From a virus, in the IMG/VR virus record IMGVR_UViG_3300032086_001176, positions 1 through 42,376 of that record: a stretch of 42,376 nt of DNA; one strand, given 5' to 3'. A program made the translations under genes and the position numbers. Positions within the stretch are counted from its first letter, which is position 1. Every line of letters begins with the position of its first letter. Under the pieces are notes generated by a model, which was not told the origin of the DNA, did not search any database, and saw only the letters and a program-made list of their open reading frames with translations. This document shows positions 1-42,376 of the stretch, piece after piece.

Positions 1-231
1 CAGTGGTCTGCGTGTCAGTCAAGCCGATGTTGACAACGCCGCCAACCCTGTTGGTGTATGTAATGGCAAAATCTGCTGCCTTGACCGTGCGTGCTTTATC
101 CCAGGCTTGAGCAGTAACGGTCCAGCCTGTTAGATCAATTGCAGCACCGTTGCTGTCTGCAAAAGCAAGCTGAACGTCATAATCCGCCCGACGCTGGAGC
201 GAAATGTTATACGTTCCAGGTCGGACGGCCA
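1..231 (-). CDS. Phage protein of the fibre/baseplate region, 3' end cut by window start
   Basis: This is the N-terminal 77 residues of a protein that is complete at 41584-41922 (112 aa), with only a few substitutions. It starts MAVRPGTYNISLQRRADYD. The ATG at 231-229 has a clear ribosome binding site (AGGGGGA) about 7 bases upstream. It resembles small beta-rich proteins of siphovirus tail-fibre or baseplate regions. Its function is not known to me. The start follows the 44-aa basic gene by about 25 bases. Confidence 0.8.
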
Positions 232-256
232 TGATGTAATCCCCCTAAGGGTTATT

Positions 257-391
257 CTATCGGCCTTGACCGCGCGGCATTTTGCGTGTGCCACGGGGTT
301 TTGAATGTTGCCCGTGGCCTTGGCGCGTTTTCTTTGGTTTACCGGCTTTAAACTCAACGCGAGCTAAACCCGTGCGTGACTTGACAGCCAT
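257..391 (-). CDS. Small basic protein ending in RGQGR, 44 aa
   Basis: The reading frame starts MAVKSRTGLARVEFKAGKPK, is rich in Lys, Arg and Gly, and ends PRGQGR. Its ATG at 391-389 overlaps the TGA of the upstream 187-aa gene by one base (TGATG), indicating translational coupling. A second copy sits at 41947-42081 with one residue changed (Arg to Cys at position 33), so the frame is maintained in both variants. Very small basic proteins with this kind of C-terminus occur in many cyanophages (general recollection). The role is unknown; nucleic acid binding is possible from the charge alone. Confidence 0.75.
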   Translation of the reverse strand: MAVKSRTGLARVEFKAGKPKKTRQGHGQHSKPRGTRKMPRGQGR

Positions 392-954
392 CAGGGTTGC
401 TTAGGCCAAGGAATCATGAACGACTCAGGGTTGGGGATCATGTTGCCATCATCGCCCATTACTTCTTCAGGGTTAGTTAGCAATGCAGCCAATTCATCAG
501 TGGTGGTGCAACGCGAAATTTGATCCTCACGCAAGCCGCATGTGATGCGAACTAGATCGCGGTATTGCTTGACCGCTGCAGGAATCTCAATGCTGGTGTC
601 CACCTTGCGGGTGATGTACCAATCAGAAGAAGCAAGCAAGCTGCCTGTAATTTCTTTTTGCTTGGCGATCCACTGCGACTTCAAACCCTTGGTCACAAGC
701 TGATTGCCGTCAGCATCCAAGACTGGATCGCCGTTTTCGTCTACTTCGTTGACATCTTCAAGCGCCTTAGGGTTGCCAACGCCCCAGTAAAAACGCTGGT
801 CATAACGCTCAGGATCAGCAACCTCAGTGATGCCGATTGCTGCTTTCTCGTACTCACTGGCGTGCCGCAACCAGTTGGCTGGGTACTGCGTGCCGTTTGC
901 GTCTGTGAAGGGGCGGTCAATACCAAGTGGTTGACCGTTGAGAAGGAAGGCCAT
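391..954 (-). CDS. Phage tail-fibre-associated protein (MAFLLNG family), 187 aa
   Basis: The protein starts MAFLLNGQPLGIDRPFTDAN and contains the motif YPANWLRHASEYEKAAIGI, which I associate with a protein common next to fibre genes in cyanophages and other aquatic phages, often annotated as a tail-fibre assembly or DUF4376-like protein. A C-terminal helical part follows. It lies 9 bases after the 797-aa fibre gene and overlaps the 44-aa gene. The diverged 3' part recurs at the right end. Chaperone or fibre-assembly function is inferred from position and family resemblance only. Confidence 0.8.
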   Translation of the reverse strand: MAFLLNGQPLGIDRPFTDANGTQYPANWLRHASEYEKAAIGITEVADPERYDQRFYWGVGNPKALEDVNEVDENGDPVLDADGNQLVTKGLKSQWIAKQKEITGSLLASSDWYITRKVDTSIEIPAAVKQYRDLVRITCGLREDQISRCTTTDELAALLTNPEEVMGDDGNMIPNPESFMIPWPKQP

Positions 955-963
955 GACTAAAGG

Positions 964-3357
964 TTAGCGTGCGTTGGCGTACTTGAAAGGGTGTTCAGCG
1001 AACGCCATGAATATGTAATCACCCACATTTAGGTCAGCATCAGTGTTTCTAATTTTGAAGCCACTGCTCAAAAAATCAATCGCAAAAGCAGAGCTTGGCG
1101 ACTCTCCATTGCTTGAGAGGGCGTATAGCGGGTTGTCGTTTGCGTTGTAAACTTCCCGCTTGTTGTCATACATATACCACCAACCGGCAGCATCAGTTCT
1201 CTTGATCATCAAGAATGCGGGCGCAAAATTTGTGTGCGCATGTACGCCATCGGCGGACCCATTGCCGGTGTAGCTACCAAACTTGCTAAAACCTTCAACT
1301 TCGGCAAAGCAATAGGCGATATAGGTGTCACCGGTACTGTTAATCGTTCCATTATCACCAAGGCTAAATACCGTAGAAGTGGGAGCAGTCGAGTTCCAAA
1401 AATTTGAAGTATTAGATTGGGCCGCACTTTGATTAAGAATCAAGTAATAAGCAGCCGAAGTCAGCCCAGAGTGGTACACACCCCAAGAGCCAGCTGATGA
1501 TCTGTCTTTAACGATAAACATCGATGGCGCAACGCCTAGACCATGCCCAACAGTGGCGTTAGATCCCGTTCCTGTGAAACTAACAATCGAAAACCCAGCA
1601 TCAACGTTGGCGCTTACCGTGCTTGTAATTGTGCCATTACTATTACTAGAACTGCTGCCGCCTGCTTTCCAGTTCCAGGCAGCATAGGTAGCCGTATTTT
1701 GATTAGTCGTAGCATCACTAACGACAGTAAACCCGTCAGAATCAAACGAACTAATCGTAGTTGCAACAGTTGTCTCTGCAGCAGTTGAGTTTGACGCAAG
1801 CCGTTTGGTTGCGCCTCTTACAGAATCTTGCAGTTCATGGTCTTCAGAGGCACTACGTTTTTTGATCCACACCCAATCAGGTTGAAACCCAACACCCGTA
1901 ATTGAGTTAGATGAACCTGTGCCCGTATAAAGCACGGTATTGAAGTAACCCGTTCCATCCTTAATCGTCGGCACGGGCAGGTTTGCCGTGCATAACGCAA
2001 GATAACCAGCAGGCGGACTGTAATAAAAATCGCCTACACCATTACCATCGCTATTGCCTTGTGCTGTCTTGTTGCCTGCAAAACTACTGTCTTGACCAAA
2101 GTTGAACGTGCCATTGTCGGAGGTGTTGTAAGCATGAGCGCCAAAAGCGTAATACCCAGATAGGCCAGTTTTTTGCGCTATATAAGTGTTGTTTTTGTAA
2201 AAGTTGATCTCCCCGTCGTCTAAATTTAAAGCAAGCCCAATAACGTCGCCCGTGGTGTACGTTGTTCCTGTGTCAGTGGTTGAGCCATTGAAGTAAATGA
2301 TTCCGTTTGGCGCGTAGCCATAGCTGTTTTCTGTAGTGGACTGACCTAAATAACCACCAAGACTTTCGTTAGGAACAGAAACGATGCCTCCAAGAATACG
2401 ACTTGTTCCGCCCTGTGAGTTGACAACGTATTCTGCATACCACTTTCCAGACTGCATGGCCTGAGTAGAGCGGATCATTTCATACGAACCGCCGCTTGAA
2501 TTAGCCCACTCAAGATTGCCTTCGGAGGTAGAGATGTTGTTCGACGAATATCTATCAAGGGGATTAAGAGTGCAGAAATTGTTTGTTGGACTGTCAGGAC
2601 AGCAATCGTTTACGCTGAAATTGTTTGGCGTCCAGTCGTTGCCGTTGCCGCTAGTGTCCGTTCCAAGTGCAGATACGGTGCTGTTATCTGAAAAATTTAA
2701 ATAGAAACCGTTGGTGCCGTAGCTGCCGCTGTACTTTTTAGGAATCCAAGCGCCGGTTTCAGTGTCAGTTTCGCCAAAGTCAGAAACATCAAGTGCCGTG
2801 CTATCGATAAAATGCGCCTCTGCTATGTACCCATCAAAGTAAGCACTTCCAGCGGCTTGATACCTGCCAACTGCATGAGCAATGTTGTTGTTGACTGGTC
2901 CGTCTGTGTTTTGCGGCAGGTAGCTAGAAGACCTAAACGATTGCAAGCTCCCGTTTACATATAGCTTCGTCCTGTTAGATGATGTAGCCTGCGTGGTGTC
3001 AAAGATTAAAACGACATGATACCAAGCAGAAACATCTCTGTATTTTGCATCAGTATATAGATAATACCAAGTTGATCCTGTTGGGTTAAATCCAATTTGC
3101 AATTCGTCGCTTGTATTAAAACGAAATTCGCTACGCTGAGAACTTGGACCAGAAGCTGCATTAAATATCTCTTGAGATGTTCCTAAATTTGCACGCTTTA
3201 CCCAGCAACTCCAAGTCCACGTTTTACGATTGCCTGCGCTGCTAGGTGTTTGGTTTAAATACGCAGTGTCATCATCATTGAACCGCAAGCTGCGTTCGAT
3301 CTCATACCCACCCTGGCCAGACGCACCAGCAAGAAGGTTGCTACCAATGATGCTCAT
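964..3357 (-). CDS. Large tail fibre / receptor-binding protein with LamG-like and SPRY-like domains, 797 aa
   Basis: Residues about 20-210 look like a concanavalin A/LamG-type fold (WTWSCWVKRANLG, WYHVVLIFDTTQ, TKLYVNGSLQ). Residues about 280-430 look like a SPRY-type module (GKWYAEYVV, GDVIGLALNLDDGEINFYKN). The C-terminal half has repeated beta units of the sort found in marine phage fibres (FQPDWVWIKKRS, VAPSMFIVKDRS, FAPAFLMIKRTD). Such proteins bind surface glycans. The start overlaps the stop of the 253-aa gene by 4 bases. This is the likeliest primary host-recognition protein; the exact receptor cannot be told from sequence. Confidence 0.85.
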   Translation of the reverse strand: MSIIGSNLLAGASGQGGYEIERSLRFNDDDTAYLNQTPSSAGNRKTWTWSCWVKRANLGTSQEIFNAASGPSSQRSEFRFNTSDELQIGFNPTGSTWYYLYTDAKYRDVSAWYHVVLIFDTTQATSSNRTKLYVNGSLQSFRSSSYLPQNTDGPVNNNIAHAVGRYQAAGSAYFDGYIAEAHFIDSTALDVSDFGETDTETGAWIPKKYSGSYGTNGFYLNFSDNSTVSALGTDTSGNGNDWTPNNFSVNDCCPDSPTNNFCTLNPLDRYSSNNISTSEGNLEWANSSGGSYEMIRSTQAMQSGKWYAEYVVNSQGGTSRILGGIVSVPNESLGGYLGQSTTENSYGYAPNGIIYFNGSTTDTGTTYTTGDVIGLALNLDDGEINFYKNNTYIAQKTGLSGYYAFGAHAYNTSDNGTFNFGQDSSFAGNKTAQGNSDGNGVGDFYYSPPAGYLALCTANLPVPTIKDGTGYFNTVLYTGTGSSNSITGVGFQPDWVWIKKRSASEDHELQDSVRGATKRLASNSTAAETTVATTISSFDSDGFTVVSDATTNQNTATYAAWNWKAGGSSSSNSNGTITSTVSANVDAGFSIVSFTGTGSNATVGHGLGVAPSMFIVKDRSSAGSWGVYHSGLTSAAYYLILNQSAAQSNTSNFWNSTAPTSTVFSLGDNGTINSTGDTYIAYCFAEVEGFSKFGSYTGNGSADGVHAHTNFAPAFLMIKRTDAAGWWYMYDNKREVYNANDNPLYALSSNGESPSSAFAIDFLSSGFKIRNTDADLNVGDYIFMAFAEHPFKYANAR

Positions 3358-4115
3358 GAGTAGTTGGCGGTAAAGACGGCATGGATGGAGCTTGCAGACC
3401 GCACCACATAATCAATGCGGTCTATTGCTGATGCAGTCGTTGTCAATGTAGGCGCAGTGCCACCAGTAAAATCCCAACTGCTGCCATAAGTCAAAATCCT
3501 AGAGCCAGTTGCATCCTGCACGACAAAAATTGATCCGCTTTGCCCTGCCGTCAGGTTGCTTGGGTTGGCCAACGTGCAAGACGATGTATTGGCCAGCGTC
3601 AAAGCAAAGTTGTTCGCCGTTGCAAAATCCAGCGTTTTGCTTGTATCGCCACTGGCAACGCTAATGGCAGAGATGCTGCCGCGTTGAGCTTTGGTAAACG
3701 TCTGAGTTACCGCAAGACCTGCAGCGGTTGTCGTTGCATCAGGCAGTGTAAAAGTACGATCAGCCGTTGGATCGGTAACAGCAAGCGTCGTTTCAAAGTC
3801 ATTTGCCGTTGCACCCTCAAAAGTCAGCGACCCAGCAGTGCCGATCTCAAGGTTGCCTGTAATCGTGCCACCGGAGGCGCTAAGCAGGCCAAGGTTTGCG
3901 GTGTTTGTAGAACCAACAGTAATCCAACCATCGTTGGCTGCATTACGCAGCTTTAAAAGATTGGTAGTGGTGTCCACCCACCACATGAACGCAAAGGTGT
4001 CTGTTGGCTGCGTTGAACTGCTGTTGTTGCTAACAATCGCATCCAGGACAAGATTGATGTCAGCACGGACCTGTGCGCCAGTTCCGTTTGCAATGTCGTA
4101 GTCGTGAGTTGCCAC
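3354..4115 (-). CDS. Tail fibre protein, 253 aa
   Basis: The protein starts MATHDYDIANGTGAQVRADI, an N-terminus typical of small fibre proteins that attach to the tail tip. It continues with low-complexity beta-strand repeats (TITGNLEIGTAGSLTFEG, FTLPDATTTAAGLA) like trimeric fibre shafts. It follows the J-like tail-tip gene and is coupled to the large fibre gene by a 4-base overlap, so it may link the tip to the receptor-binding fibre. Function is inferred from position and composition. Confidence 0.85.
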   Translation of the reverse strand: MATHDYDIANGTGAQVRADINLVLDAIVSNNSSSTQPTDTFAFMWWVDTTTNLLKLRNAANDGWITVGSTNTANLGLLSASGGTITGNLEIGTAGSLTFEGATANDFETTLAVTDPTADRTFTLPDATTTAAGLAVTQTFTKAQRGSISAISVASGDTSKTLDFATANNFALTLANTSSCTLANPSNLTAGQSGSIFVVQDATGSRILTYGSSWDFTGGTAPTLTTTASAIDRIDYVVRSASSIHAVFTANYS

Positions 4116-4139
4116 GCGCTGCTCACATCAATACTGCTA

Positions 4140-4153
4140 GGCTAATCTTAGCC
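4140..4153 (-). other. Inverted repeat over the stop codon of the tail-tip gene
   Basis: GGCTAA and TTAGCC flank two bases, and the TAA stop of the tail-tip gene lies in one arm. No U tract follows on the minus strand, so it is not an intrinsic terminator. It may be an mRNA stability or coupling element, or chance. Confidence 0.35.
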
Positions 4154-7100
4154 CGCTGCACCATAGCCAGTCGCTGTGTACTGGAAGTTGCGGTCAACTG
4201 CGGTGTCACTAGAGTTTTTAAACACAACGTCAAAGCCAGCACCCGTGACGTTGCTCACCTCAAAATAGTCACCACTTTGTAGGTTCTGAGCAGTGATGCC
4301 GACACTTGGCGGGTAGGCGTTGACGCCACCCAAAGCAGCCGTGCCAGCAAAAAACGCACGATCAAAGGTCACGCTTTTTGTACCGGCTCCGCTTGCAATA
4401 GCGCCAGTTGATTGCTCAGTGCGCTGCTGGAAAGTTGCTCTATAACCAACCTCTTGTACTGATACGTTTTCGTCAGAAGCCCTAGAGATCAACTCAACCT
4501 TAAACTGAAAAGCCCTGCCAAGGAATGTACCGGAGTTCAACGGCGTCCAATCGCTATACGTTGGCGTACCAGATGGGTCATCGTTGGTTTTGCGGAGCAG
4601 CAATCGGGCATTCACCTCATCAACAACACCGCCGTCCCAGTCAGGCATTGAGTCGACAAACTCAACTCTGTTATCCCATAAGTCAGACGGGTAAAACCCT
4701 GTGCCGACTAGATGCCGCTCAAGGTCAAGGGAAAGCACAGCGCCAAGATCAAGGGTGTTGGCAAAGGCATACTCACCAGAGTCAATAATTCCATCACCTA
4801 AATAGTCAAAGTTGATGATGGCATCAACGTCATCAACGATTGGTTCATCAATCTCAGTTGCGCCTGATAGCACAAGAGCGTCGTATTCTTCACTGTAAAA
4901 AGTGTTGGTAAATGTACCCTGGAACGCTGGGATGTCCGTGTCTTCACGACGGCTTTGAACTAAAAGTGCATTGAGCGGTTCAGGGAAGTCAACAACAACG
5001 CTGGTTTCATTTTCGCTTCTACGGCCACCGCTGTCTTCAAACTTGACAAGGATCTCACCTTCAATGCGAGGTACAACCGCTTCAGTTGCCGACCCCGCAA
5101 TTGCCTCAATTAAATCAACACTGCTTGTCCACGTTCCAGTGCCATCAGTCTTGTTGGTGTGACGGATATGCACACGACCGCCAACCTGCACATCCAGGTC
5201 AACTGTTGGATCCCAGCGCAAACGAGCACTGTTGGCGTTGATCACTTCAATGGTGAGGTTCTGCACGTCACCAGGAACAGCTGTTTTACCTGCAAGGTTG
5301 AAGGTGTATTTAACTGACGGACCTTCCTTGCCGATTGCGCTGTACGGAAGAACATAAACCTCAAGCGTTCCAGCTTTAAGGCCGCGAATTTCAATATTTG
5401 GGGAATCGGTTTGAATTGACTGGAAGTTATCATCGTCAAGCCTGTATTTAACAATGTAGGTGTCCGTTACATTGTCAGGGCTTACCCAGCTCAAATTGAC
5501 ACCGGTTCTGACGTTTGATCCGTCTAAGTAAAGAAATTCCTCTTTTGCGAGGCTTGTAATGGCTGATGGTGTAGCAGAAAGATCAGTGATGTCACGCTCA
5601 GCGATAACTAGGTTTTCTTCAATTGTGTTGTAGAGTGACTCGTTATATTTGAGTGCCGTAACACCAAGCGTTCCATCGTCGTTTTCAGTGACGCTTACAA
5701 CACGGAACTGCTGTGACTGAATGTTGCTGCTTTGAATCAGCCAGATAGCAGATGCGTTAGGTGCTTCACTGAACGCAGAGTCAACCGTAACCGTTACGTT
5801 GTTGACATTAGTAATGTTCCGCGTCTCAACCAAGCCTGTTGGTAAAACCACAGAAATCGTTGGGCTTGTTGCCAGATCAACTTGCAAATCTGTGTTGCTG
5901 TCCAGTACGACAGTTGTTGTAGTTGCAGAAGCGACGCGGCCATTTCGGCGTGTCCCGCCACGCGTAGGATCTGCAACGTCAATAACAACGCCAGGGCGCA
6001 ACACCAAGCCAGAGTCAATTCCAATTGAAAAGCTGACTGTTTCTGTAAGTGCTTGTTCGCTCAACAGCGCCCACAGACCAAGACGCCTTGCTTGGCCCTG
6101 TGAATAGCACCCAAATGCCTGCATATCTTTATTGATAATCCCGTACTTGGCAACGGCATCAGCGTCTTCAACAAGCTCAAACTTGACCTCACCTAGAAGG
6201 TCATAGTCTTGATAAGAAACAGTGGCGGTTGTGTGCCGTGACTTCAGGCTTGAACCTGAATAAGTAAAGATGCCATCAACAACATTGCTAGGACCAAGCA
6301 GATACTGAGAATCAGAAGGGCGATCCTGTGTAAGAACCAACGACCCAGCGCCGTAATAGGAGATGCCACGGAATACGCTGGTCATCTCTTGAATCAGGTT
6401 GTAGACCTCATCAATCGTGTTGATAACGGTATTACAGGCAAAACGAACTTCTTGGCCGCCCTTACCGTTGTCAACAAGTTCGTTGCAATACTGACTAATT
6501 CGGTAAAAGTCATATCGGTCTAGTGACGATTCTGGGATGTTTGCGCCATACCGTTCATTTGTCAGCAAATCCCACAGACACCACGCTGGATCGTTGGTCC
6601 AAGTTGCAGCAGTAAACGTCCCATCCCACACACCGGAATAAGTGATCCTTCCTAGATGCGTTGTGGTGTCAACAGTGGCGTTGCTAGGAATTGCAACTTT
6701 CAATCCCCGTACCAGATACTTGCGGCTGGGGATGGCGCTGAATTGACGTGAGTCAAAGCTCAGGCCAACAACAGCGGTGTTGGGGTAGCGGAATTTTTCA
6801 TCAATAATCTCTTCGTATGTTGTCCAAATCAAACGCGATTGTATGCGGGTAGAAGCGTTGCTGCTGGTGCGGATAACGCGAATATCAACAGGGAAAGCCC
6901 CGTCAATATCAAAGATGTAGTCACGGTTGAAAGTAGTTGAGCTTTTGCCAGAAATTGTGTACTCGTTTAGATCAATAAAACCGCCGCCGTTGTACTGGAT
7001 TTGAAACTTGAAAGAAACGCTTGCCCCACGAATGTCACCATCAGTTTCAAAGGTTTGCAAGGATGGGACTGTCATCCCAAACTTGACGCGGTTGGTGCTT

Positions 7101-7936
7101 GTGTTATTAATTGAACGCGCTACCAAGGTATCTTGGTTGACTTCAATATCAACAGAAAAAACGGTGCTAACTGCAGTAACACCTGGCAAATAAACTTGAT
7201 CCTGCGTGCCGTTCCTAGTATTGATCTCAAAGTTTTGAAAGTTAGGCGTTCCAGTGGATGCCAGAACAGGCGTGTCATTTAAATAGATTCCTTGGTTCCC
7301 GTTTTCAATCCCCTCAATCGGACCTTCACCCAGTAAGTCAACAACTTCCGCATACTGAATTGAACTAAGAGTGTCAGATTCTTCAACCGGAGGTGCCGGT
7401 GCTTTAGAACGACTGCCGCCACCGCCCTTACCGCCACCACCGCCGCCACCACCACCGCCAGATCCCATGATCTGAGCGCCAAGTCCAGCGTTGTGAACAC
7501 GGATGCCGTTAGCAATAAAGGTATGACGACCTTCAACCGTCAGGTTGTAAACCGTATGGTTGCCAAGGTTTTCACGATTGACAATTGGGCGTAGATGGTC
7601 GGCTGCATCAACAACGCAGTCATCAGCCCCAAGCGTTCCAATCTCAACAAAAGCGTTGAACTGGTTGAGTACCCAGTGGTTTGGGGTTGCATCTACATGA
7701 TCACCGCCCCAGAGAAAATACCTGACAACTGGTTCATTGTCGTGCTCATGAACCTTGAGAACCTTTGCTTCGTGCAGCGCACCCTTGTCATCAAAGCTGA
7801 TGACCGTATCACCTACTTGAATCTCACCAATCGGCTTTTGACCGCCAGGGATCCCGACAAGCGTTTCTGCCGTAAAACAACCACTGCCGCTGCTGCCGCC
7901 GCCACCAGCACCAAGGATTAATTTGCGATTAGCCAC
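4148..7936 (-). CDS. J: J-like tail-tip / central fibre protein with N-terminal Hint (intein-like) domain
   Basis: From the lambda-type core start (TLSSIQYAEVVDLLGEGPIE) onward this is a GpJ-family host-specificity protein, with fibronectin-like modules in the middle and a C-terminal beta domain. Before the core, residues 20-149 form a Hint domain: Cys20 (GSGCFTAETLVGIPGG), a TxxH motif (TPNH, Thr84-His87), and a C-terminal block ending TFIANGIRVHN, with His148 and Asn149 followed by Ala150. A poly-Gly linker (residues about 155-175) joins it to the core. I prefer the GTG at 7936 (MANRKLILG), which overlaps the end of gene I; a TTG at 7945 would add three residues. In lambda this protein forms the tail tip and contacts the receptor. 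The Hint domain could self-cleave and release the N-terminal leader. Confidence 0.93.
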   Translation of the reverse strand: MANRKLILGAGGGGSSGSGCFTAETLVGIPGGQKPIGEIQVGDTVISFDDKGALHEAKVLKVHEHDNEPVVRYFLWGGDHVDATPNHWVLNQFNAFVEIGTLGADDCVVDAADHLRPIVNRENLGNHTVYNLTVEGRHTFIANGIRVHNAGLGAQIMGSGGGGGGGGGGKGGGGSRSKAPAPPVEESDTLSSIQYAEVVDLLGEGPIEGIENGNQGIYLNDTPVLASTGTPNFQNFEINTRNGTQDQVYLPGVTAVSTVFSVDIEVNQDTLVARSINNTSTNRVKFGMTVPSLQTFETDGDIRGASVSFKFQIQYNGGGFIDLNEYTISGKSSTTFNRDYIFDIDGAFPVDIRVIRTSSNASTRIQSRLIWTTYEEIIDEKFRYPNTAVVGLSFDSRQFSAIPSRKYLVRGLKVAIPSNATVDTTTHLGRITYSGVWDGTFTAATWTNDPAWCLWDLLTNERYGANIPESSLDRYDFYRISQYCNELVDNGKGGQEVRFACNTVINTIDEVYNLIQEMTSVFRGISYYGAGSLVLTQDRPSDSQYLLGPSNVVDGIFTYSGSSLKSRHTTATVSYQDYDLLGEVKFELVEDADAVAKYGIINKDMQAFGCYSQGQARRLGLWALLSEQALTETVSFSIGIDSGLVLRPGVVIDVADPTRGGTRRNGRVASATTTTVVLDSNTDLQVDLATSPTISVVLPTGLVETRNITNVNNVTVTVDSAFSEAPNASAIWLIQSSNIQSQQFRVVSVTENDDGTLGVTALKYNESLYNTIEENLVIAERDITDLSATPSAITSLAKEEFLYLDGSNVRTGVNLSWVSPDNVTDTYIVKYRLDDDNFQSIQTDSPNIEIRGLKAGTLEVYVLPYSAIGKEGPSVKYTFNLAGKTAVPGDVQNLTIEVINANSARLRWDPTVDLDVQVGGRVHIRHTNKTDGTGTWTSSVDLIEAIAGSATEAVVPRIEGEILVKFEDSGGRRSENETSVVVDFPEPLNALLVQSRREDTDIPAFQGTFTNTFYSEEYDALVLSGATEIDEPIVDDVDAIINFDYLGDGIIDSGEYAFANTLDLGAVLSLDLERHLVGTGFYPSDLWDNRVEFVDSMPDWDGGVVDEVNARLLLRKTNDDPSGTPTYSDWTPLNSGTFLGRAFQFKVELISRASDENVSVQEVGYRATFQQRTEQSTGAIASGAGTKSVTFDRAFFAGTAALGGVNAYPPSVGITAQNLQSGDYFEVSNVTGAGFDVVFKNSSDTAVDRNFQYTATGYGAAG
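7490..7879 (-). other. Hint / bacterial-intein-like domain coding segment
   Basis: The segment encodes about 130 residues from Cys to the terminal His-Asn, the size of a mini-intein with no homing endonuclease. Splicing-active features seen are the N-terminal Cys, TxxH in block B and the terminal HN. The residue after Asn is Ala rather than Cys, Ser or Thr, so canonical trans-esterification to the C-extein is not expected. This fits bacterial intein-like (BIL) domains, which mainly cleave. There is no conserved extein on the N side: only about 19 Gly/Ser-rich residues. Confidence 0.85.
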
Positions 7937-8537
7937 GCGATTCAATCCCCACAGACAACACGGCGGAACCAGTAATGGCCCTTCCGTAAATTATGGGCAC
8001 AGGCAAGCCCTGTTTAGTGGTGTTGACAATGCCGCTAAAGCTAAAACTTTCAAGGCGAACAGCATCTTTGTCACGAACGCCTGTGCGAGATGACGGACCA
8101 GCAGACAAGCTTGGTGTTGGAGAGATCAGGGTGGATACACCGCTGAGAATCAAACCGCCACCAAGTAGACCAAGGCCCAAACCACCGCCCACTGCTGCAA
8201 ACGGAATGATTAAAGCTGCTGCAACTAAAGCCACTCCAACCAAAATCTGACCAATGCCGCTACCACCGGCACCAGTCAAAACAGGTGTGATACTGAAAAC
8301 TTCCCGCTCACTCCACGGTGAGTGCAAGCTATCGCAGTTATCCTCAGTCACACGCTCTTTACCAACCGTGACGCGATAGCCCACGCCATCCTTTTCACTA
8401 TCAATCAACCACTTTTCAAGACCAGGGAAATTAGCGATCAACGCCCGCAATGCTTGGGCTGGGGTGTCAGCTACAAACTCAAAGCGGCACTGGCCTAGCT
8501 TTTTGCGTAAAGCGCCGTAGACCTTAACGACTTTCAT
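7929..8537 (-). CDS. I: Tail tip assembly protein I-like, 202 aa
   Basis: The N-terminal part (MKVVKVYGALRKKLGQ... FVADTPAQALRALIANFPG) matches the ubiquitin-like start of lambda gpI-family proteins. A Gly/Ala-rich hydrophobic stretch follows (about residues 95-135), then a conserved C-terminal part with VPIIYGRAITGS. It sits between K and J exactly as in lambda, where gpI helps assemble the tail tip and is not retained in the virion. It overlaps K by 14 bases and J by about 8. Confidence 0.85.
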   Translation of the reverse strand: MKVVKVYGALRKKLGQCRFEFVADTPAQALRALIANFPGLEKWLIDSEKDGVGYRVTVGKERVTEDNCDSLHSPWSEREVFSITPVLTGAGGSGIGQILVGVALVAAALIIPFAAVGGGLGLGLLGGGLILSGVSTLISPTPSLSAGPSSRTGVRDKDAVRLESFSFSGIVNTTKQGLPVPIIYGRAITGSAVLSVGIESRG

Positions 8538-9240
8538 GCCGTAGCGCCTTCGCTGTGCTTTTTACATAGTAGCTTCCGTAGAGGTCGCGACTAGACAGCC
8601 TTCCTTGGGCATGATGCAAAATCATTTGGTCGCCTAAATAGATCGCGGCGTGGTTAGGCAGAGGTGATTCAATCTGCATCAAAATTGCATCACCGCGCTG
8701 CAATTCAGCAACAGGAACTTCCCTAAAACCTTCGTTAGCAAAATTGTCTAGGTACAGGTTTTCGCCACGTTCCCAGAACTGATCGCGACGGTCGTAATCT
8801 TTAAGATTCAACCCAAACTCACGCCCATACCAATCACGGCACAACGAATAGCAATCCACTAAACCAAAGACAAACTCACGCCCGACATACGGCAGTTCAA
8901 AACCCTCAGGCTGGCAATAACCCCAGCCTTTTGTTTTGGGGTTGACGACGTACCAGGGCAAGCCGCTTTTTTCACAAGCCACCCTGTCAGCTGCTGATGG
9001 GGCGGGGTTGGTTGTTGGGTGGCTATGCACAACAGCCACAATCTCACCTTTGTCTTCTACAGCTGCGTAATCCAGTGGGTCTAAAACAAAGTGTTCATGC
9101 GGTGTTTCCGCTAGGTTCTTGCAAGGGAAGTACCTGCGACGACCTTTGACCACGGCAACAAGGCCGCACACTTCTTGCGGGAACCCTGCTTGGGCTTGCT
9201 CCAGAATTTGGTGCTTAATCCCGTCAGGTAACTCAGTCAT
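8524..9240 (-). CDS. K: Tail tip protein K-like: JAB/MPN + NlpC/P60 peptidase, 238 aa
   Basis: Two hydrolase domains are visible. The N-terminal JAB/MPN domain has Glu23 and the metal-binding motif HSHP (His72, His74) with a downstream Ser82 and Asp85. The C-terminal NlpC/P60 domain has Cys130 in GLVDCYSLCRDW and His197 in LPNHAAIYLGD. This matches lambda gpK, thought to act in tail-tip assembly and possibly in peptidoglycan processing during DNA entry. The key residues of both domains look intact. The gene lies between L and I and overlaps both. Confidence 0.92.
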   Translation of the reverse strand: MTELPDGIKHQILEQAQAGFPQEVCGLVAVVKGRRRYFPCKNLAETPHEHFVLDPLDYAAVEDKGEIVAVVHSHPTTNPAPSAADRVACEKSGLPWYVVNPKTKGWGYCQPEGFELPYVGREFVFGLVDCYSLCRDWYGREFGLNLKDYDRRDQFWERGENLYLDNFANEGFREVPVAELQRGDAILMQIESPLPNHAAIYLGDQMILHHAQGRLSSRDLYGSYYVKSTAKALRHESR

Positions 9241-10877
9241 CGGAATAGACCCGCTCCAGGGAATGCTCCAAACGGCAAGCCATCAGTGCTTTTGACGAAT
9301 GTGTACTGGTCGGAGCCTTTAAAGGTGTAGGAGTAAGTTGGCTGCGCTATTGCTGTGTATTTGGTGTAGCCCGATGTGCCGCTAAATCCTTGTGCTTGAC
9401 TGGCTACAGCAAGCGTATAACGGTAGAAATACTTGCAAGTTCCTATCTGCGGCTCGCTGGATCCGCTGGATACATATGTGATCCAACAAGAAACAACGTG
9501 TTTGTTGGCCCGATAATACTCTTCAGTGACTTTTGTGTAATTGGTGGTTGAAAGTCCTGGCCCCGTGATGTAATCGCCAACATTCAAAACATCAGTGTTT
9601 GAGTACATATACTGCGAGTTTCCGCCGTTTGCATCACCAAGCTGTACACCGTAAAAAGTGCCGGCAGTCGTAAATGCAACCGTAATGTCTGCAGGTTGGC
9701 TCATTGTGATTGTCGTGCCATCAATGGCAGAAATCAAAGTGCCGCTTGTAATGTTTGTGCCGCTGATGTCCATACCAACAGCAAGACCAGTGGCGTCTGC
9801 AACGACAATCTGCGATGGGTCTGCAGATTGGATCGTGCCATTGACCGTGACAGATGTTGTTGCCGTAGCAGCCGCAGAAAGCGTAATTACACTTTGATCG
9901 GCATTGGTTGAGGCAACTGTTGTTCCAGATGGGATGCCAAAGCCCAGCACGCTGTTTCCAGCTTCAATTGAAGCTCCGGCAGTGTTTAGCGTCACTGTTG
10001 TAGAACCAACAGTTGCAGAGCCAGTCACAACATTTGTGCCAAACCGCGCACGGCAGGAATCAAGGCGCTTCCCGCAAACATCATCTGCTGCTGATAAGAC
10101 AGGTACATTCCCAGCGTCGTAATAAAACGAACTGGTGTAACCGCACTCAGCACTCCGGTACTTCCACTGACAGAGGTTGGCCACAATTTGACGCCTAGGC
10201 AGTTTGATTCCAGCAAGGTCAAATTTGCTAGCTAACTCAAAACTTACGGCATCGCGAGTCTCATTGGCTTTCCGATCCACATACCAAATCTCTTCTGGGA
10301 AGGCTGCGTTTGGGTCCGCAGTAGGTTCACCGTCAAGATACTTTTTGAGAGTACGGATACGCCGCACTTCCGCACCAGCAAGATCATTGCCCGTTGTGAT
10401 CAAATTGACGTCAATCAACAACGCACTAATCGTGCTGTTGATATTGGCCACCGTGATAGTTGGGCGAGGCAAGGTACCTGTATTTGTGTACTCAAACCCC
10501 TCTGCTGTGACTGGCAAACGGATGTACTCATTGCCGTTCCAGGTAATGTTGCCGGTTACGTCAGCGTTGACCCCGTTGTGCCAACGCAAAATATCGCTTG
10601 ACCCGTGAAGGCTGTTGTCTAAGCGCAACTCAAATAATTCAATGATTGCGCTTGGCGCAAGGCTAGATAAATCTTCGTAGACAGAACTAATCGCCGTCCA
10701 AACAACAGTGTTGTCGGTGACGGTGCTGCCAATATCAGTTGGCCATGCTGGTTCGCTAGCTGCTGACGTTCCAGCGGTAGTGCAACGAAACACCAAACCG
10801 CTGACCTGTTGCGTCGCAGCGGCACGAACATCACCGACAGCAAAAGCGGTGCTAGCAGCCCAAGCGGTGTATGCCAT
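9237..10877 (-). CDS. L: Minor tail protein L-like with added N-terminal and inserted domains, 546 aa
   Basis: The core matches the lambda gpL family: ELFELRLDNS near residue 85, PRRQIVANLCQWKYRSAECG near 220, and the cysteine set continuing DDVCGKRLDSCRARFG. In lambda gpL such cysteines bind an iron-sulfur cluster. Lambda L is about 230 residues. Here there is an extra N-terminal module (residues 1-70, EPAWPTDIGSTVTD), and between CRARFG and the C-terminal LPFGAFPGAGLFR lies an insertion of over 200 residues rich in Thr, Ser and Val with Ig-like beta repeats. Position between M and K supports the call. Confidence 0.87.
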   Translation of the reverse strand: MAYTAWAASTAFAVGDVRAAATQQVSGLVFRCTTAGTSAASEPAWPTDIGSTVTDNTVVWTAISSVYEDLSSLAPSAIIELFELRLDNSLHGSSDILRWHNGVNADVTGNITWNGNEYIRLPVTAEGFEYTNTGTLPRPTITVANINSTISALLIDVNLITTGNDLAGAEVRRIRTLKKYLDGEPTADPNAAFPEEIWYVDRKANETRDAVSFELASKFDLAGIKLPRRQIVANLCQWKYRSAECGYTSSFYYDAGNVPVLSAADDVCGKRLDSCRARFGTNVVTGSATVGSTTVTLNTAGASIEAGNSVLGFGIPSGTTVASTNADQSVITLSAAATATTSVTVNGTIQSADPSQIVVADATGLAVGMDISGTNITSGTLISAIDGTTITMSQPADITVAFTTAGTFYGVQLGDANGGNSQYMYSNTDVLNVGDYITGPGLSTTNYTKVTEEYYRANKHVVSCWITYVSSGSSEPQIGTCKYFYRYTLAVASQAQGFSGTSGYTKYTAIAQPTYSYTFKGSDQYTFVKSTDGLPFGAFPGAGLFR

Positions 10878-11218
10878 CAGGGTTCAAATACTTGACGGAA
10901 AGTTACGCTGATGCGACTGCGTTCCACAGAATATAGTTCGCGGCTCCAGCTATCGCAGACCCATTTGTAGGACGTGGTTGTGTCTGGGGGTGTCCAATCA
11001 AAACTTGCAGAATCTTCAGCGCGTGCGTTTAAAAATGCCTCAACAATGTTTGCGTCGTCATCGGAGAGGTCAAAGGTGAGGTTCCATTCCTTAGGGTTTT
11101 GATTTATGCCATAGAGCAAGCGTTGTTCATAACCATCCCCAAACTGAACGCGGCGAGTTCTAGGTTCGCTGACCTTGGTGGCGGTGTAAACCGGGTTGTA
11201 TGACGGAAAAGTTGCCAT
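10877..11218 (-). CDS. M: Minor tail protein M-like, 113 aa
   Basis: The sequence (TRRVQFGDGYEQRLLYGIN, WNLTFDLSDDDANIVEAFL, FDWTPP) is typical of the phage minor tail protein M family, which joins the distal tail tube end to the tip complex. Length matches lambda gpM. Start and stop overlap the neighbouring H and L genes by one base each, as in a tightly coupled tail operon. Confidence 0.9.
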   Translation of the reverse strand: MATFPSYNPVYTATKVSEPRTRRVQFGDGYEQRLLYGINQNPKEWNLTFDLSDDDANIVEAFLNARAEDSASFDWTPPDTTTSYKWVCDSWSRELYSVERSRISVTFRQVFEP

Positions 11219-13317
11219 TAGGTTCCTGCGAGTAGACCGCCAGGGCGTTTCTGCTTGACCAGTTCTGCTTGGACAGCAGCACCAATAACCCTGCCAAGCT
11301 GTGAAGCTTGATCGTTGTCTCCTTGTACTTTAGTGCCGCTGGCGTCAACGTTCACCACAACATTGGACGATCCACCCATCATCTTGTCGTTAGGGACAAT
11401 GGTGCCGCTAGATCGTGGGACGAACAACTCTGGGCCGCGCTCACCAACAATAGAAGGTTTGCCAACAGGCGGACGCCCGCCATTTGCAAAAAAACCGCCC
11501 AAGTTAAATCCTTTGGGGCTAGAAACATTTAAGGGGTTGTTGACTCCGGTCATAAATGAAGTACCGCCACCGCCCCCAACAAACAAGCCAAGAATCCCAA
11601 AGATTGCCTGCTGCGCCAACATCTTTGTTGCCATATCAATAAAAGCCTTACCAATATCGGCAAACATTTTTGCAAATGCTTGGCCAACTGTCTGCGTGCC
11701 ATCTACAGCACCTTGGATTGCGCTAGACATTGCGCTTGCAAAACTTGTTTCAATCGTCTGAGCAATGCTAATGATTATCTGCTGAGTGTTTGTAAATTGT
11801 TCTTTTAGCCTGTCCATATATTGCTCAATTTGTGTTCTTTCCCGATCAAATGCAATTTCTAGGCTGTTTACCTGATCAAGCATGAGCTGCCTGAGCAGAT
11901 TTTGCTTCTCCATTTCAGTGTTCTGATCAGCCAAAGCTTGTAGCCTGCTGCGCTCTAATGGGTCAGTGATTTGGGCAAGTTGTGATTCAAGGTCTTGTCT
12001 TGCAAATTGAATTTGAAGAAGATCACGCTCAAACCCTTCGCTTGCATTCAGCAACTTGTTTTCTCTTTCAATAGAAGTCGCTAGTTGCTTCCGTAATTCC
12101 AGCTGTCTTTCTAAAGCCCTTTCTGCATCTGTCTTGCCCTTGCCTTTGCCTTTGCCTTTGCCTTTGCCTGCGCCTGGCGTTCCAGCCGTTAGCTCCGGAA
12201 CCTTAATGTCACTTAGAGTTTTCTTCGGCAAAGCTTTTAGCGCCGCTGCTTCTTGCGCTTGTCGGCGCATAATTTGGCCTTGAAGGGCAACGGCTCTGCT
12301 TGCATTGGGGTCAGTTGCCGAAATTCTTTTAAGCTGAATGCTCAAACGATTCAGCGCACTGATATTTTGCTCAATTCCGGTTCTGTTTTTCTGCGAAGAA
12401 AGTTGGCCAAGCAGTTTTTCAACATTATCTACAGCTTGAGTGGTAAATCCAGCAGTTATTCCAACTCCAATCGCTCCAATTGCTCTATTAAACCCACCAC
12501 CACGCCCAGACGCTAGCAACCTATTGATTGCGTCTAATGCCGCAATTGCTTGGTCAAAAACATCTCTGATGACAGGTGCAAGAACTTGGCCAATTGTCCT
12601 AGCAAGAGTTTCTATATTGTCCGTTATTGTGCTCAATTTGCCTGATAAAGTTTCTGATTGTGCAATCGCACCGTTTGCATACTTGCCGCCCGTGTCTGTC
12701 AGCTTTTTAAGCTCAAATTCAACGGCTTTTGCGCTGATTTGCCCTTTCTGTAATGCCTTGCTGAACTCTTCTCCTGTCAGCTTGTAGGTTTCTTTTAGAC
12801 CCGTAGCAATGTCAATTCCACGCTCTTGCAGCTGCAGCAATTCTTCAGTCTGAAGCTTGCCTTTTGCTTGGATTTGACCGTAAGCAGTTGCAATACCACT
12901 TAATTCAGCGCCTGTTGCACCAGCGACATCACCAAGCCGTTTTGTCGTATCAACTAGATCTTCTGTTTGAACGCCAAACGCCTTAAGACGCTTCGCCGTT
13001 TCAATAAGGTCAGAGCTTGTAAACGGCGTTACAGCAGCAAATTGCTGCAAATCTTGAATGATGTTTTTTGCATTTTGAAGTGACCCAGTTAAAACCTCAA
13101 GACTTTTTGTCTGCCTTTCAAGTTCTGCTGTTTTAACAAAAACGAACTTAGCCGCCTGGATGAGGCCAAGAGCTGCTCCAATTTTTGCTGCAGTAGCACC
13201 AAGATTCTGAAATGCCTGCTGCGTCTTGTTTGCTTGGCTGTCAAGTTGACGCAGCTTGTCTTGTGCGCCGCGTGAGTCAACGTTGATCCCTACGTTGGCG
13301 ATAACACCCACGACCAC
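11218..13317 (-). CDS. H: Tape measure protein, H-like, 699 aa
   Basis: The N-terminal half has the tape-measure signature (FTSSDLIETAKRLKAFGVQT, GDVAGATGAELSGIATAYGQ, LQLQERGIDIATGLKE). Coiled-coil segments surround residues 385-500. A hydrophobic stretch near 560-590 (MLAQQAIFGILGLFVGG) and a lambda-H-like C-terminus follow. It would set tail length and help DNA ejection. It begins with GTG. A Gly-Lys repeat (residues about 384-395) is encoded by a 6-base tandem repeat. The protein is shorter than lambda gpH, predicting a shorter tail. Confidence 0.92.
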   Translation of the reverse strand: MVVGVIANVGINVDSRGAQDKLRQLDSQANKTQQAFQNLGATAAKIGAALGLIQAAKFVFVKTAELERQTKSLEVLTGSLQNAKNIIQDLQQFAAVTPFTSSDLIETAKRLKAFGVQTEDLVDTTKRLGDVAGATGAELSGIATAYGQIQAKGKLQTEELLQLQERGIDIATGLKETYKLTGEEFSKALQKGQISAKAVEFELKKLTDTGGKYANGAIAQSETLSGKLSTITDNIETLARTIGQVLAPVIRDVFDQAIAALDAINRLLASGRGGGFNRAIGAIGVGITAGFTTQAVDNVEKLLGQLSSQKNRTGIEQNISALNRLSIQLKRISATDPNASRAVALQGQIMRRQAQEAAALKALPKKTLSDIKVPELTAGTPGAGKGKGKGKGKGKTDAERALERQLELRKQLATSIERENKLLNASEGFERDLLQIQFARQDLESQLAQITDPLERSRLQALADQNTEMEKQNLLRQLMLDQVNSLEIAFDRERTQIEQYMDRLKEQFTNTQQIIISIAQTIETSFASAMSSAIQGAVDGTQTVGQAFAKMFADIGKAFIDMATKMLAQQAIFGILGLFVGGGGGTSFMTGVNNPLNVSSPKGFNLGGFFANGGRPPVGKPSIVGERGPELFVPRSSGTIVPNDKMMGGSSNVVVNVDASGTKVQGDNDQASQLGRVIGAAVQAELVKQKRPGGLLAGT
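12134..12169 (-). repeat. Six-base tandem repeat inside the tape measure gene
   Basis: Six consecutive TTGCCT-type units (the first ends in C) on the plus strand encode alternating Gly and Lys in the tape measure protein. Such arrays can change copy number by slippage without breaking the frame. Confidence 0.85.
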
Positions 13318-13338
13318 AACCTAAAACCTAGATGCAGT

Positions 13339-13871
13339 CTAACGGCGACGGGCTTTCCTCATTTCTGCTTCCTGCTCTTCATTCAACAGCTCAAAATAAG
13401 CTGACCACAAAAACAGCTCATCAATCGTGATCAACTGATTAAGCTGCTGCAGCGTGTAGCCAAGCTCTTTTGCCACCCCAAGTTGGAGCCGTAACAGGTT
13501 ATCCCGTTTCAGCTCCTGCTTTAGTTTTTTAGGTCAACGTCCTGGTCAGAGTCTTCACTGATCACAGCAAGCATCAATGCTTGCAAGTCAGCATCACGCA
13601 CGTCATTCTTCAGCTCGGCAATGTGCCCCATCTGAAACAGACGTTGCCCGTTTTCATCCGTTGCCTTCTGCACAAACAACTGCAACGCAAAAGCGTTGAC
13701 ATCATCACCCGTGCCTTTTTGAGCGCGTTCACGCTCTGCCATTGTCAGCGGTGTACGCCAAAACTCAAATTCATCACCATTGCTCAGCACCACAACCTTT
13801 TTGACTGGGGCTAGGTTTGCTGCTTTCTTGAGCCGGTCAAGAGCATTCATGCGCCCAGAAGTTGCGGCCAT
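13339..13871 (-). CDS. GT: Tail assembly chaperone GT, made by -1 frameshift, 177 aa
   Basis: Gene G (13521-13871) ends CTA AAA AAC TAA. A -1 slip on AAAAAAC continues in a frame that stays open for 61 more codons, to a TAG at 13339. The extension contains LGYTLQQLNQLITIDELFLW and ends in RKARRR, the look of a lambda T-type tail: aromatic residues followed by a basic end. In lambda, G and GT coat the tape measure and recruit tail tube subunits. The frameshift product lies between the major tail gene and the tape measure, as expected. Confidence 0.9.
13521..13871 (-). CDS. G: Tail assembly chaperone G, 116 aa
   Basis: This is the unshifted product. It starts MAATSGRMNALDRLKKAANL and includes VVVLSNGDEFEFWRTPLTMAERERA, as in tail chaperones of lambda-like phages. 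It ends DVDLKN at the slippery site. The position before the tape measure gene and the frameshift that adds a T domain both support the call. The ATG at 13871 lies about 35 bases after an intrinsic terminator, so G/GT expression may be lower than that of the major tail protein. Confidence 0.88.
   Translation of the reverse strand: MAATSGRMNALDRLKKAANLAPVKKVVVLSNGDEFEFWRTPLTMAERERAQKGTGDDVNAFALQLFVQKATDENGQRLFQMGHIAELKNDVRDADLQALMLAVISEDSDQDVDLKN
13524..13530 (-). promoter_or_regulatory. Programmed -1 frameshift site A_AAA_AAC
   Basis: The heptamer AAAAAAC sits in the correct register (codons AAA AAC), directly before the TAA stop of G. This is a canonical X_XXY_YYZ slippery sequence, and the -1 frame downstream is open and gene-like for 61 codons. 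Confidence 0.9.
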
Positions 13872-13903
13872 AAAAATGAGGAAGTTAGATATATCCTAAG
13901 CAT

Positions 13904-13929
13904 AAAAAAATCCCCGGTCAAGCCGGGGA
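13904..13929 (-). terminator. Intrinsic terminator after the major tail gene
   Basis: The stem is TCCCCGG / CCGGGGA with a 5-base loop, followed on the minus strand by seven U residues. It lies between the major tail protein gene and G, where partial termination would give high tail-tube and low chaperone levels. Confidence 0.9.
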
Positions 13930-13950
13930 CTAAAGCCACCACTAATCAAA

Positions 13951-14697
13951 TCAGGACTTGCTGAAGTCAAAAGAAGGTGCTGCGCTAGGACGGAAGTTGA
14001 CAGACACGCTTTGACCGTCGTCAGGGTTCACGTTCAAGCTGGCAGAAGTCAGCACAACGGGAACTTCAATGGAACGGCTTTGGGTGTCATCCACAACACC
14101 GCTAACCAGAACGCGGTCAACGTACAGCTTCATGGTTGCGCCTTGCTGCTGACGCAGAAGCACGTCTTCAATCAGACGGCTAGACAGTGCGGTGTCATCG
14201 TCGGTGGTGTAGACAGTGGCAGAGCCAGTACCGTCTGCAAAACCAGTGATGTATTCACGGAACGGGACAGTACCGCCCAAGGTCTGTCCAATGGTGGTGA
14301 CATCAATTTCAGAACGGGTGATCTCAAAAGCCCAATCACGCACTGAACCCACCACGGCAGGCGCGGTGTAAGTGATGCTTGCAAAGCTGCTACCAAAACC
14401 ACTAGGTTGAGCGGTTGCAGTTTCAGCGGCACCCCCTTCAGTGGAGCTGATGGTCATGACCCCAGTGGAAGAGTTGTAGGTCAGGACGTAATAATCACCA
14501 GCAGCAATCGCGTTGGTGGTGGTTGCACCGCCAGGATATGCCAAGGTCACAGGATCATTGACCTGAAAACCAAGATCAGTTCCAACCTGAATGTCAGAAC
14601 CACTTGCAGGAAAATCAGTCGCCTCAAGGGTGGTGACTGAAGTGCCTGCAGGTTTGTAATAAAGTGCGCCGGACGTACCGGACAGAACAGTAGCCAT
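13951..14697 (-). CDS. Major tail (tube) protein, 248 aa
   Basis: The protein starts MATVLSGTSGALYYKPAGTS and is rich in beta structure, with a C-terminal part (LYVDRVLVSGVVDDTQSRSI, VSVNFRPSAAPSFD) typical of siphovirus major tail proteins. An N-terminal segment (residues about 35-95) appears to be an added beta domain. Position between the tail terminator and the G/GT chaperones matches lambda gpV. A terminator directly downstream fits a very highly expressed gene. Confidence 0.87.
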   Translation of the reverse strand: MATVLSGTSGALYYKPAGTSVTTLEATDFPASGSDIQVGTDLGFQVNDPVTLAYPGGATTTNAIAAGDYYVLTYNSSTGVMTISSTEGGAAETATAQPSGFGSSFASITYTAPAVVGSVRDWAFEITRSEIDVTTIGQTLGGTVPFREYITGFADGTGSATVYTTDDDTALSSRLIEDVLLRQQQGATMKLYVDRVLVSGVVDDTQSRSIEVPVVLTSASLNVNPDDGQSVSVNFRPSAAPSFDFSKS

Positions 14698-14723
14698 AGT
14701 TTTGAACGGTAGTGGCTTCCGGC

Positions 14724-15143
14724 TTATTCTAAATAGGCTTCAAAAGTGATGCTCAACCGGGTCTGAAAATACGACTCAGGTTCACCGGGCAGAACTTGCG
14801 CTGGCCCTGATGCCGCATCAAAAATAATGCCGCTAAACGTCTGACGGTCAAAGACATCTTTCAGGCGTTCAGCAATGTCATAGTTTTCACCAGACCCCAC
14901 ACCAATTGGGCTAAAAACATTGATCAGGACAAGGCCATTGTGCTGATTAAACCCTGGCGACGGGCCAACAAGTGTTGCGTAACTATTATCCCCAAAGGTG
15001 ATGGCGCACTCAACCCAAGGTGAATTGTTGGGTGGGGTGAAAGGGACATTTTGAAAAGCTACCGGGTATGGCGCTGGGTTGGCCATTTCTTCCGCAACTT
15101 TGCCTTCAATGATGGCGCGGATGTCGTTGTAAGTGCTGGTCAT
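14724..15143 (-). CDS. Tail terminator / minor tail U-like protein, 139 aa
   Basis: The sequence (YNDIRAIIEGKVAEEMA, PWVECAITFGDNSYATLVG, GLVLINVFSPIGVGSG, YDIAERLKDVFD) is typical of the DUF4128/gpU-like tail terminator family, which caps the tail tube and joins it to the head. The gene sits directly before the major tail gene and overlaps the upstream gp10-like gene by 4 bases. Confidence 0.83.
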   Translation of the reverse strand: MTSTYNDIRAIIEGKVAEEMANPAPYPVAFQNVPFTPPNNSPWVECAITFGDNSYATLVGPSPGFNQHNGLVLINVFSPIGVGSGENYDIAERLKDVFDRQTFSGIIFDAASGPAQVLPGEPESYFQTRLSITFEAYLE

Positions 15144-15607
15144 GATGTCCGCCCGATTTTGTCAGCTTGTTGCCTAATCCAGGCTTGCATATCCTTTGCA
15201 ATGACCAAAGGATAGCCGCGTTCAATTTGATCATCTTTAGACCGCCAACGGCCTTGCCAAGATCGCGGCAAATTATCACCCATCAAGACGGGCTCAACGT
15301 AGGGCAGGTTGTTGTGGATACTGTAGACATTGCCTAGCTTTTCCTTGGAATAGTTCAGGCGATCAGGCGGCAGGGCGCCATGAACTGTTTTTCTGCTCAA
15401 CACCATATCTGGATAGTTCCCAGGCGGCTTGACCCCACCCGATGCAGTATTTTCCCCAATCTGCCAGCTAGCGCGAAGCCTGCCAGTGTCAACAGGGCTT
15501 GACGCCTTTAGGCGTTTGTCAGTTTCCAAGACAGCAACACGCAGCAGCTTTTCATACTGCTCCTCTGCATAATCTCCAATCTGAGAAAGCTTGATTGTGC
15601 GTGTCAT
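15140..15607 (-). CDS. HK97 gp10-like neck / tail completion protein, 155 aa
   Basis: The segment KRLKASSPVDTGRLRASWQ is the hallmark of the HK97 gp10/minor tail Z-like family, which acts in head-tail joining. I use the ATG at 15607 (MTRTIKLSQIGDYAEEQ) rather than an in-frame TTG six bases earlier, because the ATG directly follows the upstream stop. It lies between the connector gene and the tail terminator, the usual place. Confidence 0.87.
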   Translation of the reverse strand: MTRTIKLSQIGDYAEEQYEKLLRVAVLETDKRLKASSPVDTGRLRASWQIGENTASGGVKPPGNYPDMVLSRKTVHGALPPDRLNYSKEKLGNVYSIHNNLPYVEPVLMGDNLPRSWQGRWRSKDDQIERGYPLVIAKDMQAWIRQQADKIGRTS

Positions 15608-15609
15608 GA

Positions 15610-15966
15610 TCAACCTCTCAGAATCAGGTCATGAGTGATTGCCTTATTGTCCTGTTCAACCGTGCTAACGGAAATGATCTGATAGCTGACAGACTCAATC
15701 ACAACACGATCAGAGACCTTGGGCGCTGCAGGTAAATCCAATGCCGCAACCGTTAGACGCTTATCCCCAGCCTGAATCAAATCCCCAACTTCACGTTCAG
15801 TAACATTCTGAAGCACGCCCTGCAATGTGGTGTCGCTCTGCGTTTCAGCAACCTTGCCCGTTGCAGTGTTATACGTCCCAAGCGTTATTAGACGGAATGT
15901 CACGGCACCGCCGAACTTGGTGATTACCTTCTTAGCAACCTTCTGCAGTGAAGTGGCTAGGGACAT
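15610..15966 (-). CDS. Head-tail connector / stopper protein, 118 aa
   Basis: The protein starts MSLATSLQKVAKKVITKFGG and has a predicted beta-barrel pattern (VTFRLITLGTYNTATGKVAE, TLQGVLQNVTEREVGDLIQA, ISVSTVEQDNKAITHDLIL), as in SPP1 gp16/HK97 gp7-type stopper proteins. Gene order (connector, gp10-like, terminator) supports this. Start and stop are tightly coupled to neighbours. Confidence 0.75.
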   Translation of the reverse strand: MSLATSLQKVAKKVITKFGGAVTFRLITLGTYNTATGKVAETQSDTTLQGVLQNVTEREVGDLIQAGDKRLTVAALDLPAAPKVSDRVVIESVSYQIISVSTVEQDNKAITHDLILRG

Positions 15967-16220
15967 TAGATCCTATAGGCAACACATGCCCCATTCTGAA
16001 GCTGGATGCTAGTGAACACACCGACAAGATGAAAACCTGCCGGAAAGGTTTCACCTACGAACGTATTGCCGGTGTAATTTTCAGCAGAAATTGCAGTGAC
16101 AGTGCTGTTTTCGTAGAAATCAATATGGTTGAACCGCCCCGTATGGGCAGCAGTGTCAGTGATCAGCTCAGCACCAACTGTGTAATCAACCGCAGAATCG
16201 CCGCCGTATCCTTTTGCCAT
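15966..16220 (-). CDS. Small virion-associated protein, paralogue of next gene, 84 aa
   Basis: It shares the core DTAAHTGRF followed by a beta-rich segment with the adjacent 75-aa protein at 16223-16450, and both end in an AYR(I/L) tail. This family of short beta proteins in the head-tail region of aquatic phages is usually thought to decorate capsid or neck; that role is inference. The stop overlaps the connector start by one base. Confidence 0.7.
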   Translation of the reverse strand: MAKGYGGDSAVDYTVGAELITDTAAHTGRFNHIDFYENSTVTAISAENYTGNTFVGETFPAGFHLVGVFTSIQLQNGACVAYRI

Positions 16221-16222
16221 GA

Positions 16223-16450
16223 TCAGAGCCTATAAGCTTGAACGCTACCGCTAGTCAGCGTGATGCTAGTAATCACGCCGCAAAACTCACAGCTTGCATT
16301 TAGGTTGACAGCGGTCAAAGCATTGCCCGTTACATCCTCAGCAGTCATGCTTGCGATGACCGTATTCTCAAGCGCCACAATCTTGCCAAATCGGCCAGTG
16401 TGAGCCGCTGTGTCTGAAATATATTCAGATCCAGGGTAGGCGTAACCCAT
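16223..16450 (-). CDS. Small virion-associated protein, paralogue of previous gene, 75 aa
   Basis: The sequence contains YISDTAAHTGRFGKIVALEN and ends SGSVQAYRL. It is related to the 84-aa protein immediately downstream (shared DTAAHTGRF, matching beta strands and C-termini), so the two probably arose by tandem duplication and then diverged. Spacing is two bases on each side. Possible decoration or fibre-like role; not proven. Confidence 0.7.
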   Translation of the reverse strand: MGYAYPGSEYISDTAAHTGRFGKIVALENTVIASMTAEDVTGNALTAVNLNASCEFCGVITSITLTSGSVQAYRL

Positions 16451-16452
16451 AA

Positions 16453-17013
16453 TCAGCTCCGCTTGATAGCAATGTTGCCCGGTCCACTGATTCTAAGGCC
16501 AATCAAATACCGTTCAACCATTGGGGGGATACGATCAGCACCCACAGCACCAAACTGATTAGGCGTTACGTTCAAGCTACCAATCTGAACATTCTTGTAA
16601 TCGTCAAGACCGCTCAGCCCTAAACCGTCTTTGTTGTTGTTCAGGTAAACGGCTAGCTCAGCTTGTGCCTTTTGAATTTGATCCGGGATTTCAGTGTCGG
16701 TGAAATAGTCCGTGGTGATCCTGAACGGAAAACCAACTGAATAAGTGTTGATGTAGGTATCCGGCTTGCGAACACCAGTGCGCGGCCATTGCAGTGCCTG
16801 GGTGTCAGTTGCTCTTGCGCCAAGATACCGTTCACGATCAAGTCGTTGGGCTGCGGTGTAAAGCGCACGATTCTTTTGATCTGTTGTTGCAGTGCCCCAG
16901 GCAACAACATCATCATTTTCAACCAAGCCTTCAATTAAAAGCTCCGCGTCTGCAAGCGTTAGATAAGTGTTGGCGCTAGCACCACCTGCAGTTGCATCAA
17001 GTGTGATCGCCAT
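16453..17013 (-). CDS. Head completion / adaptor protein (DnaT-like domain family), 186 aa
   Basis: The opening (MAITLDATAGGASANTYLTL, then ADAELLIEGL) and the helical middle (ALYTAAQRLDRERYLG, ALQWPRTGV) match the phage head-tail adaptor family often labelled as a putative DnaT-like protein. I take the ATG at 17013; a TTG three bases earlier is in frame but less likely. It overlaps the 53-aa gene upstream by 17 bases. Confidence 0.8.
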   Translation of the reverse strand: MAITLDATAGGASANTYLTLADAELLIEGLVENDDVVAWGTATTDQKNRALYTAAQRLDRERYLGARATDTQALQWPRTGVRKPDTYINTYSVGFPFRITTDYFTDTEIPDQIQKAQAELAVYLNNNKDGLGLSGLDDYKNVQIGSLNVTPNQFGAVGADRIPPMVERYLIGLRISGPGNIAIKRS

Positions 17014-17158
17014 CAACCTTCTCCAGCTTTGGCTTTACAGTCCGCCGCCGTTTTGGCTTTGGTTCTTCTGTAATTTTAGGCTCAGCAATAGAAAAAGAGG
17101 CTGCCTCATTAGAGGCAACCTCCCGTTCACGCATTCGCCTGAAAGCGAACATACCCAT
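16997..17158 (-). CDS. Small basic protein in head region, 53 aa
   Basis: The frame starts MGMFAFRRMREREVASNEAA and ends in a Lys/Arg-rich tail (KPKRRRTVKPKLEKV). It fills the only gap between the decoration and adaptor genes and overlaps the latter. Short proteins with an FAFRR start and a KPK-rich tail are common at this location in tailed phages (general recollection). Its function is unknown. The hairpin seen at 17102-17117 falls inside this gene. Confidence 0.65.
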   Translation of the reverse strand: MGMFAFRRMREREVASNEAASFSIAEPKITEEPKPKRRRTVKPKLEKVDGDHT

Positions 17159-17160
17159 TG

Positions 17161-17526
17161 TCAGGAAGCAGAAGACTTCATGACAGCGTAGTTCAGCACC
17201 AGGGCTTCATCCAAACCGCCACCGGTCAGATTGCTCACGGTCACTTCAAAGCTACCAGCGCCGACGGCAGTAACGCCAACGGAATAGGCACCAGAAGTAC
17301 CGCCAGAGCCAATGCAAACCATCACCACATCGGTGGCAGCAACTTCACTGTTGGTGACAGTGAAAGATGCTTCACCAGCAGCAGCAATGCTGCCAGCAGC
17401 CATGGTGATTTGACCACAGGGCTTATTCAGGGTGACGCCAGTGGTTTTGTCGGTGGCTTGGGTTACGGCACCGCCAGAGACGTAGCCGATTGCCTTACCA
17501 GCAGAGACCTCAAAAGAACTAGCCAT
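17161..17526 (-). CDS. Capsid decoration / head stabilising protein, 121 aa
   Basis: The protein is small, Ala/Gly/Val-rich and beta-type (MASSFEVSAGKAIGYVSGGA, GQITMAAGSIAAAGEASF), and sits directly after the major capsid gene with a strong ribosome binding site (GAGGAGGTAA). Decoration proteins of the lambda D/DUF2190-like kind occupy this place and bind the outer capsid surface. The call rests on position, size and expression signal; the exact family is not certain. Confidence 0.72.
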   Translation of the reverse strand: MASSFEVSAGKAIGYVSGGAVTQATDKTTGVTLNKPCGQITMAAGSIAAAGEASFTVTNSEVAATDVVMVCIGSGGTSGAYSVGVTAVGAGSFEVTVSNLTGGGLDEALVLNYAVMKSSAS

Positions 17527-17540
17527 GATTAGTTACCTCC

Positions 17541-18563
17541 TCAGTCCATGTTGCTAACGTTGGTGGCACGCACGATACCAATGTTCTTGGTTTCGTACAC
17601 TTTGCTCCAGTTAGAAGCAGTTGCCAGAGCGGTGCGATCGGGGTTTGCGTCAGTGACGGCCCACTTAGCACCAACGGGGTGATACACAAAATGAGCGTCA
17701 AAACTTAGTGCATCGGATTTCGCGAGTATATCGCGGTCCTGCTCGATGGTCAGCCCCTGTTGCTCACCAGAAGCAACAGCACCTTGAGTGAAGAGATAGG
17801 TGGCATACTCAGTGGTTGCGCCAGAACCAGCGGTTTCCACATCGTCAGACACAATCACACGCAGACCCATGTATGTGGGCACGTTAACTTCACCGTAGGC
17901 GGCGGCGATTGAACCACCAGATGCAGTAGCACCAGCGTTGGTGTCACCAGCGGCAACATAATCAACAGCACGGCGCTCAATAAGGTCATAAAACACCTTA
18001 CTGTGCATGCAAATGGCGGCCAGTTTTTCGCCTTGATCACCCAGGATTGCACGGGCTTCCGCAATGTGGCGGGGGCTCAGTGCAGTGGGGGTGTCACCGC
18101 TTTCAGAGTCAATCGTCAGATCAAAGAAAGCAGATGCACTGGTGTTAGCGTTCAGCGAACCAAACACACCTTGCAGCGAAGCAATCAGATCTTTCTGACG
18201 CTGATTGGCGATGTACTCACCCAGCTTGCTGCCGATGGCAGCCATGGGGTCAGCACCTGCAGCCAGAGCAGCAAGATCGCGGCCCTCAAATGCACGACCA
18301 CGGTGCAAAATCACGCCAACTTGCTTGTCGGCAGTGATCTTACCGGGGGTCAGCGAAGTGCTGTCAGACAGAACTTCAAAATCCCCAGTCAGGTTGGCTT
18401 TCCAAAATGGGATATTTACGAAATCTCCACCCTCAGTGGCGTTCAGCTCAGCCATTGGCTGCACCACACCGGAAGCCAGGAAGGCATCACGCTGGGTGGT
18501 CTGTTCTGAAACGTAAGGGGTGAAAATTTCTGGGATGATAATATCAGAGCGAAGGGTCGCCAT
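17541..18563 (-). CDS. Major capsid protein, 340 aa
   Basis: The sequence starts MATLRSDIIIPEIFTPYVSE and contains motifs of siphovirus capsid subunits: NIPFWKANLTGDFEVLSD, VILHRGRAFEGRDLAALAAG, ICMHSKVFYDLIERRAVDY. Length fits an HK97-fold subunit without a long N-terminal scaffold arm, in keeping with a separate scaffold gene upstream. It has its own ribosome binding site (GAGG) and an 80-base spacer before it. Confidence 0.92.
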   Translation of the reverse strand: MATLRSDIIIPEIFTPYVSEQTTQRDAFLASGVVQPMAELNATEGGDFVNIPFWKANLTGDFEVLSDSTSLTPGKITADKQVGVILHRGRAFEGRDLAALAAGADPMAAIGSKLGEYIANQRQKDLIASLQGVFGSLNANTSASAFFDLTIDSESGDTPTALSPRHIAEARAILGDQGEKLAAICMHSKVFYDLIERRAVDYVAAGDTNAGATASGGSIAAAYGEVNVPTYMGLRVIVSDDVETAGSGATTEYATYLFTQGAVASGEQQGLTIEQDRDILAKSDALSFDAHFVYHPVGAKWAVTDANPDRTALATASNWSKVYETKNIGIVRATNVSNMD

Positions 18564-18643
18564 GATAAAGAACCTCAGAAATGATGTTTACGGTGTGGGC
18601 GTAACCCGTTCTGGCTCCGCGTAGCTTTGCCTTCACAAAAAGT

Positions 18644-19318
18644 TTAGCGTGAAGCTGCAGCTTTCAACCTTTCATACATATCGCGGTCTGTTTTATACAG
18701 CCTTGATTGTTCGGTAAGGTTAAAGGTTTCTTTGGCAAACGGGTTTTTGGTGCCAGGTGGAATGTCACCTGACGCCCGACCAACGGGGGCACCACTGCCC
18801 TGAGGCTTTGGCTGCTTCTGCATCCAAGACGGCAACGACTTAGCCCATTCGCTAACAGGCGTGCGCTGATAACCATTGACAACAACAACAGTGCCGTCAG
18901 GATCGCGCTCAATCTGATCACTGCTCAGCTTGGTTTTCAGGATCAGGTCAGGATCATGCACAACGTCTGCTAAAGCAGAAACGGCAGGCGTGATCAGTTC
19001 AAGTTCACGCACCCTGGCTTCAAGTTCAGCAATGCGCTTGTCTTTTTCCGCCGACGCCTCACGGAACTGCTGCTCCAAAGCTTGTCGTGCTTCGGTGTAC
19101 TTGCCTTCTGATTCCAGCTTTGACTGTTCAGCCTGCCGCTTGAAATCCAGGAGTTCTTGAACATCTACACCATCTGGAACTGCCTTGGCTTTTTTTAGCT
19201 TGCCAATCAGTTCATGGTTCTTTCGCTCAAGGGCTTCAATGCTGCTTTGCATTGCAGCAAATTCAGCGGAACCTTGGGTTTCAGAAGGCGTAGCCTCTTG
19301 AATCTGTTCTTCAGACAT
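18644..19318 (-). CDS. Capsid scaffolding protein, 224 aa
   Basis: The protein is acidic and strongly helical, with a long coiled coil (residues about 25-115, including AALEQQFREASAEKDKRIAE-like heptads), and ends with a basic segment. This composition directly before the major capsid gene is typical of phage scaffold proteins (DUF4355-like), which shape the procapsid and then leave. No protease domain is seen. The start has an unusual ribosome-binding arrangement; see the separate entry at 19322-19347. Confidence 0.85.
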   Translation of the reverse strand: MSEEQIQEATPSETQGSAEFAAMQSSIEALERKNHELIGKLKKAKAVPDGVDVQELLDFKRQAEQSKLESEGKYTEARQALEQQFREASAEKDKRIAELEARVRELELITPAVSALADVVHDPDLILKTKLSSDQIERDPDGTVVVVNGYQRTPVSEWAKSLPSWMQKQPKPQGSGAPVGRASGDIPPGTKNPFAKETFNLTEQSRLYKTDRDMYERLKAAASR

Positions 19319-19321
19319 GAA

Positions 19322-19347
19322 TTAGCCGTAGGCTAAATTGCCCTTTT
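19322..19347 (-). promoter_or_regulatory. Hairpin between Shine-Dalgarno and start codon of scaffold gene
   Basis: On the minus strand AAAAGGG lies 22 bases before the scaffold ATG, too far for normal initiation. Between them TTAGCC and GGCTAA pair around a 3-base loop; folding would shorten the gap to about 7 bases. Split ribosome binding sites of this sort are described for phage T4 (for example gene 25). Confidence 0.5.
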
Positions 19348-19355
19348 AGATTACA

Positions 19356-19490
19356 TCATTTTCTGTTTGATTTTTTGGTTTTGCGTTTTCCGGTTGGCAC
19401 ACATTTATCCTTACCGCCTTTAGTGCCAGCAAAGCGATAGCCAGACCAGCAGGCTTTGCCGTCTGCACCCTTTTTCTTTTTGGATTTCAT
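19356..19490 (-). CDS. Small Lys-rich protein with KACW motif, 44 aa
   Basis: The frame starts MKSKKKKGADGKACWSGYRF and contains GGKDKCVP. Tiny proteins with this ACW-GYR/F-G-T-K...DKCVP pattern are widespread in cyanophages (general recollection). Two cysteines about 20 residues apart and a basic flank could bind metal or nucleic acid, but nothing proves this. Its ATG overlaps the stop of the 21-aa frame (ATGA). Confidence 0.7.
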   Translation of the reverse strand: MKSKKKKGADGKACWSGYRFAGTKGGKDKCVPTGKRKTKKSNRK

Positions 19491-19552
19491 TTTTTCTTGC
19501 CACCTTTCTTTTTCTTGCCCTTAGGCATGTAGGAGCTACCAAGACAAGGCAT
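19487..19552 (-). CDS. Possible Lys-rich micro-gene, 21 aa
   Basis: The frame runs from MPCLGSSYMPKG to a run of lysines and its TGA overlaps the ATG of the next micro-gene. It lies just after the Mu F-like gene. The size makes it uncertain; coupling and Gly/Lys composition like its neighbour argue for it. Confidence 0.4.
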   Translation of the reverse strand: MPCLGSSYMPKGKKKKGGKKK

Positions 19553-19570
19553 TGTGATTTAGCCGTTGGT

Positions 19571-20833
19571 TCAGTTTATCCGGCCGTAACGCTTGCGAAG
19601 ATCAGCAAGGGTTAGTTCTGACCCATCATCACGGACAAGTTTGGCAATGGCATCTTTTGCACCATGCTTCCGCGCAAGCCTTCTGAAGTACGGCGCTTTA
19701 GAGCCAAGTACATCAGCTTGTCGCTGACGCCCCCTTGCGCTGTTTTCGTCATATAACCATTGCCCGTAACTTTGATTTGTCGGCACCATGCCGCCTTTTG
19801 CCGCACGTTTGCCTTCCGGTGGTGGGTCAAAACCTAAGCCTTCATAGTCAACAACAGGCACAGTGGTTGATCTGCAGTTGAAGTGCTGCGGTGGCATTGG
19901 GCCTTTGCCATATTCAAATTCTCGTCCATCCAAGGCTCTACAGATCGCAGACGTTTTTGTGTCAAGCGTGGCAACGTAGCGGTACTTTTTGGTGATGTCT
20001 TGGTTGGCTTCATAAGTTTGCTGTGAAGCTGCGTTTGCGACCTGATTGACGCTAGTCCTGACAAGCGTGACAACTTGATGATTTGCAACCCTTGTCAGCT
20101 CACCGCCTGCTTTCTGCAACTCTCGAACTGAAAGACCTGCAGCGCGAACCTGGCCCCGAGACAATGGCCCAATATCACCAAAGTCAAGTTTGCCCTTCAA
20201 CCTGCGGGCAATATCAGCCGTGGGCTCACCTGTCAGCAACCCTTGCCGCACTACCTGGGCAAAGCGTTCTGCCTGATCTTCCGCGATGCCACGAAACGCC
20301 TTCTCAACAATCTTGCCATTTGGAAGCGTGATCGTTGCACCCTGAGCAGCAGTCAAGCTAAACGTCTGCGGCGCACCCTGCACAGCAGCAAACAAGTCAT
20401 CAGACAGCGTGACAACATTGATCTGCGTAGGATCAGTCGTCACAACAGATTGAGCAAACTGCGGTGAAATTTCAACACTGCGGACAATGTTACGCTCACC
20501 AGCAGGCAAGACCTTTTTGAGCTGCTCTTCGACAAATTCAGACTGCAACTCAGCCAAGCCTTGTAATTCAAGCGCCGTAAGCTCTGTTGAATCACCAGCC
20601 CACGTATCCAGTGATTCCTTTAGCTGTGCAAGAATTGAGCGCAATCGCGCCGCTTTTTGTGGCGCTGTTATTGTTGGCAGTTCACCGTCAGTGACATTAG
20701 GAATAAGCCTCTGTAATTGTTCAACAGCATCCAAAATGATGTCGTTGTAATTGACAATGATTCGCCTGGCAACACTGTTGCTATAGCGATTCAAATCAAT
20801 CGCATTACGGTACAGGCTGGCAGGTGTGCTCAT
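19571..20833 (-). CDS. Mu F-like / SPP1 gp7-like minor head protein, 420 aa
   Basis: The C-terminal segment (KYRYVATLDTKTSAICRALD, residues 283-302, then GPMPPQHFNCRSTTVPV) is the signature of the phage head morphogenesis family (SPP1 gp7/Mu gpF). The N-terminal half is helical. These minor capsid proteins sit inside the head near the portal and help procapsid assembly and DNA release. Location after portal and before scaffold is the usual one. Confidence 0.9.
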   Translation of the reverse strand: MSTPASLYRNAIDLNRYSNSVARRIIVNYNDIILDAVEQLQRLIPNVTDGELPTITAPQKAARLRSILAQLKESLDTWAGDSTELTALELQGLAELQSEFVEEQLKKVLPAGERNIVRSVEISPQFAQSVVTTDPTQINVVTLSDDLFAAVQGAPQTFSLTAAQGATITLPNGKIVEKAFRGIAEDQAERFAQVVRQGLLTGEPTADIARRLKGKLDFGDIGPLSRGQVRAAGLSVRELQKAGGELTRVANHQVVTLVRTSVNQVANAASQQTYEANQDITKKYRYVATLDTKTSAICRALDGREFEYGKGPMPPQHFNCRSTTVPVVDYEGLGFDPPPEGKRAAKGGMVPTNQSYGQWLYDENSARGRQRQADVLGSKAPYFRRLARKHGAKDAIAKLVRDDGSELTLADLRKRYGRIN

Positions 20834-21126
20834 TAGTCACAAATACCTAAAAGCTCAGGGTCAACTTCAGTCACGATTGAAACGTCTGCACCACCCTTAA
20901 GGGCTTCCGCAACAATCATTGCAAACTGTGGGATCATGTCGTCAATATCATCTTCCCCGTAGATCAGTTTTACTTCATTGACACTCAACAAGCCTCGCTT
21001 GCTATACCTTGTGATTCTCACCAAGGCAAAGACTTCAGGCGATAGCTCACGGCAGACAACATACAAAAGGCGCTGACGCTCAATGTCATGACTCATTCCA
21101 AGCACCTTGCGTACCCACTTCATCAT
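20833..21126 (-). CDS. Hypothetical protein between portal and Mu F-like gene, 97 aa
   Basis: The protein starts MMKWVRKVLGMSHDIERQRL. I do not recognise it. It overlaps the portal stop by 4 bases (ATGATGA) and the next gene by 1 base, so it is translated with the head genes. The C-terminal half is acidic. It could be a small head-assembly or portal-associated factor, by position only. Confidence 0.7.
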   Translation of the reverse strand: MMKWVRKVLGMSHDIERQRLLYVVCRELSPEVFALVRITRYSKRGLLSVNEVKLIYGEDDIDDMIPQFAMIVAEALKGGADVSIVTEVDPELLGICD

Positions 21127-22574
21127 GCCGGGATTTGATCAGTAGGCTCAGAATCGCTTGCTTCTTCAGGAATCTCAAGGGTTGCGTCAGGTTCCGCTGC
21201 AGGTTGTTGCATTTCAATCAACCCCCCGTTCTGGGTAGCCTCAAGCTCTTCTTCAACGTCAAATTCATCACCAAGCACTTCACCTTCAGACAGCTGGGTC
21301 AGCAGGGTTTCTTGGGTAATGGTGCCTGCGGTGTAGAGCTGCAACAGTGCAGTGATGTCAGCAGGCTCAAGACGTGAACCAAGGAAGTCACGGTTGACGT
21401 AGCTGCTTCCCACCTGGGCTTCCTGCAAATAGTCCGCATGAAAGCGCAAGCAATTATCAATCAAATCTTGCATGTTTTGAGCGATCACCATCATGGTTGA
21501 ATCGCCTTGGCTGCGGTCAAGACGCTTTGCCTCTGCCGTTTCAGCAGATAGCTTTTGACCCAAGACAGCAGACAGACCTAGTTCGTTGATCTGCTTTTCA
21601 AGCTGCTCAAGTCTTTGGAATTGTGAAGCGAAGCTACTGCCAGCGGGCTCAATATATTCAGCACGGCCATCAGCAGGGAAACTAATAGCTTCACCAGGAC
21701 CGGCGCTGACTTCTTCTGCTGCTGTCGGAAAGCCATAGAAGGCAAGCATAGGGACAGCAGAAATATGCAGCTGATTGTCAAGGTCAGATTGGATCTGATA
21801 TGCCTTAAGGTTCAGTTCTGCAATATCTTCAAGCGGTGGGCGTGATTCAAAGACGTTCACACGGTTGCTGTAAGCCACGCTAAATGGGATTTCACTCAGG
21901 CTTGTGGTGCCTTCATCCACAATCCGCATTTCACCGTCATCGTCCCGTTGGTGGATTTCAAACGCCCCAGGGGTCAACACACGGATCTGCTCAACCTGCT
22001 TTTCGCCGTAGTCACCGTCAGGCAAGATAACTTTTTCAGACAGACGAAGCTGCACAAGCTTCTGAGCACCGTCCACCAGCTCAAATCTGGTGCCAAGAAT
22101 CTGCCTTGGGTCATAAGTTACCCAATAGGGTCGCCCATTTGATCCAGCAGCAGGAGCATCAACGAGCACCCCAACATGGCCATAACGTATGCAGCGACGA
22201 GCAGTTTCATAGCACCAGACATTAAGATCATTACCCTGCAGATCTACATCAAAAAGCTGCTCACGGATGTTGTCTGGGACATCATTTAGCCTGACAGGTT
22301 TACGTGTCAACATACCGGCCAGCATCCGTTCCAACCTGACAAAATAAGGCGGAACAGTTGAACGCGCTAAACGGTTATCATACGCTTCATCAAGCTCTCT
22401 AGGTTCTTGCGGTAGGTATCGCCTGTGCCGCCGCCGCACTTCATAAGTGCCCCCAATCAAGTCTTCAATCAAACCCCAATGGGGTTCTTGGTTCATCCAA
22501 GCCCCATTAGGATCGTTGACTTGCGAAACCTTGGCAGCTTGCTTCCGATCGTAATGATTGAAACCAGAGTACAC
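21123..22574 (-). CDS. Portal protein, 483 aa
   Basis: The sequence carries signatures of the DUF4055-type siphovirus portal: EPRELDEAYDNRLARSTVPP, ERMLAGMLTRKPVRL, ETARRCIRYGHVGVLVDAPA, TYDPRQILGTRFELV, and the C-terminal SAETAEAKRLDRSQGD. It forms the dodecameric DNA channel at one capsid vertex. It begins with GTG and lies after cyAbrB with a 31-base gap. An acidic, Glu/Pro-rich C-terminal tail (last about 60 residues) is typical. Confidence 0.9.
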   Translation of the reverse strand: MYSGFNHYDRKQAAKVSQVNDPNGAWMNQEPHWGLIEDLIGGTYEVRRRHRRYLPQEPRELDEAYDNRLARSTVPPYFVRLERMLAGMLTRKPVRLNDVPDNIREQLFDVDLQGNDLNVWCYETARRCIRYGHVGVLVDAPAAGSNGRPYWVTYDPRQILGTRFELVDGAQKLVQLRLSEKVILPDGDYGEKQVEQIRVLTPGAFEIHQRDDDGEMRIVDEGTTSLSEIPFSVAYSNRVNVFESRPPLEDIAELNLKAYQIQSDLDNQLHISAVPMLAFYGFPTAAEEVSAGPGEAISFPADGRAEYIEPAGSSFASQFQRLEQLEKQINELGLSAVLGQKLSAETAEAKRLDRSQGDSTMMVIAQNMQDLIDNCLRFHADYLQEAQVGSSYVNRDFLGSRLEPADITALLQLYTAGTITQETLLTQLSEGEVLGDEFDVEEELEATQNGGLIEMQQPAAEPDATLEIPEEASDSEPTDQIPA

Positions 22575-22605
22575 AGCGATCCCGCAAATCTCTTATGCCG
22601 TCAGT

Positions 22606-22950
22606 TTAGTCTGCTGCTGCTGCTGCAGTTACTTTGACGCTATTACGGCCAAGCTTGATTTCAAACTCTTGCCCAGGTTCAAAACCACATTCCTTGGTGT
22701 AGGCACTGCCAATCAGCAGGTTGCCATTGCCTTGGATCTTAGTTTTATAGGTAAGTTTTCTGCCCATGCGCTTGGGTGCGCTGAGTTCAACGCCCTTGGC
22801 TTCAAGCAACGCTTCATAGAAAGCGGTGAAGTTCAAGCGTTCAGAACCATCTTGCTTTTGAGAGACAAACCCACAAGCGCGGACAATATCAGACCTGCCC
22901 GCATCTTTCATACTGCGGACCTTTTCCAGTAGTTCAGTGCCTTCGAGCAT
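22606..22950 (-). CDS. cyAbrB-type transcription regulator, 114 aa
   Basis: The layout matches cyanobacterial AbrB regulators: an N-terminal helical part (LLEKVRSMKDAGRSDIVRAC, LNFTAFYEALLEAKG) and a C-terminal AbrB fold (YKTKIQGNGNLLIGSAYTKE, FEPGQEFEIKLG, residues 68-105). In cyanobacteria cyAbrB proteins bind DNA and adjust carbon and nitrogen metabolism and other genes. I choose the ATG at 22950; a TTG six bases upstream is possible. An intrinsic terminator lies immediately upstream, so it may have separate expression. It could modulate host genes or time the structural operon. Confidence 0.92.
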   Translation of the reverse strand: MLEGTELLEKVRSMKDAGRSDIVRACGFVSQKQDGSERLNFTAFYEALLEAKGVELSAPKRMGRKLTYKTKIQGNGNLLIGSAYTKECGFEPGQEFEIKLGRNSVKVTAAAAAD

Positions 22951-22981
22951 GTTCAATAAAAGAGAACAGATAAAAGATACT

Positions 22982-23011
22982 AAAAAAATCAGCCCCTGTC
23001 TAGAGGCTGAT
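22982..23011 (-). terminator. Intrinsic terminator upstream of cyAbrB
   Basis: The stem ATCAGCC / GGCTGAT encloses a 10-base loop and is followed on the minus strand by a seven-U run. It overlaps the stop codon of the 45-aa gene and would limit read-through from the terminase genes into cyAbrB and the head operon. Confidence 0.82.
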
Positions 23012-23126
23012 CTTTAGTGATTTTTGCATTGCCATCGGTATCGATTTTGATGACCTGATGCTTGCGTGGTTCACCGTGCTTTGACTTAAGCAAGCGGCCA
23101 ACAGCAGTGACTTTATGTTCAGTCAT
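22989..23126 (-). CDS. Small hypothetical protein, 45 aa
   Basis: The frame starts MTEHKVTAVGRLLKSKHGEP and ends KITKDQPLDRG. Its ATG overlaps the stop of the 321-aa basic gene (TAATG), and its stop lies inside the terminator stem. Composition is basic and hydrophilic. Not recognised. Confidence 0.65.
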   Translation of the reverse strand: MTEHKVTAVGRLLKSKHGEPRKHQVIKIDTDGNAKITKDQPLDRG

Positions 23127-24091
23127 TAGCGCATTCCTCTCGGCAGCCTGAAACCTGCTCGTTTTTTGTTGACCGACTTTAACGCTTTTTTGGGATCTTT
23201 GTAAAACTCCAAAGCCTTTTCAGCTTTTAGGTTTGATTTGATCGTTTTCTGGCTTGGGCGTCGAATCATTTTTGAGCCTGGCTGATTGCGAGTGTCAGCG
23301 GTGCGCGCAAGATTTGCTTGTGCTCTTTGCTTACGTCCTGCCACTGCACGTTTTGCTGCTGTAAAGGCTTGCACGCGTTTTGACGCCTGTACGGCAGGAT
23401 TACTAGGCTCACCGGCAACTTTTCTTGCAAGGCTGTCAGTTGGAGGCTTGATCTTGCCCGATTTAATTGCTGCGTCATAAGCCTTGTCCGTTGCTCTTAC
23501 ATCGTCCTGAATCTTCCTTAACCGAGCTTCATTGCGACGATCACCGGCCTTGGTTCTTCCGCGTGGTTGACGTGACATTTCAATTGCGGCGCTCATGCTG
23601 TCATCACGGGTTTTGCCGCCTGTTCTGCGAGCAAACTCAGCCTTGCTCATTTCGACTTTTTTGTTCTTTTGTTGAATTTGCTTCAGCTTTTCGCCTGCCT
23701 TCGCATCGCGCTTGATTCCGCCCTTGACACGCATCGCACCACCAGACTTAGGCAAACCTGATTTACGCAATGCTGCATCACGCTCCGCTTGCGCCTGTGC
23801 TTTCTTTCGTGCAGCAGCCTGAGCCGGGAAGCTATTGCGCGGCATACCTTGGCCACCAAGGCTTTTTGGCAGCGTTACGTTTGCGCTCTTTACTGCAGCG
23901 TCAAAACTACGCTTAGACGCTGCTTTTGTTTCAGCGGAACGCAAAACATGCCGTTCGCCACGTTTTTGACCGCCAACTTCACGAATATTGCCTTTACCGC
24001 TTTTCAGCCTTGCGCCACGACCACCCGTCTGCCCTGAATATCCCTTAGGGGCAAAACGTCCCTTAGCATCGCGAACGTAACGGCGTGCCAT
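23126..24091 (-). CDS. Basic protein between large terminase and cyAbrB, 321 aa
   Basis: The protein is extremely rich in Lys, Arg, Ala and Gly, with no clear hydrophobic core. It starts MARRYVRDAKGRFAPKGYSG; an RDxxGRFA-type N-terminus recurs in phage packaging-region proteins. Repeated elements such as KRSFDAAVKSA, DKAYDAAIKSGKI and KRVQAFTAAKRAVAGRKQR are seen. It lies 18 bases after the large terminase. It may bind DNA, for example as an internal head protein; no enzymatic motif is visible. Confidence 0.72.
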   Translation of the reverse strand: MARRYVRDAKGRFAPKGYSGQTGGRGARLKSGKGNIREVGGQKRGERHVLRSAETKAASKRSFDAAVKSANVTLPKSLGGQGMPRNSFPAQAAARKKAQAQAERDAALRKSGLPKSGGAMRVKGGIKRDAKAGEKLKQIQQKNKKVEMSKAEFARRTGGKTRDDSMSAAIEMSRQPRGRTKAGDRRNEARLRKIQDDVRATDKAYDAAIKSGKIKPPTDSLARKVAGEPSNPAVQASKRVQAFTAAKRAVAGRKQRAQANLARTADTRNQPGSKMIRRPSQKTIKSNLKAEKALEFYKDPKKALKSVNKKRAGFRLPRGMR

Positions 24092-24109
24092 AACACCAAG
24101 GCAACAATC

Positions 24110-25444
24110 TCAATAGATTCTAATTCCAGTCCCACGACCTGCTCTTGCGTGCAGTGGGTTATACAACCGCCAGACCGCATAACCCAAAGCGTCATTCATA
24201 TGGTCAAATCCTGCATCCTTATCAGGGTCACCATGCTCTGTGTAGCTCTGCAATTCAAGGCATTCAATCAACCGCTTGCACTTTGCATCAACGAATAGTC
24301 TTACTTGCCCTTTCCCGTTTTCCAGCAAAGCTTGAACAGCAGCCACCCGGTCACGGACGAGAGGATTAGATGCACCAGACTGATTAGAGAGTCCATGTGA
24401 CTCCAGGATCTGTATGTCCGTCCTACTGGCATTCGTGCTTCTGTTACCGCCTGATGCGTCAGGGTAGGCATATAGTCGGCGGTTGGGATAGCGTCTTTTG
24501 ATTTCTTGGGCGAGTGCATCGGTGTCATGACTGCCACTGATCTCATCCACAATGTAAAACTTATTGTGCAAGTTGACACCAATGACGGCAGACATGTTCC
24601 CGACGTTGAAGTCAATGCCAATATGCAACGGCTCACCATCATGATTGGGTGTTGAGGTTACATGTTTTTCGCGGTCAAATCTGTCATAAACCGTTCCGGT
24701 TTTTAGGTTGACAAACTCACCCAGCAAATATGCCTTTAGCAGGCTTGGATCGTAATTGGCTTCTAGGCGTTCAATAAAGTCAGGCGGCAGAAACGGGTTA
24801 TCACTTGTCTTCATGCGAATCAGCTTGCGGTCATCACGCTGCTGCGCCTGTTCAGTCCCAAATTCGTGATACAACCACTTGAAGCCTTCAGGCGTTGACG
24901 CTGCTGCAAACTGCCTGACGTTCCCACTACGCAAACGGCCAAGAATCCTGGGAAATGCCTGCTCAGCCACGGAATACCGCACAGTGTCCACCTCATCGAC
25001 CAAGACATGTGACAGGTTGACGCCCACGATTCTTCCCACGTTTTCGTAGGAACGACAAAGCAACTGGGTGTCACCAAGCGGCAGATGCAGCGTATAACTT
25101 GGCAGCGGTGAAGCCCTGAACGTGTACGGAATCTGATAATTCTCTAGGTAAGCGTTAAATTCATTGATCCAAATGTCACGGATCATTGGGCCGGTTGGTT
25201 CCATCACGCAACCAATGAAACCTTGATTAGCAATGGCAAGGCTTACGGCTTTGCAGAGCAGCGCCCTAGTTTTTCCCGCTCCATACCCAGCAGAGATGGC
25301 AAGGATTTCTGATTCTTCATCATCAACAAAAGCACGCTGTCCAGGGTGAAGGTCAGCCTTCATGCGGGCTAACAACTGATCAGTGTCAAGCCCTGAAGCA
25401 TCGCCTAGGACATGGCCAACGGGTGCAGCCGCAAGGATGCTCAC
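24110..25444 (-). CDS. terL: Large terminase subunit, 444 aa
   Basis: Walker A is GYGAGKT (residues 53-59), Walker B is HVLVDEVD (Asp150, Glu151), and the C-terminal RNase H-like nuclease shows GIDFNVG (Asp278), YAYPDASG (Asp329) and DHMNDALGY. It pumps DNA into the head and cuts concatemers. It starts with GTG, overlapping the TGA of the 59-aa gene (GTGA). Length is within the usual range and key residues are intact. Confidence 0.95.
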   Translation of the reverse strand: MSILAAAPVGHVLGDASGLDTDQLLARMKADLHPGQRAFVDDEESEILAISAGYGAGKTRALLCKAVSLAIANQGFIGCVMEPTGPMIRDIWINEFNAYLENYQIPYTFRASPLPSYTLHLPLGDTQLLCRSYENVGRIVGVNLSHVLVDEVDTVRYSVAEQAFPRILGRLRSGNVRQFAAASTPEGFKWLYHEFGTEQAQQRDDRKLIRMKTSDNPFLPPDFIERLEANYDPSLLKAYLLGEFVNLKTGTVYDRFDREKHVTSTPNHDGEPLHIGIDFNVGNMSAVIGVNLHNKFYIVDEISGSHDTDALAQEIKRRYPNRRLYAYPDASGGNRSTNASRTDIQILESHGLSNQSGASNPLVRDRVAAVQALLENGKGQVRLFVDAKCKRLIECLELQSYTEHGDPDKDAGFDHMNDALGYAVWRLYNPLHARAGRGTGIRIY

Positions 25445-25620
25445 CGATCAAATGCCTCATAAGATTTTCTCATGCAAGCTTCTTCAAGCCGTGGGCGCTT
25501 CTCATCAATCAAGTGCATACTGCTGACGTTGCAGCAGGCGGTTACCCCGTTTTTTGAGAGGCAAACACGATACATGTCGTCTTCTGGCAAGTGCTCATAC
25601 CAAAAACGCTCTTCAGTCAT
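25441..25620 (-). CDS. Small acidic protein between terminase genes, 59 aa
   Basis: The frame starts MTEERFWYEHLPEDDMYRVC and ends YEAFDR. Its ATG overlaps the small terminase stop (ATGA) and its TGA overlaps the large terminase GTG, so it is coupled to both. Three cysteines in a short span (RVC, ACC) are notable. Not recognised; a packaging accessory role is possible from the place. Confidence 0.7.
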   Translation of the reverse strand: MTEERFWYEHLPEDDMYRVCLSKNGVTACCNVSSMHLIDEKRPRLEEACMRKSYEAFDR

Positions 25621-25940
25621 GAACAGAGTTGAGCCAGCTTGGCTGCGGTGTTAATTGCCCCTAAGGCTATGTGATATTGCCCTGCTGCTCGTGCTTCCAT
25701 CTGAAGCGTTGAACACTGTGACAAAAGGTCAGCAACCATTTGAGGGCGTTGAATGTCCCAATCAGCTTTGATTTGATCGCGTGCGTGCTTGAGGTATTTA
25801 TCACAAGCGGCTTCGCCCACCCCCCAGGTTTCATGGCCAAAGCGGATGCAATCAGATCTACGGCCACCGTTAGCAAGGATACGTGCAAACTCTTGAGCAC
25901 GCATTATGGTTTCAGCTTTTGTGCCGCGTGGTGCAGGCAT
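25617..25940 (-). CDS. terS: Small terminase subunit candidate, 107 aa
   Basis: This is a short helical protein starting MPAPRGTKAETIMRAQEFAR, with a helix-turn-helix-like N-terminal part (RSDCIRFGHETWGVGEAACD) and helices behind, ending just before the large terminase region. Such features fit small terminases, which recognise the packaging site. The start at 25940 overlaps the preceding broken frame by 37 bases; an internal ATG at 25904 is an alternative. Confidence 0.75.
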   Translation of the reverse strand: MPAPRGTKAETIMRAQEFARILANGGRRSDCIRFGHETWGVGEAACDKYLKHARDQIKADWDIQRPQMVADLLSQCSTLQMEARAAGQYHIALGAINTAAKLAQLCS

Positions 25941-26216
25941 TCAAGGAAATTTTTCCGGTTGTTGAGAATATAACAGCCATCAGTGTGTGAAATAAAGTTT
26001 TCGCGGTATCTAGCTTGCAGATTTTGGGTTGTTTGATGGATGTTGCAAACTTCTACGGCTTCCTGGTAGGGCCCAACTGTGAGAAGAACGAAACCAGTCG
26101 ATAGGTTTCGGATTTTGGGTGTGGGCAAATAATTGGTGCAGTCTTTCATGGTGAGCTGCGATGGCTTTAGCGATGTTGTTTTGTTCAGCTTGGCGCAGGC
26201 GTTGTTGTTTGTCCAT
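25904..26216 (-). pseudogene. Candidate frameshifted small gene before small terminase
   Basis: Two overlapping minus-strand frames look like halves of one protein. The first (from 26216) starts MDKQQRLRQAEQNNIAKAIA and is gene-like through NPKPIDWFRSSHS. The second, one base out of register, becomes gene-like at YQEAVEVCNIHQTTQNLQAR and runs to 25904. A single-base deletion near 26075-26085 would give a continuous protein of about 103 aa. It may be a true pseudogene, a +1 frameshift or a sequence error. Confidence 0.45.
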
Positions 26217-26235
26217 GTTGATGATTGATGTTTAA

Positions 26236-26336
26236 TGCCGGGGGATGGATCAGCCGCACCAGACCGCCCTGCTTTTCCCTCAAGGGTGTTTTATGGCTTT
26301 CAGCCCAGATGGGGTTGGGCGTCAGGCTCCCCGGCA
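26236..26336. other. Intergenic region closed by an 8-bp inverted repeat
   Basis: TGCCGGGG (26236-26243) pairs perfectly with CCCCGGCA (26329-26336) around about 85 bases that contain smaller stems. It lies in the longest gap of the accessory region (26217-26342). There is no tRNA T-arm consensus, so it is not a tRNA. A structured non-coding RNA or a protein-binding site is possible. Confidence 0.3.
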
Positions 26337-26342
26337 ATAGCG

Positions 26343-26543
26343 TCAGCCAAAACCTTTCTGCTCTCGTTTTACGCGAGCGCGTTTAAGCTTTTTAACAGCG
26401 TTTTTAATAGCGCCTTTAGTTTTGAAGCTTTTAGGGTCACGCATAGTAGTTTCACCTGCCGCACCAATACTGCAAACATCAGCACCGCTTTTTGAATGCA
26501 GGCAGCCTGCGTTTGGGATATTGTGATTGCTGAGGTTTGCCAT
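26343..26543 (-). CDS. Small hypothetical protein with basic C-terminus, 66 aa
   Basis: The frame starts MANLSNHNIPNAGCLHSKSG, has cysteines at positions 14 and 24 and a Lys/Arg-rich end (KNAVKKLKRARVKREQKGFG). I use the ATG at 26543, two bases from the upstream stop; an in-frame TTG six bases earlier is less likely. Possibly nucleic-acid binding by charge; not recognised. Confidence 0.6.
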   Translation of the reverse strand: MANLSNHNIPNAGCLHSKSGADVCSIGAAGETTMRDPKSFKTKGAIKNAVKKLKRARVKREQKGFG

Positions 26544-26545
26544 GA

Positions 26546-26773
26546 TCAAAAAGGAATCTTTTGAACGGAGATTTGAGAATCGTCAAAGCCGTCAAGGACT
26601 GCATCAGCTAGTAAATCTTGAAGCTGATTGTCATCTAATGCGTCAGCTTCCCAAGTTGGGGTTGTGACGTAATAGGTGAAATAGTTGTCTTCCCAATCAG
26701 AAGCTTCTTCGTAGCGTTGCTGGGCTTCGTAGGTTGCGATTGATTGGTGGTGGTAGGTGATGCCGTCAAACAT
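26546..26773 (-). CDS. Small acidic hypothetical protein, 75 aa
   Basis: From the ATG at 26773 it reads MFDGITYHHQSIATYEAQQR and has an acidic C-terminal half (ALDDNQLQDLLADAVLDGFD). An upstream ATG at 26818 would add 15 residues that look less gene-like. Highly acidic small phage proteins sometimes act as DNA mimics or inhibitors, but nothing specific supports that here. Confidence 0.6.
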   Translation of the reverse strand: MFDGITYHHQSIATYEAQQRYEEASDWEDNYFTYYVTTPTWEADALDDNQLQDLLADAVLDGFDDSQISVQKIPF

Positions 26774-26842
26774 GAGATGGTTGCGATGCGGTCTCCCGCT
26801 TGATTGCCATTGTGGCATACCAAGCGGGATCGTGCAACCAGA

Positions 26843-27019
26843 TCAGACTTCGCCGTAGACAAAAAGCGGTAAGTTGCCGTCATCTCTCATCTTGCTGACA
26901 AGATCACGGCAGAAGTCATTCCAAAGGCCGGTGTAAAGCCCGTTTGTGCGCCCACTGACGGCGTAGAGGTGTTCGATGAGATCAGCGCGTTGCTGGTCAA
27001 GGTCAACAGGTCTTTGCAT
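26843..27019 (-). CDS. Small protein of cyanobacterial type, 58 aa
   Basis: The frame starts MQRPVDLDQQRADLIEHLYA and contains TNGLYTGLWNDFCRDL. Short proteins with an xxRADLIEHLYxxxGRTNGLYTGLW pattern are, to my recollection, found in marine picocyanobacteria and their phages. Its start is 16 bases after a strong terminator, so it probably heads its own transcript. Function unknown. Confidence 0.7.
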   Translation of the reverse strand: MQRPVDLDQQRADLIEHLYAVSGRTNGLYTGLWNDFCRDLVSKMRDDGNLPLFVYGEV

Positions 27020-27034
27020 GTGTCAAAAGTGAAT

Positions 27035-27065
27035 AAAAAACCCTGCGGCCAAGAAACCGCAGGGT
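27035..27065 (-). terminator. Strong intrinsic terminator
   Basis: The 9-bp perfect stem ACCCTGCGG / CCGCAGGGT has an 8-base loop, followed on the minus strand by a six-U run. It closes the transcription unit that carries the 27.1-28.0 kb genes. Confidence 0.92.
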
Positions 27066-27090
27066 GAGCGCCCCGCCCTTTTAAAGCTAG

Positions 27091-27264
27091 TCAGGATCGT
27101 TGTTCAGCGATGAACTCTTCATCTGCTGCAATGAGTTCAGCGGCAAGCTCTTGAAGGCTGCTGCCACGCCCATAGACAACCTGAAGGTCATCCCACATAC
27201 CTTGCCAATCATTGCGACGTGCGTAGTCAGCGATGATCAGACCAAGTGCCAGTGAGTCGTTCAT
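27091..27264 (-). CDS. Small hypothetical protein, 57 aa
   Basis: From the ATG at 27264 it reads MNDSLALGLIIADYARRNDW, with a mixed helical pattern and an acidic end. An upstream start at 27330 would add 22 residues of less gene-like sequence (MTPTLSMPLWPWERS). It is the last gene before the terminator. Not recognised. Confidence 0.6.
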   Translation of the reverse strand: MNDSLALGLIIADYARRNDWQGMWDDLQVVYGRGSSLQELAAELIAADEEFIAEQRS

Positions 27265-27350
27265 GTCTTGTAGTGCGAAGGGTTGGGATCTCTCCCAAGG
27301 CCATAGTGGCATGGATAGGGTTGGTGTCAAGCAACTCAGGCTAGGCAGCC

Positions 27351-27581
27351 TTAGTCATCAGGCCCAACAAGGCTGTCAGGCACAATCGTAATAAATAGCC
27401 CAGTATCACCTTTGAACTGGGGCGACATTACTAGCCAAAAAGCCATATCAAGACGGATGCCGTAGCATCCCATGTTGGGCGTATCAGAAGTATTCCACCA
27501 ATAAACACTTTCTCCGTGAGCTTGAATTAACGCTTCCAAGCGAAGCAATGTTTCATGATCGCGATGAGAAAAACCAGCCAT
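27351..27581 (-). CDS. Small hypothetical protein, 76 aa
   Basis: The protein starts MAGFSHRDHETLLRLEALIQ and contains VYWWNTSDTPNMGCYGIRLD and FWLVMSPQFKGD. It is soluble and compact, with no motif I recognise. It lies 3 bases after the membrane/HTH gene and is likely cotranscribed. Confidence 0.62.
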   Translation of the reverse strand: MAGFSHRDHETLLRLEALIQAHGESVYWWNTSDTPNMGCYGIRLDMAFWLVMSPQFKGDTGLFITIVPDSLVGPDD

Positions 27582-27584
27582 GAA

Positions 27585-27770
27585 TCAATTAACGAGCAAG
27601 CAATAGTTTCTAGCTGTGGTCTTTGAAACGCCTAAACGCTGAGCAATAACGCGGTAGGTGCAGCCTGATTTTCTCATGCGTTTAGCGTGCTGCTGTTTTG
27701 TTGAAGTGACGTAAAGCAGCAAGATGATGGGCAGTGTGATCAGGCAGAGGATGATTGCGATGGTGTGCAT
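27585..27770 (-). CDS. Membrane-anchored helix-turn-helix microprotein, 61 aa
   Basis: Residues 2-21 form one hydrophobic membrane segment (MHTIAIILCLITLPIILLLY). Residues 33-58 form a classic helix-turn-helix (KSGCTYRVIAQRLGVSKTTA) of the resolvase or sigma region 4 kind. With so little linker, DNA binding would have to occur at the membrane. It overlaps the zinc-ribbon gene by 31 bases. The combination is unusual; alternatively the HTH may mediate protein contacts only. Confidence 0.68.
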   Translation of the reverse strand: MHTIAIILCLITLPIILLLYVTSTKQQHAKRMRKSGCTYRVIAQRLGVSKTTARNYCLLVN

Positions 27771-28012
27771 GGTTTGAGTTCAACGGTGATGTTTCTGTTG
27801 TTGGCAAATTTTTTAGGGAACACGATTTGATGCTTATTAGGGTCAATGCTTGTTTCAACGTGCTGCAACGTCCACCAGTTGTGTTCACAGATGTAGCACC
27901 TTCTGTGACGAAGAATTTGATCTTTTTTGGTGTAGGTGGTGTTTTTGATGTAGCTGTCTTTGTGATTGCAGCGCGGGCAAGCAGGGACAGGATAAAGCGT
28001 GCGTGCGCCCAT
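27740..28012 (-). CDS. Zinc-ribbon protein, NrdR-like N-terminus, 90 aa
   Basis: Two cysteine pairs (CPRC at 12-15 and CYIC at 39-42) form a zinc ribbon in which the segment RHRRCYICEHNWWTLQHVET resembles the NrdR start (RRRxCxxCxxRFTTxE). There is no ATP-cone, so it is not a full NrdR. The C-terminal half is basic (PKKFANNRNITVELK). It may bind DNA or act as a small regulator. It is the first gene after the promoter at 28152-28180. Confidence 0.72.
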   Translation of the reverse strand: MGARTLYPVPACPRCNHKDSYIKNTTYTKKDQILRHRRCYICEHNWWTLQHVETSIDPNKHQIVFPKKFANNRNITVELKPCTPSQSSSA

Positions 28013-28104
28013 GTTGATGAGTTGTGAATGTTGTTACCCCTGCGTGATCGCAGCTCTTGCTGGGGCGGTAGGAAGCTGACTGTGCTCTCATCTCACAGCC
28101 GAGG

Positions 28105-28135
28105 GGTCCAATCGCTTTAGCGGGGTAGTGGGACC
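28105..28135 (-). other. Structured leader of the zinc-ribbon transcript
   Basis: Downstream of the promoter, GGTCC and GGACC bracket an inner hairpin (CGCT/AGCG at 28113-28122). The region from the likely start site to the first ATG is about 130 bases with no gene seen, long for this compact genome. Confidence 0.35.
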
Positions 28136-28151
28136 ATGCCCCCGTGCAACC

Positions 28152-28180
28152 ACTATGGCGAAACCGTGGCTGCGTGTCAA
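28152..28180 (-). promoter_or_regulatory. Sigma70-type promoter on minus strand
   Basis: A perfect -35 box TTGACA (28180-28175) is followed after exactly 17 bases by CATAGT (28157-28152), a 4/6 match to TATAAT. It lies immediately downstream of a terminator, so it starts a new unit reading the zinc-ribbon gene and its neighbours. Confidence 0.6.
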
Positions 28181-28181
28181 G

Positions 28182-28206
28182 AAAAAAAGGAGGGCCTTAG
28201 CCCTCC
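28182..28206 (-). terminator. Intrinsic terminator after the 44-aa helical gene
   Basis: The stem GGAGGGC / GCCCTCC has a short loop, followed on the minus strand by a seven-U run. It overlaps the end of the 44-aa gene and abuts a promoter. Confidence 0.9.
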
Positions 28207-28331
28207 ATTTCACGCAACCGCTGCAGTAGCGATTGCATCCGTTTGGTGCGCTGCAACTGACGCTGTAGGCGTTCAGTGCTGCGCTGCTCCTGCTGCTTGA
28301 TCAGAGCAGTGAGCTGATCAGTGATCTGCAT
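28197..28331 (-). CDS. Small Gln/Arg-rich helical protein, 44 aa
   Basis: The frame starts MQITDQLTALIKQQEQRSTE and continues as one long amphipathic helix with heptad spacing to LLQRLREMEG. It probably forms a coiled coil. Its stop lies within the terminator stem. Not recognised. Confidence 0.62.
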   Translation of the reverse strand: MQITDQLTALIKQQEQRSTERLQRQLQRTKRMQSLLQRLREMEG

Positions 28332-28385
28332 GAATCAGTTGTCAAGGAACGTGCCGTCTCCGGCCCACTGATTATGGCATACCAG

Positions 28386-28652
28386 TTAGCGTCCTGCAAG
28401 TGATCTGATTACTGCGCTGACAATGCCTGCCATGGCTACACGGGGAATCCCGCTGTAGGACCGTGCAGCAGCCTCTAGGGCATCGGCGTAAACAGTGGGG
28501 CCTGACGGCAGGTTGCCTGCTTTGTTGCTGAAGGCAAGTTCCTTCAGAACAACGGCTTTGGGTTTGTTTTCAATTGCAGCAGTGTCGTTGACTATTTTCC
28601 ACTGCTGGTCAGACAGAGCAATTTCAAGCCGCTTGCGGTCGCGTTTTGCCAT
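28386..28652 (-). CDS. Hypothetical protein, possible regulator, 88 aa
   Basis: The protein starts MAKRDRKRLEIALSDQQWKI. The N-terminal segment (LEIALSDQQWKIVNDTAAIE, KPKAVVLKELAF) has the strand-helix-helix order of ribbon-helix-helix proteins, but the fold is not certain. It lies 3 bases after the 52-aa RHH gene, suggesting a shared transcript. I use the ATG at 28652. Confidence 0.6.
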   Translation of the reverse strand: MAKRDRKRLEIALSDQQWKIVNDTAAIENKPKAVVLKELAFSNKAGNLPSGPTVYADALEAAARSYSGIPRVAMAGIVSAVIRSLAGR

Positions 28653-28655
28653 CAA

Positions 28656-28814
28656 TTATGACTTTTGAATTTTGAGATAATAAGCCAAAGCGCGTTCAAT
28701 GTAGTGAGAGCGCGGCATGTTTTCAGCGGCAGAGGCTTTGTCTACCGCTTCAAACAGCTCAACAGCTAAATATACCGTCATGTCGCGTGTGGGTGATTTG
28801 CGTAGACGTGGCAT
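28656..28814 (-). CDS. Ribbon-helix-helix DNA-binding protein, 52 aa
   Basis: The sequence DMTVYLAVELFEAVDKASAA followed by NMPRSHYIERALAYYL is a clear Arc/MetJ/CopG-type strand-helix-helix pattern. Such dimers repress promoters. Its ATG overlaps the stop of the 88-aa gene upstream (TGATG). Target sites were not identified; no toxin partner is evident, so it is more likely a transcription regulator than an antitoxin. Confidence 0.78.
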   Translation of the reverse strand: MPRLRKSPTRDMTVYLAVELFEAVDKASAAENMPRSHYIERALAYYLKIQKS

Positions 28815-29080
28815 CAGAAATCAAATTCAGAGTCAGTTGTAGGCGCAAAATCGCGTGGGGATGGTGCAGCTTCAACACGCGCAACAATTTCTTGATTGCG
28901 GAGCAGGTTGCTATGGGGCTTGAGAGTCATCTGACGCAGTTCAACGATGGTATGCCTGCTGACTTCAGCCTGCAAGCGGCAGTAACCATCTGATGGGTGA
29001 TCAAGGTGTTCCAGGGTCCACCAGCCGTTGTCAATGCCGCGCTGCAGAAGCTTGCGGACGGTGTGAGGGGTGAAAAGCAT
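28814..29080 (-). CDS. Hypothetical protein, 88 aa
   Basis: The sequence starts MLFTPHTVRKLLQRGIDNGW and contains WTLEHLDHPSDGYCRLQAEV. The tight coupling (1-base overlaps on both sides) and compositional quality argue for a real gene. I do not recognise the family. It is transcribed after the initiator and its 129-aa neighbour. Confidence 0.65.
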   Translation of the reverse strand: MLFTPHTVRKLLQRGIDNGWWTLEHLDHPSDGYCRLQAEVSRHTIVELRQMTLKPHSNLLRNQEIVARVEAAPSPRDFAPTTDSEFDF

Positions 29081-29469
29081 TAGAACAAGCCTTCAAGCGC
29101 AGGGTTGCTGACGGGTGGTAGCTGTTGCATTTGAACAGGCGGCAAGGTCACTTCAGCGTGGAAGCGATCACCGTTGAGCATCCTGCTGCTTAGGTCTTGC
29201 TTCAACCCCCAGTCAAAGGCGGGGCGGTTGTCGCGCAAGCGGTAGAGGTAAGACAGCAGCAGCTGATCCAAAGGCAGATCCTTGTTGGGTGATGGGTCCA
29301 TGCGGTATTGAGAGCAGGCGTAGACAAACATTTCGTCAGTAACGGTGCGTTTGATCGCGGTTGGAATGGTCATGTAGATGAACGCGATCTCATCGTCAGT
29401 GAGCTTTTTGGCGTAGGGGGTGACGTGGGTAAGAGCACGCAGCCCTAGGCGGAAGGTTTCAGGTTTCAT
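29080..29469 (-). CDS. Hypothetical protein downstream of the replication initiator, 129 aa
   Basis: The protein starts MKPETFRLGLRALTHVTPYA and contains TDEMFVYACSQYRMDPSP and LPLDQLLLSYLYRLRDNRP. The ATG overlaps the initiator stop (TGATG). In lambda-like phages the gene after the initiator often encodes a helicase loader of similar size, so that role is a reasonable guess. No P-loop is present; it would be a P or gp39-like adaptor, not a DnaC-type ATPase. Confidence 0.65.
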   Translation of the reverse strand: MKPETFRLGLRALTHVTPYAKKLTDDEIAFIYMTIPTAIKRTVTDEMFVYACSQYRMDPSPNKDLPLDQLLLSYLYRLRDNRPAFDWGLKQDLSSRMLNGDRFHAEVTLPPVQMQQLPPVSNPALEGLF

Positions 29470-30239
29470 CAAAAGAGGTCAACGTTTTCAAGGGCAGCCC
29501 ACATCTCAGGGGTCCATTTGCGCTCAGTGCCCTGTAAGGCGCTGTGAGGGGCCTGTGGGCGTGGTTCAAAGACATCACCCCACCCAGCGGCGATAGCGCG
29601 TTCTAGGGCCTCCTGACGGTGCTCAGGGGTCCATTGCTTGAGCTTGTTGCAGATGCGGTTGAACACCCGTTCAGAGCGCGTGCCCTTCTTACACCCCCAG
29701 AACTCAGCAAGCAACTCAGCGCAACCCACAAGGTCATCAGGCACCGCATGAGACGGCAGACGCTTGGTTGTGAACTGATCTTTTTTCTGACCTTCCCCCC
29801 TAATAGGGGTTTTAGTTACTGGGTTCTTGTTCTTGGGTTCTTGTTCGTAGGTCGTTTTCGACCTAGGTACCCAGGTCGTTTTCGACCTAGGTGTTAGGTC
29901 GTTTTTGACCTGGGTCGTTTTTGACCTGGGTCGTTTTCGACCTAGGTCATTCTCAGGCTGAGGTTCCGTTAAGACGCGATAGACCGTGGTTTTCCCAGGT
30001 CTGGGCTTCCCAATCAACCAGCCGTTCTCCTTGAGCCACTGCAAGGAACGTTGAACAACTTTGCGGCTTACTCCGGTTTCTCGATGGATTGTCTCAAGAC
30101 TTGTCCAGCAGCCTTCAGCACTGCCAAACCCATGCCTATGAACAACGGCATAAACAGCCCAAGTAGCTGGGTTCTGCAAAGCACTCATTAGTGCGTAGGG
30201 CACGATTGCGAACCCTGAAGCGGTGACCTTGTGAGGCAT
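29469..30239 (-). CDS. Replication initiator-like winged-helix protein, 256 aa
   Basis: Residues about 15-90 form a winged helix (WTSLETIHRETGVSRKVVQR, WLKENGWLIGKPRPGKTTVY) as in phage O-type/DnaD-like initiators. The middle (about 95-135) is a basic linker with repeated RSKTT units encoded by the iteron array. The C-terminal part (LLAEFWGCKKGTRSERVFNR, WTPEHRQEALERAIAAGWGD) resembles C-terminal domains of phage replication proteins. It likely binds its own iterons and recruits the host helicase. Start ATG at 30239. Confidence 0.75.
   Translation of the reverse strand: MPHKVTASGFAIVPYALMSALQNPATWAVYAVVHRHGFGSAEGCWTSLETIHRETGVSRKVVQRSLQWLKENGWLIGKPRPGKTTVYRVLTEPQPENDLGRKRPRSKTTQVKNDLTPRSKTTWVPRSKTTYEQEPKNKNPVTKTPIRGEGQKKDQFTTKRLPSHAVPDDLVGCAELLAEFWGCKKGTRSERVFNRICNKLKQWTPEHRQEALERAIAAGWGDVFEPRPQAPHSALQGTERKWTPEMWAALENVDLF
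29848..29946. repeat. Five palindromic iterons inside the initiator gene (candidate origin)
   Basis: Five copies of a palindromic unit based on AGGTCGTTTTCGACCT begin (at the GGTC) near 29850, 29874, 29897, 29913 and 29929, spaced 24, 23, 16 and 16 bases. Arms of the first copy (TAGGTCG/CGACCTA) are perfect. T-rich direct repeats (GGGTTCTTGTTC) at about 29820-29846 adjoin them. In-gene iterons next to an AT-richer stretch are the layout of the lambda origin in gene O. Confidence 0.75.
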
Positions 30240-30250
30240 TGTTCTTCGCC

Positions 30251-30424
30251 TCAGGCTTCAACGCCACGCACGTTAAGGATTTCAGGGTGCTGCCCTAGTG
30301 CGTACTGCAGCAGGTAATTGACCCAAGCGGTGCGGCTCATGCCAATGGGCCTGCGTTTGTCAAGAGCTGCAACGATTCTTTCGTCAATCAGCACTTTGGT
30401 GGACTCAAGCACCTGTTCGGGCAT
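30251..30424 (-). CDS. Ribbon-helix-helix-like repressor candidate, 57 aa
   Basis: From the ATG at 30424 it reads MPEQVLESTKVLIDERIVAA, then PIGMSRTAWVNYLLQYALG: a strand followed by two helices, as in RHH DNA-binding proteins. It is the first leftward gene and faces the nuclease gene across a 71-base divergent region with an inverted repeat, a good place for a switch repressor. Longer upstream starts would read through the divergent control region and are unlikely. Confidence 0.65.
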   Translation of the reverse strand: MPEQVLESTKVLIDERIVAALDKRRPIGMSRTAWVNYLLQYALGQHPEILNVRGVEA

Positions 30425-30431
30425 GTTTAGG

Positions 30432-30479
30432 GGTTGCCTTGCAGCCAGAGTGTGCCCATAGTGGCCCTGTATTGCAACC
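30432..30479. promoter_or_regulatory. Divergent early control region with inverted repeat and candidate promoter
   Basis: GGTTGC (30432-30437) and GCAACC (30474-30479) form an inverted repeat in the gap between the divergent RHH and nuclease genes. A possible rightward promoter is TTGCCT (30434-30439), a 17-base spacer and CATAGT (30457-30462); CATAGT is also the -10 of the promoter at 28152. No good leftward promoter was seen. Confidence 0.4.
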
Positions 30480-30495
30480 AAGCTGAACGAATCCC

Positions 30496-31119
30496 ATGCG
30501 ACCCATTGATGGACTTGAGTTTTATGAGCAATGGCATCGCTATCGGTTGCATGGTGATTGGTTGAATCATTCCGTGACTCAGGTATTGAGTCATGACATG
30601 CCACCTGAAAAAATGGCGATGATCATGCGGTATAAAGACGGTCCTGATGGATGGGCAGCGCGTGGCAATGCCTGCCATAAAGCACTTGAAACCCACTTAA
30701 AGGGTCAGGGGATTATTTTTGACAACAAGTGGGCACCATGGATTGATCCGTTACTTGATTGCCCGCTGTTTCAAGGTGCTGAGGTTATTGCGCTTGAGTA
30801 TCGATTGTGCGATGCAAAGAAATCTTTAGGTGGGTCATTTGACTTTCTGCTTCGGCTTCCAGGCGGCACGGTTGTACTTGGTGATTTAAAGACTGTCAGC
30901 CAAAAACCTGCGGTCAAACGCCGTGAACCTGCGACAAAACAGCTTGGCGCGTATGTCGCAATGCTTAACGATCACCACCCACTGCTGCCGATTGATCAGT
31001 GCATAACGGTTGTCAGCGGACCTGAAGAATGCAAAGTCTTAACTCAAGACCCAGATGAATGTTTGGGACAGTGGGTTGATGCGTGGGATCTCTTTTCAAT
31101 GACTCTTGAAGACTGGTGA
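30496..31119 (+). CDS. PD-(D/E)XK nuclease, RecB/Cas4-like, 207 aa
   Basis: The catalytic pattern is visible: GNACHKALE (His61, Glu65), EYRL (Glu101), GGSFDFLLRL (Asp116), GDLKT (Asp130, Lys132) and KQLGAYVAML (Gln149). This order is that of RecB-type exonucleases used in phage recombination. It is the first gene of the rightward early operon, which also carries an annealing protein candidate and RusA, so it likely makes 3' single-stranded ends for annealing. Confidence 0.82.
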   Translation: MRPIDGLEFYEQWHRYRLHGDWLNHSVTQVLSHDMPPEKMAMIMRYKDGPDGWAARGNACHKALETHLKGQGIIFDNKWAPWIDPLLDCPLFQGAEVIALEYRLCDAKKSLGGSFDFLLRLPGGTVVLGDLKTVSQKPAVKRREPATKQLGAYVAMLNDHHPLLPIDQCITVVSGPEECKVLTQDPDECLGQWVDAWDLFSMTLEDW

Positions 31120-31171
31120 AGATGTGCTATCTTTTGACGGATACTTTCAAAAAGTGTCGATCGTCTGTTGC

Positions 31172-31220
31172 TGGGAGCCAGCAGTGAGGGGTGTCAGCGC
31201 GTGAGCGGCCTCAGCTCCCA
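31172..31220 (+). other. Nested hairpin in the gap after the nuclease gene
   Basis: TGGGAGC (31172-31178) pairs with GCTCCCA (31214-31220), and GAGG with CCTC inside it. The region 31120-31246 has no good gene. There is no U tract, so it is not a terminator. A structured leader or small RNA is possible. Confidence 0.3.
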
Positions 31221-31246
31221 ATCATTGCCATGAACTGAGCAGAGCG

Positions 31247-31408
31247 TTGAACTGGGCAGAACTGCTCAAGCCTGAGAACGGTGGTCCTGGGGATTCACCG
31301 GGCAGGGATGAAGCTGTGCGATATGCGCTTGAAGCCGTTGCTGAACGCAAGCGGGTCAAGGCTGAGGTGCAGGCGTTAAAGGCTAAGAAAAAGCGCGGCA
31401 AGGGTTGA
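31247..31408 (+). CDS. Small basic protein, TTG start, 53 aa
   Basis: The frame reads (M)NWAELLKPENGGPGDSPG and ends in a Lys-rich tail (ALKAKKKRGKG). No ATG is available in frame; TTG at 31247 is the best start. The TGA overlaps the TTG of the next gene (TTGA), supporting a coupled pair. Codon pattern and composition look coding. Not recognised. Confidence 0.5.
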   Translation: MNWAELLKPENGGPGDSPGRDEAVRYALEAVAERKRVKAEVQALKAKKKRGKG

Positions 31409-32094
31409 CGCACCTTTTGCGGTATGCCATCCTTGGGCAGCTTTTCTTGCAAATGCAAGCAATGACCGCTGTCTCATGGAATGCCGCCGTTAGGGGAGAT
31501 GTCACCCTTATTCGTCGAATGAACGACAACTTTTATGCAAAAGATGAACAGGGGGTTCGTTTTTGCGTTTATCCAACATCGAAAATAGACGCATACAAAA
31601 ACTGCCCCAAAATTGGAAAGCTGTTTGAACTAGCCTTTCAAGAGCCAAAACTTTTTGATGGCTTTGTGCTTAGGGTTGAGGCTACAAAAGTAGCACGCAG
31701 AGATGATCTTGACTGGATGGCTTCAGTTTGCAGGTATGAATTGCAACCTGATTTCGTGCAAAAAGAAATTGACAACATTCTTGATAGCGCCGCCAAGTCG
31801 TCGTCAGAAATTGTTCACCAGCCTCAGCTCGATGACCAAATCCTTACTTCCATTGACCGCAACCTAAAAATTATTCTTGATGACGTAGAATTTTCCGTTG
31901 CTGATGTTGAGCATGTAAACAGCAAGATTTCAATTCAAAACCCTTTCATGTCAAAAATCTTGCGAGCAGTTGCAGCAGAACACAACGTGCATATTTCACA
32001 AGTCGCAGCAGCTTGCGTCATGTACTGCATTTGCAATGAATCAATTCTTTTCCGTATGCAATTCAACAATCAACAGAAGGGACAAGTAAAATGA
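31405..32094 (+). CDS. Hypothetical protein in early operon, up to 229 aa
   Basis: If translated from the coupled TTG at 31405 it has 229 residues; ATGs at 31453 and 31462 give 213 or 210. The N-terminal region (WNAAVRGDVTLIRRMNDNFY, KIGKLFELAFQEPKLFDGFV) is globular, the middle is acidic, and the C-terminus has a Cys-containing helix (VAAACVMYCICNESI). I do not recognise a family. Its place between nuclease and RusA suggests a role in DNA metabolism or host takeover, by position only. Confidence 0.65.
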   Translation: MTHLLRYAILGQLFLQMQAMTAVSWNAAVRGDVTLIRRMNDNFYAKDEQGVRFCVYPTSKIDAYKNCPKIGKLFELAFQEPKLFDGFVLRVEATKVARRDDLDWMASVCRYELQPDFVQKEIDNILDSAAKSSSEIVHQPQLDDQILTSIDRNLKIILDDVEFSVADVEHVNSKISIQNPFMSKILRAVAAEHNVHISQVAAACVMYCICNESILFRMQFNNQQKGQVK

Positions 32095-32270
32095 TCAACC
32101 CAAGATACGACCCCCGCAAGCAATCAAAAAGGGTCAACACTGTTGTTTGGGCAGTCTGCACACTGCTCTTGAGCGGTGCGTTTTGGTACAGCCTCACGAC
32201 AACACTGGATGACATGACCAGGAATGATTGCGCGGCTGGCATTAAAAAAGCCTGTGACGCATTGAAATGA
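32091..32270 (+). CDS. Small single-pass membrane protein, 59 aa
   Basis: The frame starts MINPRYDPRKQSKRVNTVVW, has one hydrophobic segment at about residues 18-36 (VVWAVCTLLLSGAFWYSL) after a basic stretch, and ends with two cysteines. The ATG overlaps the upstream stop (ATGA). The positive-inside rule predicts the N-terminus in the cytoplasm. The role is unknown; an early membrane protein could act in host interference. Confidence 0.65.
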   Translation: MINPRYDPRKQSKRVNTVVWAVCTLLLSGAFWYSLTTTLDDMTRNDCAAGIKKACDALK

Positions 32271-32318
32271 TTTTTTCAAGGGATTGTCAGACTGTAACGA
32301 ATAACACGGTCTGCAATC

Positions 32319-32753
32319 TTGAGCGAAAGTTTCACGATCAGGGTTGTGGGCCGTCCCGCACCACAAGGCAGCAAACGTCACGTCGGTGGGGGCAGATTTG
32401 TTGAAGCGTCAAAATACCTGAGACCTTGGAGAACCGCTGTTGCAACTGCCGCCAAACGGTTGACACCACCGGGCTGGCATACCAAACTGGGTGTGTCTTT
32501 AACGGTCACCTTCATCCTTGCTAGACCCAAGTCTCATTTCCGCACTAACGGCAAACTCAAAGACTCAGCACCACGTCTCTGTTTGGGTCGCATTGGTGAT
32601 CTTGACAAGCTTGTCCGTGCTGTCTTTGACGCGCTAACAGGCATTGCGTATGACGACGACTCACAAGTCTTTGACCTCCACGCTGAACGTCGCTACGCCA
32701 TTGGATACGAAAAACCTGGAGCAATCATCACCGTCACCACAATCAATGGCTGA
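32319..32753 (+). CDS. rusA: RusA-family Holliday junction resolvase, 144 aa
   Basis: The sequence has the RusA pattern: PAPQGSKRHVGG (residues 13-24), and RIGDLDKLVRAVFDALTG (Asp94, Asp96, Lys97, Asp104) followed by YDDDSQV (Asp112-114). The conserved aspartates coordinate magnesium. It cuts four-way junctions formed in recombination or concatemer branching. The start is TTG at 32319 (no nearby ATG); the end overlaps the next gene by 8 bases. Confidence 0.92.
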   Translation: MSESFTIRVVGRPAPQGSKRHVGGGRFVEASKYLRPWRTAVATAAKRLTPPGWHTKLGVSLTVTFILARPKSHFRTNGKLKDSAPRLCLGRIGDLDKLVRAVFDALTGIAYDDDSQVFDLHAERRYAIGYEKPGAIITVTTING

Positions 32754-33462
32754 ACTTCCAAACCTTGCTGGCGTAGCCACTAAGGATCTCGTTGAACAAA
32801 TTGGCAGCAACAAATTTAGTGCTTCCTACATCAACTGGGCACGAACGATGAACCTGCTTCATCAGCACGCCCCCGGTTGGATGGTTGACTATCAAGCGGC
32901 ATCAGATGGCAGCATGGTGCATCGCGCACCAGGCGTGGGCGGTTATCTGATGATCCGTTTTTGTCACGTTGACGGCACTGCAACCCCTGCGTTGCCACAG
33001 GCTGTGATGGATCATCGGAACAATCCAATTCCTTTTGACAAGATCTCTGCCCGTGACATCACCGATACGCAGCGTCGTGGCATGTGTATGGCTGCGGCAA
33101 TGACCTTTGGGTTGGCGTATGAGCTTTGGGCAAAAATGCCCCTTGAAAGCGGTTATGTTGCTTCAGAACCTGAACCTGAGCCTGAGCTGACATCTCGCCC
33201 AGCCAGTAAGACCATCAAAAAAGCAGCAGAACCTGCAGCAGAAACGCCTAAGGTTTCAGACCCAGATGAAACACCGTTGACTGAAGACGAAAAGAAATTG
33301 CTGCGTGGTTTGATTCTTGAAGTTCCTGAAGTAAACCGCAAAGGGTTTCTTGACAGATTCCGTGACCGCTTTGGCCTTGAACCCAATGGCAAAGTAGCCT
33401 ATGCAATCACCAAGAAAAAACACGAAAAGTTTATTCAGGACTATTTACCTGAGTTTATTTGA
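32746..33462 (+). CDS. Putative single-strand annealing protein, DUF1071-like, 238 aa
   Basis: The N-terminal domain (SASYINWARTMNLLHQHAPG, VGGYLMIRFCHVDG, DITDTQRRGMCMAAAMTFGL, AYELWA) looks like the DUF1071/Sak-type annealing proteins of phages. An acidic Glu-Pro linker (about residues 140-180) leads to a basic C-terminal part (KKLLRGLILEVPEVNRKGFL). I start at the ATG at 32746, which overlaps RusA. With the PD-(D/E)XK nuclease it would form a two-component recombination system. Family assignment is by eye. Confidence 0.6.
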   Translation: MAELPNLAGVATKDLVEQIGSNKFSASYINWARTMNLLHQHAPGWMVDYQAASDGSMVHRAPGVGGYLMIRFCHVDGTATPALPQAVMDHRNNPIPFDKISARDITDTQRRGMCMAAAMTFGLAYELWAKMPLESGYVASEPEPEPELTSRPASKTIKKAAEPAAETPKVSDPDETPLTEDEKKLLRGLILEVPEVNRKGFLDRFRDRFGLEPNGKVAYAITKKKHEKFIQDYLPEFI

Positions 33463-33466
33463 TTAG

Positions 33467-33652
33467 ATGGCGCATGTTCGCATTGACCAGGCGGATCGTG
33501 ACCGTGACCGCCGCAAGAATCATTTTCAGGTCAGGCTGGATGATGATCTAGCCAATCAGTTGCGGCATTTCATGGAAAGCCGTGACTACAACGCCAACAA
33601 GGCGTTGACCACCATTGTTTCCCGTTTCTTTAAAGGCCAAACTCATGTCTGA
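33467..33652 (+). CDS. Ribbon-helix-helix-like protein, 61 aa
   Basis: After a charged start (MAHVRIDQADRDRDRRKNHF) the segment FQVRLDDDLANQLRHFMESR then NANKALTTIVSRFFKG shows the strand-helix-helix order of RHH/CopG-like DNA-binding proteins. It overlaps the next gene by 8 bases. It may autoregulate the early operon. Confidence 0.68.
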   Translation: MAHVRIDQADRDRDRRKNHFQVRLDDDLANQLRHFMESRDYNANKALTTIVSRFFKGQTHV

Positions 33653-33932
33653 TTTTCCCAAAGACGCTTTCACTTTTTACGGCAACTTCAATAAAGACAA
33701 AAAGACAGACGGTGCTTATTGGGCATCAATTGAGGTTCCCGTTGAAGAGCTTCGCAAAATGTTTACTTGGGTCAAGGATGCCGACAAAGTTGAAAATTTT
33801 CAGGGCAAAGAATGCGTAAAGCTGCGCGGTGCTCTGCGTCCTAAGCAAAGCAGCGCAGGCAATGACTATCTGATGTTGATTCTCAGCGATGAGAAGCCAC
33901 GGAAGGCAGACAACGGCACTGACATTTTTTGA
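33645..33932 (+). CDS. Hypothetical early protein, possible ssDNA-binding role, 95 aa
   Basis: From the ATG at 33645 it reads MSDFPKDAFTFYGNFNKDKK, with alternating strands (AYWASIEVPVEELRKMFTWV, CVKLRGALRPKQS, YLMLILSDEKP) and an acidic end (NGTDIF). Placement after the annealing protein and the acidic C-terminus are like small single-strand binding proteins, but I cannot confirm an OB-fold. It is the last gene before the rightward terminator. Confidence 0.65.
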   Translation: MSDFPKDAFTFYGNFNKDKKTDGAYWASIEVPVEELRKMFTWVKDADKVENFQGKECVKLRGALRPKQSSAGNDYLMLILSDEKPRKADNGTDIF

Positions 33933-33944
33933 TCGCTAACCTAG

Positions 33945-33977
33945 GGGCAGGCAGAAGCAATTCTGCTTGCCCTTTTT
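33945..33977 (+). terminator. Intrinsic terminator of the early rightward operon
   Basis: The 12-bp stem GGGCAGGCAGAA / TTCTGCTTGCCC (one G-U pair) has a 4-base loop and is followed by five U residues. It separates the recombination genes from the HNH and sigma genes. Confidence 0.9.
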
Positions 33978-33988
33978 GAATAGTTGTC

Positions 33989-34375
33989 ATGTTGTTTGAT
34001 GACTTTGCATTCCATGGAAATTATGAATTATTGCAAAGCTCATTTCAAGTACAACAAAACACTCACTACATTTCAGAGCAACAGTTAATCACAAAACGGC
34101 AAGCAAAGCACAGCTTCCGCCGTTCAATTCTTCAAGCTTGGGATCATCTTTGCGCTTACTGCGGCGACCCAGGCGACACCTTGGATCACGTCAAACCCCG
34201 AAGCAAGGGTGGTGAAACCAAACGCTCAAACCTTATCTGCTGCTGTGCTCTGCACAATAGTCAGAAAAGTTCCGCCGATTGGGTTGAGTGGTTTCGTGAA
34301 CAACCCTTCTGGACAGCCGACCGTGAAGCTGACATTTGGTTGTGGATCACGCAGGATCACCCATATGAAATCTAG
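33989..34375 (+). CDS. HNH endonuclease, 128 aa
   Basis: The HNH core is [11 protein letters not shown] (Asp66, His67) with Asn81 and CALHN (Asn90), bracketed by CAYC (Cys55, Cys58) and a later cysteine pair that would bind structural zinc. It starts after the terminator, so it probably has a separate promoter. It is not next to the terminase, so it may be a free-standing homing-type or host-DNA nuclease rather than a packaging partner. Confidence 0.88.
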
Positions 34376-34434
34376 GTTTTATTTCTTGTTTTCTTTGCGG
34401 TAGTTTGAGACAATGCCATGACAGCTTTAAGTTC

Positions 34435-35370
34435 ATGCAGTCTGACGGCCTCAGGGATTATTTAAATGCAATTGGGAACTTGCCGTTGCTGACTGCTGAT
34501 CAGGAAATTGAGCTTGCTCGCAAAATTCAGCCTATGGTCGCGCTCAAGGCTGAAAATCGTGAGCTAACTAAAGAGGAAAAACGCACAGTCAAAATTGGGG
34601 AACGGGCTAGGCAAAAGATGATTGAGTGCAATCTGCGCTTAGTCGTTAGCCTTGCCCGTCGCTACACACGCAGGCTGGTGTGCAACAGCATGGATCTGCT
34701 TGATTTGATCCAAGAAGGGAACATTGGGCTTGATCGTGCGGTTGAAAAGTTTGACCATACTCGTGGCTATAAATTCAGCACCTATGCGTATTGGTGGATT
34801 CGTCAAAGCATCTCCAGGGCAATTGACATGCACGAACGCGTCATCAGGGTACCAGCCAACGCCTTAGAAAAAGCTCACAAGGCCAAACGGTTTCAGCATG
34901 ACTTTCACCTGATGACAGGCAGGGCACCAACCCTTAAAGAGGTTGCTGACCACCTCGAAACCACAGAAGATGTCCTGCGTTTGATCCTTGAACGCTCTAC
35001 ACCGCATTCAAGCCTTGATGCACGCACAACAGAAGACGGCAACTGCATGATTGACCTCATTGCCGACACCTACGGTATTGATGCTCCCTACACCCAGGAA
35101 GAGCTGAATGAACTAATCGAAAAATTTGAAGTTGCTTTTGATCAGCTAGACGAGCATCATCAAATAATTCTTTGTCACTTTTACGGCTTGAATGGGCAGG
35201 ATGAATTGCCCTTGACAAAAATTGCTGAAAAGCTTGGGATGACGCGCGAAAACGTCAGACAGCACCGCATACGGGCAGAACGCAAACTCAAGATCAAGAT
35301 GAATTTATTTACCGCGCAAAAACAACCGTTTCCAGAATGGTCTCTCAGCGGATTGCTGGATAACTTCTAA
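34435..35370 (+). CDS. RpoD-like (group 2) sigma factor, 311 aa
   Basis: All regions of a primary-type sigma are present except 1.1: region 1.2 ([20 protein letters not shown], residues 8-27), regions 2.1-2.4 ([53 protein letters not shown], residues 67-130), region 3, and region 4.2 ([20 protein letters not shown], 259-278). It resembles cyanobacterial group 2 sigmas and could redirect host RNA polymerase to phage promoters. I choose the ATG at 34435; a TTG at 34405 would add ten residues but sits within a possible promoter (TTGTTT, 17 bases, GACAAT at 34386-34414). Confidence 0.92.
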
Positions 35371-35565
35371 CGCATTAGCAAAGGCTTCTGCTTCAAGTTC
35401 TGTAATACGCCCCACCGCCTGTTTCAGCAACTGTTGCTGGTAATGGGTCTGCTTCATCAGCTGAGCGCACAACTGTGCAACCTGCTCGTGGTCATGATGT
35501 GTAAGCACCTGCCGAGAGTCGCGTTCAAGCTGTAATTCATCTTCAAGAGACAAATTGACAACCAT
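35305..35565 (-). CDS. Helical hypothetical protein convergent with sigma gene, 86 aa
   Basis: From the ATG at 35565 it reads [20 protein letters not shown] and is almost wholly helical, with a likely coiled coil ([20 protein letters not shown]). An upstream start at 35589 adds eight residues. Its 3' end overlaps the last 66 bases of the sigma gene on the opposite strand. Similar short proteins occur in picocyanobacteria and their phages, as far as I recall. Function unknown. Confidence 0.65.
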
Positions 35566-35614
35566 CCAATCAGCCCAGCCCATACCCAAAGTGCCGTTGT
35601 TCCAACCTAACGCA

Positions 35615-35776
35615 ATGAAACCTCCAAGGCTAGAGCAAATTCAAACAAAACATGGAAAAGTCTGGCGCATAACATGCGCTGGCATGATCAAAGAACACCG
35701 CCAAGAATGGCAAGCAAGATGCTTTTACCATCAGGCGGTGATGATGTATTGCGGTCGTCTAGCTGATGAAGACTAG
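35615..35776 (+). CDS. Small hypothetical protein, 53 aa
   Basis: From the ATG at 35615 it reads MKPPRLEQIQTKHGKVWRIT, then MIKEHRQEWQARCFYHQAVM, an amphipathic small protein. A longer frame back to 35555 would overlap the divergent gene and is less likely. Its 3' end overlaps the dCTP deaminase gene tail to tail by 4 bases. Not recognised. Confidence 0.58.
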   Translation: MKPPRLEQIQTKHGKVWRITCAGMIKEHRQEWQARCFYHQAVMMYCGRLADED

Positions 35777-36291
35777 GTGACATTTGGCATGACAGTTTTA
35801 TGGTTGTTGTAATGCCCCGTCAACGCATAGCTCTTAAGAGGCACTGCAGACATCCTAAAAAACACTATCTGCCCAATCTTCAGGTTGGGGTAAAGCGGCA
35901 ACGGATGATACCGCCTTTCATTTTTCAATTCGAGTGTAAGTTTTGACCCCCAATAGCCGGGATCTAGAAAACCAGCAAGCATGTGATTGTAAAAATCACG
36001 GGCACGGCTTGACTTGAGTACAAATTCTGCGCTGATGTTTTCTGGGAGATTAAACTGCTCAACTGTTTCAGCCAAGCAAACCTCGCCGGGCAGCAAAAGA
36101 TACGGGTCATCTTCTGTCCTATCTGAGATGTCAATCCGCATCAGCTCAGGCTGCTCACGGACTTCAACCATCAAGTTAAAACCAAGACGCACGTCAAGGC
36201 TTGCAGGATTCAGCAGTTTTTCATCAAATGGCCAAACCATCTGGGAGGCTTCACAAAAGCTGCGAATCTCCCAATCAGCTAAAACACTCAC
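35773..36291 (-). CDS. dcd: dCTP deaminase / dUTPase-family enzyme, 172 aa
   Basis: Family motifs are visible: LNPASLDVRLG (residues 27-37), LLLPGE (65-70), FVLKSSRARDF (Lys93, Ser95, Arg98), AGFLDPGYWG (106-115), LTLELKN with Glu121 as the probable catalytic residue, and NLKIGQIVFF. It would make dUMP/dUTP from dCTP for dTTP supply. Deaminase and dUTPase members are similar; the glutamate favours deaminase. It overlaps the endolysin by 4 bases. Confidence 0.88.
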   Translation of the reverse strand: MSVLADWEIRSFCEASQMVWPFDEKLLNPASLDVRLGFNLMVEVREQPELMRIDISDRTEDDPYLLLPGEVCLAETVEQFNLPENISAEFVLKSSRARDFYNHMLAGFLDPGYWGSKLTLELKNERRYHPLPLYPNLKIGQIVFFRMSAVPLKSYALTGHYNNHKTVMPNVT

Positions 36292-36914
36292 GCTGGTTCC
36301 ATGAAAAGGTTGCCTTCCGCAATACGCCGCCGCTTCAAACCAGCTTCAAACTGACTGCCAGGATTGCGGTAAAGCAACATAGCGTCAGGAACCTGATTCC
36401 AAGCCTTTGACGTAAGCGTTCGGGAAATGGTAGCAAAGCCAGAATTGTTGTAAAAATACGCGCCCAAGTTGTACCCAAATGAAATCAACGCTGACTTTTG
36501 ATTGATGTTCATTTCATCCCAGTATGGGATGCTTTGCTCAAGCACTTTGGCAATTCGATCAATCTCAAGGTTCAACAGCTCATCTGCACGGTGCTGTGAG
36601 ATGTTTTGACCTAGCCGTACAGGGGATCCGTCAGGGTAACGGGTAGAACCCCAACCAATTGTGGGGACACCTGCAGGACACAGATAAGAGTTTAGGTGGC
36701 AGCCTTCAAACTCACTGATCAGTGCCTTGGCAACGGAATACTCCTTAGACGGCGGATCCGATGCCCAAGTGACATACCAATCATTGTCACGGCTAAAAAC
36801 TGTAGGCAACCGTTCAGAGATGACCCGTTCAAGCTCATTGATTGCTGCGGTTTGATGGGGCAAATTCCTGTAATACCGGAAAAGGTCAATCAGGCGAATT
36901 GAGTTTGGCGTCAT
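36288..36914 (-). CDS. Endolysin, GH24 lysozyme with N-terminal extension, 208 aa
   Basis: Residues 65-205 are a T4-type lysozyme: SEFEGCHLNSYLCPAGVPTI (Glu70), then GWGSTRYPDGSPV, INQKSALISFGYNLGAYFYN and GLKRRRIAEGNLFM. The usual catalytic Asp is replaced by Cys79, with Thr85 present. The first about 60 residues (LIDLFRYYRNLPHQTAAINE) are an extension seen in cyanophage lysins to my recollection, perhaps for wall binding. No signal peptide, so it needs a holin. Confidence 0.9.
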   Translation of the reverse strand: MTPNSIRLIDLFRYYRNLPHQTAAINELERVISERLPTVFSRDNDWYVTWASDPPSKEYSVAKALISEFEGCHLNSYLCPAGVPTIGWGSTRYPDGSPVRLGQNISQHRADELLNLEIDRIAKVLEQSIPYWDEMNINQKSALISFGYNLGAYFYNNSGFATISRTLTSKAWNQVPDAMLLYRNPGSQFEAGLKRRRIAEGNLFMEPA

Positions 36915-37280
36915 CGCTCCAAGGGGAATGGATGCTTATGTTCCAGCCGTCTTGTTTGTAGACAGGCTTGGGGGATTCGTCAGGCTGAGTGGCTTTCCAG
37001 ATTTCAATGGCGTTGTCTAAGCGCGGTTTTAAAGTCGCGTGGAACTTGCGGGATGCAATGGCGCGATTCACGGCATCCCAGGGGCTGCGGGCACTGAACC
37101 TAAAAAGCCACTTGCCGTCAGGGGGAATCAGCCCTTTTTTTCGGGCTTGATGCTGCGAAGCATGGTGAAGACAAGCTGAATCAAGCTGTTGTCACGCAGC
37201 TTGCTCATGCCGATCAATTCAGAAGCAGCAGCAACCACAACCCAAAAGGCGGCGCTGTGCAGAACGGCGTTGATGTCCAT
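36886..37280 (-). CDS. Possible frameshift fusion: membrane protein plus basic C-terminal domain, 131 aa
   Basis: The 50-aa membrane protein at 37128-37280 ends GAA AAA AAG GGC TGA. A -1 slip on A_AAA_AAG enters an open frame (GLIPPDGKWLFRFSARSPWD, then DAVNRAIASRKFHATLKPRL) that runs to 36886 and overlaps the endolysin start. This downstream frame has no ATG; its first GTG (37071) lies after conserved-looking sequence, and a CTG overlaps the stop. Options are programmed frameshift, CTG-start coupling or a homopolymer error. The downstream coding part itself is likely real. Confidence 0.5.
37128..37280 (-). CDS. Small membrane protein of lysis region, 50 aa
   Basis: The frame starts MDINAVLHSAAFWVVVAAAS, with one hydrophobic segment (residues about 8-25) and a basic tail (RSIKPEKKG). 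A strong ribosome binding site (AAGGAGT) precedes the ATG. It lies two frames upstream of the endolysin, so a holin or holin-like role is plausible; similar single-span proteins are common in cyanophages (recollection). The end carries a slippery site. Confidence 0.7.
   Translation of the reverse strand: MDINAVLHSAAFWVVVAAASELIGMSKLRDNSLIQLVFTMLRSIKPEKKG
37134..37140 (-). promoter_or_regulatory. Candidate -1 frameshift site A_AAA_AAG
   Basis: The heptamer AAAAAAG is in the correct register one codon before the TGA of the 50-aa membrane protein, and a small stem (AGGG / CCCT) follows. The same heptamer drives frameshifting in E. coli dnaX. The homopolymer run also makes a sequence error possible. 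Confidence 0.5.
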
Positions 37281-37304
37281 GGTGAAACTCCTTACCCAAT
37301 AAAT

Positions 37305-37544
37305 CTAATCTCTTTCTAGCGCACGAATTCTTTCTGCATGGTTATTTAAGCGTCCATAGATTTCGCGGTTGTGTTCCCGCATGTCTGTGTGCAGCTCTTC
37401 CAGCTTGCTGGCAATAGCTTCAACCGACATTGACAAACGTATTACAGCTTCTCTAGCTTCGTTGTTCCGCTTTGACATGCTGTTGACTGACATGCCAGCA
37501 ATGCCGATAGAAGCGCCTAATGCCGCTGCTGCAAGTTCAATCAC
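37305..37544 (-). CDS. Membrane-anchored coiled-coil protein of lysis region, 79 aa
   Basis: The N-terminus is a hydrophobic segment (MIELAAAALGASIGIAGMSV), followed by a long coiled coil (VEAIASKLEELHTDMREHNR, then GRLNNHAERIRALERD). This architecture resembles XhlA-type lysis accessory or spanin-like proteins. The location in the lysis cassette supports it; which of the two small membrane proteins is the holin is unclear. Confidence 0.7.
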   Translation of the reverse strand: MIELAAAALGASIGIAGMSVNSMSKRNNEAREAVIRLSMSVEAIASKLEELHTDMREHNREIYGRLNNHAERIRALERD

Positions 37545-37564
37545 AGTCCAAGGCTCTCCTTTGT

Positions 37565-37693
37565 TTATTCTAGAGGGTCCGGTTTGCCAGCCAAGATAAG
37601 CAAAGCACGCTTGTAAAACATACAGTCGGTTTTTCCAGCCTTTTCAAGCACTTCCTTAATCTTTTTCCAGTTATTAAGGGTGTGCTTGTCCAT
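37565..37693 (-). CDS. Small conserved phage protein, 42 aa
   Basis: The frame starts MDKHTLNNWKKIKEVLEKAG and continues CMFYKRALLILAGKPDPLE. I recall very similar short proteins in cyanophage genomes, though without a known function. It begins 3 bases after the stop of the repeat fibre gene. It is helical, with no membrane span. Confidence 0.75.
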   Translation of the reverse strand: MDKHTLNNWKKIKEVLEKAGKTDCMFYKRALLILAGKPDPLE

Positions 37694-37695
37694 GC

Positions 37696-39981
37696 TTAGA
37701 AGATGAATACAACTCTGCGTCTTCCCCCAAATTTTAATTTAAATGTTCCAGTTTGTGCGGAAAGTACATATTGCCTTTGTACTGTAATTGCATTGCCTGT
37801 CAGCGCAAAATTACCGGCAACAGCGCTTAAATCTTCAAGACCTTTTCTGAGTGTTGCATCATTGCCGGTAAAGGCAAATGCACCTACTTCTACACCTAAG
37901 TTCCAGGTGCGGGGCAGCGTGACGTTGTTGCCTGTAAGCGTAAAGGTGCCTGCATCAACTGCAAGCTCAAACGCGCCTACTGGCGTGTAAACCAGCGTGG
38001 CGTCGTTGCCGGTAAATGTGAACGTCCCAAGTGCGGGAACAATTAGGGACTGTTTCCGCAGGAAGTCCGGCTGACCCGTAATACTGAAACTGCCGACCTC
38101 AGCATCTAAGTTCCAAGTGCGGGGCAAGCTGACATTGTTGCCAGCAAGGCTGAAGCTGCCTGTCTCAGCGGCAAGTTCAAAAGCCCCAACAGGCGTATAA
38201 GTCAGCGTGGCATCATTGCCAGTCAGCAAATATGACTGAACATCACCGCTGAGGATGCTTGTTTTCTGGAGCGTTGCGTCATTGGCCGTGACCGTGAACG
38301 CACCAGCAACAGCGTCAAGCTTGCTTGCAACCCGCAGTGTTGCTGCTTGGCCAGTGAGAGTAAAGCTGCCTGTTTCGCCGCTTAAGGTTTTGCCCTTCAG
38401 CAGGCTTGCGTCATTTCCGGTGACGGCGAAGCTGCCTGTCTCTGTAGACAGGACTTGATTGTTTAGGAAGCTGGCATCATTGCCAGTAAGGGTGAACGCT
38501 CCAGCGGTGGCTTCTAGCTTCTCTGTTTCGCGGAGCGTTGCATCGTTGCCGGTAAGCGTAAAGCTGCCGACGATAGGATCAATTTCGTAGGCACCAGCTA
38601 GTGTTAGTGCAGCGATGTTTCCGGTAAGTGTGAAGCTGCCTGTCTCTGCAGTCAGGTTCCACGTCCGAACAAAAGTGACAGCTTGGCCAGTTTCGGTAAA
38701 CGTCCCAGTGCCACCGCTGAGGAAATAGCTTTCAGTTAGTACAGGGCTGCCGCCTGTTAGCGCAAAGCTGCCCGCATCAACTGGAACGACAAAGGTACGG
38801 CTAAACGTTACGTCATTGCCAGTTAGTGCATAAGACTGCACTTCACCGGCAAGAACATATTGCTTGGTGGTCGTAATTGCTTGGCCAGTCAGCGTAAAGC
38901 TGCCAACCTGTGCTTCTAAAACCTCAGTTTCGGTAAGTGTTACATCATTACCGGCTAGGGCAAATGACTCAACTTCACCCGTTAATACACGGGCTTGCTT
39001 GAGCGTGACATCGTTACCCGTGAGGGCAAAACTGCCTGCTTCTGCATTGATGTTGGTGACAACGTGCAATCCTGCATCGTTGCCTGTTAGTGCATAACTT
39101 TGGACATCAGCTGCAAGCCGTTTGTCTTCAAGCAGAGTTGCAGCTTGGCCCGTAAGCGTGAACGCGCCAGGGTCAACATTTAGGCTGAAGCCAAGTGAAA
39201 ATGTGGCGTCATTACCTGTGAGGCTGAACGATGTAACTTCTGCTGTAAGGTTCTTTCCAATTGCAAAGGTTGCGTCATTGCCTGTCAGACTGAATGAAGC
39301 AACTACTGCGCTTAGAACAGCGGGGCCTGCAGTTTCAATGACCGCCAAATAAACAGCGGCGCGGTCATCGTTCTGGCCTTGGCTAAAACCAACAGGGCGG
39401 CTGCCTTGGCCTGCAGTTGTCTCACGGACAACTTGAATAGCGCTAGAACCAAGGTCAATACTTCGCAGTCCTGTGCTGTTTGCACCTGCCCCAGGCACCC
39501 TAAAGCGACCTGTATAGGCACCTGCGTAACGCAGTGAGTTAGATCCTGGGCTGCCGTCGTCTACGTTTTCTTCAAGGATTGAACCGTTCTCTGAAAGAGT
39601 GACGGTTCCAGTTGTTGTCGTATCTTTCCCAACTGCTGCCGTAACTGTTGCGGCAACTGCATACATCACTTCCGCATTGTTGGTGCGGGTGACAGTAATT
39701 GTTTGGTTGCCTGACGGCAGGCTTGAACCTAAAAAGTATGTGTCAACACGTCCAGGCTCACCAGAAGTATCACTTGCAGATGCACCAGAGATTTGACTTA
39801 GCGACGAAGAGCCGTAGCTGACGGCGCTGACGTTTTGGGCTGAGGCGTTCCCGTTAAAGACAAAAACAAGCACACCCGCAGGTGTGCCTGTCTGCGTATG
39901 CGTCCAACTAAACGATGCTTCGTTTGATGAAGCTGTTGTCCCAAAATGTGACTCCGATGAGGAGGAATGGGCGATAGCCAT
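37696..39981 (-). CDS. Repeat-rich fibre/adhesin-like protein, 761 aa
   Basis: Residues 1-222 form an N-terminal beta domain (SFSWTHTQTGTPAGVLVFVF, GNQTITVTRTNNAEVMYAVA). From residue 223 to the end there are about 23 tandem copies of a 22-residue unit of the form L-x-A-E-x-GSFTLTGNDATL, a few of them 24-26 long, and a half unit at the C-terminus ending RRRVVFIF. A strong ribosome binding site (GAGGAGG) precedes it. Such repeats suggest a long beta-solenoid or fibre on the virion. Confidence 0.88.
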   Translation of the reverse strand: MAIAHSSSSESHFGTTASSNEASFSWTHTQTGTPAGVLVFVFNGNASAQNVSAVSYGSSSLSQISGASASDTSGEPGRVDTYFLGSSLPSGNQTITVTRTNNAEVMYAVAATVTAAVGKDTTTTGTVTLSENGSILEENVDDGSPGSNSLRYAGAYTGRFRVPGAGANSTGLRSIDLGSSAIQVVRETTAGQGSRPVGFSQGQNDDRAAVYLAVIETAGPAVLSAVVASFSLTGNDATFAIGKNLTAEVTSFSLTGNDATFSLGFSLNVDPGAFTLTGQAATLLEDKRLAADVQSYALTGNDAGLHVVTNINAEAGSFALTGNDVTLKQARVLTGEVESFALAGNDVTLTETEVLEAQVGSFTLTGQAITTTKQYVLAGEVQSYALTGNDVTFSRTFVVPVDAGSFALTGGSPVLTESYFLSGGTGTFTETGQAVTFVRTWNLTAETGSFTLTGNIAALTLAGAYEIDPIVGSFTLTGNDATLRETEKLEATAGAFTLTGNDASFLNNQVLSTETGSFAVTGNDASLLKGKTLSGETGSFTLTGQAATLRVASKLDAVAGAFTVTANDATLQKTSILSGDVQSYLLTGNDATLTYTPVGAFELAAETGSFSLAGNNVSLPRTWNLDAEVGSFSITGQPDFLRKQSLIVPALGTFTFTGNDATLVYTPVGAFELAVDAGTFTLTGNNVTLPRTWNLGVEVGAFAFTGNDATLRKGLEDLSAVAGNFALTGNAITVQRQYVLSAQTGTFKLKFGGRRRVVFIF
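37699..39315 (-). repeat. Tandem 66-bp coding repeats, about 24 units
   Basis: Degenerate 66-base units encode the 22-residue GSFTLTGNDATL-type repeat. Two non-adjacent blocks carry the same 26-residue variant with TYTPVGAFE or VYTPVGAFE followed by LPRTWN units, indicating recent block duplication inside the array. Confidence 0.9.
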
Positions 39982-40006
39982 TGTTAATCCTCCTCAGTAA
40001 TCAGAA

Positions 40007-40411
40007 TCAGGCCAGGGTCAGGATGCCAGAAGCGTCAAAGGTGATGGTAAATGTCTCACCGTTCAACAGGTCTACAGCAGAGCCATAATCGTAATACCCA
40101 ATCAGTTCATCACTGGTTGCGGTGTCGTTGTAAAGCACCACATACCGGAAGGTGGGCACCGTACCAGATGCAGTCAGCACAAGATCAGCAGCATCTAGGG
40201 TGTAGGTGCCGCTGGTTTGAGAGGAAGTCACACCGGTCAGCACACGGCTAGACAGGTTGGTGTAAGAAATCTCAGTGATGTTGGCCAGCACGGTGTTGGT
40301 GGCAACAGGCGCGGTGTTGGTCAGCGCAATGGTCAGCGTGTCTGCACCGAGGTTGTGGGTTTTCTCGGCCAGCGCCTCCACAAATGAGTTGAACTTGTTG
40401 AAAGCAGCCAT
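40007..40411 (-). CDS. Hypothetical virion-associated protein, 134 aa
   Basis: The protein starts MAAFNKFNSFVEALAEKTHN and contains ADTLTIALTNTAPVATNTVL and VPTFRYVVLYNDTATSDELI. Proteins with this layout are common near tail-fibre genes of aquatic phages and are mostly unassigned. The beta-rich body and neighbours suggest a structural or fibre-associated role. A ribosome binding site is weak. Confidence 0.8.
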   Translation of the reverse strand: MAAFNKFNSFVEALAEKTHNLGADTLTIALTNTAPVATNTVLANITEISYTNLSSRVLTGVTSSQTSGTYTLDAADLVLTASGTVPTFRYVVLYNDTATSDELIGYYDYGSAVDLLNGETFTITFDASGILTLA

Positions 40412-40450
40412 GGTAGAGAAAAGGTCTAGCTTTTACTTCAAATCTTAGCG

Positions 40451-41587
40451 TCAGAACGCAACGCTAACGTTGAACTCATCAACGGTGCCAGACACTGCTG
40501 TGATTTCAAGCCACACCCAATTGCCTGATGCGATTGGCTGGTTTTGAACAGTTGCCGTGTCGCCGGTTGTTGTATTGGTCACGGTGTCAGCAACAATCGC
40601 CAACGTTCCAGCGGCAGTTCGATCAGTTGCGTAACGGATTTCGTAGGTGACGCTACCGCCTGAAACCAAAGCGGTCACATCACTAATTGTGGTTTCGCGT
40701 GTTGTCTTAAAAAGTGTGAAACTGTCGCCGGAAACAGGCTCTGCAATTGTTGCACTACGGGCTGCAGAAGCGTTGGCAGGTGCTTTGTTTTCCCAACGCT
40801 GCAAATCATCGTTCCAAGCAAGAACGTCGCCATCTACTTCATTTTCAAACTGAACGTCATGCAGCTCATATACATTTGATCCCGTCGTGGAGCGAACAAA
40901 TATTTCGCCATTTACAGCGTCGCTTTTGACAACAGCGGCAATAGGCAGCCTTAGTGCTGGTGCGGGACCAAGGTTTGCCTCAACAACAAGATCGCCTGGG
41001 TTTATGGTGCAGGCAAAAAGAATAGAATCAACGGGGTAAATTGATGTGTCAATGCCACGGATATAGCCGTTAGTGCAGCAGAAACCCAATTCATTCTCTG
41101 CAATGTCTTCTGCCAGAACCCCAAAGAACACGTAACCAGGGTATGTGCCATCGCTGACGATGATCCGCACTTCGGGACGAAGCGTTGCTGGGTCGAAGCC
41201 CGCAAACATTGCAACCTGGCCTTTGATCATGCCACCAGGCTGCACACATTTCACATAGACGTGAGTGTCTTGCCCAATGACAGAAAGAGTGGTTGCATCG
41301 CGTTGAACTGCAATGCCTTTATCTACATCACTCCAGCCAAGCTCACCTACCTGGCTGAAAGGAGTTGCGATTGCAGGGTCAAAAATAGCGCCTGAAAGGG
41401 TTGGCTCACTTGTCCATGAGGTGTCATAAGTTGCGGCAGAATCTTTGACAAGTAGTTGGTTTGTCGTTCCACCGGGGGCAACACCTGCGCCGTTTTGGCC
41501 AGCAGTCTTGATCGTGACGACTGCAATGTCACCGCTTTCATCAACGGTGACGGTGTTTTTAGTTGTAGTGATGTTGACGGTGGTCAT
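40451..41587 (-). CDS. Tail fibre / baseplate-associated protein, 378 aa
   Basis: The start (MTTVNITTTKNTVTVDESGD) and the segment GGTTNQLLVKDSAATYDTSW are typical of phage fibre-associated proteins. The middle (residues about 80-240) contains a compact beta domain with YVKCVQPGGMIKGQVAMFAG and GYVFFGVLAEDIAENELGFC, and the C-terminus is Thr/Val-rich. It overlaps the 112-aa gene by 4 bases. Its role is inferred from neighbours. Confidence 0.8.
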   Translation of the reverse strand: MTTVNITTTKNTVTVDESGDIAVVTIKTAGQNGAGVAPGGTTNQLLVKDSAATYDTSWTSEPTLSGAIFDPAIATPFSQVGELGWSDVDKGIAVQRDATTLSVIGQDTHVYVKCVQPGGMIKGQVAMFAGFDPATLRPEVRIIVSDGTYPGYVFFGVLAEDIAENELGFCCTNGYIRGIDTSIYPVDSILFACTINPGDLVVEANLGPAPALRLPIAAVVKSDAVNGEIFVRSTTGSNVYELHDVQFENEVDGDVLAWNDDLQRWENKAPANASAARSATIAEPVSGDSFTLFKTTRETTISDVTALVSGGSVTYEIRYATDRTAAGTLAIVADTVTNTTTGDTATVQNQPIASGNWVWLEITAVSGTVDEFNVSVAF

Positions 41588-41922
41588 GCTGTGTACCCCT
41601 GAGAAACGTAAATGACGCCTTCCAAGTAATACTCTTTGAGCCCTGACGTATCTTCTAACAGAACGTCATAGTAAAGTTCATCAGCAAAATCAGTGGTCTG
41701 CGTGTCAGTCAAGCCGATGTTGACAACGCCGCCAACCCTGTTGGTGTATGTAATGGCAAAATCTGCTGCCTTGACCGTGCGGGCTTTGTCCCAAGCTTGA
41801 GCAGTAACGGTCCAGCCTGTTAGATCAATTGCAGCACCGTTGCTGTCTGCAAAAGCAAGCTGAACGTCATAGTCCGCCCTGCGCTGGAGCGAAATGTTAT
41901 ACGTTCCAGGTCGGACGGCCAT
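41584..41922 (-). CDS. Phage protein of the fibre/baseplate region, complete copy, 112 aa
   Basis: This is the full version of the gene cut at the left end. It starts MAVRPGTYNISLQRRADYDV and continues DLTGWTVTAQAWDKARTVKA and YYDVLLEDTSGLKEYYLEG. The beta-rich pattern resembles small baseplate or tip-associated proteins. It has the ribosome binding site AGGGGGA and is coupled to the 378-aa gene by a 4-base overlap. Confidence 0.82.
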   Translation of the reverse strand: MAVRPGTYNISLQRRADYDVQLAFADSNGAAIDLTGWTVTAQAWDKARTVKAADFAITYTNRVGGVVNIGLTDTQTTDFADELYYDVLLEDTSGLKEYYLEGVIYVSQGYTA

Positions 41923-41946
41923 GGTGTAATCCCCCTACGGGTTATT

Positions 41947-42081
41947 CTATCGGCCTTGACCACGCGGCATTTTGCGTGTGCCACAAGGTTTTGAATGTTG
42001 CCCGTGACCTTGGCGCGTTTTCTTTGGTTTACCGGCTTTAAACTCAACGCGAGCTAAGCCGGTGCGTGACTTGACGGCCAT
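41947..42081 (-). CDS. Small basic protein, second copy of the 44-aa gene
   Basis: This copy is nearly identical to 257-391 (one residue change, Arg33 to Cys) and is in the same context, coupled to the upstream gene by TGATG. In a circular genome the two are one gene seen in two variants. Confidence 0.75.
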   Translation of the reverse strand: MAVKSRTGLARVEFKAGKPKKTRQGHGQHSKPCGTRKMPRGQGR

Positions 42082-42376
42082 CAGGGTTGCTTAGGCCAAG
42101 GGGTAATAAAAGGCTCAGGGTTGGGAATCATGCTGCCATCATCGCCCATTACTTTTTCAGGGTTGGTTAGCAATGCAGCCAATTCATCAGTGGTGGTGCA
42201 TTGTGCGATTTGATCTTCACGCAAACCAGAGGTAATGCGGATCTCATCGCGATACTGCTTGACCGCTGCAGGAATCTCAATGGCGGTGTCCACCTTGCGG
42301 GTGATGTACCAGTCAGAAGGAGCAAGCAAGCTGCCTGCAATTTCTTTCTGCTTAGCGATCCACTGTGACTTCAAAC
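42081..42376 (-). CDS. 3' part of the MAFLLNG-family gene, cut by window end
   Basis: This is the C-terminal 97 residues or so of a variant of the 187-aa protein at 391-954, running into the window end without a start. About 12 residues differ from the left copy, including LV to EI, C to S and E to K changes, while the frame is intact. Confidence 0.85.
   Translation of the reverse strand, partial: LKSQWIAKQKEIAGSLLAPSDWYITRKVDTAIEIPAAVKQYRDEIRITSGLREDQIAQCTTTDELAALLTNPEKVMGDDGSMIPNPEPFITPWPKQP

Follow-up and report, generated by a model that had tools for sequence, protein, structure and literature searches.

In the window analysed here (the whole 42,376-nucleotide stretch of the virus record IMGVR_UViG_3300032086_001176), the tail-tip protein J contains a Hint domain in its N-terminal arm. 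With a probability of about 0.66, this domain is best read as an A-type BIL-like mini-Hint cassette in the flexible Gly-rich arm of J, an accessory element that would process and remove itself. Many uncultivated, mostly aquatic lambda-related phages carry such a Hint at this place, and close relatives do without it. The cassette comes, goes and swaps between phages, a pattern more like that of an accessory element than of an essential maturation switch. That the domain is self-removing fits the evidence best, and a conditional benefit for the phage is possible as well.

The assignment of the J gene (Table 1) is solid, as it is matched by the NCBIfam model lambda_TipJ (7e-119, 398 bits) and by phrog_31 (PHROG 31, 'central tail fiber J', 1e-221, 740 bits). 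On this 42-kb viral contig, J is preceded by the genes I, K and L and the tape measure gene in the usual lambda-like order. The JAB part of gene K, located just upstream of gene I, is deubiquitinase-like; gpK itself was not detected in lambda virions (PMC10721106). A DUF7483/SPRY tail protein (window 964-3357, minus strand) has the N-terminus SNLLAGASGQGG, which is similar to the IxGAGGGG arm of J, and this motif is possibly common to the tail proteins of these phages. The window also encodes a sigma-70 family factor with regions 1.2, 2, 3 and 4 (34405-35370, plus strand), whose gene adjoins an HNH endonuclease gene (33989-34375).

Table 1. Features of the tail-tip gene J and its neighbours in the window.
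Feature	Position	Strand	Details	Basis
Tail-tip protein J precursor	4148..7936	-	GTG start at 7936; 8-base overlap with the end of gene I	translation
Leader	7880..7936	-	19 residues, MANRKLILGAGGGGSSGSG; native J N-terminal arm (N-extein) with IxGAGGGG motif	translation, Hint-less alleles
Hint domain	7490..7879	-	130 residues; Cys1 ... T65xxH68 ... His129-Asn130; A-type BIL-like	profiles, predicted fold, relatives
AGLGAQI segment	7469..7489	-	after the scissile Asn-Ala bond	relatives, Hint-less alleles
Second N-terminal motif copy	7400..7471	-	IMGSGGGG...KGGGGSRSKA; flexible poly-Gly arm into the J core	translation; pLDDT <50
J core	4148..7399	-	hub domains, FNIII-A, Phage-tail_3, fn3; ordinary lambda type	profile matches
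Gene I	7929..8537	-	tail assembly / hub plug protein; overlaps J start	PHROG 32, 4e-46
Gene K	8524..9240	-	JAB + NlpC/P60	profile match
Gene L	9237..10877	-	minor tail protein L	profile match

On the minus strand the translation starts with M (GTG, 7936)ANRKLILGAGGGGSSGSG, continues with the Hint domain (CFTAETLV...DATPNHWVLNQ...VYNLTVEGRHTFIANGIRVHN) and proceeds through AGLGAQIMGSGGGGGGGGGGKGGGGSRSK... into the J core. The Hint thus corresponds to J residues 20-149, with Cys1 at 7879, Asn130 at 7490 and the junction at Asn149/Ala150. An earlier, sequence-only reading had proposed a complete mini-Hint with N-terminal Cys, TxxH and C-terminal His-Asn at 7490-7879, behind a 19-residue leader and ending at Asn149. 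This span is exact by translation, and the residues are present in J as well as in 160 distinct relatives.

The presence of a Hint domain in the J protein of the window is confirmed well beyond chance. The NCBIfam intein_Cterm model scored 30.6 bits on it (cut-off: 15.6), and a phmmer search against the PDB matched inteins at 1e-6. The Pfam Hint and Intein_splicing models also matched, but under their gathering scores, so routine annotation would overlook the domain. An AlphaFold prediction with 36 sequences yielded a Hint fold with a pLDDT of ~96, flanked by a leader and a Gly arm below 50. Compared with Hint structures, the predicted fold reached Z scores of 19.8-21.6, the top matches including 6y75 (BIL2 of T. 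thermophila), 2lwy (BIL of C. thermocellum) and DnaB inteins; in these structural scores BIL and intein matches are tied. The best Foldseek match was BIL2 from the BUBL1 locus of T. thermophila, a BIL of a ubiquitin-like locus with a putative role in conjugation. Two of the checks named by the sequence-only reading, a Hint profile search and a structure prediction, both recovered the domain (30.6 bits; pLDDT ~96 with Z ~20).

Scans of viral contigs returned 444, 525 and 561 Hint relatives in overlapping sets, and the best 80 of each were taken; as the scans depend on conserved words, copies degenerate in block B would escape them. A copy was delimited only if it began with Cys and ended in HN or HQ; three loci that run off the contig end were left undelimited. 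In all 267 delimited loci, the Hint occupies the same place in J, close to the beginning of a long reading frame and immediately ahead of the J arm. The 160 distinct Hints among them measure 129-132 residues each. TPNHW is found in 160/160, although the search patterns themselves select in part for TxxH; Cys1 and the terminal His-Asn are likewise invariant (160/160 each), and these lie outside the patterns of the 525- and 561-relative scans. Residue -1 is Gly in 158 of the 160. At +1, Ala (139), Gly (18), Lys (2) and Thr (1) occur, and there is no conserved Cys, Ser or Thr nucleophile.

Three subfamilies can be distinguished among the loci: the AGLG type, a GG[HY]R.RYP-like type (including the Oxalobacter contig L163) and a small KGG type (L290 and L294). 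AGLG hardly varies within the aquatic subfamily and is missing from Hint-less J; it may serve the reaction or have another function after processing. The GG[HY]R members L239, L241, L242, L244, L246 and L247 are located on viral contigs of 75-110 kb, from genomes larger than that of the window. In the KGG type, a divergent Hint with Lys at +1 sits at the J N-terminus between IQGGKGG and KGGRKSAA, with no second IxG motif behind it, and this type is the closest to a classical insertion. The sole copy with a possible +1 nucleophile is L257, where VHN is followed by TGSGEGRLTTVIRGAGGGG (Thr at +1).

In a scan of bacterial genomes, only two copies were found, both in J: L162 and L163, on a cyanobacterial MAG contig and an Oxalobacter contig. 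No Hint in J was detected by tblastn with the Hint in 50,697 phage records (1503 records with a J homologue). Nine records matched, mostly through classical inteins in helicases and a terminase. One of them, phiRU, is unannotated; GR11A gave the best-looking short match, and there it is an intein in a helicase. Nor was a Hint in J reported in the open-access literature searched; the papers on phiCbK and CL131 describe inteins of terminase, ribonucleotide reductase and dCTP deaminase.

The origin of the leader can be read from the alleles that lack the cassette. Hint-less J proteins begin with M..[IL]xGAGGGG..KGGGG, as does the J of a Halomonas phage, and the Hint-containing alleles have the form M..IxG[AS]GGGG, Hint, AGLGxxIxG[AS]GGGG..KGGGG. 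The Hint-less alleles therefore start with the motif of the leader and resemble the leader plus the post-Hint arm. By this comparison of alleles the leader is the native N-terminus of J, and an intact N-extein exists. The IxG[AS]GG-type motif is found in the leader of 196/197 Hint-containing loci and behind the Hint in 198/198. Unusual motifs may even recur on both sides of one locus (AST in L071, SKG in L243). A recent duplication of the Gly motif was considered as the source of both copies. The case for it is weak: synonymous codons differ between the copies, and the within-locus nucleotide identity of 0.79 versus 0.75 after permutation is an excess that relatedness can explain. In 64 disjoint pairs, pN/pS amounted to 0.11 for the Hint, 0.19 for positions +1 to +12 and 0.37 for the leader. 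The leader is thus constrained, albeit less than the Hint or the +1 to +12 segment. This constraint exceeds the need of a discarded peptide, and it favours some ligation or another role of the leader.

These alleles also alter the sequence-only reading, which had held that there is neither a homing endonuclease nor an intact extein and that the domain is for these reasons not a simple selfish intein. The leader being the normal J N-terminus, the statement on the extein is wrong and the conclusion drawn from it is not supported. Its observation that the domain contains no homing endonuclease was correct.

The cassette varies in its presence and moves between J lineages. In a quick tree of 85 J cores (with long branches elsewhere), the Hint label changes 9 times, and at least 8 of these changes are forced by well-supported branches. 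The Hint-less L124 and the Hint-containing L126 and L128 have J cores that are 97.8% identical. In the empty-site pairs L144/L145 (87.6-87.7% DNA identity) and L144/L151 (84-85%), the flanking DNA aligns collinearly to the left and right of a sharply bounded gap. With and without Hint, the relatives of the J core number about 50:28 and 51:27, ratios that describe lists of nearest J cores and not population frequencies. The histories of Hint and core can also be discordant. The Hints of L128 and L102 are 92% identical and their cores 77%, whereas L010 and L185 share 91% in the core and 64% in the Hint. In L013 the core resembles the others at only 35-37%, but the Hint reaches ~79%. From this discordance, both gain of the cassette and its replacement by recombination are likely. 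A homing endonuclease is absent from the Hint in all 160 distinct copies (129-132 residues). Nor was an adjacent endonuclease found in pairs with and without the Hint, in which the order of the DNA around J is the same except for the cassette; the HNH gene of the window is 26 kb off. The dN/dS of the Hint (0.082) is about that of the J core (0.079), and such constraint is compatible with a benefit to the phage and equally with a passenger that removes itself.

Because Cys1, TxxH and His-Asn are intact while the +1 residue offers no side-chain nucleophile, A-type BIL chemistry is to be expected. The domain would most likely process itself by Asn cyclization, with or without ligation of the leader. 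Cys1 and Gly-1 would form a thioester. Asn130, aided by His129, would cyclize and free the J chain at Ala+1. Hydrolysis would then release the leader; in some of the molecules it would instead be ligated to the free amino group of Ala+1, as reported for A-type BILs. The cleaved product would begin with AGLGxxIxGAGGGG..., and the ligated product, leader-AGLGxxIxGAGGGG..., would have a longer arm. Ligation after Hint removal would consequently leave AGLG and the second motif copy in excess of an intein-less J. Since IxG[AS]GGGG stands on both sides of the Hint, either product would retain a native-like N-terminus, and this may be why no +1 nucleophile has been kept. The cassette could then be gained, lost and replaced by recombination at its one site in J without an endonuclease of its own, and it would be harmless because it removes itself. 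We infer that the domain is active and that its removal is needed, and likewise the ratio of the products. The sequence-only reading had expected cleavage over canonical splicing from the Ala at +1, and the non-nucleophilic residues found there are in line with this.

How far the leader is religated separates this self-removing cassette from splicing without a +1 nucleophile as the main outcome, in which leader and J are rejoined and the Hint alone is lost. Such splicing would preserve a leader that is the native J N-terminus and under purifying selection, and in L290 and L294 the leader ...IQGGKGG and the post-Hint KGG would rejoin without a second IxG motif. A-type BILs can indeed splice by thioester aminolysis, but cleavage products dominate in those described (PMC4031507), and a differing account holds them to be unable to ligate (PMC7765530). 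In nearly all J loci, moreover, the second motif copy renders ligation unnecessary, and splicing as the main outcome is doubtful. Other readings give the processing a purpose. The Hint could be a domesticated maturation domain that blocks the J N-terminus until self-cleavage licenses hub assembly of J with I and L. In lambda, the N-terminal region of J indeed belongs to the tail hub, where gpL and the gpI plug are its neighbours (PMC10721106; PMC13243795). The strong purifying selection, a site that stays the same even in J cores of only 35-37% identity and the retained AGLG would all suit this role. However, Hint-less J cores up to 97.8% identical occur in collinear genomes, so that the maturation step is dispensable and no dedicated partner is needed in the adjacent genes. 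The maturation switch suggested by the sequence-only reading is thus weakened as a required step and unlikely as the explanation, although a conditional benefit may still apply.

A broader version, in which the BIL has a defined job, is put forward tentatively. Self-processing at the hub would yield J chains with altered N-termini (cleaved, ligated or with the leader on a second tip protein). These chains would govern hub assembly or the trigger for ejection, and populations would toggle by cassette exchange. The form with the leader on a second protein would require transpeptidation, in which a different tail protein attacks the leader thioester through an amine or thiol and the J leader becomes crosslinked to it. 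Thioester chemistry is implied by Cys1 and Gly-1, and the best Foldseek match is the BUBL1 BIL2, but no partner gene in the adjacent genes tracks the presence of the Hint, phages with and without it being collinear. The crosslink between the leader and a second tip protein, raised from the sequence, has no support, and transpeptidation is very improbable. The domain could in principle also be inactive, a structural remnant carried along in the virion on its flexible linker (pLDDT <50). This can hardly be reconciled with the invariance of each catalytic residue, including the terminal His-Asn, in 160 distinct copies, and a remnant is the least credible of these readings.

If the cassette removes itself, many uncultivated aquatic phages would have a mature tail-tip protein that differs from the full-length translation product, and this bears on virion proteomics and structure modelling. 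To our knowledge, the purpose of natural BIL domains is unsettled. The J Hints provide a large alignable family at one site, with natural pairs of Hint-containing and Hint-less alleles, and structures have been solved for the lambda homologue of the protein that carries them. With one site and such allele pairs, the function can be tested by removing or swapping a single cassette.

Among known Hint systems, Hedgehog autoprocessing domains share the fold (Z 19.2-19.3) and the Cys1 thioester step; the J Hint ends in His-Asn, is positioned N-terminally and lacks a sterol-recognition region, which rules out this class. The PT-HINT family (PF07591) gives a weak profile match (E 0.017), and proteins so annotated share ~30% identity in tblastn. 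This assignment is likewise rejected, as the J Hint lies at the start of a tail protein and is followed by the J core, not by a C-terminal toxin. Mini-inteins (gp41-1, Npu/Ssp DnaB) resemble the J Hint in fold (Z 19-21), active-site blocks, presence or absence at one site and horizontal movement. However, they are located inside DNA-metabolism enzymes, whereas the J Hint stands at the chain start of a structural tail protein and lacks the +1 Cys, Ser or Thr (Ala in the window; one Thr in 160). A canonical intein is ruled out by this residue, and a homing intein by the missing endonuclease. The nearest non-J Hints on the plasmids examined end in HN, have Asp or Glu at +1 and share with the J Hint the end block YNLTV..HT[FY][IV]A..[IY]RVHN.

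The closest likeness is to the A-type BIL domains, reportedly the subject of Amitai 2003 and Dassa 2004. With these (e.g. that of C. thermocellum, PDB 2LWY) the J Hint has in common the Hint fold, Cys1, TxxH, the C-terminal His-Asn, no conserved +1 nucleophile and no endonuclease. Known A-type BILs are scattered in hypervariable regions of non-conserved bacterial proteins, whereas the J Hint is always found at a single site of a single conserved structural protein of phages (all 267 delimited loci), albeit in a variable low-complexity arm. It further differs in being flanked by a duplicated N-terminal motif and in its conserved Gly-1 and Ala/Gly+1. Judged by its residues, the J Hint agrees with the A-type BIL definition though not with the usual location, and is an A-type BIL-like variant specific to phage J.
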